Assembly: GCA_003252075.1 (NCBI GenBank)
Contig: QKDO01000013.1
Span: 1 to 44,730, forward strand
Direction: 5' to 3'
Source: Nitrospirota bacterium
GTDB lineage: Bacteria > Nitrospirota > Thermodesulfovibrionia > Thermodesulfovibrionales > UBA6898
Length of the DNA stretch: 44,730 nucleotides
The position numbers and the translations under genes were made by a program. Of this stretch, positions 1 through 44,730 are shown piece by piece (the first letter of the stretch is position 1; each line of letters starts with the position of its first letter). A model generated the notes under the pieces. The model was not told where the DNA came from and did not search any database. It was given only the letters and a program-made list of their open reading frames with translations.

Positions 1-11
1 CCTAACCCGAT

Positions 12-86
12 TGCCTGCATGGCAGGCATAATAATTCACACGCCGGCTACGTCCTCGCCTACGGTCCCGAAAGGGTGGGCAAGGAC
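12..86 (+). promoter_or_regulatory. Possible structured leader of the rpsB operon
   Basis: Two hairpins can be drawn in the 117 bases before rpsB. The first (12-28) has a 7-bp stem TGCCTGC/GCAGGCA around a 3-base loop. The second (51-86) pairs GTCCT (51-55) with AGGAC (82-86), then GCCT (57-60) with GGGC (77-80), and is capped by CCC-GAAA-GGG, a GNRA tetraloop. Autoregulatory leaders bound by S2 are known upstream of rpsB in other bacteria, so an S2-responsive leader is a reasonable idea, but I cannot match it to a named family. The upstream promoter lies outside the window. Confidence 0.35.
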
Positions 87-117
87 AGGCGGAGGAAAAA
101 ACCACAGGAGGAGAATC

Positions 118-875
118 ATGGTAGTTTCAATGAAGGAGTTGCTTGAGGCCGGAGTTCACTTCGGTCACCAGGTAAAGCGGTGGAACCCCAAGATGAAGAA
201 GTACATCTTCGGGGAGAGGAACGGCATTTACATTATCGATCTGCAGAAGACCCTCAGGGGTCTTGAGGATGCCTACCATTTCATCAGGGATGCTGCAGCT
301 GCCGGAAGCAATGTTCTGTTCGTCGGCACGAAGAAGCAGGCGCAGGACGCGGTCATGGAAGAGGCGATGCGTGCATCCGCGTACTGCGTGAACCAGAGAT
401 GGCTCGGCGGCATGCTCACCAACTTTTCAACGATCAAGAAAAGCATCGAGCGTCTGAAGAAGCTTGAGGCCATGAAGGAGGACGGCACCTTCGGCCTGCT
501 CACCAAAAAAGAGGCTGCATCGCTCGAAAAAGAGCGTCAGAAGTTGGAAAAGAACCTTGCCGGCATCAAGGAAATGAAAGAACTTCCGGGGGTGATCTTC
601 ATCATCGACCCCAAAAAGGAAAGGATCGCCGTTGCCGAAGCAAAAAAGCTCTCTATCCCCCTGGTAGCGGTCGTTGATACCAACTGCGACCCGGACGAGA
701 TCGACCATGTCATCCCGGGCAATGACGACGCGATCCGCGCCATCAAGCTCATGGCAACAAAGGTCGCTGATGCCGTGCTCGAAGGCAGGGCCGCCTTCAC
801 CAAGGACACGGTACAGGAGGAAGAACAGGCAAAGATCGAGGAAACCTCTGAGGCAGCTCCTGCGGAGGTAACAGA

Positions 876-879
<4 letters not shown>
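118..879 (+). CDS. rpsB: 30S ribosomal protein S2
   Basis: S2 of the small ribosomal subunit, 253 residues, close to the usual 240-260. The N-terminus ([18 protein letters not shown]) and the following [20 protein letters not shown] are hallmark S2 sequence; the middle has [12 protein letters not shown] and the C-terminal half FIIDPKKE and [13 protein letters not shown]. The frame stays open upstream to position 19, but a perfect AGGAGG (106-111) six bases before the ATG at 118 fixes the start, and the extension has no S2 character. The C-terminus ends in an acidic, glutamate-rich tail. First gene of a translation operon; its stop overlaps the tsf start by four bases, so the two are probably translationally coupled. 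Confidence 0.98.
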
Positions 880-2783
<1,904 letters not shown>

Positions 2784-2784
2784 C

Positions 2785-2922
2785 TTGAACAGCAATTTCA
2801 TGGTCAAGGTAGAAGACGCAAAACTCCCTGACGTGCAGAAAGCCCTTCAGCAGGCGGGGATCAAGGTACGGAGCATTATTGAAGTCTTTAAGGAAGAAAT
2901 CAAGAAGGAAGAGACGCAGTGA
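2785..2922 (+). CDS. Small hypothetical protein between frr and the DksA-like gene
   Basis: A 45-codon frame read from TTG at 2785, just one base after the frr stop. GGAGGTG (2774-2780) sits at ideal distance from the TTG, whereas the internal ATG at 2800 has no ribosome binding site, so TTG is preferred. Its TGA overlaps the ATG of the next gene (TGATG). The peptide has a pattern VEDAKLPDVQKALQQAGI followed by a lysine/glutamate-rich helix, predicted soluble; I recognise no family. The good ribosome binding site and overlaps on both sides argue that it is a real, co-translated gene. Confidence 0.6.
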   Translation: MNSNFMVKVEDAKLPDVQKALQQAGIKVRSIIEVFKEEIKKEETQ

Positions 2923-3734
2923 TGGCAGTGGCAAAGAAGAGAATACCGGCAAAGCCAGGGAAAAAATCACCGGCAGCTCGGAAAGCGGCGCGGCCTGCGG
3001 CAAAGAAGAAACCCGGCCGCAAGGGAACTGCCAGACCGGCAGCCAAGGTCGTATCGCGCACTGCTCAGCCGAGACCCGCGAGAAAAAAGATTGCTGCGAA
3101 GAAAGCCGCTGCGCCCAAGAAGGCTGTCACAGCGGCAAAGGGCAAGAAACCCGTTACGCAGAAAAAGACCACGATCAAAAAGACTCAGACGCCAAGGAAG
3201 GCTGCTGGGAAAACAGCGAGAGCCGTCCCGGCAGCTGCAAGGAAGAAACCCGTTGCCCCGAAAAAGACCGCCGCAAAGAAGACGGTGAAAAAGGTCTCCG
3301 CACGGAAGAGGCCCGCAAGAGCAAAGGAGAGCGCCGCCGGCCTCACTCCGGTCACTGACCGTATCCGGGGCTTAAAAGGTATGCTGATCGCAAAGCGTGA
3401 AGGCATACTGAAAGAGGCCAAGGAAGAGATCGCCAAGTATATGAGCGGCGACAACCGTCAGCTTGTCGACACGGCTATTGATGAAGGGGATTGGGCTGTT
3501 GTGGATATTTCGGAGGACCTGAGCCTGCGCAGGCTCGACGCGCACAGACAGCTCCTTCTTGATATCGACGAGTGTCTGAGAAAGATCCAGGAAGGCACCT
3601 ATGGCATCTGCGAGGAATGCGGCGAGGAGATCAGCCAGAAACGGCTCAATGTCATACCGACAGCATCCCTCTGTATCGACTGCAAGGAAAACAAGGAAAA
3701 GATGGAAAAGATGGAGCAGGTAACCGCAATCTGA
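2922..3734 (+). CDS. DksA/TraR-type C4 zinc-finger protein with lysine/alanine-rich N-terminal tail
   Basis: 270 residues in two parts. Residues 1 to about 140 are low-complexity K/A/P/R sequence with repeated AAKK, PAKK and ARKK units, resembling eukaryotic H1-like and bacterial histone-like tails and strongly basic. Residues about 140-270 form a DksA/TraR-type domain: a helical hairpin followed by a zinc finger with CEEC (230-233) and CIDC (251-254). DksA proteins enter the RNA polymerase secondary channel and tune transcription with ppGpp; the family member here may do this, or the tail may make it a DNA- or RNA-binding protein. The ATG at 2922 is chosen because it overlaps the previous stop; GTG one codon earlier is possible. 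Normal DksA is about 150 residues, so the tail accounts for the excess length. Confidence 0.8.
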   Translation: MAVAKKRIPAKPGKKSPAARKAARPAAKKKPGRKGTARPAAKVVSRTAQPRPARKKIAAKKAAAPKKAVTAAKGKKPVTQKKTTIKKTQTPRKAAGKTARAVPAAARKKPVAPKKTAAKKTVKKVSARKRPARAKESAAGLTPVTDRIRGLKGMLIAKREGILKEAKEEIAKYMSGDNRQLVDTAIDEGDWAVVDISEDLSLRRLDAHRQLLLDIDECLRKIQEGTYGICEECGEEISQKRLNVIPTASLCIDCKENKEKMEKMEQVTAI

Positions 3735-3740
3735 TGCGAA

Positions 3741-3767
3741 GGCAGCAGCTTATTCGACGCTGCTGCC
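3741..3767. terminator. Inverted repeat between convergent dksA-like and hemC genes
   Basis: GGCAGCAGC (3741-3749) and GCTGCTGCC (3759-3767) form a 9-bp GC-rich stem with a 9-base loop at the junction of two convergent genes; the right arm lies in the last codons of hemC. There is no run of T on either side, so it is not a canonical intrinsic terminator. It may block read-through or stabilise 3' ends. Confidence 0.35.
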
Positions 3768-4700
3768 GTAGACCTCGGACAGTATCTTATCTGCTCCCTT
3801 TGAAAGAAGTGTCTCGGCAAGCATCTTTCCAACGCTCTCCCCATCCTCAGGCTTTCCTTCAAGATGCTCCCGAATGATCCTGTCCCCGGTGACACTCCCT
3901 ACCAGTCCGTCCATGAGAAGTCTGCCGTCGACTATGACAGCGTAGGCTGCTATCGGGACCTGGCAACCGCCCTGCAGCCTCTTGAGAAGCGCCCGTTCCG
4001 CCCTGACGCAGAGAGCGGTTTCGGTATGGTTCAGCGGGGCGATCAGGTCGTTGATGAACCTGTCGGTTATCCTGCATTCGATGCCGATCGCTCCCTGTCC
4101 GATTGCCGGAAGACTCGTCTCGGGACCGATCACCCCGGTTATCCGCTGTTCCCAGCCAAGCCGTTTAACGCCTGCAGCCGCAAGTATGATGGCGTCGAAC
4201 TGGCCTTCATCCAGTTTTCTGAAGCGGGTTTCAAGGTTGCCCCTGAGCTGCTTGATCCTGAGGTCAGGCCTGATGCTCAGGAGCTGGCATGCCCTTCTCA
4301 GGCTGCTCGTCCCGACGGTGGCACCCGGGGGCAGCTCCCTGAAGCTCTTGGCCGCCGGTGCAGCGCTCTTGGCGATAAAGGCATCCCGGGGATCCTCTCT
4401 CTTGCAGATGACCGCAAGGTGAAGTTCTGCCGGAAAATCCGTGGGGACATCCTTCATGCTGTGCACGGCAAGGTCAGCCTCGTTCCGCAGCAGCGCCTCT
4501 TCGATCTCTTTGACGAAAAGCCCCTTGCCACCCACCTTGGCAAGCGGTACATCAAGGATCTTGTCACCTGTCGTCTTTATCTTGTTCAGTTCGATCTCGA
4601 GCCCGGGGTTCATCCGCTGAAGCTCCGCCTTGACCCATTCCGCCTGCCAGAGGGCAAGTTTTGAACCCCGCGTACCGATAACCACCTTATTCTTTTTCAT
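3750..4700 (-). CDS. hemC: Porphobilinogen deaminase (hydroxymethylbilane synthase)
   Basis: Joins four porphobilinogen units into hydroxymethylbilane in tetrapyrrole synthesis. 316 residues, normal length. Seen: VVIGTRGSKLALWQA at the N-terminus, HSMKD with the catalytic Asp84, VGTSSLRRACQL and LRGNLETRFRKLDEG binding the cofactor, and RLQGGCQVPI with Cys246, which holds the dipyrromethane cofactor. A clear ribosome binding site (GGAGAAGATC before ATG) is present, and the start overlaps the hemA stop by 14 bases. Last gene of the long minus-strand run. Confidence 0.97.
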   Translation of the reverse strand: MKKNKVVIGTRGSKLALWQAEWVKAELQRMNPGLEIELNKIKTTGDKILDVPLAKVGGKGLFVKEIEEALLRNEADLAVHSMKDVPTDFPAELHLAVICKREDPRDAFIAKSAAPAAKSFRELPPGATVGTSSLRRACQLLSIRPDLRIKQLRGNLETRFRKLDEGQFDAIILAAAGVKRLGWEQRITGVIGPETSLPAIGQGAIGIECRITDRFINDLIAPLNHTETALCVRAERALLKRLQGGCQVPIAAYAVIVDGRLLMDGLVGSVTGDRIIREHLEGKPEDGESVGKMLAETLLSKGADKILSEVYGSSVE

Positions 4701-5964
4701 GATCTTCTCCGTTCAGGTCATAGAGTCTTTTGATCAACGCTATCAGCACGTCTTTGTCCTCGGCATCGTTCTTCAGGGCGACCGTCGGCGCATGTATCAG
4801 CTTGTTGATGATCGCGCCCGCCATCCCCTCGATCGCCTTGCGCTCCTTCTCACCGAGGGATGGGAAACGGTTAAAGAACCTCTCAAGTTCGTCCTTTCTG
4901 ATTGTCTCAGCCCGTTCGCGAAGCGCGATCACCGTGGGGACTGAATTGAGGGTCATCATCCATCTGCGGAATGTCTCGATTTCATCCTCAACGATCGCCT
5001 CGGCTTTTGCTGCCTCTTTCTGCCGCTCGGAGATGTTCGATTCAACAACACCCTGAAGATCATCCACATCGTAGAGGTAGACATTGTCCATATCGTTTAT
5101 CCCGGGATCGACGTTCCTCGGCACGGAGATATCAATAATGAATACCGGTTTCTGCTTTCGCTCCTTCATCACTTTCTGCATATGCTCTTTGTGCAGAACA
5201 AACGTGGAGGCCCCGGTCGAGCAGATCACAATGTCCGTATGCACGAGCTCTGCAGGAAAATTCTCAAACCTGATCGCCCGGCCGTTGAACTCACGTGATA
5301 GCTCGCAGCCGCGCTCGTACGTCCTGTTCGCCACAATGATATCCTGTACGCCATTGTTCATCATATGTTTTGCCGCCAGCTCAGCCATCTCGCCTGCGCC
5401 AAGGAGCATAAAGGATTTACCCGCAAGGTCGGTGAATATCTTTTTCGCCAGTTCGACCGCGGCAAAGCTGATCGAAACAGCGTTTTCCGCAATCCGCGTC
5501 TCCGTCCTCACCCGTTTGGCAACTGAGATGGACTTCTTGAGCAGCCGGTTCAGGAGAACGCCCGTGGCCTTCTTCTCTAGGGCAAAATCAAAGGCATCCT
5601 TCAGCTGCCCGAGGATCTGCGGTTCACCGACAACCATGGAGTCGAGACTCGATGCAACGCGGAAGATATGTTTTACCGCGGCCATGTCTTTGTGGAGATA
5701 GAGTGCGGTGTCAAGGGAATCGCGCCTGACATCAAAGAACACCACGAAAAAATCCTTCATGTCCGCGTATGCCTTTTCCACATCCTGCACCTGCAGATAG
5801 ATCTCAACGCGGTTGCAGGTAGATATAATGACCGTCTCCCGGATACCCGGGATCTCCCTTATCTTCTGAAGGCCCTCTTCGAGCTTCGGTCCGTTGAAGG
5901 CAAGCTTCTCCCTGAGCTCAACATCCGCTGTTTTATGGTTCAATCCAACAACAGCTATCTTCAT
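4687..5964 (-). CDS. hemA: Glutamyl-tRNA reductase
   Basis: Reduces glutamyl-tRNA to glutamate-1-semialdehyde, the first committed step of the C5 pathway to 5-aminolevulinate, using NADPH. 425 residues. Seen: VVGLNHKTADVELREKLAF, the catalytic Cys50 in IISTCNRVEIY, SMVVGEPQILGQLKDAF, the Rossmann loop MLLGAGEMAELAAKHM near residue 186, FIIDISVPRNVDP, and the C-terminal helical dimerisation domain. Its ATG overlaps the ccsA stop (ATGA); no close Shine-Dalgarno is visible, so translation is probably coupled to ccsA. hemL and hemB are not in the window. Confidence 0.97.
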   Translation of the reverse strand: MKIAVVGLNHKTADVELREKLAFNGPKLEEGLQKIREIPGIRETVIISTCNRVEIYLQVQDVEKAYADMKDFFVVFFDVRRDSLDTALYLHKDMAAVKHIFRVASSLDSMVVGEPQILGQLKDAFDFALEKKATGVLLNRLLKKSISVAKRVRTETRIAENAVSISFAAVELAKKIFTDLAGKSFMLLGAGEMAELAAKHMMNNGVQDIIVANRTYERGCELSREFNGRAIRFENFPAELVHTDIVICSTGASTFVLHKEHMQKVMKERKQKPVFIIDISVPRNVDPGINDMDNVYLYDVDDLQGVVESNISERQKEAAKAEAIVEDEIETFRRWMMTLNSVPTVIALRERAETIRKDELERFFNRFPSLGEKERKAIEGMAGAIINKLIHAPTVALKNDAEDKDVLIALIKRLYDLNGEDHEKE

Positions 5965-6776
5965 TTGAACGAATGGTACCCCTTAAGCAGCAGGTTCACG
6001 CCGAAGAAGGTGAAGAGTACGGCACTAAAGCCGATGATCGAAAGGATCGCCGCCCGCTTCCCTCTCCATCCCTGTGTCAGTCGAACATGGAGGACAAGGG
6101 CATAGATGAACCAGGTGATCAGTGACCAGACTTCCTTCGGGTCCCAGCGCCAGAACGTGCCAAGACTGCTTTCCGCCCAGAGGGAGCCGCTTATGATCGC
6201 CAGCGAGAGAAAGGGAAACCCGATGGTAATGAGCCGGTAGTTCATCTCATCAAGAATCTGAAGACTCGGAAGCTTTTTGAAAAGACCGCCGAGATGTTTG
6301 GACTTCACGTAATGCTCCTGGATGAGGTACATGATGCCGACACCGAAGGCCATGGCAAAGGCGGCATCCCCGATAAATGCAAATGCAGTATGGATGAAGA
6401 GCCATGAACTCTGGAGAAGCGGGCTCAGATTTTCGATCTTTCTCGGCAGGATGGACGAGGTGAGCATAAGGATAAAGACCACCGGCATGATGAACGAACC
6501 AAGCAGGCCGATTCTGTAGCGGTACTCAAGGAAGAAAAAGAGCAGCACGATGCACCATGAGAAAAAAGAGGTCGCTTCGTGGAGGCTGGCCGTCGGCATA
6601 TGACCTGAGATGATATACCGTGCGGCAATATTGGCTGTATGGAGCGCAAACCCCGCGATCACAAGACCGACCATAATCCGTGAGGTGGCCTTCGATCCCT
6701 TGAACAGCTCAAGCAGACAGACGATCGTTGCGGCAAAGTAACAGGTGAGCGCAAGTTCGAACAGCATCGTTTCCAT
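5961..6776 (-). CDS. ccsA: Cytochrome c assembly protein, CcsA/ResC-like (HemX-type)
   Basis: Polytopic membrane protein, about eight hydrophobic segments in 271 residues. The tryptophan-rich signature GSLWAESSLGTFWRWDPKEV near the C-terminus is the heme-handling WWD-like motif of the CcsA/CcmC/CcmF family. It should help deliver heme to apocytochrome c on the outer face of the inner membrane (system II). Placement directly before hemA-hemC, as for HemX in other bacteria, links heme synthesis and heme attachment. The start is taken at ATG 6776, which overlaps the upstream gene's stop (TGATG), rather than the in-frame GTG at 6785. A CcsB/ResB partner is not in the window. Confidence 0.88.
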   Translation of the reverse strand: METMLFELALTCYFAATIVCLLELFKGSKATSRIMVGLVIAGFALHTANIAARYIISGHMPTASLHEATSFFSWCIVLLFFFLEYRYRIGLLGSFIMPVVFILMLTSSILPRKIENLSPLLQSSWLFIHTAFAFIGDAAFAMAFGVGIMYLIQEHYVKSKHLGGLFKKLPSLQILDEMNYRLITIGFPFLSLAIISGSLWAESSLGTFWRWDPKEVWSLITWFIYALVLHVRLTQGWRGKRAAILSIIGFSAVLFTFFGVNLLLKGYHSFK

Positions 6777-6946
6777 CAGAAACACCCGAGCTGGCAGCTC
6801 TTGATCCTGATGCCCAGCTCATTCGCGGCTTTCCCTACCTCGGGATAGGGAAGCTTCAGGTCCTCAGCTATTTTTCTGGCGGTTTCACAGGAAAGTTTTC
6901 CCTCAACCGCCTTCTTCAGCATCTCTTGTCTCAGCTCGTCTTTCAT
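6776..6946 (-). CDS. Small conserved-looking protein ending in CQLGCF, between mobB-like gene and ccsA
   Basis: 56 residues from an ATG at 6946 with GAGGATGGTAC directly upstream; the frame is open 27 bases further but has no better start. It overlaps the end of the mobB-like gene by 44 bases and its TGA overlaps the ccsA ATG. The sequence looks like a small helix-turn-helix fold (KLSCETARKIAEDLKLPYPE, then VGKAANELGIRIK) followed by a C-terminal SCQLGCF with two cysteines. The pattern suggests DNA or metal binding. I do not recognise a named family. Tight embedding in the operon makes it likely to be real. Confidence 0.72.
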   Translation of the reverse strand: MKDELRQEMLKKAVEGKLSCETARKIAEDLKLPYPEVGKAANELGIRIKSCQLGCF

Positions 6947-7514
6947 GTACCATCCTCGCCAGGGCGGTAACAAACCCCTTCGCTATGTCGTCTGAAAGGC
7001 CTCTCGGAAACCGCTGCTTGGCCTGAAGGTCTGCACGGAGCTGAACGTCGTTATCAGCAATTATGATATCAGCTCTGGCTGCGAGCCCGTCGATGTGAGG
7101 CTTCCAGTGCGCTCTTTCCTTACCGAATATAAATATTACAATATCGGGGTTTAAAAACTCAATTGCGCTGTTCCCTTCTACGAGGACCAGATCAAGATGG
7201 GAAAGCCCTGCCGCTGCCGTAGAGAGTGCCCCAGCCAGACCAAACGTGCCTGATCTAACCCATACAACATCCACTGCCCCCGCTGCAAGCAACCTGCAGG
7301 TATCCTTTCCTTTTTCCCTAAGGATGGTCCGGTCGGTGATAATTTCCGGAGAGGACGATGTCCGGGTATATTTTATGGCACCCCATCTCGGGGAAAGGCG
7401 AGAAATGACAGGAGAAGGGTGAAGGGCAAAATGACGAAGGATATATGATGCCAGAGTGGTCTTGCCTGCCCCGCTGTGCGATGCGCCGATTCCAATGAAC
7501 AATGTCCTGTTCAT
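6903..7514 (-). CDS. MobB-like P-loop NTPase
   Basis: 203 residues with a Walker A loop near the N-terminus (GASHSGAGKTT, residues 10-20) and a hydrophobic strand ending in LVLVEGNSAIEF, the arrangement of MobB and related SIMIBI-class GTPases. MobB binds GTP and assists attachment of guanine nucleotide to molybdopterin. No other molybdenum cofactor gene is nearby, so the substrate is uncertain; a role in heme or cytochrome maturation would fit the neighbours equally well. ATG at 7514 is used because the longer reading (to 7607) runs back into topA and has no family character. The 44-base overlap with the next small gene suggests coupling. Confidence 0.65.
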   Translation of the reverse strand: MNRTLFIGIGASHSGAGKTTLASYILRHFALHPSPVISRLSPRWGAIKYTRTSSSPEIITDRTILREKGKDTCRLLAAGAVDVVWVRSGTFGLAGALSTAAAGLSHLDLVLVEGNSAIEFLNPDIVIFIFGKERAHWKPHIDGLAARADIIIADNDVQLRADLQAKQRFPRGLSDDIAKGFVTALARMVHERRAETRDAEEGG

Positions 7515-7560
7515 TCCATGGATGGCGCCGCTGCACAAATCCCGGACAGGCGGTCCCGCA

Positions 7561-9816
7561 TCAGCCGGCTGCAGCTTCCTCTTTTTCAACCGCTGCCTTG
7601 TGCCCACACTCCTTGTTCAGGCAGATACGGGTAACATTGCCTGCCTTGTCCCACTTTTCAACAAGAAAGGGCGCGGCACATCTCGGGCAGGGTTCCGGAA
7701 CAGGCTTGTACCAGGAGACAAAAGTGCATTTGGGATAATTGCTGCACCCCCAGAATTTCCCCCGCTTTGACCTGCGTTCAACAACATCCCCTCCGTCAAC
7801 AGGACACTTCATCCCGGTAGAGACCGGCTTTGTTGTCTTGCACGTCGGGTACTGCGAGCAGGCGACGAACTTGCCGAACCTGCCTGATCTGATAACCATG
7901 GGAGAGCCGCATGCCGGGCATTTTTCTTCCGTTGTTTCCGGCTCCTTTGGCTGCCCTTCCCCCTCAAGCGGCTTCGTTGTCTTGCATTCCGGAAATCCGG
8001 TACACGCCATGAACCGTCCGTGTCTTCCCCATCGGATCACCATGGGCTTTCCGCAGTTCTCACAGGTCTCCTCGGTGGGAATGTCCTCGGGCTTGACCTT
8101 GCCTTTCACCGCAGACGCTTCGGCAAGTTTCTCATGAAACGGCCGGTAAAAGTCCTTCACGATCTTCACCCACTTCTTTTTGCCGTCTTCTATGCGGTCA
8201 AGGTCCTCTTCCATGTTCGCTGTAAAGCTAATGTCCATCAGTTCGCGGAAACGTTCGACAAGAAAATCGTTAACGACCGTGCCGAGTTCGGTTGGCGAGA
8301 ATTTGCCTTCTGTTTTCTGCACATATTTCCGGTCCTGTATGGTCGAAAGGATGGCTGCATAGGTACTCGGCCTTCCGATCCCCTTTTCTTCAAGCGCCTT
8401 CACGAGCGACGCCTCCGTATACCGAGGCGGGGGCTGGGTGAAATGCTGTTTCGGCTGGAGATTCAGGAGCGCAAGCTCTTCCCCCTCCAAAAGCAGGGGG
8501 AGAATCGCCTCTCCTTCATCGATCACCTCGTCGGTACTTTCCGTATAGAGCGCCATGAACCCCGGGAACTTCACGACACTCCCCGAAGCCCGGAACAGGG
8601 TCTCCCCCCTGCACTGCTCCGTGTCACAGGAGATCTCGAAGGTCGTCTGCTCAAGTTCGGCTGGGGCCATCTGACTCGCGACGAAACGGTTCCATATAAG
8701 CCGGTACAGGGCAAGCTGATCCTTGTGGAGATAGTGCTTTATCGTTTCAGGGCTATAGCTCATGTAGGTCGGCCGAACCGCTTCATGCGCATCCTGCGCA
8801 GATGCCTTGCTCTTGAATATTGGCGGCTTGTCCGGGACAAAATCCTTTCCGTACGTTGTCGCAATATATTCACGGGCAGCTTGCTGGGCTTCAGCAGCCA
8901 CCCGGAGAGAGTCGGTCCGCATGTAGGTGATAAGACCCACTGCACCCTCCTCACCCAGTTCAATACCTTCATAGAGCTGCTGTGCTACCACCATCGTCTT
9001 CTTGGCCGTGAACCTCAGCTTCCGTGATGCCTCCTGCTGAAGCGTGCTGGTAATGAACGGGGGAGCAGGGTTTCTCTTCTTCTTCTTCCGCTCGATGCGC
9101 GAAAGAATGAACCTGCTTCCCCGGATATCGGCAACAGCAGTCTCTGCACTTTCGGCGTTTTTTATCTCGACCTTGTCATTACGGTATTTTGCCAGCTTGG
9201 CCCAGAAGGCCGGTTTGTTCGACCCTTCAAACTCTGCATTTACCGACCAGTATTCTTCCTGCCTGAACGCCCCGATCTCTCGTTCACGATCTACGATGAG
9301 TCTGACGGCAACGGACTGCACCCTTCCCGCGCTCAGTCCCCGTCTCACCTTCCTCCAGAGAAGCGGGCTGAGCTCATAGCCGACGAGCCGATCGAGCACT
9401 CTGCGCGCCTGCTGCGCATCAACTTTCTTGATGTCAATCTCTCCCGGATGCTTGATCGCCTCCCGCACCGCGCTCTTGGTTATTTCGTTGAATGTGATAC
9501 GATAAACCTCTTTTGCCTTGCTCTTGATCTCCTCTGCAATATGCCAGGCAATCGCCTCCCCCTCCCGGTCAGGGTCAGGCGCGAGGTAGACGGCATCAGC
9601 CTCTTTTGCGGCCTTCTTTAGCTCCCTGATCACGGTCTCTTTGCCCGGAATAACCATATAGCGGGGCGAGAATTCCTTATCTATATCTATGCCCATTTCT
9701 TTGACCGGCAGGTCTTTGACATGGCCGACAGACGCTTTGACCGTAAAATCCTTGCCCAGGATCTTGCTGATCGTCTTGGCCTTTGCCGGCGATTCCACAA
9801 TAACAAGCGATTTCAT
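7561..9816 (-). CDS. topA: DNA topoisomerase I (type IA)
   Basis: Relaxes negative supercoils through a transient 5'-phosphotyrosine. 751 residues. TOPRIM domain at the N-terminus with Glu8 (VIVESPAKA) and DPDREGE (81-87); catalytic Tyr298 in GLITYMRTDS; then the cleavage/strand passage domains. The C-terminal 170 residues contain four zinc-ribbon modules (CENCGKPM...CTGFPEC, CPACGSPM...CSQYPTC, CPVDGG...CSNYPKC with an incomplete first pair, CPRCAAP...CLNKEC). Start ATG 9816 has GGAGGAACGC in front; the 15-residue upstream extension is rejected. Lies downstream of dprA and a Smg-like gene, an order seen in many proteobacteria. Confidence 0.97.
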   Translation of the reverse strand: MKSLVIVESPAKAKTISKILGKDFTVKASVGHVKDLPVKEMGIDIDKEFSPRYMVIPGKETVIRELKKAAKEADAVYLAPDPDREGEAIAWHIAEEIKSKAKEVYRITFNEITKSAVREAIKHPGEIDIKKVDAQQARRVLDRLVGYELSPLLWRKVRRGLSAGRVQSVAVRLIVDREREIGAFRQEEYWSVNAEFEGSNKPAFWAKLAKYRNDKVEIKNAESAETAVADIRGSRFILSRIERKKKKRNPAPPFITSTLQQEASRKLRFTAKKTMVVAQQLYEGIELGEEGAVGLITYMRTDSLRVAAEAQQAAREYIATTYGKDFVPDKPPIFKSKASAQDAHEAVRPTYMSYSPETIKHYLHKDQLALYRLIWNRFVASQMAPAELEQTTFEISCDTEQCRGETLFRASGSVVKFPGFMALYTESTDEVIDEGEAILPLLLEGEELALLNLQPKQHFTQPPPRYTEASLVKALEEKGIGRPSTYAAILSTIQDRKYVQKTEGKFSPTELGTVVNDFLVERFRELMDISFTANMEEDLDRIEDGKKKWVKIVKDFYRPFHEKLAEASAVKGKVKPEDIPTEETCENCGKPMVIRWGRHGRFMACTGFPECKTTKPLEGEGQPKEPETTEEKCPACGSPMVIRSGRFGKFVACSQYPTCKTTKPVSTGMKCPVDGGDVVERRSKRGKFWGCSNYPKCTFVSWYKPVPEPCPRCAAPFLVEKWDKAGNVTRICLNKECGHKAAVEKEEAAAG

Positions 9817-9847
9817 GCGTTCCTCCGAATAGATGCAGAAAGGCACC

Positions 9848-10168
9848 TTAATTCCATACAATCCTTCTGCCGCTGCCGAAGATAAAAGAGAAGATGTCCT
9901 CTTTCTCGTAGGCGCTGTCCCGTATCAGTATATAAACAAGAAGTGATTTCAAAATGTCAAGTTCGACCTCGTCAAGCTGCTCCGATACTTCGATATCCTC
10001 AAGCTCTTCCCAGATCTCGGTGAGGTCTTCCTCCTCGTAGCCAACGCCCTCCAGCAGCCGCTCCGAATCGATCTCGATGTCATCCACGTCCGTGGATATC
10101 ATCCGCAGAATCCGGAGCAGTTTCCGTGTCAGCGTTTCCGTATCACGCAAGATAGAACCTCTTTCCAT
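9848..10168 (-). CDS. Smg/DUF494-like small acidic protein
   Basis: 106 residues, highly acidic and helical. Spacing of L/G/E residues (SERLLEGVGYEEEDLTEIWE, then a hydrophobic helix LDILKSLLVYILI) resembles the Smg (DUF494) family, and its location between dprA and topA is where smg lies in many genomes. It is shorter than E. coli Smg (about 157 residues), so the assignment is positional plus weak pattern. Function of Smg is unknown. The ATG at 10168 lies inside dprA with a poor ribosome binding site; TTG at 10150, preceded by GAAAGAGG at good distance, is a serious alternative start (100 residues). Confidence 0.6.
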   Translation of the reverse strand: MERGSILRDTETLTRKLLRILRMISTDVDDIEIDSERLLEGVGYEEEDLTEIWEELEDIEVSEQLDEVELDILKSLLVYILIRDSAYEKEDIFSFIFGSGRRIVWN

Positions 10169-11228
10169 CCGATTGGCGTATAACCCCCTTTAACTCCAGG
10201 GAAAGGAGTATATCAAGAATCCGGTGAACTGGCAACCCGATCTCGCGGGCGAGCAGATCAATGTGCTTCGGCTCGCCGGTCAGAAAGGCACAAAGCTCCT
10301 GCTCTTCGCGGGAAAGTTCACTGTTCTGCCGTGTCTCCTTCCTGATGAATCCCTTCAGAACCGGGGCGAGTTCTTCGATGATATCCCCGGTCTGCAACAC
10401 GATCTTCGCCCCCTGTCGTATCAACAGATTCGTGCCCGCAGAAGTCTTTGCCGTGATATTGCCGGGAACGGCAAAGACCTCCCTATTCTGTTCGAGCGCG
10501 GTCGCAGCGGTAATGAGCGAGCCGCTCCCCTCCGCAGCCTCGACGACCAGGACTCCCATGGAAAGCCCGCTGATGAGTCTGTTTCTGCGCGGGAAGTTCT
10601 CCCGGTTCGGCGGGGTGCCGGGTGCAAACTCGCTCACCACACAACCCGAGGCGGCGATCTTTTCCATGAGCCCCTTGTTTTCCGAAGGATAGCACACATC
10701 GATACCCGAACCGAGAACTGCGATGGTCCTGCCCCCTGATGCCATGGCGCTCCGGTGAGCAAAGGTATCGATGCCGCGTGCCATACCGCTGGTGACCGTA
10801 AATCCTGCTACCGCAAGCTCTCCTGAGATCTTCTGCGTTACCGCCTCACCATAGGGAGAATACTTCCGCGAACCGACTACGGCAATTGCAAAACGGTCAT
10901 CAGGCTGATATGATCCCCGCACATAGATAACAACCGGGGCATCCGGGATCTCCTGGAGCACGCGGGGATATTCCGGGGCACCGTAACAGATAACGGTTAT
11001 TCCCCGCTGTTCAAGCATTTTGACCTGTTTTTCTACATTATCCCAACCCGAAAAATTCGCAATGTTCTCGGCACGCGTTCGCGTCATCCCCTCCACGGAA
11101 AGGAGCCCGCGCACGCCGAGTCTGAAGATATGTTCGGGGCTTCCCGCATGGGAAATGAGTTGCCGCGCTGTTACCGGCCCGATATCAGGGACAAGGGAAA
11201 GGCCGATCCAGTACCTGATGTCGGACAC
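10143..11228 (-). CDS. dprA: DNA processing protein DprA
   Basis: Loads RecA onto incoming single-stranded DNA during natural transformation. 361 residues: N-terminal SAM-like helix region (about 1-70), Rossmann-like DNA-binding domain with VVGSRKYSPYG, VTSGMARGIDTFAHRSA, IAVLGSGIDVCYP, and RRNRLISGLS, followed by SGSLITAATALEQ and FAVPGNI; a C-terminal winged helix from about residue 295 (ELCAFLTGEPKHIDLLA...). Start is GTG at 11228, overlapping the argG stop (TAGTG). Together with the type IV pilus genes elsewhere in the window this hints at competence, though DprA is widespread in non-competent species. Confidence 0.95.
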   Translation of the reverse strand: MSDIRYWIGLSLVPDIGPVTARQLISHAGSPEHIFRLGVRGLLSVEGMTRTRAENIANFSGWDNVEKQVKMLEQRGITVICYGAPEYPRVLQEIPDAPVVIYVRGSYQPDDRFAIAVVGSRKYSPYGEAVTQKISGELAVAGFTVTSGMARGIDTFAHRSAMASGGRTIAVLGSGIDVCYPSENKGLMEKIAASGCVVSEFAPGTPPNRENFPRRNRLISGLSMGVLVVEAAEGSGSLITAATALEQNREVFAVPGNITAKTSAGTNLLIRQGAKIVLQTGDIIEELAPVLKGFIRKETRQNSELSREEQELCAFLTGEPKHIDLLAREIGLPVHRILDILLSLELKGVIRQSDGKRFYLA

Positions 11229-12424
11229 TACCTGCCCCTGAGGGACCTGTTCGCCTTCAGCCTGAGGGCATTCAGTTTGATGAACCCCTCTGCATCTTTC
11301 TGATTGTATACGTTCTCTGCTTCGAAGGTTGCCAGATTAATATTGTAGAGCGACCGGGGGGCTTTTCTCCCGGCGACAAGGCAGTTTCCCTTGTACAGCT
11401 TGAGCCGCGCGGTGCCCGTTACCGCACGCTGGACGCTGTCGATCATGCCCTGAAGGGCAATGCGTTCCGGTGCGAACCAGTATCCATAATAGACCAGCTC
11501 TGCATATTTCGGCATGAGCGAGTCCAGCAGATGCGTCACTTCACGATCAAGGGTGAGAGACTGTACTGCCCGCCGCGCAGCGTGGAGAACGGTTCCACCC
11601 GGTGTCTCATATACTCCCCGCGACTTGATGCCGACATACCGGTTCTCGACAATATCGATTCTGCCGATGCCGTGCCGTCCGGCTATCCCGTTCAGTTTCT
11701 CCAGAAGGTTCGCCGGGGACAGTCTCCTCCCGTTTATGCTTACCGGGTCCCCCTGTTCAAATCCGATTTCGACATACTCCGGCTTCTGCGGCGTCTTCTC
11801 CAACGGGACGGTCAGGGTATGCATCCCGGCCGGCGGCTCTTCCCAAGGGTCCTCAAGAATACCGCCTTCATAGCTGATGTGAAACATGTTCCTGTCCGTA
11901 CTGTAGGGTTTTGCCTTGGTTGCGGTCACCGGGATGTTATGCTGTGCAGCATACTCGATCAGGGATTCTCGCGAATTGAACGACCACTCCCGCCATGGGG
12001 CTATGACCGTAATGTCGGGCTTGAGTGCGTAGCAGGTGAGTTCAAAGCGTATCTGGTCATTTCCTTTGCCTGTTGCTCCGTGCGCAACAGCATCGGCCTT
12101 TTCCCTGACAGCAATCTCTATCTGTTTCTTTGCGATCAGAGGCCGCGCTATGGACGTACCAAGAAGATAGGCCCCCTCGTAAACTGCGTTGCCGCGGAGC
12201 ATGGGAAAAATATAATCTTTGACGAACTCCTCCCGCAGGTCTTCCACATAGACACGGGACGCCCCGGTCCTGATCGCCTTCTTCTTTACGGTCTTCAGCT
12301 CTTCCTTCTGGCCGAGGTCGGCACAGAACGCTATGACCTCTGCGCGATAGGTCTCCTTCAACCATGTTATGGCAACAGAGGTATCAAGACCCCCTGAGTA
12401 TGCAAGCACGATCTTCTTAACCAT
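11228..12424 (-). CDS. argG: Argininosuccinate synthase
   Basis: Condenses citrulline and aspartate using ATP in arginine synthesis. 398 residues, usual length. Seen: N-terminal pyrophosphate-binding loop [52 protein letters not shown], and [25 protein letters not shown] sits six bases before the ATG. First gene of the nine-gene minus-strand run; its stop overlaps the dprA start. argH is not adjacent. Confidence 0.97.
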
Positions 12425-12471
12425 GGCAAGCCTCCGAGATGAACGAGAATATTACCGTATCCGCAATGCAG

Positions 12472-12488
12472 GGTCATGCATCATGACC
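12472..12488. promoter_or_regulatory. Perfect inverted repeat upstream of argG
   Basis: GGTCATG (12472-12478), CAT, CATGACC (12482-12488): a 7-bp perfect inverted repeat about 50 bases before the argG start, in the divergent argG/fur spacer. It could be an operator or a 5' leader hairpin. It does not closely match an ARG box, and I cannot assign a regulator. Confidence 0.35.
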
Positions 12489-12614
12489 AGTGCAAATAGG
12501 GATTAACCATAGCATAAAAAACCGTGAATTGCAAAACCGCGGCGTTCTCCCGATGAGTTCCTGCAGACCCACGGAATCCCTCTACCGAGGACCGCAGGGA
12601 AAGCCCGAGCGTAT

Positions 12615-12651
12615 TTGCAACTTAATCTCAATTTCAGTTATACTACGCCAT
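12615..12651 (+). promoter_or_regulatory. fur promoter with Fur-box-like sequence and no leader
   Basis: A sigma-70-type promoter is visible: TTGCAA (12615-12620), 18-base spacer, TATACT (12639-12644). The spacer holds an AT-rich stretch (12621-12637) that on the minus strand reads as two GATAAT-like hexamers (GAAATT, GAGATT), a plausible but weak Fur box positioned to occlude polymerase. The -10 element ends only seven bases before the fur ATG, so the transcript would start at or next to the start codon; no Shine-Dalgarno is visible. Confidence 0.5.
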
Positions 12652-13083
12652 ATGGAGAGCAAAATCTTCCGTGACTTTCTTATACAACGCGGCCTGAAAC
12701 TGACCAAGGAGCGCATGGCGGTGCTGAATCAGATCTTTTCCATCCACGGCCATTTTGAACCTGAGCACCTGTACCTGAACATCAGAAACTCGGAGATCAA
12801 GGCCTCCCGAGCATCGGTCTACCGGACACTGAACCTTCTGGTCGAAAGCGGGCTGGTTGAGCGCATCTCACGCTCCGACAAGGGTAATGTGTATGAACAT
12901 ACCTACGGCCATAGCCATCACGATCATATGATCTGTACAACATGCGGAGTAGTAATAGAGTTTTTCTCGGAAAGTCTCGAGGAACTCCAGAAGATGATAT
13001 GCACAGAATATCATTTCGCGGGGACAACACACACCCTCGAAATCAGGGGAAAATGCAGAACATGCCAAAAAAGAAAAAAATAA
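12652..13083 (+). CDS. fur: Fur-family metalloregulator
   Basis: 143 residues. N-terminal winged helix (LTKERMAVLNQIFSIHGHFE, RASVYRTLNLLVESGLVERI) and C-terminal dimerisation domain with metal ligands: the HSHHDHMIC run (regulatory site), the structural zinc pair CTTC and the second pair CRTC near the end. Adjacent feoB favours an iron-responsive Fur rather than Zur or PerR. The frame is open upstream to 12490, but those residues lack family character and the promoter elements lie inside them, so ATG 12652 is the start. The gene overlaps feoB, so the two are co-transcribed and co-translated. Confidence 0.93.
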   Translation: MESKIFRDFLIQRGLKLTKERMAVLNQIFSIHGHFEPEHLYLNIRNSEIKASRASVYRTLNLLVESGLVERISRSDKGNVYEHTYGHSHHDHMICTTCGVVIEFFSESLEELQKMICTEYHFAGTTHTLEIRGKCRTCQKRKK

Positions 13084-15026
13084 GGGACGAACGGCATACA
13101 TACAGCCGCATCGTCCTGGCAGGAACTCCGAATGTGGGAAAAAGCGTAATCTTCGGCCTGCTAACCGGCAAATACGTGACCGTATCCAATTATCCCGGCA
13201 CGACCGTGGAAGTATCATCAGGCAATCTTACCCTTGAGGGGCAGAAGATCCTCCTCATTGACTCGCCGGGGATCAACAGCTTCACCCCTATGAGCGAGGA
13301 TGAGAAAGTGACGCGGGACATCCTTCTCGCTGAACGGACAGAGAACATCGCACTGGTGGCCGATTCAAAGAACCTGAAACGGGCCGTCATGCTTCTCATA
13401 CAGATTGCTGAGATGGATCTGCCCTGCATCCTTGTGCTGAACATGGAAGATGAGGCGAAGGCACGGGGTATAGATATCGATTACCGCAGGCTCGAAGAAA
13501 TGCTCGGCATCAGCGTAATCGGGACCGTGGCACCACAACGGAAGGGCATAGCAAAGCTGAAGGAATCGCTGCTTCAGTCACGTAAACCGGAAGCTCCCAT
13601 GACGTATGGCGATGTCATTGAAGAATGTATCGACCGGATATCTTCGCTGCTGCCGGAGGCGCATATTGCACGGAGGGCCATGGCGCTCATGATCCTCGCC
13701 GGAGATGAAAGTCTCAAGGCCTGGTTTGCGGCAAACCTTGCGCCGAAGACCATCGACATGATCGAGGACCTCAGGGACGAAGCCCAGGCAAAGCTGAAAG
13801 CGCCTCTCTCAGGTCTCATATCCCGAGCGCGGATTGATGCTGCGGACAGGATCGTTCGGGCAGTCCAACAGCGCTACGAGCCTGAAGCCGGCCATATTGC
13901 ACGCTGGCTCGGCACGTGGACCATGCACCCGTTCTGGGGGATATTCTTTCTCCTCCTCGCGCTCTTCTGCTTTTACGCGTTTGTGGGGAAGTTCGGCGCC
14001 GGCACGCTCGTTGACTTTTTCCAGCGTGTTATCTTTGAAACCTATCTCAATCCGGCAGTAGAAAAGAGCGTCAAGGCCGTGGTTCCGTCAGCATTCGTCC
14101 AGGATCTTTTTGTGGGTCAGTACGGCCTTTTCACCATGGCGCTGACCTATGCTGTTGCGATCATCCTACCGATCACGGCGACGTTCTTCATCGCCTTCGG
14201 GTTTCTCGAGGACAGCGGCTATCTTCCGCGCATCGCCGTGCTTACCAATAGTGTCTTCTCAAAGATCGGCCTGAACGGCAAGGCAGTCCTCCCCATGGTG
14301 CTGGGCTTGGGATGCGGCACCATGGCGACCATGACCACGCGCATTCTCGAAACAAAAAGGGAGCGCCTGATCGCTACCTTTCTCATTGCGCTTGCCATCC
14401 CCTGTTCCGCACAGCTTGGAGTGATCCTCGGCATGCTGGGACCATATTCCATTAAAGTGGCACTGTGGTGGATCGGCACCGTACTGGGGGTACTGCTCCT
14501 TGCAGGCACGATAACCGCAAAGGTGCTGCCGGGCGACAAGGCGGATTTCTTTCTGGAGATTCCACCCATGCGCATGCCGCGCATGGGAAATATTCTTTTA
14601 AAAACACTCAGCAGGATCGAATGGTACCTGAAAGAAGCGGTACCCCTCTTTGTCCTGGGCACCCTCATACTCTTCATCCTCGATAAGACGCATGCCCTGA
14701 AGTGGCTGGAAAAGGCGGCGTCACCCCTCATCGTGCGGTTCCTTGGTCTTCCGCGAGAGGCCACAGCAGCGTTTATCATGGGCTTTCTGAGAAGAGACTA
14801 CGGGGCAGCGGGGCTCTTTGAGCTCTCCAAGCAGGGTCTTATGGATGAGAACCAGATCATCGTCAGTATTGTGACCCTCACCCTTTTCGTCCCCTGTCTT
14901 GCGAGTTTCTTTATGATCATCAAGGAACGGGGCATGAGGACATCGCTCCTGATGTTCGGACTGATAACCGTCTTTGCCCTCCTTGTCGGAGGGGGTATCA
15001 ATATCGTGTTGTCGCTGTTTTCCTGA
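13062..15026 (+). CDS. feoB: Ferrous iron transporter FeoB
   Basis: Fe(II) uptake protein, 654 residues. N-terminal G domain: G1 GTPNVGKS (21-28), G2 in NYPGTTVEV, G3 DSPG (67-70), G4 NMED (127-130); then a helical spacer and the membrane part with paired Gate repeats: GFLEDSGYLPRIAVLTN, GLGCGTMATMTTRILETKRE with IPCSAQLG, and VPCLASFFMIIKERG at the C-terminus. The start overlaps fur; ATG 13062 is 11 bases after AGGGGA (13045-13050), while ATG 13053 is only two bases from it, so either is possible. It is slightly shorter than E. coli FeoB (773), and no feoA or feoC accompanies it here. Confidence 0.95.
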   Translation: MPKKKKIRDERHTYSRIVLAGTPNVGKSVIFGLLTGKYVTVSNYPGTTVEVSSGNLTLEGQKILLIDSPGINSFTPMSEDEKVTRDILLAERTENIALVADSKNLKRAVMLLIQIAEMDLPCILVLNMEDEAKARGIDIDYRRLEEMLGISVIGTVAPQRKGIAKLKESLLQSRKPEAPMTYGDVIEECIDRISSLLPEAHIARRAMALMILAGDESLKAWFAANLAPKTIDMIEDLRDEAQAKLKAPLSGLISRARIDAADRIVRAVQQRYEPEAGHIARWLGTWTMHPFWGIFFLLLALFCFYAFVGKFGAGTLVDFFQRVIFETYLNPAVEKSVKAVVPSAFVQDLFVGQYGLFTMALTYAVAIILPITATFFIAFGFLEDSGYLPRIAVLTNSVFSKIGLNGKAVLPMVLGLGCGTMATMTTRILETKRERLIATFLIALAIPCSAQLGVILGMLGPYSIKVALWWIGTVLGVLLLAGTITAKVLPGDKADFFLEIPPMRMPRMGNILLKTLSRIEWYLKEAVPLFVLGTLILFILDKTHALKWLEKAASPLIVRFLGLPREATAAFIMGFLRRDYGAAGLFELSKQGLMDENQIIVSIVTLTLFVPCLASFFMIIKERGMRTSLLMFGLITVFALLVGGGINIVLSLFS

Positions 15027-15036
15027 GCACGTCCTT

Positions 15037-15066
15037 TTGACAGCCCTTTCGGAAGACGGGTATAAT
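15037..15066 (+). promoter_or_regulatory. Consensus sigma-70 promoter of the penicillin-binding protein gene
   Basis: TTGACA (15037-15042), 18-base spacer, TATAAT (15061-15066): both hexamers match the consensus fully. The predicted start of transcription is near 15073, only about five bases before the GTG start codon, and no Shine-Dalgarno lies between. Confidence 0.75.
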
Positions 15067-15077
15067 CGTAGCTGATA

Positions 15078-17378
15078 GTGAAAGCGCGACGGGTTATTAT
15101 TCTCATTCTGTTCTCCGTCCTTGTTGGCGGCATAGCAGGCGGTTATCTTGCACTGACCAGGGGGATACCGTCCATTGATGAGCTCAAGCACTACCATGCT
15201 GTCCCGGGGACAAAGATCTTTGCTGACGATGATACCCTCATCGGGGAACTGAAAGCCGAAAAAGGTATCTTCGTCCCATTTAAAAACATCCCGAAGCATA
15301 TGACCCAGGCGCTCATTGCCGTCGAGGACTCACGGTTCTTCAAGCACAAGGGGATCGACTATATTGCCGTTGTTCGAGCCATCGTCAAGGATATCATCCA
15401 CGTAAGCTTGAAGGAGGGTGGAAGCACCCTTACACAGCAGCTCGCAAAAGTGGTATTCCTCACCTCTGAAAAAACGCTCACCCGGAAACTGAAAGAAGCA
15501 GCCCTGGCATTCAAAATAGAAAAGAGCCTTACCAAGCAGGAGATCCTCGAACTCTACCTGAACAAGGTCTACTTCGGCCATGGCGCCTACGGCGTTGAGA
15601 TGGCTGCCAGGACGTACTTCGGAAAATCCGCGCGGCAGCTGTCGCTTGCCGAGGCGTCGCTCATCGCGGGCCTGGTAAAAGCTCCCAGCACCTATTCGCC
15701 CTTTAACGACCTTTCCCGTGCAAAGGAGCGGCAGTACACCGTCCTCAACCGAATGGTAGAGGAAGGATATATCACTGATAAGGAACGGGAAACAGCATAT
15801 ACCCAACCTCTGTATCTTTCCAGCCTGAGAAGGGGGGCTGAGGCAAACGGCTACTTCATAGAATATGTCAGAAAATATGCTGAAGACACGTATGGAGAAG
15901 AGATGGTGTATAAGACCGGGCTGAAAATATACACCACGTTGAACCGCGCAATGCAGCTGTCGGCTGTCAATGCCATGCAGAACGGACTGCGGGAGGTCGA
16001 TAAACGACGTGGCTGGCGCGGGGTGCTTGAGAACAAAAAAGACACGGATTTCGAGAAGGAGCTGAAAACCCGGGACATCTCGACCTCGGTGGTGAACAAT
16101 CCGGGTGACATGTATACGGGTCTGGTGCTGAAGGTGACCGCGGACGAGGCAACGGTCAAGACACGGGGAATGATCGGAAAGCTTTCGGTCAAGGATGCGT
16201 TATGGGCGGCAAAAGTGATGAACAAATCCGGCAGCACCAAGATGCTGAAGAACTTCAGCCTTACTCAGATCCTCCACCCCGGGGATGTCATCAGGGTCAG
16301 CATAAGGAGCATTCAAAACAAGAAAGTAACCCTTGCCCTTGAGCAGGAACCTGAACTGGAAGGAGCCCTTGTCGCGCTTGAACCCTATTCTGGTTTTGTG
16401 CGTGCCATGGTCGGCGGCTATGATTTTTCACGGAGCGACTTCAACCGCGCCACCATGGCAAGACGCCAGCCCGGATCTGCCTTCAAACCCATCATCTATG
16501 CCGCTGCCATGGATCACGGGTTCACGCCCGCCAGCGTTATCATCGACGAGCCGGTCACCTATCCCGGAGGTCCCAAGGGCGAATGGAAGCCGGAAAACTA
16601 CGATCATATCCATTACGGCCCGACGCGGCTGCGGGAAGCGCTCACCTATTCACGCAATGTCGTTACCGTGAGACTTGTGGATGCCATGGGCATCGACAGC
16701 CTCCTGAGCTTTGCGCGGACCGTCGGCGTGACCGGCGATATGCCCCGGAACTTGAGCATTGCCCTGGGGTCCTTCAGCATCACACCACTCGAAATGGCAT
16801 CTATTTACAACGTCTTTGCCAGCGGCGGCATGAAACCACGGCCGATCACGATAAAATATATAACCGACATTAAGGGCAGGATCCTTGAGACGAATGAGCC
16901 TGAGCCTGCACAGTGCATCAGTCCGCAGACTGCCTTTCTCATCACCTCCATGATGGAGGATGTTGTAAAGTACGGTACGGGATGGCAGGCAAAAGCTCTT
17001 GGCAGACCGGTTGCCGCAAAGACCGGCACGACCAATGACTATAAGGATGCCTGGTTTGTCGGCTATACCACGAACCTTGTTGCTGCTGTCTGGGTCGGTT
17101 TTGACAATGCAAGGACGCTCGGCTCGCAGGAGACGGGAGGCAGGGCTGCTGCCCCCATCTGGACATCGTTCATGAGCGGCGCAACCAAAGAAGAGCCGGA
17201 AGAGTTCGCCTCGCCGGAGGGCATTGTGAGCATGAACATTGATCCGAAGACCGGTCTCCTTTCCCAAGATGATTTTGCCATCAGGGAGTATTTCAAGGAA
17301 AGCACGCAGCCGAAACAATACACCCCTGTGCCGACCATTTGGGAAATCAGGGATCCGTCTAAATTCAAATTTGACTGA
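15078..17378 (+). CDS. mrcA: Class A penicillin-binding protein (PBP1A type)
   Basis: Bifunctional peptidoglycan glycosyltransferase/transpeptidase, 766 residues, anchored by one N-terminal membrane segment (about 6-28). Glycosyltransferase family 51 motifs: AVEDSRFFKHKGID with Glu83, and GGSTLTQQLAK; then an OB-like insert (about 350-430). Transpeptidase motifs: SAFK near residue 467 (active-site serine), SRN, and KTGT near 648. The start is GTG at 15078, fixed by the MKARRVIILILF membrane anchor and by the promoter just upstream. Followed at nine bases by a small TPR gene. Gene symbol by family; PBP1A and PBP1B-like functions cannot be separated here. Confidence 0.93.
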   Translation: MKARRVIILILFSVLVGGIAGGYLALTRGIPSIDELKHYHAVPGTKIFADDDTLIGELKAEKGIFVPFKNIPKHMTQALIAVEDSRFFKHKGIDYIAVVRAIVKDIIHVSLKEGGSTLTQQLAKVVFLTSEKTLTRKLKEAALAFKIEKSLTKQEILELYLNKVYFGHGAYGVEMAARTYFGKSARQLSLAEASLIAGLVKAPSTYSPFNDLSRAKERQYTVLNRMVEEGYITDKERETAYTQPLYLSSLRRGAEANGYFIEYVRKYAEDTYGEEMVYKTGLKIYTTLNRAMQLSAVNAMQNGLREVDKRRGWRGVLENKKDTDFEKELKTRDISTSVVNNPGDMYTGLVLKVTADEATVKTRGMIGKLSVKDALWAAKVMNKSGSTKMLKNFSLTQILHPGDVIRVSIRSIQNKKVTLALEQEPELEGALVALEPYSGFVRAMVGGYDFSRSDFNRATMARRQPGSAFKPIIYAAAMDHGFTPASVIIDEPVTYPGGPKGEWKPENYDHIHYGPTRLREALTYSRNVVTVRLVDAMGIDSLLSFARTVGVTGDMPRNLSIALGSFSITPLEMASIYNVFASGGMKPRPITIKYITDIKGRILETNEPEPAQCISPQTAFLITSMMEDVVKYGTGWQAKALGRPVAAKTGTTNDYKDAWFVGYTTNLVAAVWVGFDNARTLGSQETGGRAAAPIWTSFMSGATKEEPEEFASPEGIVSMNIDPKTGLLSQDDFAIREYFKESTQPKQYTPVPTIWEIRDPSKFKFD

Positions 17379-17387
17379 GGAGGAACC

Positions 17388-17675
17388 ATGAAAACAAGGC
17401 TAATATTTTTGATCGCTGCATCACTCTGTTTCGCAGCATCTACCGCCTCTGCAGATTACGCCGCCGGGGTATCTTTCTACAAAAAACAGCATTACGCGGA
17501 ATGCATCCGGGAACTGCGGGCATACACCGAAAAGACTCCCGACCCTCGCGCGTATTACCTAATGGGATATGCAAGCTATAAGCTCAGGGATTTTTCAGGG
17601 GCACGCGAGTACTTCAATAAAACATACCTTCTTGATCCTAATTTCGGGCCGTCTTCCCTGGAGATCACGAAATAA
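17388..17675 (+). CDS. Small secreted TPR protein
   Basis: 95 residues: a signal peptide (MKTRLIFLIAASLCF then a small-residue stretch ending ASA-DY), followed by two TPR-like helix pairs (YAAGVSFYKKQHYAECIREL, PRAYYLMGYASYKLRDFSG). TPR repeats mediate protein binding; this one would act in the periplasm. AGGAGG (17378-17383) precedes the ATG and the gene follows the penicillin-binding protein by nine bases, so a role as a small partner in cell wall synthesis is possible but unproven. Confidence 0.8.
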   Translation: MKTRLIFLIAASLCFAASTASADYAAGVSFYKKQHYAECIRELRAYTEKTPDPRAYYLMGYASYKLRDFSGAREYFNKTYLLDPNFGPSSLEITK

Positions 17676-17689
17676 GGAAGCGGGTTCAG

Positions 17690-18130
17690 CTATTTTTTCG
17701 AAACGCCCTTCTTTGAGATGTAGACGACACAGTCCTCACATATGCGGCCGGACTCCGTGTTGCATATCATTCTGTTTAGTTCCCAGCAGGGCTTGGTCTT
17801 ATCAATATAGGCAGAGCACTTCCCCTTGCGCTCCGCCGGACAGTTCGTGATCTCCCAACAGGGGGCGTAATCAAGCAGCTTCTTGATGCCCTCAATGCTG
17901 ATCTTTTTGTTATGGATGAGGTCCCGCAGGCACCGGAGCCACTTGATATCATTCTCTGAATAGAACCGGTTCTTGTTCCTCCGGGCGGGCTTGATGAGCC
18001 CGTGCTTCTCATAGAGCCTGAGCGTCTGGTCGGTCGTTCCGATCAGCTCCGCTACTATCCCGATGGGATAGAGCGCCATGTTCTGCTTCTCTTCTTCGCT
18101 CAGGTCTTTTTTCATCTTTTCTTTTGCCAT
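17690..18130 (-). CDS. MerR-family regulator with cysteine-rich C-terminal domain
   Basis: 146 residues. Residues about 20-90 form a MerR-type winged helix (LYPIGIVAELIGTTDQTLRL, YEKHGLIKPARR, RFYSENDIKWLRCLRDLIHN), most like the HspR/GlnR branch. From residue about 95 the tail carries seven cysteines including two CWE units (PCWEITNC...KGKCSAY...KPCWELN...MIC...RICEDC). This twin-CW cysteine motif also occurs at the ends of PAS/GAF signalling proteins in anaerobic bacteria and probably holds a metal or iron-sulfur cluster. Divergent from atpB, which it may control. The start ATG 18130 has no strong ribosome binding site; ATG 18115 is possible. Confidence 0.85.
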   Translation of the reverse strand: MAKEKMKKDLSEEEKQNMALYPIGIVAELIGTTDQTLRLYEKHGLIKPARRNKNRFYSENDIKWLRCLRDLIHNKKISIEGIKKLLDYAPCWEITNCPAERKGKCSAYIDKTKPCWELNRMICNTESGRICEDCVVYISKKGVSKK

Positions 18131-18179
18131 GGTATCGTTTTGACCGCCTACGCAGGTGCTTTGCTGATAATCACAGTTA

Positions 18180-18208
18180 TTAATACACTTTTAAAATGAA
18201 AAATGCAA
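18180..18208 (-). promoter_or_regulatory. Promoter of the MerR-family gene
   Basis: On the minus strand TTGCAT (18208-18203), 17-base spacer, TATTAA (18185-18180), about 50 bases before the merR-like ATG. It sits in an AT-rich divergent spacer shared with atpB. Confidence 0.45.
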
Positions 18209-18261
18209 GTTTTTTGCTTTTATTGTCATTTTTTATAGTCCTATAACAGGGCGGTAAATCC

Positions 18262-18300
18262 TTGACTTCTCGTAATTTCCTTAGGTAATATTACCCTAAT
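18262..18300 (+). promoter_or_regulatory. atpB promoter region with perfect palindrome
   Basis: TTGACT (18262-18267) is a good -35 element; 18 bases on lies TAATAT (18286-18291), a poor -10. That -10 sits inside the perfect 12-bp palindrome GGTAATATTACC (18284-18295), flanked by TTA and (after one extra C) TAA. A dimeric regulator binding here would cover the -10 region; the divergent MerR-like protein is an obvious candidate, though MerR proteins usually bind between -35 and -10. atpB has AAGGAG before its ATG. Confidence 0.45.
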
Positions 18301-18319
18301 TTTCTCCAAAGGAGACCTT

Positions 18320-19006
18320 ATGCACGAAGAAAAACTCTTGATGGATATATTCATAAATCCTCACACCGTGCCCCATTTCGTATCCTATGCCTTTCTTGCA
18401 TCGCTGCTTCTTATCGGGACAGCCCTTATGGTCAGAACATCCCTGCAGCTCGTTCCGACCGGTGTACAGAACTTCATGGAGACAATTGCTGAAGGGATCC
18501 TGAACCTCTGCGAGGAAAACATCGGACACCACTGGGCAAAGCATTTTTTCCCCTTTATAGGAACCATAGCCCTTTATGTGGCTGTCTGCAACTTCATGGG
18601 GCTTATCCCCGGCTTCTTTTCGCCGACAAGCAATATCAACAACAACATTGCCCTGGCGATACCGGTCTTTTTGGCAACACATATCTACGGCGTCAGAGTT
18701 CACGGATTCGGTTATCTGAAGCACTTTCTCGGCCCTATCCGGTCGATCGCTGCATTGCCGCTCATGATCCTGATCTTCCTGATAGAGCTCATCGGCCATC
18801 TGGTCAGGCCGGTTACCCTCTCGGTCAGGCTTTTCGGCAATATGGTTGCAAAGCATATCATACTGCTGGTTCTTGCATCACTTTCTCCCTGGATTATTCC
18901 GACGGCGATTCTCGCGCTCGGAACTCTGGTAAGCATCATCCAGGCATTCGTCTTCACGCTGCTCGCTACCTTGTATCTCGCTGGTGCCGTGGAAGAGGCA
19001 CATTAA
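18320..19006 (+). CDS. atpB: ATP synthase F0 subunit a
   Basis: Membrane stator subunit with the ion half-channels. 228 residues, five to six hydrophobic segments. The essential arginine is Arg170 in [29 protein letters not shown] precedes it and the C-terminal helix ends [15 protein letters not shown]. Good ribosome binding site (AAGGAG). Only atpB and atpE are here; the F1 and b-subunit genes must be elsewhere, a split arrangement known from several deltaproteobacteria and relatives. Confidence 0.96.
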
Positions 19007-19038
19007 TGAAAGTTCTGAGGAAAGGAGGGAAGAACCAC

Positions 19039-19383
19039 ATGAAAAAAATTCTTTCTCTCGCACTGCTGGCATGTGCAGTTGTCTGCCTGCTTGCTCCGGT
19101 GATGGTCTTCGCTGAGGAGGCTGCAGCAAAGGCAGAAGGCGGATCAGGAAGCAGCATGGCTGCTCTTGCAGCGGGCATCGCTATCGGCGTTGCAGCATTC
19201 GGTACCGGCATTGGCCAGGGTATGGGCCTGAAAGGTGCTACCGAGGGTATTGCAAGGAATCCGGGAGCCTCGGGCAAGATCACGACGACCCTGATCATCG
19301 GTCTCGCCATGATCGAGTCTCTTGCGATTTACGCGCTGCTGGTATCGCTCGGTATCCTGATCAACCAGAAGATGTTCTTCTAA
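19039..19383 (+). CDS. atpE: ATP synthase F0 subunit c with signal peptide
   Basis: Rotor-ring subunit, 114 residues. The N-terminal 25-30 residues ([10 protein letters not shown]...MVFA then [10 protein letters not shown]) look like a cleavable signal peptide, followed by the usual two-helix hairpin with the polar loop ARNP and the ion-binding Glu93 in [12 protein letters not shown]. Aligning to the Ilyobacter sodium-ring numbering with a constant offset of 28 gives Gln60, Glu93, Ser94 and Tyr98 matching sodium ligands, with Leu95 in place of Thr. AAAGGAGG lies before ATG 19039; the in-frame ATG at 19006, touching the atpB stop, is considered less likely. Confidence 0.93.
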
Positions 19384-19400
19384 GAATATCTCGGGAAGGT

Positions 19401-19432
19401 AAAAAAGGCCGTGGTGACCACGGCCTTTTTTT
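19401..19432. terminator. Bidirectional intrinsic terminator
   Basis: A-tract (19401-19406), GGCCGTGG, TGA loop, CCACGGCC, then seven T (19426-19432). The GC stem with U-tract on both strands serves atpE on the plus strand and the convergent sensor gene on the minus strand. Confidence 0.93.
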
Positions 19433-19457
19433 GCTCAGGCACCTGGGTTATGCTGCG

Positions 19458-21029
19458 CTATGCCTTCCGGGAGCCTGTATGCAGCTTCTCATACATACGG
19501 GCATTTTCTATGGCAATGCCGCATTGTTCGGAAAGGGCAACGCTAAAATCGATCTCGTCCTGGCTGAAGGTCCTGTGCACGTTGGTAAGGAGCCGGAGTA
19601 TGCCGATAACCCTGCCGTGCGCATTGATCGGAAGCGTCAGGACACTCTTAATCCCCTCCTCCTCTGCCTCTTTCTTGTAGGCTATCCGATCGTCCGTCAT
19701 CACGTCATAGATCGCGACCGGCTTTTCATTCAGTGCTTCCCGGATGTTCTCCTCGGTATCAACCGGCCCCCTGCTCAGATACCGTTCGGACAATCCGTGC
19801 GCTGCAACGAGCACAAGTTTCTTTCCTGATTCATCAAGAAGGCGTATCGTAGCTGCCTTGAGCTTCATGACTGCAGGGATCATCTTGACGATCATGTCCA
19901 GGACCTCATGGATATTGAGGGTTGAGCTTATCGTCTTGGTAACCGCCTGGAAGATATCGAGATATTCCCGCTCTCTCGATACGACCCCTTCAAAATGCCG
20001 GGCATTCATGATGGCAATCGCGGCCTGTTCAGCAAGGGCTGCAAGGAACTTGAGATCCTCATCCGAATAGGCCACCGGTTCGGCAGTGTACATCCTGAGA
20101 AGGCCGATCACCTCGTCCTTGACCCTGAGGGGAATGGACAGAATGGTCCTTATGCCTTCTTTTTCTGCCTCCTTGCGGTACTTTGCGGACTTGTCCTCCG
20201 TGATGTCATAGATGGAGACCGGTTTCCCTGCAAGCGCGTCGTCCACAGAGCGGTCATACTCAACCGGGCCCTTGTTCACATAGCTTTCGCTCAAACCATG
20301 TGAGGCAGCGATCTCGAGCTGATTCTGTTCCTTGTTGAGGAGCCGCACCAGGCTGGCTTTCATATTCATGACCCTGACGACATTCGTCACAATAAGCTTC
20401 AGCACCTCTTCCAGAGAAAGACTGGTACTGATGGCCTTGCAGATGTTCTGATAGCTTTCAAGGTAGATTCGTTTGGAAAATATCTTCTCGGCACAGACGG
20501 GACACATGGAATGCGTAAAGTCACCGAACCCCTGTTCGCCGAGATACGCTTCCAGCTGCTCCCAGGTATCGTCATCGTGACGTATCTTCTTGCACCACCC
20601 GCATATCGGAATGAGCCTGTCCAGCTTCTCCATCCTGAGTTGAAACGGTCTGAGCCCCCTGAAACCGGCAGTCGCCCGGAATGCAAGGACAGCCCCTTCG
20701 TAATTCCCGTCACCCTTAAGCGGAGAGATATGTGCTTCAACAAGGATCTTCCCTTCCGTCGCCGAAATGACAAAAAGATTCTTCCGGAGAGGCTCTCGTA
20801 TACCACCCGTGGACGCTATGTGATCGCAGAAGTCATTGCCTTCCTCATCCTCGAACCGCGGCAAACGCTCATGACTGGGCCCGGACAGCACATCATCGGC
20901 AGGAATGCCGGTAATGGCAGCAGCACCGCGGTTCCAGTATCGTATGCTTCCGTCCGGAGCAACAAGACAGACGCCGTCAGCGATATGTTCCAGTATACGG
21001 TGATAGAATTTCAATTTCTTGTCGAACAT
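19458..21029 (-). CDS. PAS - zinc motif - GAF - GAF sensor protein
   Basis: 523 residues, soluble. PAS domain about 8-120 (ILEHIADGVCLVAPDGSIRY). Then a cysteine motif: CGWCKKIR (143-150) with CPVC (176-179), the CxxC-KIR-W-LE-Y-CPxC pattern often found after PAS domains in signalling proteins and likely to bind zinc. Two GAF domains follow (about 195-345 and 360-515), similar to each other (both contain an AA/AS-HGLSE-Y--GPV segment and a KEAE-EGI---L-LP/IPL segment), suggesting duplication. There is no histidine kinase, GGDEF, EAL or DNA-binding output, so it must signal through a partner. Neither ligand nor partner can be inferred. Confidence 0.85.
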   Translation of the reverse strand: MFDKKLKFYHRILEHIADGVCLVAPDGSIRYWNRGAAAITGIPADDVLSGPSHERLPRFEDEEGNDFCDHIASTGGIREPLRKNLFVISATEGKILVEAHISPLKGDGNYEGAVLAFRATAGFRGLRPFQLRMEKLDRLIPICGWCKKIRHDDDTWEQLEAYLGEQGFGDFTHSMCPVCAEKIFSKRIYLESYQNICKAISTSLSLEEVLKLIVTNVVRVMNMKASLVRLLNKEQNQLEIAASHGLSESYVNKGPVEYDRSVDDALAGKPVSIYDITEDKSAKYRKEAEKEGIRTILSIPLRVKDEVIGLLRMYTAEPVAYSDEDLKFLAALAEQAAIAIMNARHFEGVVSREREYLDIFQAVTKTISSTLNIHEVLDMIVKMIPAVMKLKAATIRLLDESGKKLVLVAAHGLSERYLSRGPVDTEENIREALNEKPVAIYDVMTDDRIAYKKEAEEEGIKSVLTLPINAHGRVIGILRLLTNVHRTFSQDEIDFSVALSEQCGIAIENARMYEKLHTGSRKA

Positions 21030-21053
21030 GGTCTCACGCCGCTTCCGTATTTT

Positions 21054-21087
21054 TTTCCAAAGAAATCAAAAAAGCATTATAATTATA
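21054..21087. promoter_or_regulatory. Divergent promoter region between sensor gene and ribF
   Basis: For ribF (+), TATAAT at 21078-21083 with a 4/6 match TTTCCA 18 bases upstream. On the minus strand overlapping TATAAT hexamers read at 21087-21082 and 21081-21076. The spacer of 87 bases is AT-rich and can serve both genes. Confidence 0.5.
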
Positions 21088-21116
21088 CATCAGTCCTGCG
21101 GTTCTACAGGAAAGAA

Positions 21117-22067
21117 ATGTTACTGATCACTGATTTGCGTAAGATTACCGACCGGTTCACCAACAGCGTCCTGACCCTGGGGAACTTTGACGGCATCCAC
21201 CTGGGCCATCAGGAACTGGTGCGCATGGTCATCAGACGGGCACGCGAGATCAGCGGCCAGAGCATCGTCGTAACCTTCCGTCCCCACCCGCTCAAGGTCC
21301 TCGCACCGGAAAAATGTCCTCCCCTTATCAGCATCTACGAGGAGAAGATCAGGCTTTTCGAAAAGCTCGGCATCGATGTGCTCGTCAAGATCCCCTTCAG
21401 CCTGCAATTCGCAGAGATGACACCCCGGGAGTTCGTCAAGAACATACTCTGTGATATCCTCGGCGCGAAAGATATTTTTGTCGGATATAACTACCGCTTC
21501 GGCAAGGGCCGTGAAGGTACCACACAGACGCTGAAGCAGATGGGCAGGGATTTCGGGTTCAATGTCCACGAGGTCGAACAGATATCCCTGAACGGAGAGG
21601 TGATCAGCAGCACAAAGATCCGCCAGCTCCTGAAGGACGGTGAGGTTGAACATGCGGCGCGACTCCTTGGCAGACCCTATGCGATCACGGGCATCGTCAT
21701 CAAGGGTGACAGTAGGGGCAAGACCCTTGGGTTCCCGACAGCCAATATCGCATCAAAGCACAGCATCATCCCGTCGAACGGGGTGTATGCAGTAAAGCTC
21801 CTTGCCCGGGAGCGGTGCTATGACGGCATTGTCAATATCGGTGTAAGGCCCACCTTTGAGGCTGGATCGCTCGCCATAGAGGTCCATGTCTTCAGCTTCA
21901 ACGAAGACCTTTATGGAGAAGAGATCACGCTCTTTTTCATAGGGAAGATTCGGGAAGAGAAGAAGTTCAATACTGCAGCGGCCCTCATAGGCCAAATAAG
22001 CAGGGACATTGGGACCGCAAAGAACATCCTTTCCGAAAGCCCGGAATGCATTGACCTGGGTATTTAA
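21117..22067 (+). CDS. ribF: Bifunctional riboflavin kinase/FAD synthetase
   Basis: Makes FMN and FAD from riboflavin. 316 residues. N-terminal adenylyltransferase domain: LGNFDGIHLGHQELV and TFRPHPLKVLAPE, GYNYRFGKGREGT, and SSTKIRQLLKDGEVEHAARL. C-terminal flavokinase domain: GDSRGKTLGFPTANI, NGVYAV, NIGVRPTF and the acidic DLYGE. The frame is open to 20511 upstream (518 residues), but only the part from ATG 21117, preceded by AGGAAAG, is RibF; the rest is antisense to the sensor gene. Confidence 0.95.
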   Translation: MLLITDLRKITDRFTNSVLTLGNFDGIHLGHQELVRMVIRRAREISGQSIVVTFRPHPLKVLAPEKCPPLISIYEEKIRLFEKLGIDVLVKIPFSLQFAEMTPREFVKNILCDILGAKDIFVGYNYRFGKGREGTTQTLKQMGRDFGFNVHEVEQISLNGEVISSTKIRQLLKDGEVEHAARLLGRPYAITGIVIKGDSRGKTLGFPTANIASKHSIIPSNGVYAVKLLARERCYDGIVNIGVRPTFEAGSLAIEVHVFSFNEDLYGEEITLFFIGKIREEKKFNTAAALIGQISRDIGTAKNILSESPECIDLGI

Positions 22068-22073
22068 AAAGGC

Positions 22074-22793
22074 TTAGTACGCGTACAGGACAGACATCCG
22101 GGAATTTTCGCGCGGATTTGTTGTATTCTCTGCAAGAATTTCGGTCCGGTAAAGATACGGCGCTGCCGGAGGACTCACAACTCCCGATGTGCTCGACACC
22201 ACTCCCTGTCCTCCCAATTCCCCGGGCGCCGCAATGCCGCCGACATCCGAGTTGCCCTGGACTGTGTCAACAATCTTCACATAGACGCGATATAGGTTCG
22301 GCGCAGTACCGAAGAGAAGCGGGCCAATATCTGGATTGGTTCTTGGATCAAGATCGACCTGGAGCCCAGCGACTCCACCATTATCATCACAGGAAGCAGC
22401 ACCCGAATCCTGCCACGCTATCGTAGAATTGCAGAGTTTGTCACACCGGCAGGTCCTCGCACTACCAGCATTTTCGTCCGTGTTATCGTCTGGGTCCAAC
22501 GGATCGCCGCAGTTGCATCCGCTTGCGTAGGGCACGCCCATCACGCCATTGATGTTGAGCACAATGTTCAGCGTACCCCGGTTCTCAAAGTAATCGGTCA
22601 AGATATCAGCAGTGCCGACGCTCGCCTCTTCCGCTGAACGGTAGAACCGCATCGCGCCTGACATAGTTGTGCCCTGTGTAATGAGATAGAGCAGGGCAGA
22701 GACAATGGCAAGCCCGATGAGAGAGAGCATCAGGACCATCACAAGGGCAACGCCTCTTTCATTCAATAAATGCTGTAAATGTTTATGACGCAT
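22074..22793 (-). CDS. pilX: PilX-like minor pilin assembly protein
   Basis: 239 residues. The N-terminus NERGVALVMVLMLSLIGLAI followed by a long amphipathic helix (FYRSAEEASVG) is typical of PilX_N proteins, which lack the GFTLxE cleavage pattern of true pilins. An insert near residues 90-135 holds seven cysteines (GCNCGD...TCRCDKLC...SC), plausibly disulfide-bonded outside the cell. Start follows the pilW stop by two bases with TTGAGGTAGC as ribosome binding site. Minor pilin operon member; ends six bases from the convergent ribF stop. Confidence 0.78.
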   Translation of the reverse strand: MRHKHLQHLLNERGVALVMVLMLSLIGLAIVSALLYLITQGTTMSGAMRFYRSAEEASVGTADILTDYFENRGTLNIVLNINGVMGVPYASGCNCGDPLDPDDNTDENAGSARTCRCDKLCNSTIAWQDSGAASCDDNGGVAGLQVDLDPRTNPDIGPLLFGTAPNLYRVYVKIVDTVQGNSDVGGIAAPGELGGQGVVSSTSGVVSPPAAPYLYRTEILAENTTNPRENSRMSVLYAY

Positions 22794-22795
22794 CG

Positions 22796-23962
22796 CTACC
22801 TCAAGTTATAGGGTTTTATGAACAGGGTGTATATCTTCCATCGGTAATTAGACCGGGGGTCTCCCGCAGGTATCGTAAAAGTTATGACGTTGCCAAAATC
22901 AGGATCATTCGCCGTAATCGGTGACGGCGATGTATAGAACGTATCGCGCTGACCTTCCTGGGCAAGGATATAGACGCGGATATCCTTGAGTTGATCGCGT
23001 ATGTTCTCTGCAGTCAGTCCCGCCCCCGGGTCGTCGACAACCGAGTCAACAGCCCCATCATTGTTCGTGTCCATTCCAAAGAGTACCTGCATTGCTGCAA
23101 CACAATCCAGAAGAGGATATTCTGAATACTGATTAGCTGCGCTGGCGGCGCCATGATTCAATAGAGCTTTATAGAGCACGCCCGTATTGGGCGCGCACCG
23201 CGCCGGCATTGCTGCAGGAGTTCGTATATAATAATCAGCCCTGTTGAAGGGCATGCGCAGTGCCGCACCAGGGCTTATGCCATAGATCAGATATGTCTCG
23301 AAGCTGCTCGCCACAGGCTGAAAAGCAGCTGCAAAAGCACCGGCACTCGAATCGAAGGTTGTGGAAAAGGTTGCGCCTGACGTTACCAGTACCCGCTGCG
23401 TCCCGCCTGCAATGGGATTCAACACAATGACTCGGTCGCCATTCTCGAGATTTTCGTCGGGAATGGCTGCGCCGGCTGCATTGTTCCAAGGCTGTATCGT
23501 ATTGGGCAGAGCCCCCCGGTTAGAAACATAGGCCCACTTGGTGGCGGCAGCGCTGATGCCGAGATTCGTTGCCTTGATCACCAGCACATCCGACTGGGCC
23601 TCAGGCGTCACAGCGGCATTGCTGAAGCCGATATTATTGCCGATCCGCACTGCCCGCGGCGGATTAGCTGTCGAGTCATTATATGCCGCAGGATCTCCAT
23701 ATGGCGTCACACTGCTGAATGCCTCGTTATAGGTTATGCCATTCAGATCATAGGGGAGACCATAGCCGGCCTGTTCGATGTCCGAGCGCAGCATCTGGAG
23801 CCCGACTAAACCCTCTATGTTCGTCTCCGCTATCTTGGACTGCTGCTTGAACTGATTGAGAAGGCTGGAGAATATGTTCGCCGCAGCAGTGATGGTGAGC
23901 AGAAACACGACCATCGTGACCATAAGTTCGACCAGGGTGAACCCTCTTTCTGACCTTGTCAT
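22796..23962 (-). CDS. pilW: PilW-like prepilin
   Basis: 388 residues. Class III signal and N-terminal helix RGFTLVELMVTMVVFLL (Gly/Phe cleavage, Glu5) identify a type IV prepilin; large size and place in the cluster suit PilW. A stretch DTNNDGAVDSVVDD near residue 300 looks like a calcium-binding loop. ATG 23962 has AAGGAGACGATC directly upstream and overlaps the pilV-like stop (ATGA); the longer reading to 24013 is rejected. Confidence 0.82.
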   Translation of the reverse strand: MTRSERGFTLVELMVTMVVFLLTITAAANIFSSLLNQFKQQSKIAETNIEGLVGLQMLRSDIEQAGYGLPYDLNGITYNEAFSSVTPYGDPAAYNDSTANPPRAVRIGNNIGFSNAAVTPEAQSDVLVIKATNLGISAAATKWAYVSNRGALPNTIQPWNNAAGAAIPDENLENGDRVIVLNPIAGGTQRVLVTSGATFSTTFDSSAGAFAAAFQPVASSFETYLIYGISPGAALRMPFNRADYYIRTPAAMPARCAPNTGVLYKALLNHGAASAANQYSEYPLLDCVAAMQVLFGMDTNNDGAVDSVVDDPGAGLTAENIRDQLKDIRVYILAQEGQRDTFYTSPSPITANDPDFGNVITFTIPAGDPRSNYRWKIYTLFIKPYNLR

Positions 23963-24360
23963 GATCGTCTCCTTACGGTAGATATGGAGTGGGTGAAGTT
24001 TTCGCCCTGCCATGCCCAGGTCGTTCTCAGAGTCACCTGCTTATGGTTTGCGTCGATATCCGCGATAATCCGCTGGACAGTAAAGCCAACCGTTGCAGCA
24101 CGCACAGCCCTGTTGTCAACAGGGTCATTCGTGCCCGCCGTGGCCGTAAGATCTGCATGGTCAAATGATACAGACCGCAGTCGATTCATCCGGTCAGCAG
24201 TGAGCCGCACTGCCTCATCCCGCAGGACGTTCTTCATATTACCCTGGATCGCCACAATGGAGACCTGCATGAGCCCCATGAAGACTATCAGGAGCACCAC
24301 AAGGGCGATCATCACCTCGACAAGGGTGACACCTTTCTTGCCAGTTGCTTTATTTAGCAT
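23959..24360 (-). CDS. pilV: PilV-like prepilin
   Basis: 133 residues with a prepilin N-terminus KKGVTLVEVMIALVVLLIV (valine replaces phenylalanine in the GF pair). Length and position between FimT- and PilW-like genes suit PilV. Start ATG 24360 lies within the end of the fimT-like gene; GGAG nine bases upstream supports it, with ATG 24375 as alternative. Its stop overlaps the pilW start. Confidence 0.78.
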   Translation of the reverse strand: MLNKATGKKGVTLVEVMIALVVLLIVFMGLMQVSIVAIQGNMKNVLRDEAVRLTADRMNRLRSVSFDHADLTATAGTNDPVDNRAVRAATVGFTVQRIIADIDANHKQVTLRTTWAWQGENFTHSISTVRRRS

Positions 24361-24889
24361 CGCAGCTCGCTCCATTCCATTGACCCATATTAATTCGTGT
24401 CTGTGAGATAATAATGCAATCATAATCTGGATTGGCCGTGGAAACCAGTCTCAGGGTATTGCCGAGAGGTGTCGCAGATGGTCGCACAATCCCGCCCTTT
24501 TCCAAAACGATGGTGCCGCCTGTCCATATCATCTGGTACTCCACCGTCTTCGTCCGCAAGACCGTATGTACTGGATCGAGCACAGTATCGCCATCCGCAT
24601 CCCATTCGCCGTCACCCAGTGTGGTCCAGTCATCAACGGCAGCAGTATCCGCGACAATCCGGTACGTTGTAGCTGTCGGAAAATCCACAAAATACGCCCT
24701 CCCCTGCGATATTGCCCGGCCTCTTGCGTCCATGAGATCGGTATAGATCATCTTGATGTCTCGCTCGACCTTATATGTGCCCATCCATCCCACATAGCTG
24801 AAACCGAGGGCGACCATAAGGATGGCGATAATCGCTATCACCACCATCAATTCAACCAGTGTCACGCCTCTGTCTCTCATCATGGTCAT
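24350..24889 (-). CDS. FimT/GspH-like pseudopilin
   Basis: 179 residues with the prepilin N-terminus RGVTLVELMVVIAIIAILMV, followed by a GspH/FimT-like helix (MDARGRAISQGRAY) and beta-rich C-terminus. Contains DADGD, a possible calcium loop. FimT/FimU proteins sit at the pilus tip, and some FimT bind DNA in transformation. Starts four bases after pilY1. Confidence 0.82.
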   Translation of the reverse strand: MTMMRDRGVTLVELMVVIAIIAILMVALGFSYVGWMGTYKVERDIKMIYTDLMDARGRAISQGRAYFVDFPTATTYRIVADTAAVDDWTTLGDGEWDADGDTVLDPVHTVLRTKTVEYQMIWTGGTIVLEKGGIVRPSATPLGNTLRLVSTANPDYDCIIISQTRINMGQWNGASCDAK

Positions 24890-24893
24890 TATT

Positions 24894-27800
24894 CTATTGT
24901 TTCTTCATATGCAAAATCTTGTTTATCGGTTTGGGCGGCACTACAAGCGACAGTGCCCCGGCGGGCGGCAAGCCCTGAATCATGCCACTCCGCCGCTGAT
25001 CTTTCTCCGTAAAGGCCGTAGCAAGGTCAACTTCCTCAATGGCGCCCGTAGAAACCTGCACGATCGCCGTGCCGCGCAAAGTTCCCGAGCCTACCAGCGT
25101 GCCGCCGGTGTCGTAGCGAACTGCCCATATGTGCGAGGCCCCACCATACTCGCAGACATCTGCTGTCGGGCTGGACGAGGTGAAAAAGACGGCGCCGTTG
25201 AGCGTGGCAAGCGGGTCAGTCACAATCCGCTCTGAACGAAATACAGCCGTGGGATCTGAACAACTTATTGTTGCACCGCTGAGATCAACACATTGATCAA
25301 GGTTGATGTACCACCCGTCAGGGTCTGTTGATCCTGCTGCGGTGGCAGCATCACCAAGAATGCCGGATGAGACCGATGCCGTACAGGTCGTGTCGATGTT
25401 CGCAGGATTGCTGCCGGTCAAGGGGAAGCAGGGCTCCTTTATCCCATAGAGACGCCTCTGTGCGGTCGGGTCGTCGATGAGGTCGTTGATCTTGTAGAAA
25501 TATCTCCCGGCACCAAAAAAGAGCCGCAATTCCTTTTTCTTCAGGTTCTGCAATTTGCCCACGCCCGAAGTTACCGGCCCGATGTTGCTGATCACGGTAG
25601 AAACAGCCCATTGGCTCGGATCAAGGCTCTGCTTGGTCAAAAGCCGCTTCACGCCTCCAGCATTCCAGCCATCCAGAATATTGTACTGAGTTGAAGATGT
25701 TGGGGCAGCGTCCTTCCAGGGGGAGTCGATCGTGGCGACCTTGGTCGCACCGTCATAGGCAATGATCAGTTTCGTCTCATGGTTAAGGTCATTCCGGTGG
25801 ACGAAATTTCCCTTATAAAAATCGTTGGTAGAAGAGGCGGCAGCGGCAAGTGTTATAGTATTGGCACTGCCGCCCTGGGCAGTCACTGTAGCCCCCAGGG
25901 GCGCCCTTTCGGTATAGCCAAAGTAAAGAGCATCATCGGAATAGTTCATGTCAAAATCAATAGATGAATTCATGAGGTTCCCGACGAAAGCAGCAGTTCC
26001 GCCTGCATCGATGGTCCGTAAGGGTGTTCCGGTCTTGAGATCGAGTACCACCAGCATTGCACTGCTCCTGCTCAGGTGTTGCTTTGTGCCGGTAAATTGA
26101 TGGGTGGTCGGACTGACGTAACCGGTCGGTCCGGACCCGAGGACAACGTACCAGCGGCCGTTCGAGAACGTATCCTTCAGACAGGTCTCCCCGGCTGGGC
26201 AATCAGAATCAGTAGTGCAGGCGGTCGTGGTCGTCGTAGAACAGTATTTGTTGTTGATCCTTACGATTCCGGGCCCTGTTGTCGAGAGCCCGAGCTCCGG
26301 ATCGGCATATTCCCATAAGAGCGTCGGACTTGCAGGGTCCGTCACATCCATAGCAAAGTATGAGGAATATCCGTAATTGCTGATCGGTGTCTTCATACAT
26401 TCGGTGCAGGTTGAAGACAGGTCTTCGCATGCGCCGCCCAGGCGCATGCTGCCGATAAGGACCGTGCGCCAGCTGTCTTTGGATTTTCTGCATTTCCAGT
26501 AATCCGAATAGGCCGTAGAGTTGCAGTTGCTGTCAGGCTGATCAGCCGTGCCGTCGTCGTTCAGGTCAGGATCGATGGCAATGCTTGCGTCGAAGAGGTA
26601 CGGTGTTGCATCGATGTAATAGAGATGGCAGTAATCCCTGTCAGCCAGGTACTTCAGATACGGCAACGCGTGTTTCGGGATGAAGGCCCAGATTTCCTTG
26701 CCCATATCCGCATCGGTCAGGCAGGACTCACCTGTGGGACAATCTGCATTGTCACGGCATGCCTTGGTCGTGGTGACCGAACAGGCCTTCCCCAGGGAGG
26801 CCTTTGCATTGGGGTCCCTATACAACCCGAGTTTGCCGAGTTTGAATGCATGGAGCATGCCGTCGTTGGCGCCGCTGAACACGGTACCCCGGTTCGTATA
26901 ACCTGTCGAGTTCAGATAATTCCGGTAGGTTGTGTCCCGATAGGATTTATCGTACAGGTTCAGTGGTATCCATGAAGAAATCTTTGGCGTCGAATTGACA
27001 ATGTCGCCCAGTTTCCAGGTGTTTGTGGAGCCGCTCACGGTTACCGTACGGCTTCTTATAGCAGCCCCGTCGATTGCATCACTGTCATTGACCACATTGT
27101 CTCCGTTCAGATCATCGACTCCCCTGATGTACTGGATAAGGTTTGCGGTAGCCGTCACGTTAAGGAAGGGCGAAATAGCCGCATTTGTCGTAATAAAATT
27201 GTCGAGCGTAGCATTGTCATCAGTATTCGTATAGATCACACGGTCACTTGCAGCCCTCGCATGGAGCTTCCGTCCAGCTTCCCAGAGGTACTGCACGCTG
27301 TCCATGGGCACATTCGCCGTGGTCGGTGTGACAGAATCTCTGCTGCCGTTGCCGTCGGCATCAGCAAAGAGATTCGCTGTAGTCTCATTCGTGACCTTCG
27401 AAAAGGTAAAGTCAATGATATAATCACTGCCCAGCTTCAGCACTCTGTCGTTGTCCGTGTCTTCTCGAATGCTGCTGAACCCGAGGTTTGGATCGAGATA
27501 GTACCACATATTCTGCAGCACGCCTGTCCAGGTCACGTCGACTGTTACGAATTTACGCTTCGGATAGAACAGTGCCTGGATGAGGTTCGCTCCGGAACCC
27601 TCGCCGGAGGCGAGCACCGAGGCAGCCGTGCCGGAGGCGGTCTTTGCCGAGATCTTGGTAAGCGCCTCGCGGAGCGCTATCTTCAACTGGCCAGGACTTT
27701 TGGGATCGTAAAGTGTTGTACCACCGTTGACCGCTGTGTTGTTCATGAGCGTCTTCGGGTTGCACTCGTTCGTCAGCCCGGTATCAGGTCCGGTGTACAC

Positions 27801-30185
27801 CACATAGGTCGTGATCTGTTCGCTGGCGTTCGCCGGTATTGCGGTAGATGCAGTAACCGTATCAAAAGTCTTGATGTTCCTGTGCTTTGCCAGCCATGCA
27901 AGGTCATCGAGATTCCTGCTTCCCTCATACGGCGGGCAGGTAGCGGTCTGGCCGGTCTGGCCGTCACCGTCGTTATAGAGCGCCACAAGGCTGTTCACTG
28001 CCGGCCGCTTGTCGGCCGTGGGCTGGCCGTCTGATATGAGCAGGATATTGTTGTCCTGGCATCTGTACTGAGAGGGGTTATTGTTACTCGCAAAGTCATG
28101 ATCGCCGTTGATCCTGAGGTCTGTCCTGCTGGTGCCCGGGACCGAGGGGTCGCCATAGGCATCCGTGCGCGCATAGTAGCCAATAGCGTTGTAATAGGCT
28201 TCAGCAAAGGGTGTCCAGTTTGTTCCCTTGAGGTCGTCAATCGCCCGTACCAGTCCGGAATTGTGGTCTCCCGTAAGAGGGCTGATATAACTGAGAACCT
28301 GGGCGCCGTCGAAATTGCTTGTTCCTACTGTTGTCGCATCGCATGAGGTAAATGCCGATTCAGGGTTTGGACAGTCCAGTTTTGTGGAGCAGGTCATATT
28401 TGCATCAGAGGAACAGGTCTTGGGGCACGGCACCGGCGTAATACAGAGACCGCCCCCGGTGCAGCTGGCATCGCTGGTGCAGGTGGTCAAGAAATCGTTC
28501 GAACAGACCTTCCGACCGCACTCGGTTACCGACCCGTTGAAATTAAAACTCATCACACCCATACGGATGAGGCCGGAAAACTGCTGCACAAGATTTACGG
28601 GCTGCTCAGGTGATGCCGAGAGGTCCTTGATCCTTACCGTGAGCGTTTCGAAGGGCTGCCCCAACTGTCCTTCAATGCCCATGTCACTGATGATCGCCGG
28701 GAGGTTGTCGAACTCCGACGTGTCCGACGGCAGATCCGTCGGATCGGTGACCGGCGGAACCGTAATGTCGCCGCAGAATTTCTCATGCTGCTTCAAGATG
28801 CAGGCATCGCCGCAGTCAGTGCCGATGCAGCCGGTCCAGGTACCTCCGGGGGACGCGCCAACATAGCAGATACCCGTATACGCACTGCTGCAGAGATAGG
28901 CAGGGTTGCCGGGCCTGACCGCAGCCGGTCCGTTAATGCAACTGCCGCTTGGACAGTCGGCAGCGCCGGTGCAGAGTCTTCCGTCATTGGTCCCGCCGTC
29001 GCAGGTGAAGAGTTCGTCATAGATGTCCGTACATTGATTAATTACCGTGTTCTTCTCGTCAATGCCCAGCGGTGTGCCTGTTTTTAATGCCCAGCAGGCC
29101 TGGATTGTCTGGTTGAAGGTCGCCTGCGTCTTCGATGCGGTCGTAGCAGTCGTGGTAATGCACGGCCCTTCGTCGTTGTCACAGTCGGCGTTATTGACAC
29201 AACTCGTTCCGGCAGCGACCTTCTCCGGGTCGCCGGCAGTGCATTTCTTCACTCCGCCACCCATGCTCGTACAGGTGCCGGTACCGCCGAGTATGCAATC
29301 AGAATTTTTTGTACAGGTCTTCGAAACATTCTGCGCGCAATAGGCGCTCCCCAGGGTAGTTGAGGAAAGACAGTCGTCAACCGCCTTCTTGATGTCGGCA
29401 TTGCTCGCTGCAGGATCCTGGTAGGCATTGATCGCAGCCTGACAGAGTCCCTGATTGTAATCGCCGAAATAGAGCTTGAGATAGGTCTGTCCGCCGGGTG
29501 ACGGAGCAGCCGGATTCTCCGGATGACGTTCCCCCTCGACGCCCATAGTGATGCCCAGGGAGGTATTCGTGCCTCCTTCCACATAATCGGCCGTGAGGGC
29601 CTCCTTGACGAACTTGCGGCCGATGCAGCCCCGAGTTTCGGGCAGAAGTATGTGGTTCACGGGATCATATTTGCCCCCGGTCAATATCTGCTTCTGGACA
29701 TCGAACTTCGAGCTCGTGAGCCAGTTCAGATAATTCCCTTTCGCAACAAACTGGCTAAGGGTGCGGGGAGGACCGGAACTCATATTTATAAATAACTGGT
29801 CTGCAATGCCCTTGCAGGAAGAAGATGCACAAGTCGGCACTCCTGTATTTATCTCGTAAAAATATTCGCCTGTCAGATCATACTCATAATCTGTGGCACT
29901 GTCGAAATATCCTGCATAGGGCGTCGCACTGGCATAGGTCTGGTCGTAGCAGTAAGCCCCCTTTCGTGTGGATGTTCCGTTGTCCACATATTGTAAATCG
30001 TACATGCTCGCGGAATTGTCAAGAATCAGAAGGAGGTTCGGCGTAATACCGCCTACAATAAAAGGAGGGGTCATGCAATAGTCTGTCATGGTTGCTGATT
30101 CGACGTCCCCAACAGGCAGAATCATCAGGCAGAAAGCGATTAAAAACAGGACAGCAATCGTAAGAGGTGATTTCGGAGACGACAT
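24894..30185 (-). CDS. pilY1: PilY1-like type IV pilus tip adhesin
   Basis: 1763 residues, secreted. Signal peptide about 1-32 (LTIAVLFLIAFCLMILPVG). A von Willebrand A-type MIDAS start DNSAS (56-60) follows after PFIVGGITPNLLLIL, as in PilY1 tip adhesins. Many cysteine modules of the form C-x-TC-x-DC-x-G-x-C lie near residues 290, 325, 405, 570, 600, 1150 and 1330. The C-terminal 650 residues resemble the PilY1 beta-propeller, with calcium-type DxDxDG loops (DADGNGSRD, DLNGDNVVND). It should stand at the pilus tip for adhesion and surface sensing. Start ATG 30185 has GAAGGGAG upstream; a longer reading to 30281 lacks a signal peptide. Leads the minor pilin operon. Confidence 0.9.
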   Translation of the reverse strand: MSSPKSPLTIAVLFLIAFCLMILPVGDVESATMTDYCMTPPFIVGGITPNLLLILDNSASMYDLQYVDNGTSTRKGAYCYDQTYASATPYAGYFDSATDYEYDLTGEYFYEINTGVPTCASSSCKGIADQLFINMSSGPPRTLSQFVAKGNYLNWLTSSKFDVQKQILTGGKYDPVNHILLPETRGCIGRKFVKEALTADYVEGGTNTSLGITMGVEGERHPENPAAPSPGGQTYLKLYFGDYNQGLCQAAINAYQDPAASNADIKKAVDDCLSSTTLGSAYCAQNVSKTCTKNSDCILGGTGTCTSMGGGVKKCTAGDPEKVAAGTSCVNNADCDNDEGPCITTTATTASKTQATFNQTIQACWALKTGTPLGIDEKNTVINQCTDIYDELFTCDGGTNDGRLCTGAADCPSGSCINGPAAVRPGNPAYLCSSAYTGICYVGASPGGTWTGCIGTDCGDACILKQHEKFCGDITVPPVTDPTDLPSDTSEFDNLPAIISDMGIEGQLGQPFETLTVRIKDLSASPEQPVNLVQQFSGLIRMGVMSFNFNGSVTECGRKVCSNDFLTTCTSDASCTGGGLCITPVPCPKTCSSDANMTCSTKLDCPNPESAFTSCDATTVGTSNFDGAQVLSYISPLTGDHNSGLVRAIDDLKGTNWTPFAEAYYNAIGYYARTDAYGDPSVPGTSRTDLRINGDHDFASNNNPSQYRCQDNNILLISDGQPTADKRPAVNSLVALYNDGDGQTGQTATCPPYEGSRNLDDLAWLAKHRNIKTFDTVTASTAIPANASEQITTYVVYTGPDTGLTNECNPKTLMNNTAVNGGTTLYDPKSPGQLKIALREALTKISAKTASGTAASVLASGEGSGANLIQALFYPKRKFVTVDVTWTGVLQNMWYYLDPNLGFSSIREDTDNDRVLKLGSDYIIDFTFSKVTNETTANLFADADGNGSRDSVTPTTANVPMDSVQYLWEAGRKLHARAASDRVIYTNTDDNATLDNFITTNAAISPFLNVTATANLIQYIRGVDDLNGDNVVNDSDAIDGAAIRSRTVTVSGSTNTWKLGDIVNSTPKISSWIPLNLYDKSYRDTTYRNYLNSTGYTNRGTVFSGANDGMLHAFKLGKLGLYRDPNAKASLGKACSVTTTKACRDNADCPTGESCLTDADMGKEIWAFIPKHALPYLKYLADRDYCHLYYIDATPYLFDASIAIDPDLNDDGTADQPDSNCNSTAYSDYWKCRKSKDSWRTVLIGSMRLGGACEDLSSTCTECMKTPISNYGYSSYFAMDVTDPASPTLLWEYADPELGLSTTGPGIVRINNKYCSTTTTTACTTDSDCPAGETCLKDTFSNGRWYVVLGSGPTGYVSPTTHQFTGTKQHLSRSSAMLVVLDLKTGTPLRTIDAGGTAAFVGNLMNSSIDFDMNYSDDALYFGYTERAPLGATVTAQGGSANTITLAAAASSTNDFYKGNFVHRNDLNHETKLIIAYDGATKVATIDSPWKDAAPTSSTQYNILDGWNAGGVKRLLTKQSLDPSQWAVSTVISNIGPVTSGVGKLQNLKKKELRLFFGAGRYFYKINDLIDDPTAQRRLYGIKEPCFPLTGSNPANIDTTCTASVSSGILGDAATAAGSTDPDGWYINLDQCVDLSGATISCSDPTAVFRSERIVTDPLATLNGAVFFTSSSPTADVCEYGGASHIWAVRYDTGGTLVGSGTLRGTAIVQVSTGAIEEVDLATAFTEKDQRRSGMIQGLPPAGALSLVVPPKPINKILHMKKQ

Positions 30186-30473
30186 AACATACTCCCTTCC
30201 GGTTGTTCTCGCCTTATGGCATATCGATTTCATGATTATAACTCTAGCAATTTCAAGACCAATGCGCACTACTGACAACAAACAGACTAACCAGCTGAAT
30301 ATGAATAAGAATTATTCCTGGCCACCGGCGAGCCTACCATACGCACAGGGTAAATTGGGTAAGAGATTACATAGTATAGGAAAGCCCTTACATACTTCGT
30401 GCTGCTTTCCGATGCATCGCTACGGCGCGTGGCACCACTAGCAACCCCTTTCCGGCTTTGGATAGGGCTTTGA
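30186..30473. other. 288-base spacer with long-range inverted repeat
   Basis: This spacer upstream of pilY1 and downstream of the secreted coiled-coil gene holds no convincing gene. AAAGCCCT (30381-30388) and AGGGCTTT (30464-30471) form a perfect 8-bp stem enclosing 75 bases that include a CGATGCATCG palindrome. The segment could be a structured RNA or a remnant of something mobile. One minus-strand frame is open through most of it but lacks a start codon and a recognised product. Confidence 0.35.
30235..30261 (-). promoter_or_regulatory. Candidate pilY1 promoter (sigma-54-like or sigma-70)
   Basis: On the minus strand a sigma-54-type -24/-12 pattern TGGTCTTGAAATTGCT (30261-30246) has GG and GC at the correct 12-base register, though TGGT replaces TGGC. 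Just downstream is a perfect TATAAT (30240-30235) that could instead be a sigma-70 -10 with a weak TTGGTC -35. Transcription from either would give a leader of roughly 45-60 bases before ATG 30185. Confidence 0.4.
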
Positions 30474-31073
30474 TCAGTGCTGCAAAATCCTCTCTTCTTC
30501 AGAATTCAGCTTTTTAACCGCTTCGTTAAAGCCCTCTATCCTCATTTCAAGATCAGCAATGCGTTTTTTTATCTCATCAATCTGTTCCTGATTTTTCACA
30601 ACGCCGGTGTTTGTAACATCCTCATACAACTGATCGCGGTCCGTGGCCAAGCGGTCGCGTTCAGCCTGCAAGGCAGTCTTCCTCTCATTGATCTGATCAA
30701 GCTGTTTGGCCTGCTCGGGCGTGAGGCCGGTTATCAGCCTGCCCTCGCCGGGCTGTCCGGGCACTTCCTTTTTCTCTGCTTCCGGCCCCCCGGAGGGCTT
30801 CTTCTCTTCAGCCGTTGCATCCGGCTCGGGTACTGCCTCCCCGCTGAGGCTCTCTCTCCGTATGCTCACCTCCCTGATGCTCGCTATATCCTTCCGCGGG
30901 ACCGCCATGGTGCCACCCTGCATGTCGCAGACCATCTTCCCGTTTACTACCCTGCAAAAGTCGGCGATGAACGATCTGCCGTTCTTCAGGGTCACCCTCA
31001 CCTCTGCAGGGGACAATGCCGGCATCAGGTTCAGGAACACGGCAGCAAAAATCAGCGAATGCACAGTCCTCAT
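30474..31073 (-). CDS. Secreted coiled-coil protein of unknown function
   Basis: 199 residues. Signal peptide about 1-23 (MRTVHSLIFAAVFLNLMPAL); then a small beta domain (VRVTLKNGRSFIADF, with two cysteines in DFCRVVNGKMVCD) that may be disulfide-bonded; a proline/glutamate-rich linker; and a C-terminal coiled coil (from about 120, repeated QL/K/E/R heptads). ATG overlaps the stop of the DsbC-like gene (ATGA), so the two are co-expressed; it could be that protein's substrate or partner. No family recognised. Confidence 0.75.
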   Translation of the reverse strand: MRTVHSLIFAAVFLNLMPALSPAEVRVTLKNGRSFIADFCRVVNGKMVCDMQGGTMAVPRKDIASIREVSIRRESLSGEAVPEPDATAEEKKPSGGPEAEKKEVPGQPGEGRLITGLTPEQAKQLDQINERKTALQAERDRLATDRDQLYEDVTNTGVVKNQEQIDEIKKRIADLEMRIEGFNEAVKKLNSEEERILQH

Positions 31074-31876
31074 TTTGTCTCTCCTTTTTTGGGAGGATTG
31101 GTCACAAGCTCTATGAGTGTTTTTGCATCTTTCACCCCTCTGACGACCAAGCCGTCGGGAAGCACCAGGGTCGGCGTCCCCGTTATGTCGAGTTCCCGCG
31201 CAATCCTGATGTTCGCCTCGACCTCCGGTTTGTTGTCGCAGTCAGGTTTCGGTATCTCCTTCTTCGCAAAGTTGTCCTCGAGCCATTGGAGCGAGCCCTT
31301 GCAGAGAATGCTCTGGGATTTCCAGAATGCATCGGGGTGGAAGCTGAGCGGCATAAACTTCAGAAAGAACGCAATGTCTTTCCGTTCTGCAACGACCTTC
31401 TTCATCTCCTCGTGCGCCTTTGCACAGTAGGGGCAGTCAGGGTCGGTAAAGACCGCCACCTTATAGCGCGCGTCCTTTTCGCCGAGCACCAGTGCCGGCT
31501 CAAGAGGGATTTTCGAAGCGTCCACGTACCGGGCCGGCTGCTGGTTCAGCTGTTCGAAGGATTCCTGCGTCTTGTTCAGCCCTGCCTCCACCTCAATAAT
31601 GGGGCCCGCGATTACATGGTTCTTCGAGAAACCGACATACATGATACCGTTCTGCCCCTTGTCGTCGACCACGACTTCCCAGAGCCCCTTGACCGGACTC
31701 ATTTTTACCTCAAGAGCCTTTGCCTCCAATGCGCCGAGCTTGTTGAGGATCTTCTGCGCTTCCTCAGTGCTCAGGCTGTGGCACTTCGCACAGTCTTCTT
31801 CACATCCGCCAAAGGCCCAGGCCTGTAACGGGAGCAGGAACAGCACACATACCCCTATGATGAGTACACGCTTCAT
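31070..31876 (-). CDS. DsbC-like thiol-disulfide protein with CXXCH heme c motif
   Basis: 268 residues, periplasmic. Signal peptide about 1-21. The mature N-terminus contains CEEDCAKCH: Cys29-Ala-Lys-Cys32-His33 is a CXXCH heme c attachment motif. A DsbC-type N-terminal domain follows, then a thioredoxin fold with the redox pair CPYC (148-151) in FTDPDCPYCAKAHEE and the cis-proline stretch ITGTPTLVLPDG near residue 235. DsbC/DsbG proteins shuffle disulfides; the extra heme site would make this a redox protein that may take electrons from cytochromes. Ribosome binding site AAAGGAG. It may help fold the cysteine-rich PilY1, whose operon is next along. Confidence 0.85.
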   Translation of the reverse strand: MKRVLIIGVCVLFLLPLQAWAFGGCEEDCAKCHSLSTEEAQKILNKLGALEAKALEVKMSPVKGLWEVVVDDKGQNGIMYVGFSKNHVIAGPIIEVEAGLNKTQESFEQLNQQPARYVDASKIPLEPALVLGEKDARYKVAVFTDPDCPYCAKAHEEMKKVVAERKDIAFFLKFMPLSFHPDAFWKSQSILCKGSLQWLEDNFAKKEIPKPDCDNKPEVEANIRIARELDITGTPTLVLPDGLVVRGVKDAKTLIELVTNPPKKGETK

Positions 31877-31910
31877 ATGATCACTTCTCCTTTACCACGA
31901 TAATAGCTAC

Positions 31911-31941
31911 ATTATATATCACAGCACGGTCCATTTCGCAA
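31911..31941 (-). promoter_or_regulatory. Candidate promoter of the DsbC-like gene
   Basis: On the minus strand TTGCGA (31941-31936), 19-base spacer, TATAAT (31916-31911), about 35 bases before ATG 31876. The spacer is one or two bases longer than ideal. Confidence 0.45.
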
Positions 31942-31950
31942 AGCTGATTC

Positions 31951-34086
31951 TTACCGCCGTATCCTGAGCACGCCCTCCATCTGGCTGATCTTGTGCATGA
32001 GCAGCTTGAGCTGGCTGAGGTCCTTTACCTCTATGATAAGCGTGATGTGCCCCTTCTTGTCCTGCGTCGACGTTGCCTCGAGATGTGCAATATTGATATT
32101 GAGCGATGAAACGAGCGCGCTGAGGTTCGCCAGGATGCCCGGTTTGTCCACGGTCTCGACGAACAACTTGGTGCTCGCGGTCTGATCTGCCGCAGGCTGC
32201 CACTCCACGTCCACCAGCCGGGCATCCTCGGATGCGAGACGGTCGAGGTTCGGACAGTCTTTCCGGTGGACGGTCACGCCCTTTCCGATGGTCACAAAGC
32301 CGACAAGATCATCCCCCGGGATCGGGAAACAGCACTTGCCGGTGTGATAGAGGATATCGTCGATGCCCTTGATGCTGACACCTTTGTGCTCCTTTGACGG
32401 TTTCCGTACCTTGATCGCCTCTTCCTCAGTGACCTCCTTCTCCGGCTTGAGCCTGTTGATCACCTGATGCGGCGTAACCTTGCCGAAACCGACAGAGACA
32501 AAGAGCTCTTCGAGTGTGCCGACACCGAGCGCCTTGGCGACAGCAAGGATCTCGTCAGACTTCATGAGCGTATTGCTCATGCCGTGCTTCCGGAATTCGT
32601 TCTCGAGAAGCTTGATGCCGAGTTCCACGGACCGCGCATTCTCCTCTGACTTGATCCACTGCTTTATGCGTGATTTCGCGCGCTGGGTAACAACGAACTT
32701 CAGCCAGTCCCTGCTCGGACCATGTGAGGATGACGTGATGATCTCAACCGTATCTCCGTTGCGCAGCTTGTAGCGGAGGGGGACGATCTTCCCGTTGATC
32801 CGTGCGCCAACACACCTATGGCCGATCTGCGTATGGATGCCGTAGGCGAAATCGACCGGCGTTGAGCCGAGAGGCATCTCCTTGACCTCGCCTTTCGGCG
32901 TGAAGACATAGACGACCTCAGGGATCACCTCACCCTTGACCGCCTCAAGAAAGTCGACTGCGTTCGGGACCTCTTTCTGCACCTGCACCAGATCACGGAG
33001 CCACGATATATACTTGCTGCTCCGGTCGTCAACCGCACCTTTCTCCTTGTACTTCCAGTGAGAAGCGATACCCTCTTCCGCAAGACTGTGCATCTCATCG
33101 GTCCGTATCTGGAACTCGACCCGCTCGCCCTTGGGGCCGATGACGGTCGTATGCAGCGACTGGTACATATTGGATTTGGGCACGCCGATATAGTCCTTGA
33201 ATCTTCCGGGTATGGGGGTCCAGAGGGAGTGGATGATACCGAGGATCGCGTAACAGTTTGCCTTGTTGTCCGTAATGATTCTGATACCGATGACATCATG
33301 CACCTGGTCAAAAGTGATCCGCTGTTTCTGCATCTTCTGGTAAATGCCGTAGAAATGTTTGACCCTGCCGGTTACCCTGCCCGGAAGTCCCTCTTCCTTC
33401 AGCTTCTTCTCAATCAGTTCCCTGACCTCGGTAATATAGCCTTCCTGCTCCTCCCGGCGCTTTGCGACCTTTCTTTTCAGCTCCTCATAGAGCTGCGGCA
33501 TGAGATATTTGAAGCTCAGGTCTTCGAGTTCCGTCTTGAGCCATCCGATACCCAGCCTGTTTGCGATAGGCGCATAAATCTCAAGTGTCTCAGCGGCAAT
33601 GCGCTGCTGCTTGTTTTCGGGCAGGAATCCAAGGGTTCTCATGTTATGAAGCCGGTCAGCGAACTTGATAAGCATTACCCGGATATCTTCGGACATCGCA
33701 AGAAGCATCTTCCGGAAGTTCTCTGCCTGGGCCTCCTGCTTTGTCCGGAATTCGACCTTCGAGAGCTTGGTGAGGCCTTTGACAATGAAAGCAATCTCCT
33801 TGCCGAAGATAGTTCTGATGTCCTCCTGCGAAATTTCGGCGTCCTCCACCGTGTCATGGAGAAGGCCCGATGCGATGGAGAGCGTGTCCATTCTCATATC
33901 AGCCAGGATATAGGCAACGGAGAGGGGATGATTGATATACGGGGACCCTTCGCTCCTCTTCTGGCTGCAGTGTGCCTCGCGCGAAAAATGATATGCGCGC
34001 TGCATCGACATGAAGTCTGCATCAGGGCTGTACGAACGGACCTTCTCGAGCAGGCCGGTAAGCGATAGAGACGGCTTTTTGGGCAT
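31951..34086 (-). CDS. rel: Bifunctional (p)ppGpp synthetase/hydrolase
   Basis: Stringent response enzyme, 711 residues. HD hydrolase domain intact: HPLSVAYIL and HDTVED (His77, Asp78, Glu81, Asp82). Synthetase domain with GRFKDYIGVPKSNMYQSLHT; the RFKD form is typical of bifunctional Rel/SpoT and unlike the EFDD of monofunctional RelA. Then TGS (VFTPKGEVKEMPLGSTPVDF), a conserved cysteine region (TGKCCFPIPGD...HRKDCPN) and C-terminal ACT domain. It partners logically with the DksA-like protein in the window. Downstream of recJ but separated from it by a terminator, with its own promoter and hardly any leader. Confidence 0.97.
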   Translation of the reverse strand: MPKKPSLSLTGLLEKVRSYSPDADFMSMQRAYHFSREAHCSQKRSEGSPYINHPLSVAYILADMRMDTLSIASGLLHDTVEDAEISQEDIRTIFGKEIAFIVKGLTKLSKVEFRTKQEAQAENFRKMLLAMSEDIRVMLIKFADRLHNMRTLGFLPENKQQRIAAETLEIYAPIANRLGIGWLKTELEDLSFKYLMPQLYEELKRKVAKRREEQEGYITEVRELIEKKLKEEGLPGRVTGRVKHFYGIYQKMQKQRITFDQVHDVIGIRIITDNKANCYAILGIIHSLWTPIPGRFKDYIGVPKSNMYQSLHTTVIGPKGERVEFQIRTDEMHSLAEEGIASHWKYKEKGAVDDRSSKYISWLRDLVQVQKEVPNAVDFLEAVKGEVIPEVVYVFTPKGEVKEMPLGSTPVDFAYGIHTQIGHRCVGARINGKIVPLRYKLRNGDTVEIITSSSHGPSRDWLKFVVTQRAKSRIKQWIKSEENARSVELGIKLLENEFRKHGMSNTLMKSDEILAVAKALGVGTLEELFVSVGFGKVTPHQVINRLKPEKEVTEEEAIKVRKPSKEHKGVSIKGIDDILYHTGKCCFPIPGDDLVGFVTIGKGVTVHRKDCPNLDRLASEDARLVDVEWQPAADQTASTKLFVETVDKPGILANLSALVSSLNINIAHLEATSTQDKKGHITLIIEVKDLSQLKLLMHKISQMEGVLRIRR

Positions 34087-34091
34087 AGCTT

Positions 34092-34119
34092 ATTATACTG
34101 TGAAACCTCGAAGCATGAA
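34092..34119 (-). promoter_or_regulatory. rel promoter, apparently leaderless
   Basis: On the minus strand TATAAT (34097-34092) ends five bases before the rel ATG, with a weak TTCATG -35 (34119-34114) at 16 bases. Transcription would begin at or next to the start codon. No Shine-Dalgarno is visible in this spacer. Confidence 0.5.
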
Positions 34120-34130
34120 CAGCAAGGGAT

Positions 34131-34164
34131 GAAAAACGGGGGAGACACTGTTGCGTCTCCTCCC
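34131..34164 (-). terminator. Intrinsic terminator after recJ
   Basis: Stem GGAGAC/GTCTCC (34141-34146 and 34155-34160), extended by GGG (34138-34140) with CCC (34162-34164) across one bulged base, loop of eight. On the minus strand it is followed by five U (34136-34132). Confidence 0.8.
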
Positions 34165-34177
34165 TGCCGGTCACTCG

Positions 34178-35932
34178 TTACGCCGAGGGACGGAGCCCCC
34201 TCAGCACCAGCTGGAGATATCTGTTGCCATTCCACTCATTGTATGCGGGCGTGAATGCAGCGTCATAGGGGACGGTCGGGACGAGGTCATCGATCATGCC
34301 GCCCATATCGAATCCTATGGCATCCAGAGAGAGAGGACCGTTCTTCACTTTCAGCTTCAGATGCCTGCTTCCCACAACCTTTGCACCGACCACATTGAGG
34401 TTCTTCGCTCCGAGGAGCGGCTCCGGGTTGCCGTGCCCGAACGGTTCAAGCCTTTCTATCTCCCTCATCAGTGCGCTGTTCACGTCGGAAAGCGTTACCG
34501 CGGCATGGATCTCGATCAGGTGCTCCCTGTCCTCACCCGAGGTTTCACGCCGGAAGATCTCCTTCATCCGCTGCTCAAAGGCAGGCAGATCGCCGGCCCT
34601 GAGCTTCACACCGGCAGCCTGTTTATGGCCGCCAAACGAGAGGAGCAGGTCTCTGCACTGTTCGAGACCCCTGCAGAGGTCAAATGCGGGGATACTGCGC
34701 GCAGATCCTTTTGCAATGCCCTCCTCAATCGAGAACATGAACGCGGGCAGATGAAATGCCTCGGCAATCTTTGAAGCCACGATGCCGAGCACACCCTGAT
34801 GCCATGTTTCATGGGCCATCATGATAACGGCATCAGCATCTGTCTGCTGCATCCGTTCAAGTGCACCCTGAAAGACGGTCTCTTCAATGCGCTGGCGCTC
34901 GCCGTTCAGCCGTTCCAGCCACACAGCCAGTTCGTATGCTTCATCTTCTTGCGCTGAAAGGAGAAGCCGCACAACATCATGAGCATCGGCTATTCTTCCC
35001 GCTGCGTTTATCCGCGGCACCAGGGTATAGGACAAGAGCCCTGCTTTTATCTTTCTGCCGCCAAGTCCGGCTGCCTGCTTCAGTGCCCGCAGCCCGCGTC
35101 TGCTCCCGCTCTGGATATACGGCATAGCATCCCTGACCATGATCCTGTTGTCGCCCACCAGAGGAACGACGTCCGCCACCGTACCCAGCGCAGCAAGATC
35201 GAGCAGGGGAAGAAGGTCATCCGGGGAGAAGTTCAGGTCCTTGTCTGCTGCCATTGCCTGCGCCAGCTTAAAGGCGATTCCCGCACCGCAAAGCACGGTA
35301 AGGTGTGAAACGTGAGGTGAAAGTTTGGGATTGATCACGGCAACAGCGTTCGGGACCATGAAATCCTGCTGGTCTTCTGCTGTATTCTCTGCTCTATGCC
35401 TTTTGCCCTTTGCCCCTTTGACGACCGGTTCATGATGATCCGTGATGATTACGTCGATGCCCATATCCCGGGCACGGTCTGCAGCTTCAAAGGAGCCGAT
35501 ACCGCAGTCAACGGTTATGATGAGCCGGGCACCCGCCTTCTCCGCTGCCTCAACGCCCGCAGCATGGAACCCGTATCCGTGGACCATGCGGTGGGGGATA
35601 AAAAAGCCGGCATCCAGCCCCGCCGTCCTGAGCGCGCTTACCGTGATCGCCGTTGCCGTAAGGCCGTCCGCATCGTAATCACCGTGCACAAGCACCTTCT
35701 CACCCAGATGTCGCGCAGCTTTTATCCGTTCGATCGCTTCTTTCATGCCCGGCAGATCAAAGGGGTCTGACAGCGCGGTGAGGCTCGGATGCAGAAAATC
35801 GTGGACATCGGACACGGTTCGGATACCGCGGTTGATCAAGACCTGGGCAAACACCGGGGATATGGATGCAGCTCTTGAAAGATAGGCGAGATATTCTGCG
35901 TTGGTCCTGTTTACCAGCCAGCGCCTATGCAT
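34178..35932 (-). CDS. recJ: Single-stranded-DNA exonuclease RecJ
   Basis: 5'-3' single-strand exonuclease of DNA repair and recombination. 584 residues. DHH phosphoesterase motifs: VLVHGDYDADG (80-90), VDCGIGS, TDHHEP near residue 168, and GTVADVVPLVG; DHHA1 motif FGGHKQAAG near 448, followed by the OB domain. Start ATG 35932 gives the normal N-terminus (MHRRWLVNRTN) but has a weak ribosome binding site. Follows secF with a 106-base gap that holds GCATAA-GG-TTATGC (35975-35988). Confidence 0.95.
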   Translation of the reverse strand: MHRRWLVNRTNAEYLAYLSRAASISPVFAQVLINRGIRTVSDVHDFLHPSLTALSDPFDLPGMKEAIERIKAARHLGEKVLVHGDYDADGLTATAITVSALRTAGLDAGFFIPHRMVHGYGFHAAGVEAAEKAGARLIITVDCGIGSFEAADRARDMGIDVIITDHHEPVVKGAKGKRHRAENTAEDQQDFMVPNAVAVINPKLSPHVSHLTVLCGAGIAFKLAQAMAADKDLNFSPDDLLPLLDLAALGTVADVVPLVGDNRIMVRDAMPYIQSGSRRGLRALKQAAGLGGRKIKAGLLSYTLVPRINAAGRIADAHDVVRLLLSAQEDEAYELAVWLERLNGERQRIEETVFQGALERMQQTDADAVIMMAHETWHQGVLGIVASKIAEAFHLPAFMFSIEEGIAKGSARSIPAFDLCRGLEQCRDLLLSFGGHKQAAGVKLRAGDLPAFEQRMKEIFRRETSGEDREHLIEIHAAVTLSDVNSALMREIERLEPFGHGNPEPLLGAKNLNVVGAKVVGSRHLKLKVKNGPLSLDAIGFDMGGMIDDLVPTVPYDAAFTPAYNEWNGNRYLQLVLRGLRPSA

Positions 35933-36038
35933 ACCGTCAGGAACACGCAGTCTGTGACACGTGACAACTTGAAAGCATAAGGTTATGCAACAACATGATG
36001 CGTAACTCCTTACTGAACATTCCTTGTTTCACGCGTTA

Positions 36039-36950
36039 CTATTTTTTCCTGAGCGGTTTCTTGCCTCCCCAGAGGAGTACGATCGGGCTCGCAACAAAGA
36101 CCGATGAATAGGTTCCTACGATAACGCCGAGGATCATGGCAAGGGCAAAGTCATGGATGACTTCGCCACCGAAGAAGAAGAGTGCGACCGAGGTCAGCAG
36201 AACGGTCAGAGACGTCACGATGGTCCGGGAAAGCACCTCGTTGATGCTCAGGTTCATCACGCTTTCAACGGAGTCTTTGAGCCTGCTGCGCAGGTTCTCC
36301 CTGATCCTGTCAAAGACAACGACCGTGTCGGTGAGTGAATATCCTGCAATGGTCAGGAGCGCCGTCACAAGGATAAGGTTGATCTCCCTGCCGAGCAGGA
36401 AGAAAACACAGAGCACGGCGAGGACATCATGAAAGGTTGCGACCGTGGCCCCGACAGCAAAGTTGATTTTGAACCTGACAGCGATATAGATAAGGATGCC
36501 GATCGTCGCCACGACAATGGCCATGCCGGCATCTGCACGCAGCTTCCCGCCGACCTTGGGACCAATTTCCGTGGTCGAATCAACGACAAACCGATTGTCG
36601 GGGATCTTCTGGCTGATCGCTGCGGTTATTTGCTCGGAGATCTTGCCGAGCTGGATCTCGATGTTTTTTGCCCTGATCAGGATCTTGTTCTCGCCCGTAA
36701 GCTCCTGCAGGTCGAAGTCTCTGACGCCGCCTTCCTCAAGGGCCTTCCGGATGTCATGGACCTTAACCGGCTTTTCGAACTTGAGCTGAACGGACGTACC
36801 GCCGGCAAAGTCAATGCCGAGATTGGCCTTGCCCGTCGCTATCTGGACTATCGCAAAGATGCCGATAAGTGAAATGATGCCCGAGATGATGAAGGCAATG
36901 TTCCTTTTGCCAAGAAAATCTATTTTGGTGTTCTTGATGATCTCTATCAT
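36039..36950 (-). CDS. secF: Protein translocase subunit SecF
   Basis: Proton-driven helper of SecYEG translocation. 303 residues, six predicted membrane segments with the first periplasmic domain between TM1 and TM2. Seen: KRNIAFIISGIIS in TM1, LGIDFAGGTSVQLKF after it, EIGPKVGGKLRADA, and GYSLTDTVVVFDRIRENL. Starts eight bases after secD with AGGGGGGACC before the ATG. Confidence 0.97.
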   Translation of the reverse strand: MIEIIKNTKIDFLGKRNIAFIISGIISLIGIFAIVQIATGKANLGIDFAGGTSVQLKFEKPVKVHDIRKALEEGGVRDFDLQELTGENKILIRAKNIEIQLGKISEQITAAISQKIPDNRFVVDSTTEIGPKVGGKLRADAGMAIVVATIGILIYIAVRFKINFAVGATVATFHDVLAVLCVFFLLGREINLILVTALLTIAGYSLTDTVVVFDRIRENLRSRLKDSVESVMNLSINEVLSRTIVTSLTVLLTSVALFFFGGEVIHDFALAMILGVIVGTYSSVFVASPIVLLWGGKKPLRKK

Positions 36951-36958
36951 GGTCCCCC

Positions 36959-38581
36959 CTAAATGCTCAGCTTCTTGATGTCACGATTGGAATTGATAAG
37001 GTCAAAGACCGATTTCGTCCCAATCAGCGCGGTATAGAGGTTGATGATAACCCCCAGACTCAGCGTAACGGCAAAGCCCTTGATCGGTCCGGTGCCGAAC
37101 TGAAACAGCACGGCGGCGGTGATCAGGGTCGTGACATGCGAATCGAAAATAGTCCAGAAAGCCTTTTTATAGCCCGAATCGACGGCGGAGCGCGGTGTCT
37201 TTCCCGCCCGCAGTTCGTCCCGCATTCGCTCAAACATGAGCACGTTTGAGTCTACCGCCATACCGATCGCCAGGATGACACCGGCGATACCGGGAAGCGT
37301 CAGCGTTGCATTCAGGGATGCCATGGCCCCGAAGAGCAGGACGATGTTTAGGAGCAGGGCAAAGTCAGCGATGACACCGGACAGGCGGTAATAGATGATC
37401 ATGAAAATAGCGACCGCGATCGTGCCGGCAATGCCTGCGATCTTTCCTGCCTCAATGGAATCGCTGCCGAGCGATGGACCAACCGTAACGTTCTGGAGCA
37501 TCTTGAGCGGCGCAGGAAGAGCCCCGGCCTTAAGCACAATGCTCAGGTCCTTAGCCTCGTCCATGCCAAAACTGCCGGTGATCTGCGCATTGCCACCGGA
37601 GATCCGCTCCTGGATCACCGGTGCTGAATAGACGGTGCCATCCAGGATGATCGCGAGCCGCTTCTTCACGTTTGCCGCCGTGATATCTTCAAATCTCTTT
37701 GCCCCATCGGGATTGAAGGCAATCGATACATGGGGTGTGCTGAACTGTGTGTCCAGCGTTACTTTGGCCTCGCTCAGGAGCGCGCCGGTCAGTACCGTCT
37801 CCTTCTTCAGAAGGACCGGAAACTTCGTCACGGCGCCCGTTTCCCTGTTCACCTTCTTCTCGAACAATATCTGGTCGCCTTCCGGAATCTTTCCGGAAAA
37901 CTGCTCAAGGACCTTTTCCTCGTCGCCTGGTGCTATAGAAGACGGCAACTGAGCAGCAATCGGCGACTCGTCATCAACGATTTTAAACTCAAGCAGTGCG
38001 GTCTTGCCAATCAGATCGATCGCTCGCTTGGGATCTTTCACACCCGGAAGCTGCACAACAATCTCATTTGTCCCCTGCCGGTGTATGGTCGGCTCCGCAA
38101 CGCCGAACTGGTCGATCCTGTTCCTGATCGTCTCGAGCGCCTGATTTGCAGCATTGTCCTTGATGAAGCTCTTTTCCTTGTCATTCATCCTGAGGACGAT
38201 CATCTGCCCAGATGTTGTCATCTCCAGATTGCTGTAACCCTCCTTCAGTGCGGTAAGAATATCCTGCCCTGCAGGGGTCACTTCGATATCCAGGCCGTTC
38301 TTCTTCACCTCGGCCTGCAGCTTCTTCTTCTGGAGCATCTCCCTGATCGTAAAGGCATAGCGTTCAACGGTCGATTCGACTGCCTTGTCCGCTTCTACTT
38401 CGAAGACCAGATGAAGTCCTCCCTGCAGGTCGAGACCAAGCACAATACCCCTGTTGGGCATGTTCTTCTGCCACCATTCCGGCATGCTCTTGAACAGCGG
38501 GGTGTTGGGCAGAAAAAAGACGATGGCTGCCACAACGGCCAGCCCGATAAACAGGAATCTCCAGTAAATGCTCTTCTTCAT
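36959..38581 (-). CDS. secD: Protein translocase subunit SecD
   Basis: Partner of SecF. 540 residues; TM1 at 8-28, then [16 protein letters not shown] and the large periplasmic P1 domain ([30 protein letters not shown]), ending with five further membrane segments carrying [13 protein letters not shown] and [17 protein letters not shown]. Ribosome binding site GGAGGTTTC. The yajC-secD-secF operon is standard. Confidence 0.97.
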
Positions 38582-38655
38582 GAAACCTCCACAATCTGAA
38601 CGATAATTTAAAAAAGCTGCTTTTCATGCGCTGCGTGATCTGCAGGAAGGAACTG

Positions 38656-38982
38656 CTATTCTTCTTCTTCCGTCCTTACCGCGGCGATATACGCTTTGCC
38701 GTACTTTACCTTTACGTTCTCAGAGATCTTCAGGATGACCGTATTGGTCTTCACTTCCTCCACGACACCGTATTCACCGCCAGATGTGACCACCTTGTCC
38801 CCTTTTTTCAGGTTCTCCAGCATGGTCTTATGCTCTTTTGCCCTTTTCTGCTGAGGTCTGATAAGCATAAAATAGAAGATCACGAAGATAAGGATGAGGG
38901 GGAGAAATCCGATCAGTCCGCTTCCCTGTCCCTGGCCAGCCTGCGGATTGGGGCCCATAGCATATGCCAAGCCTGTCAACAT
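38656..38982 (-). CDS. yajC: Preprotein translocase subunit YajC
   Basis: Single-pass membrane protein of the SecDF-YajC complex, 108 residues. One transmembrane helix (about 22-42, GFLPLILIFVIFYFMLIRP) followed by the signature RPQQKRAKEHKTMLENLKKG and a small beta domain GDKVVTSGGEYGVV. Ribosome binding site GGAGGTG is seven bases before the ATG. Confidence 0.96.
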   Translation of the reverse strand: MLTGLAYAMGPNPQAGQGQGSGLIGFLPLILIFVIFYFMLIRPQQKRAKEHKTMLENLKKGDKVVTSGGEYGVVEEVKTNTVILKISENVKVKYGKAYIAAVRTEEEE

Positions 38983-39012
38983 GATACACCTCCGAACAGA
39001 AATTAGTTTGAT

Positions 39013-39042
39013 ACTATACCTTCTTCACCCGCAATTTATCAA
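39013..39042 (-). promoter_or_regulatory. Promoter of yajC-secDF operon
   Basis: On the minus strand TTGATA (39042-39037), 18-base spacer, TATAGT (39018-39013), giving a leader of about 25 bases that contains the yajC ribosome binding site. Confidence 0.65.
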
Positions 39043-39129
39043 GCATCCAGCCGGCTCGATCCCCTCTTCCGCGCGCGGTCCCTGCGGACGCTTCCTTACG
39101 GGGAGCTTCCGCCGGCGGCCCTGCTAAAC

Positions 39130-39159
39130 TTGACATTCGCAAAAATGTAGGGTTATAAT
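39130..39159 (+). promoter_or_regulatory. Consensus promoter of rpmH-rnpA operon
   Basis: TTGACA (39130-39135), 18-base spacer, TATAAT (39154-39159), both full consensus. Start of transcription near 39166 leaves about 14 bases before the rpmH ATG. Confidence 0.8.
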
Positions 39160-39179
39160 TGTCGCTCAGGTAAAACACT

Positions 39180-39320
39180 ATGGGCACATATACAACATTT
39201 CATCCACACACAAAAAAACAGAAGAGGACACACGGCTTTCTCGTGAGAATGAGCACAGTCGGCGGCCGTAATGTAATCAGGAGAAGAAGGAAAAAAGGAC
39301 GGAAAAGACTGGCTGTTTGA
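39180..39320 (+). CDS. rpmH: 50S ribosomal protein L34
   Basis: 46 residues, the usual length. The sequence begins [20 protein letters not shown] and continues with [10 protein letters not shown] and [13 protein letters not shown], matching the L34 signature KRTHGF...GR.V...RR.KGRKRL. The first dozen residues diverge from the common MKRTYQPS start. AGGT lies nine bases before ATG. Followed directly by rnpA (four-base overlap), the universal order near the replication origin region in many bacteria. Confidence 0.95.
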
Positions 39321-39685
39321 AGAAGACCTTTCTTCAATCCCTGACTCGGAAGAGCGAATTCAAGACCGTATTTGAGCAGGGCCGGAAGTTTCCATCCAAG
39401 CATCTTATCCTCTACGTACTGCCCAACCGTCTTGGCCACAGCAGGCTCGGCCTTGCTATAAGCAGAAAGGTCGGCAACGCGGTGACCCGGAACAGGGTTA
39501 AGCGCCGTCTCAGGGAAATCTTCAGGAAGCTTTTTGCAGAAGATACTCTGTACCATGACATTGTTGTGGTTGCCAGGAGTACGGCGCCTGAGGCTGAGCT
39601 TATGACTCTGGACAAGAGCATACGCAGGATCATTGCCGGACTGAACCATGAAGAAACTGTTACTCGCAATCATCAAGATCTATAA
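39317..39685 (+). CDS. rnpA: Ribonuclease P protein component
   Basis: Protein subunit of RNase P, which matures tRNA 5' ends. 122 residues. Seen: [20 protein letters not shown] at the N-terminus, [20 protein letters not shown] and the RNR signature [13 protein letters not shown]. The start is TTG at 39317, overlapping the rpmH stop (TTGA); no in-frame ATG lies near. The end overlaps yidD by 38 bases. Confidence 0.95.
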
Positions 39686-39857
39686 ATACGCGGTTTCACC
39701 GCTCATGCCTTCGAGCTGCAGGTTCACACCCACCTGCGCGGAGTATGCCATGGAGGCGATCCGTAAATATGGATCACTTAAGGGCTCCGCCCTTGCCGCC
39801 CGCAGAATATTGAAGTGCAACCCCTTCCATGAAGGCGGCTTCGACCCCGTCAAATAA
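39648..39857 (+). CDS. yidD: Membrane protein insertion efficiency factor YidD
   Basis: 69 residues. The N-terminal amphipathic helix ([15 protein letters not shown]) and the signature SSCRFTPTCAEYAMEAIRKYG with three cysteines, then GSALAARRILKCNPFHEGGFDPV, match YidD. It assists YidC-dependent membrane insertion. Located between rnpA and yidC, the conserved place. Confidence 0.96.
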   Translation: MKKLLLAIIKIYKYAVSPLMPSSCRFTPTCAEYAMEAIRKYGSLKGSALAARRILKCNPFHEGGFDPVK

Positions 39858-39860
39858 CCT

Positions 39861-41429
39861 ATGGATAACAGAACAGTCATAGCGGTTGTACTTTCGTTCC
39901 TCATCATCGTGGGATATCAGTTCCTCTTTCCCTCCCAGCAGCCGATTGTTCCCGAACCGAAACCGGCATTGGAAAAAAAGAACGATGCAGCACCTGTGGC
40001 TGCTCCGGCACAACCTGTCGCCGAAACCATAACGGCAGATGAGAGAGAGATCACCGTCGAAAATGACCTCTACAAGGCAGTCTTTACCTCCCGGGGTGGT
40101 ACGATCAAGTCCTGGACCATCAAGCAGTATAAGGATAAAGCTGGCAACGATGTCGTCCTCCTCAGAAAGCCCGGGGCTGTTCCCGCAATCGGCATCGGCG
40201 TGGACAACACCTTTGATCTGGCTAAGGTGAATTTTTCTGTATCGGGCTCGAACCTGACCCTCGACGGCTCACACAGGGAAGGCTCGCTGGTCTTTGAATA
40301 CGCCAAAGACGGAAGGTCGGTCCGCCGGACCTACACGTTTTTTGCAGACACCTATAAAGTTGATCTGACCGACGAGGTCACCGGCCTCAGCGAATACTGG
40401 ATAACCCTCGGCAGCGACCTGGGGATCTTCGAACATGACCCCTCTGTCCATGTTGGCCCGATACTGCTCATCGGAAATGACCTCACCGAGTTGAAGGCAT
40501 CTGCGCTAAAGGAGCCGAAATCCTTTAAGGAGAACCTCAAATGGATCGCCCAGGAGGATAAATATTTCTTCTCCGCACTGGTGCCGGCATCGCCGGTGGA
40601 AGAAGCGCGGGCGCTCGTTGTGAACGATTCCCCGATCATTGCGTTCAAGGCAAAAGACGGCAGGAACACATTCCACCTTTACACCGGGCCAAAGGAGCAT
40701 GACCGGCTTGCGGCGCTTCATCTTGGGCTGGAGCATATCATAAACTACGGCTTCTTCTCGATCATTGCCCGTCCGCTCTTCTGGGTGCTCAAGTTCTTCA
40801 ACTCCTTCCTCGGGAATTATGGCTGGTCGATCATCATGATAACGATTGCGACAAGGATACCGTTCATCCCGCTCCTCAGCAAGAGCCAGAAGTCCATGAA
40901 AAAGCTCCAGGAGATCCAGCCCAAGATGAACGAAATAAAGGAAAAATACAAAAAAGATCCCCAGAAGATGCAGAAAGAGATGATGGAGCTTTATAAGAAA
41001 CACAAGGTAAGTCCTCTGGGAGGATGTCTGCCCATGCTGCTGCAGATACCGGTCTTCTTCGCGCTTTATAAGGTGCTGCTCATTTCCATTGAACTGCGGG
41101 GCGCTCCGTTCATGCTCTGGATAACCGACCTTTCGGCTCCTGACACCCTGCTCGGTCACATCCCTGCAGCGCTGCCCATTATTGGGGGGTTTGCTCTGGG
41201 CCCGCTCCCGATCCTCATGGGGCTGACCATGCTGATTCAGCAGAAGATGACTCCCTCCAGCATGGATCCGAAGCAGGCAAAGATGATGCTGATGATGCCG
41301 GTCATCTTCACCTTCATGTTTCTGAACTTTGCATCAGGGCTGGTGCTCTACTGGCTCGTGAGCAACATTCTGGGAATCGTCCAACAAATCTTCGTCAACC
41401 GCAGCCTCGTAAAAGAACGGACAGGGTAG
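39861..41429 (+). CDS. yidC: Membrane protein insertase YidC
   Basis: 522 residues, the Gram-negative long form: TM1 (about 5-24), large periplasmic beta domain (about 60-320; ENDLYKAVFTSRGGTIKSW), then five membrane segments including NYGWSIIMITIATRIPFIPL, the cytoplasmic loop MKKLQEIQPKMNEIKEKYKK with GGCLPMLLQIPVFFALYKVL, and NFASGLVLYWLVSNILGI. Starts three bases after yidD without a clear ribosome binding site. No jag/khpB follows, unlike the usual cluster. Confidence 0.96.
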   Translation: MDNRTVIAVVLSFLIIVGYQFLFPSQQPIVPEPKPALEKKNDAAPVAAPAQPVAETITADEREITVENDLYKAVFTSRGGTIKSWTIKQYKDKAGNDVVLLRKPGAVPAIGIGVDNTFDLAKVNFSVSGSNLTLDGSHREGSLVFEYAKDGRSVRRTYTFFADTYKVDLTDEVTGLSEYWITLGSDLGIFEHDPSVHVGPILLIGNDLTELKASALKEPKSFKENLKWIAQEDKYFFSALVPASPVEEARALVVNDSPIIAFKAKDGRNTFHLYTGPKEHDRLAALHLGLEHIINYGFFSIIARPLFWVLKFFNSFLGNYGWSIIMITIATRIPFIPLLSKSQKSMKKLQEIQPKMNEIKEKYKKDPQKMQKEMMELYKKHKVSPLGGCLPMLLQIPVFFALYKVLLISIELRGAPFMLWITDLSAPDTLLGHIPAALPIIGGFALGPLPILMGLTMLIQQKMTPSSMDPKQAKMMLMMPVIFTFMFLNFASGLVLYWLVSNILGIVQQIFVNRSLVKERTG

Positions 41430-41482
41430 CGCAACCGTTCATAGCCTGCAGTTCACGGCCTGCAGACTTTCTCCCGCTTTTA

Positions 41483-41488
41483 TATAAT
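41483..41488 (+). promoter_or_regulatory. -10 element upstream of mnmE leader ORF
   Basis: TATAAT (41483-41488), full consensus, six bases before the leader ORF ATG. No good -35 element is seen at 16-18 bases upstream, so a partner activator or extended -10 would be needed. Also in this spacer GCCTGCAG occurs twice (41444-41451 and 41458-41465 region). Confidence 0.45.
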
Positions 41489-41494
41489 AGAAAT

Positions 41495-41533
41495 ATGATT
41501 TCCGCATTACCTGCTGAGAGCTCCCATCCATGA
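41495..41533 (+). CDS. Putative 12-codon leader peptide coupled to mnmE
   Basis: ATG at 41495 opens a frame of 12 codons (MISALPAESSHP) that ends in TGA at 41531-41533, overlapping the mnmE ATG at 41530 (ATGA). The start would be almost leaderless from the TATAAT at 41483. mnmE itself has only a weak GAGAG at 41516-41520. Whether ribosomes use this frame is not shown; chance occurrence is possible. Confidence 0.35.
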   Translation: MISALPAESSHP

Positions 41534-42912
41534 ACCATCTCGACGATACCATCGCAGCCATCTCAACGCCGGTTGGACTGGGGGGAATCGGCATCGTACG
41601 CCTGACCGGCTCGAAGGCCGCTTCGATAGCAGACGACATCTTCCGCTCCCGAAACGGGGCAGGGCCTTCGGCAGCACCATCCCACCGGATGATCTACGGC
41701 CTAGTCACAGATCCGACCGATGGTAGGGCGGTAGACGAGGCCCTTGTCACGGTCATGAGGGCACCGAACACCTATACACGGGAGGACGTTGTTGAGATAA
41801 GCTGTCATGGAGGCATGGTAGCGGTCCGGAGCATCCTCGAACTCGTGATCCAGCGGGGTGCACGGCTAGCGGACCCGGGAGAGTTCACCAAACGGGCCTT
41901 TCTGAACGGAAGACTGAACCTTGACCAGGCCGAGGCAGTTCTTGATGTTATCACTGCAAAGACCGCCGAGGGCATGAGGATCGCTGCTGAACAGCTGCAG
42001 GGAGATCTGACCAAGAAACTTGCTGAGATCCGCATCGGGCTGATAGAAACAAGCGCCTTTGTCGAGGCATATCTGGACTTTCCTGAGGAAGATATCGAAC
42101 CTGCCGCAAAAGAGGATATTCAGGGCCGGCTTAGGGCGATCATCACGGAAATCAGGAGGCTCTCAAAAACTTTCCATGAGGCCCGTTTTTTCCGCGACGG
42201 GCTTTCCATTGCGATCGTCGGTAGGCCGAATGTGGGCAAGTCATCACTGCTGAATGCCCTGCTGCAGAAGGACCGCGCCATCGTAACCGCCCTGCCGGGC
42301 ACAACGCGCGACCTGATAGAGGATTACCTGAACATCAACGGTCTGCCGGTAAGGATCACGGACACAGCAGGCATAAGGAATTCCGAAGAGGTTATCGAGC
42401 AGGAGGGCATCAGGAGAAGCCTGCAGGCAATCGGACACGCGGATTATATTATAGCCCTGTTCGACGGAAGCGAACCGCTCAGGCAGGAAGACCTTGACCT
42501 TCTGACGGTCATCAGCGGCAAGCATGCTGTTGCAGTCATCAACAAGGCAGACCTCCCGCAGAAGATCACGCTTGATCCTGTCATCGCAGGAGGCATGCCG
42601 CACCTGCACCTTTCAGCGGTCACCGGCAAGGGAGTGGACGAACTCAAGCAGCATATCTTTGCATCGCATCTCGGCGCATGGAAAGAGGAACGCGATGGTG
42701 TTGTCGTAACGAACATACGTCACAAATTGGCACTTGACCGGGCAGCGGGATCACTGGAAAAGGCCGCTGCACTGCTGTCGCGGGGAGAACCGCTCGAGCT
42801 CTTTTCCATTGAGATCAGGGATGCGCTGGACCGGATCGGTGAGATCACCGGCGCCATAACGACCGATGATATCCTTGATGCCATCTTCAGCAGCTTCTGT
42901 ATCGGCAAGTAA
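41530..42912 (+). CDS. mnmE: tRNA modification GTPase MnmE
   Basis: Acts with MnmG on the wobble uridine of tRNAs. 460 residues. N-terminal folate-binding domain (DTIAAISTPVGLGGIGIVRL, YTREDVVEISCHGG), helical domain, G domain with GRPNVGKSSLLNALL near residue 230, LPGTTRDLIE, DTAG, NKAD, and the C-terminal CIGK whose cysteine is conserved. Separated from yidC by 100 bases; gidA/mnmG is not next to it here. Confidence 0.97.
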   Translation: MNHLDDTIAAISTPVGLGGIGIVRLTGSKAASIADDIFRSRNGAGPSAAPSHRMIYGLVTDPTDGRAVDEALVTVMRAPNTYTREDVVEISCHGGMVAVRSILELVIQRGARLADPGEFTKRAFLNGRLNLDQAEAVLDVITAKTAEGMRIAAEQLQGDLTKKLAEIRIGLIETSAFVEAYLDFPEEDIEPAAKEDIQGRLRAIITEIRRLSKTFHEARFFRDGLSIAIVGRPNVGKSSLLNALLQKDRAIVTALPGTTRDLIEDYLNINGLPVRITDTAGIRNSEEVIEQEGIRRSLQAIGHADYIIALFDGSEPLRQEDLDLLTVISGKHAVAVINKADLPQKITLDPVIAGGMPHLHLSAVTGKGVDELKQHIFASHLGAWKEERDGVVVTNIRHKLALDRAAGSLEKAAALLSRGEPLELFSIEIRDALDRIGEITGAITTDDILDAIFSSFCIGK

Positions 42913-42955
42913 AGATGCTATCATCAGAGAGGAATCATGTGCACAGGAGGCGTAT

Positions 42956-43156
42956 ATGGAATGCATTACGGCAAAGAACAGGGCCCGTTGCACCTGCACG
43001 TATGAGCCCTGTCCCCGAAAATACCAGTGCTGCGAATGTCTGCATCATCACCGGAAGAACGACGAACTGCCTGCATGCTTTTTCACTGCAGAATTTGAGC
43101 GCACCTATGACCGGTCCATTGTTAATTTCATGAAGATGAGGGGCAACAAGGGCTGA
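42956..43156 (+). CDS. Small cysteine-rich protein (DUF6485-like)
   Basis: 66 residues with eight cysteines in the first 41 (MECITAKN, CTCTYEPCPRKYQCCECLHHH, LPACFF), followed by ERTYDRSIVNFMKM. The pattern resembles DUF6485 proteins as I remember them; function unknown, probably metal binding. ATG 42956 has AGGAGG (42945-42950) at five bases, which excludes longer readings. Sits between mnmE and the pyrophosphatase with small gaps, so probably co-transcribed. Confidence 0.82.
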   Translation: MECITAKNRARCTCTYEPCPRKYQCCECLHHHRKNDELPACFFTAEFERTYDRSIVNFMKMRGNKG

Positions 43157-43171
43157 GGAGGAGCTGATTCC

Positions 43172-44730
43172 ATGACACAGCAGGCTTCCAGAATTGTCTA
43201 CGTGATCGGTCACCGGAACCCGGACACGGACTCCGTCTGTTCAGCGATCGCGTACGCTCATTTCAAGAACGTCACGGACAGACGCTATTTCTACATGCCG
43301 GCACGGGCAGGCAAGATCAACGAGGAGACCCGGTTCATCCTTGACCGGTTCGACGTTCCGGTCCCGAACGAGATGGAGAGCATCGCAGCTACCGTTGCCG
43401 ATCTTGAGATGAAGAAACCCATCTCCATAAATCTGCGCGATTCCATCCAAGCGCTGGCGCTTCTCATGCGGGACACCGGCGTGCGCTCACTCCCGGTTGT
43501 GGATAATACCGGGAGGGTGATCGGCCTCGTCGGACTGAAAGACATTGCAAAACATTACATGGACAGCGTCGGATTTTCTGATCTTTCGGAGATGCCGATA
43601 AACCTTGATATCTTCATTAAGACCCTCGACGGACGGATGATCAGCAACACCAAGCGAACGGAATACCTGTCCGGAAGGGTCGTCACTGCAGCGATGCAGA
43701 AGGGGACCGTTCTCAACCGGATAGGTCCGGGAGACATCGTTATAACCGGCGACCAGCAGGACATCCAGCTCGACGTGGTCCGCATGGGCTGTTCAGCACT
43801 TATCGTGACCGACTCCATGCCCGTCGGAACGGATGTGGTCACAGCCGCCCAGGAGCGCGGTACCGTGATCATCTCTTCCCCCCATGCCGCCTTTGCAACA
43901 GTGCAGCTCATGACCATGTCAGAGCCGGTCGGTGTGATCATGTGTAGGGACATCTCTTCCGTCGGCCTTTATACTCCGATCACCGAGCTGAGAAAGCGTA
44001 TTCTCGAGTCCGAGTACCGCTCCGTTGTGGTCGCTGACAGCGACAAGAGGCTGATCGGTTTTGTCACGCGAACCGACATCCTGAGACCGGTGCGCAAGCG
44101 GGCGATCCTTGTTGATCATAACGAGGTCTCCCAGGCCGTGGATAACATTGAAGAGGCTGAAATTCTCGAGATCATCGACCACCACCGCGTGGGCGATATC
44201 TCGACCGTTGCCCCTATCTTTGTTTACAATGATCCGGTCGGCAGCACCTGCTCTGTCGTAGCGGGCATGATGCTCCTGCACCAGATTGATATCCCCAGAG
44301 AGATCGCAGGGATTCTCCTCTCCGGCATTCTGTCGGATACCCTGCTGCTTACGCTTTCGACCACCACTGAGCGTGATCGTGAGTCAGCACACCGGCTTGC
44401 CCAAATAGCTGGCGTGGACTGGAAATCCTACGGCAAAGAACTGCTCCATGCAAGCATTAACCTTGAAAATAAGACCCCGGCCGAGCTCATCGCTGCGGAT
44501 TTCAAGGAATTTCAGATCGGGGGCAGGAAACTCGGCATAAGCCAGATGATGGTGCTCGACTGTAATGAGATCGATCTGCGGGAAGATGATCTTCTGGCTG
44601 AACTTGAACGGCTCCGCGTGACAAACGGCTACGACCTCACAGCTCTGCTCGTGACGAACCCAGTGAGCTCTTCTCATGAGAGAGTGCTCCTGAAGGGTGA
44701 CGTATGGATGGTCGAAAAGGCCTTCAAAAT
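43172..44730 (+). CDS. ppaC: Family II (manganese) inorganic pyrophosphatase with CBS-DRTGG-CBS insert, 3' truncated by window
   Basis: At least 519 residues; no stop before the window end. Hydrolyses pyrophosphate in the cytoplasm. Seen: N-terminal DHH-type motif IGHRNPDTDSVCSAIAYA, a first CBS domain (about 75-130, GVRSLPVVDNTGRVIGLV), a DRTGG-type domain (about 150-245), a second CBS domain (about 250-310, YRSVVVADSDKRLIGFV), then IIDHHRVGD, PVGSTCSVV, ILSDTLLL, and the C-terminal GGRKLGISQ substrate-binding loop. The insert binds adenine nucleotides (AMP/ADP inhibit, ATP or Ap4A activate) in known members. AGGAGG lies ten bases before ATG. Confidence 0.93.
   Translation, partial: MTQQASRIVYVIGHRNPDTDSVCSAIAYAHFKNVTDRRYFYMPARAGKINEETRFILDRFDVPVPNEMESIAATVADLEMKKPISINLRDSIQALALLMRDTGVRSLPVVDNTGRVIGLVGLKDIAKHYMDSVGFSDLSEMPINLDIFIKTLDGRMISNTKRTEYLSGRVVTAAMQKGTVLNRIGPGDIVITGDQQDIQLDVVRMGCSALIVTDSMPVGTDVVTAAQERGTVIISSPHAAFATVQLMTMSEPVGVIMCRDISSVGLYTPITELRKRILESEYRSVVVADSDKRLIGFVTRTDILRPVRKRAILVDHNEVSQAVDNIEEAEILEIIDHHRVGDISTVAPIFVYNDPVGSTCSVVAGMMLLHQIDIPREIAGILLSGILSDTLLLTLSTTTERDRESAHRLAQIAGVDWKSYGKELLHASINLENKTPAELIAADFKEFQIGGRKLGISQMMVLDCNEIDLREDDLLAELERLRVTNGYDLTALLVTNPVSSSHERVLLKGDVWMVEKAFK

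Follow-up and report, generated by a model that had tools for sequence, protein, structure and literature searches.

The stretch of DNA analysed here (hereafter the window; 44,730 nucleotides of contig QKDO01000013.1, from a Nitrospirota bacterium of the UBA6898 lineage) carries on its minus strand a gene for a DsbC-like protein, followed by genes for a 199-residue protein and a long PilY1-like protein (Table 1). Pfam places the DsbC_N dimerisation domain at residues 38-103 of the DsbC-like protein (6e-9) and Thioredoxin_2 at residues 134-256 (9e-16), both above their cut-offs. When the protein was compared to PDB sequences using phmmer, DsbC chains were the best matches, and a Foldseek search with its predicted model matched Salmonella DsbC with an E-value of 4e-13. 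The VIA fold alignment to DsbC reached Z 17-18 across ~145 residues, mainly within the catalytic domain, with the N-terminal motif region described below lying outside. Against the NCBIfam equivalog for E. coli DsbC (NF008129) the protein scored 71.8 bits, so far under the cut-off of 215 that by this measure it is a relative and not an orthologue; the only PHROGs match, to thioredoxin, was weak. A scan of named genomes yielded six near relatives, the nearest of the named genomes being Nitrospiraceae MAGs with 96% identity to UBA6898. Judged by its domain architecture, the gene encodes a complete DsbC-type protein, and its Cys192 and Cys213 presumably form a structural disulfide, by analogy with E. 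coli DsbC.

Table 1. Features of the dsbC-like locus and its surroundings, in window coordinates.
Feature	Position	Strand	Basis or remark
dsbC-like gene, ATG start, 268 aa	31070-31876	minus	ORF; Pfam; PDB DsbC chains by sequence and fold
Signal peptide, residues 1-21	31814-31876	minus	by-eye reading of the sequence
Extra Cys25, extending the motif to CxxxCxxCH	31802-31804	minus	found in 68/95 motif-bearing rows
C29-A-K-C32-H33, CXXCH heme-c-type motif	31778-31792	minus	N-terminal to the DsbC dimerisation domain
DsbC_N dimerisation domain, residues 38-103	31568-31765	minus	Pfam
F83-S84-K85, tending to accompany the motif	31622-31630	minus	row counts
Active site C148-P-Y-C151	31424-31435	minus	sequence; Sec-P-[YF]-C in many sister genes
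Cys192	31301-31303	minus	kept in 95/95 motif-bearing rows
Cys213	31238-31240	minus	kept in 95/95 motif-bearing rows
Downstream gene, 199 aa	30474-31073	minus	signal peptide and coiled coil by reading; two Cys
PilY1-like protein, 1795 aa, 61 Cys	24894-30281	minus	Pfam T4P_PilY1 7.7e-4, below cut-off
PF01578 gene	5961-6785		Pfam; overlaps hemA, then hemC

After a signal peptide ending in AWA, the protein continues with FGGCEEDCAKCHSL, DsbC_N and then the thioredoxin-like domain, which contains FTDPDCPYC. The by-eye signal peptide and C148-PY-C151 together describe an exported protein with a CxxC redox site in a thioredoxin fold, and the retention of CPYC in that fold bears out what the sequence-only reading had reported. 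That reading had also taken CEEDCAKCH as the mature N-terminus; CXXCH is indeed found there, but with the signal peptide cut by eye between AWA and FGG the mature protein more likely starts with FGGCEEDCAKCH. The motif sits just upstream of the DsbC_N match, and CXXCH occurs in no other of the 29 window genes listed. False CXXCH matches are known to come from proteins of the thioredoxin family (PMC4429474), and E. coli-type DsbC carries CGYCH at its active site (Salmonella chain, sequence alignment). Within the 107-row clade defined below, a His directly after the active-site CXXC was found in none of the rows (0/107). As the CXXCH of the window protein is separate from the active site, it is neither the usual thioredoxin-family false match nor the active site read twice.

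The sequence-only reading had named conservation of CXXCH among close homologues as a test of its proposal. Relatives were collected in one search that found them in 55 of 61 genomes (E<=1e-20), a second across 245 genomes of the phylum, 90 of which contained them (E<=1e-25), the scan of named genomes and two plasmid records. The resulting 126 distinct rows, a sample of the listed matches, represent Nitrospirota and two plasmids. Eleven distinct rows outside the active-site pattern were read by hand and are absent from the tree and from the entropy counts. The other 115 rows were aligned, in an alignment that omits L056 and L069, and rooting on eight rows judged to be canonical DsbC defined a clade of 107 rows, in which near-identical sequences were kept (nine pairs are more than 90% alike). 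CXXCH is present in 101 of the 126 rows: at the same place in 95 of the 115 aligned rows and in 6 of the 11 hand-read ones, the other five (L143, L061, L124, L118, L080) being without it. The motif is conserved across the order, in other families of the class and, beyond the class, in family f23, so that the proposal withstands this test. The seven rows of the family outside the class (L111-L117) read CLDCH, CASCH, CIDCH, CMQCH, CKECH, CRQCH and CIDCH. Across the 95 motif-bearing clade rows C29, C32 and H33 are invariant, with zero entropy, while the first x position is nearly random (3.34 bits) and the second carries 1.75 bits.

Loss of the motif is nearly always complete. Twelve of the 107 clade rows are without it, of which 11 have lost Cys, Cys and His together and one (L057) reads CSKCY, so that 96 aligned clade rows retain both cysteines and all but one of these have the His. 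The remaining eight motif-less rows among the 115 are the canonical DsbC rows used for rooting. Seven changes of motif state are enough to explain the best tree, and the well-supported branches force only one. Neither of the two DsbC copies of G014, a single-contig genome that is 91% complete, has the motif, which is thus dispensable, and the plasmid-borne DsbC genes of Pelobacter (L079) and Manganitrophus (L080) are also without it. In two places (L037:5001-5803, from MnB_6, and contig C196 of G001) the reading frame of a dsbC orthologue is broken in two close to the active site, by either sequencing error or decay; the active-site context in L037 is APDCPFC.

An exported protein in which Cys, Cys and His are invariant and the x residues are free shows the pattern of heme c. 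A covalent heme c site would be expected to be conserved in this way, whereas a simple pair of thiols would hardly account for it. From these features we conclude that the window protein is a DsbC variant and probably a c-type hemoprotein with covalently bound heme. A distal ligand is less apparent: across residues 34-119 neither His nor Met forms a column that is kept together with the motif, and the closest candidate is a Met in 35 of the 95 rows. Five-coordinate and Lys-ligated forms of heme c exist. An aromatic residue at position 83 is found in 91 of 95 motif-bearing rows and 3 of 12 motif-less rows, and K85 in 90 of 95 and 6 of 12; the Fisher test applied to these counts takes no account of kinship. 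D182, in the catalytic domain, ranks above both (66 of 95 versus 0 of 12), an illustration of how strong a signal common descent by itself can give. The idea that residues 83, 85 and 66 covary with the motif was set aside, as the well-supported branches contain one independent pair and leave the test empty. A lipidated Cys25, as in a lipoprotein, was likewise set aside, this residue being missing in 27 of 95 rows and its context variable.

In the predicted model, which is of modest quality (pLDDT 74, built with six sequences), the motif falls on a short helix preceding the dimerisation domain, with pLDDT <50 at the motif and over residues 1-10. The motif and CPYC are ~115 residues apart in sequence, and the motif sits at the dimerisation-domain end of the protein, which in known DsbC dimers is far from the active sites. 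Direct tunnelling between heme and dithiol within one chain therefore looks unlikely, and electrons would have to pass between molecules or via a partner.

Many sister copies differ at the active site itself. Of the 107 clade rows, 36 have an in-frame TGA in place of the first active-site Cys codon, and 29 of these 36 also have CXXCH. A SECIS-like hairpin follows the TGA at about the same distance at all 14 of the TGA sites inspected, and the region folds better in the TGA genes, with a mean z of -2.56 in 35 of them compared with -0.50 in 70 Cys genes. SelB was found above cut-off in 58 of 61 genomes, the window genome among them. By these codon and hairpin features these sister copies, about a third of the family, are selenoproteins with a UPYC-type site. 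The window genome itself holds a second DsbC-like gene on contig C142 (L002:1444-2256), which encodes Sec in FDDPDUPYC and has its own CSTCH, and a third (L003) without the motif. Three genomes of the same genus (L006, L007, L008) have a CXXCH/Cys copy beside a motif-less Sec copy. One Sec paralogue, L061, has the active site U-P-F-S, without a resolving Cys and without CXXCH.

Downstream of the dsbC-like gene, the start codon of the 199-aa gene overlaps the dsbC stop, and a homologue of this type lies downstream of dsbC in 16 of 19 extended loci, making it a probable operon partner. No Pfam family was found for the 199-aa protein. The two cysteines of its family are kept in 16 and 18 of 25 aligned sequences, with Tyr or Phe at both positions in five and gaps in the rest. 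Upstream of dsbC, rel is present in 15 of 19 extended loci. A PilY1-like gene is clearly downstream in five of the 19 (L151, L152, L153, L157, L162), and in L155 and L169 the match is weaker or lies farther away; a family-wide PilY1 operon was rejected on this count. In the window, PilW-like and PilX-like genes also lie downstream, and the Cys-rich PilY1-like protein, as a pilus-tip protein, would be a likely client of the isomerase. No cytochrome-assembly genes were found among the frequent neighbours of the dsbC loci that were read. In another family, the motif genes (L026, L031, L032, L089 and related) stand, by reading, beside LysM-type, segregation protein B-like and sigma-54 response-regulator or kinase genes, and not beside rel.

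Heme attachment would also need maturation genes, and the sequence-only reading had cited a 'ccsA' gene in the window. A PF01578 gene is indeed present; its support for the heme is weak, as it stands in a hemA/hemC context 24 kb from the dsbC-like gene. Its order with hemA and hemC also fits a gene of the HemX type, and it may be HemX-like instead of a cytochrome assembly gene. PF01578 genes occur at three places in the window genome, the other two being on contigs C87 and C49, and the C87 gene adjoins a weak ResB match. ResB-type maturation genes were found in all 61 genomes searched, which is better support for heme than the window 'ccsA' gene; in the window genome the ResB matches are weak, the main copy seemingly missing from the assembly. 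With ResB in 61 of 61 genomes, a search for genomes that have the motif and no maturation genes offers no contrast and was dropped. The window genome also has 24 multiheme-type CXXCH domain matches.

The usual reductant of DsbC presents a different picture. In E. coli, DsbC is reduced by the DsbD_N domain. A search for this domain was negative in all 61 genomes and positive in the control genomes of E. coli, Caulobacter and Bacteroides, and the missing DsbD-alpha makes another source of electrons plausible. DsbD_TM/CcdA-type genes are present in 59 of the 61 genomes, so that an ordinary thiol reductant acting via CcdA may exist.

Taken together, these findings are best explained by a periplasmic DsbC-type isomerase that would bear one covalent heme c on a short N-terminal extension, a reading to which we assign a probability of roughly 0.6 on the sequence evidence. 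The heme would be loaded by the CcsBA (system II) machinery, and the dimerisation domain and CPYC thioredoxin domain would shuffle the disulfides of exported proteins, the Cys-rich PilY1 encoded nearby being the likely client. Redox upkeep of the isomerase is, in E. coli, the job of DsbD-alpha; here the heme might most readily provide a one-electron port, which periplasmic cytochromes would use to set the redox state of the isomerase or to restore it. Such coupling between heme and disulfide site is a tentative addition that we consider rather doubtful, and we are similarly hesitant about the broader picture, in which DsbC of Nitrospirota without DsbD-alpha would have gained a heme c of its own and become an isomerase driven by periplasmic cytochromes, these setting the redox state of its CPYC site or, in sister copies, of the Sec-containing UPYC site.

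A variant that shares the heme claim would have heme c attached and uncoupled from the dithiol, in a structural, sensing or heme-carrying role such as stabilising the dimer or aiding cytochrome assembly. The conservation of the motif, its location at the dimerisation-domain end and the absence of a conserved distal ligand are all compatible with this, and we regard it as a serious possibility, if short of an even chance; the neighbourhood speaks against it, as the frequent neighbours in the loci read include no cytochrome-assembly genes and the conserved ones are rel, the 199-aa gene and sometimes PilY1. Readings without heme have to account for the histidine. If C29 and C32 were a second redox dithiol feeding CPYC in a relay of the DsbD type, with the His tuning its pKa, the protein would be in keeping with its family of thiol oxidoreductases, with the CSKCY of L057, which has no His, and with the CcdA-type genes. 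But such a relay would need no His, and the invariant H33 thus speaks for heme: it is found in 95 of the 96 two-Cys rows, and loss is otherwise all-or-none. Active-site dithiols, moreover, usually conserve their x residues, and those of the motif are free. We therefore consider the relay unlikely.

The three cysteines and one histidine of CxxxCxxCH in the window protein could instead bind a metal (Zn, Cu or Fe-S). Cys25, however, is absent from 27 of the 95 rows, in all of which C29, C32 and H33 stay constant, which disfavours such a site and leaves it improbable. That the motif arose by chance, or that the gene has no function, can be given almost no weight: when the mature protein was shuffled 20,000 times CXXCH did appear in 58 cases, and some relatives are without it, but its retention across 95 rows, and across genera, families and the class boundary, removes chance as an explanation.

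If a heme c is present on the isomerase, it would provide a one-electron route from the respiratory chain to disulfide chemistry, and respiration would be directly coupled to the repair of protein disulfides. In the usual view, periplasmic isomerases receive their electrons from DsbD two at a time, by thiol exchange. The setting is a large environmental phylum whose disulfide system has been little studied, and the natural set of proteins with and without the heme motif, and with Cys or Sec, would allow one comparative experiment.

A literature search among open-licence papers brought up none that describes a DsbC carrying a heme motif of its own apart from the active site. One report lists a dsbC family protein among the CXXCH proteins of Idiomarina FeN1 (PMC9230427, in extract); the CXXCH counted there is probably the active-site CGYCH, whereas the motif of the window protein is separate and N-terminal. 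The DsbG-like selenoprotein NF041057 (UxxC) resembles the Sec sisters in having Sec at the first active-site position, as described in the available portions of PMC13188914 and PMC9312934, in whose searched text the word 'heme' does not appear. This family is absent among the listed NCBIfam matches of two Sec paralogues (E<=0.001) and of the window protein (E<=1). Geobacter GSU2937+GSU2936, a selenocysteine cytochrome candidate, combines CXXCH with a TGA-coded residue in one protein; according to the extract of PMC1914089, it differs in having five heme motifs and a C-terminal part unlike characterised proteins, and there it is not described as Dsb. With monoheme c-type cytochromes the window protein shares export, a CXXCH with free x residues and maturation machinery, but it has neither a Pfam cytochrome domain nor a conserved distal ligand, and its heme is a predicted one. 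Compared with DsbC of E. coli and Salmonella (1eej, 4i5q), finally, it comes from a group whose genomes lack the DsbD_N partner; it has in common with them the signal peptide, DsbC_N, the thioredoxin-like CxxC domain and the two further cysteines, and it departs from them in its N-terminal CXXCH extension and in having CPYC in place of CGYCH.
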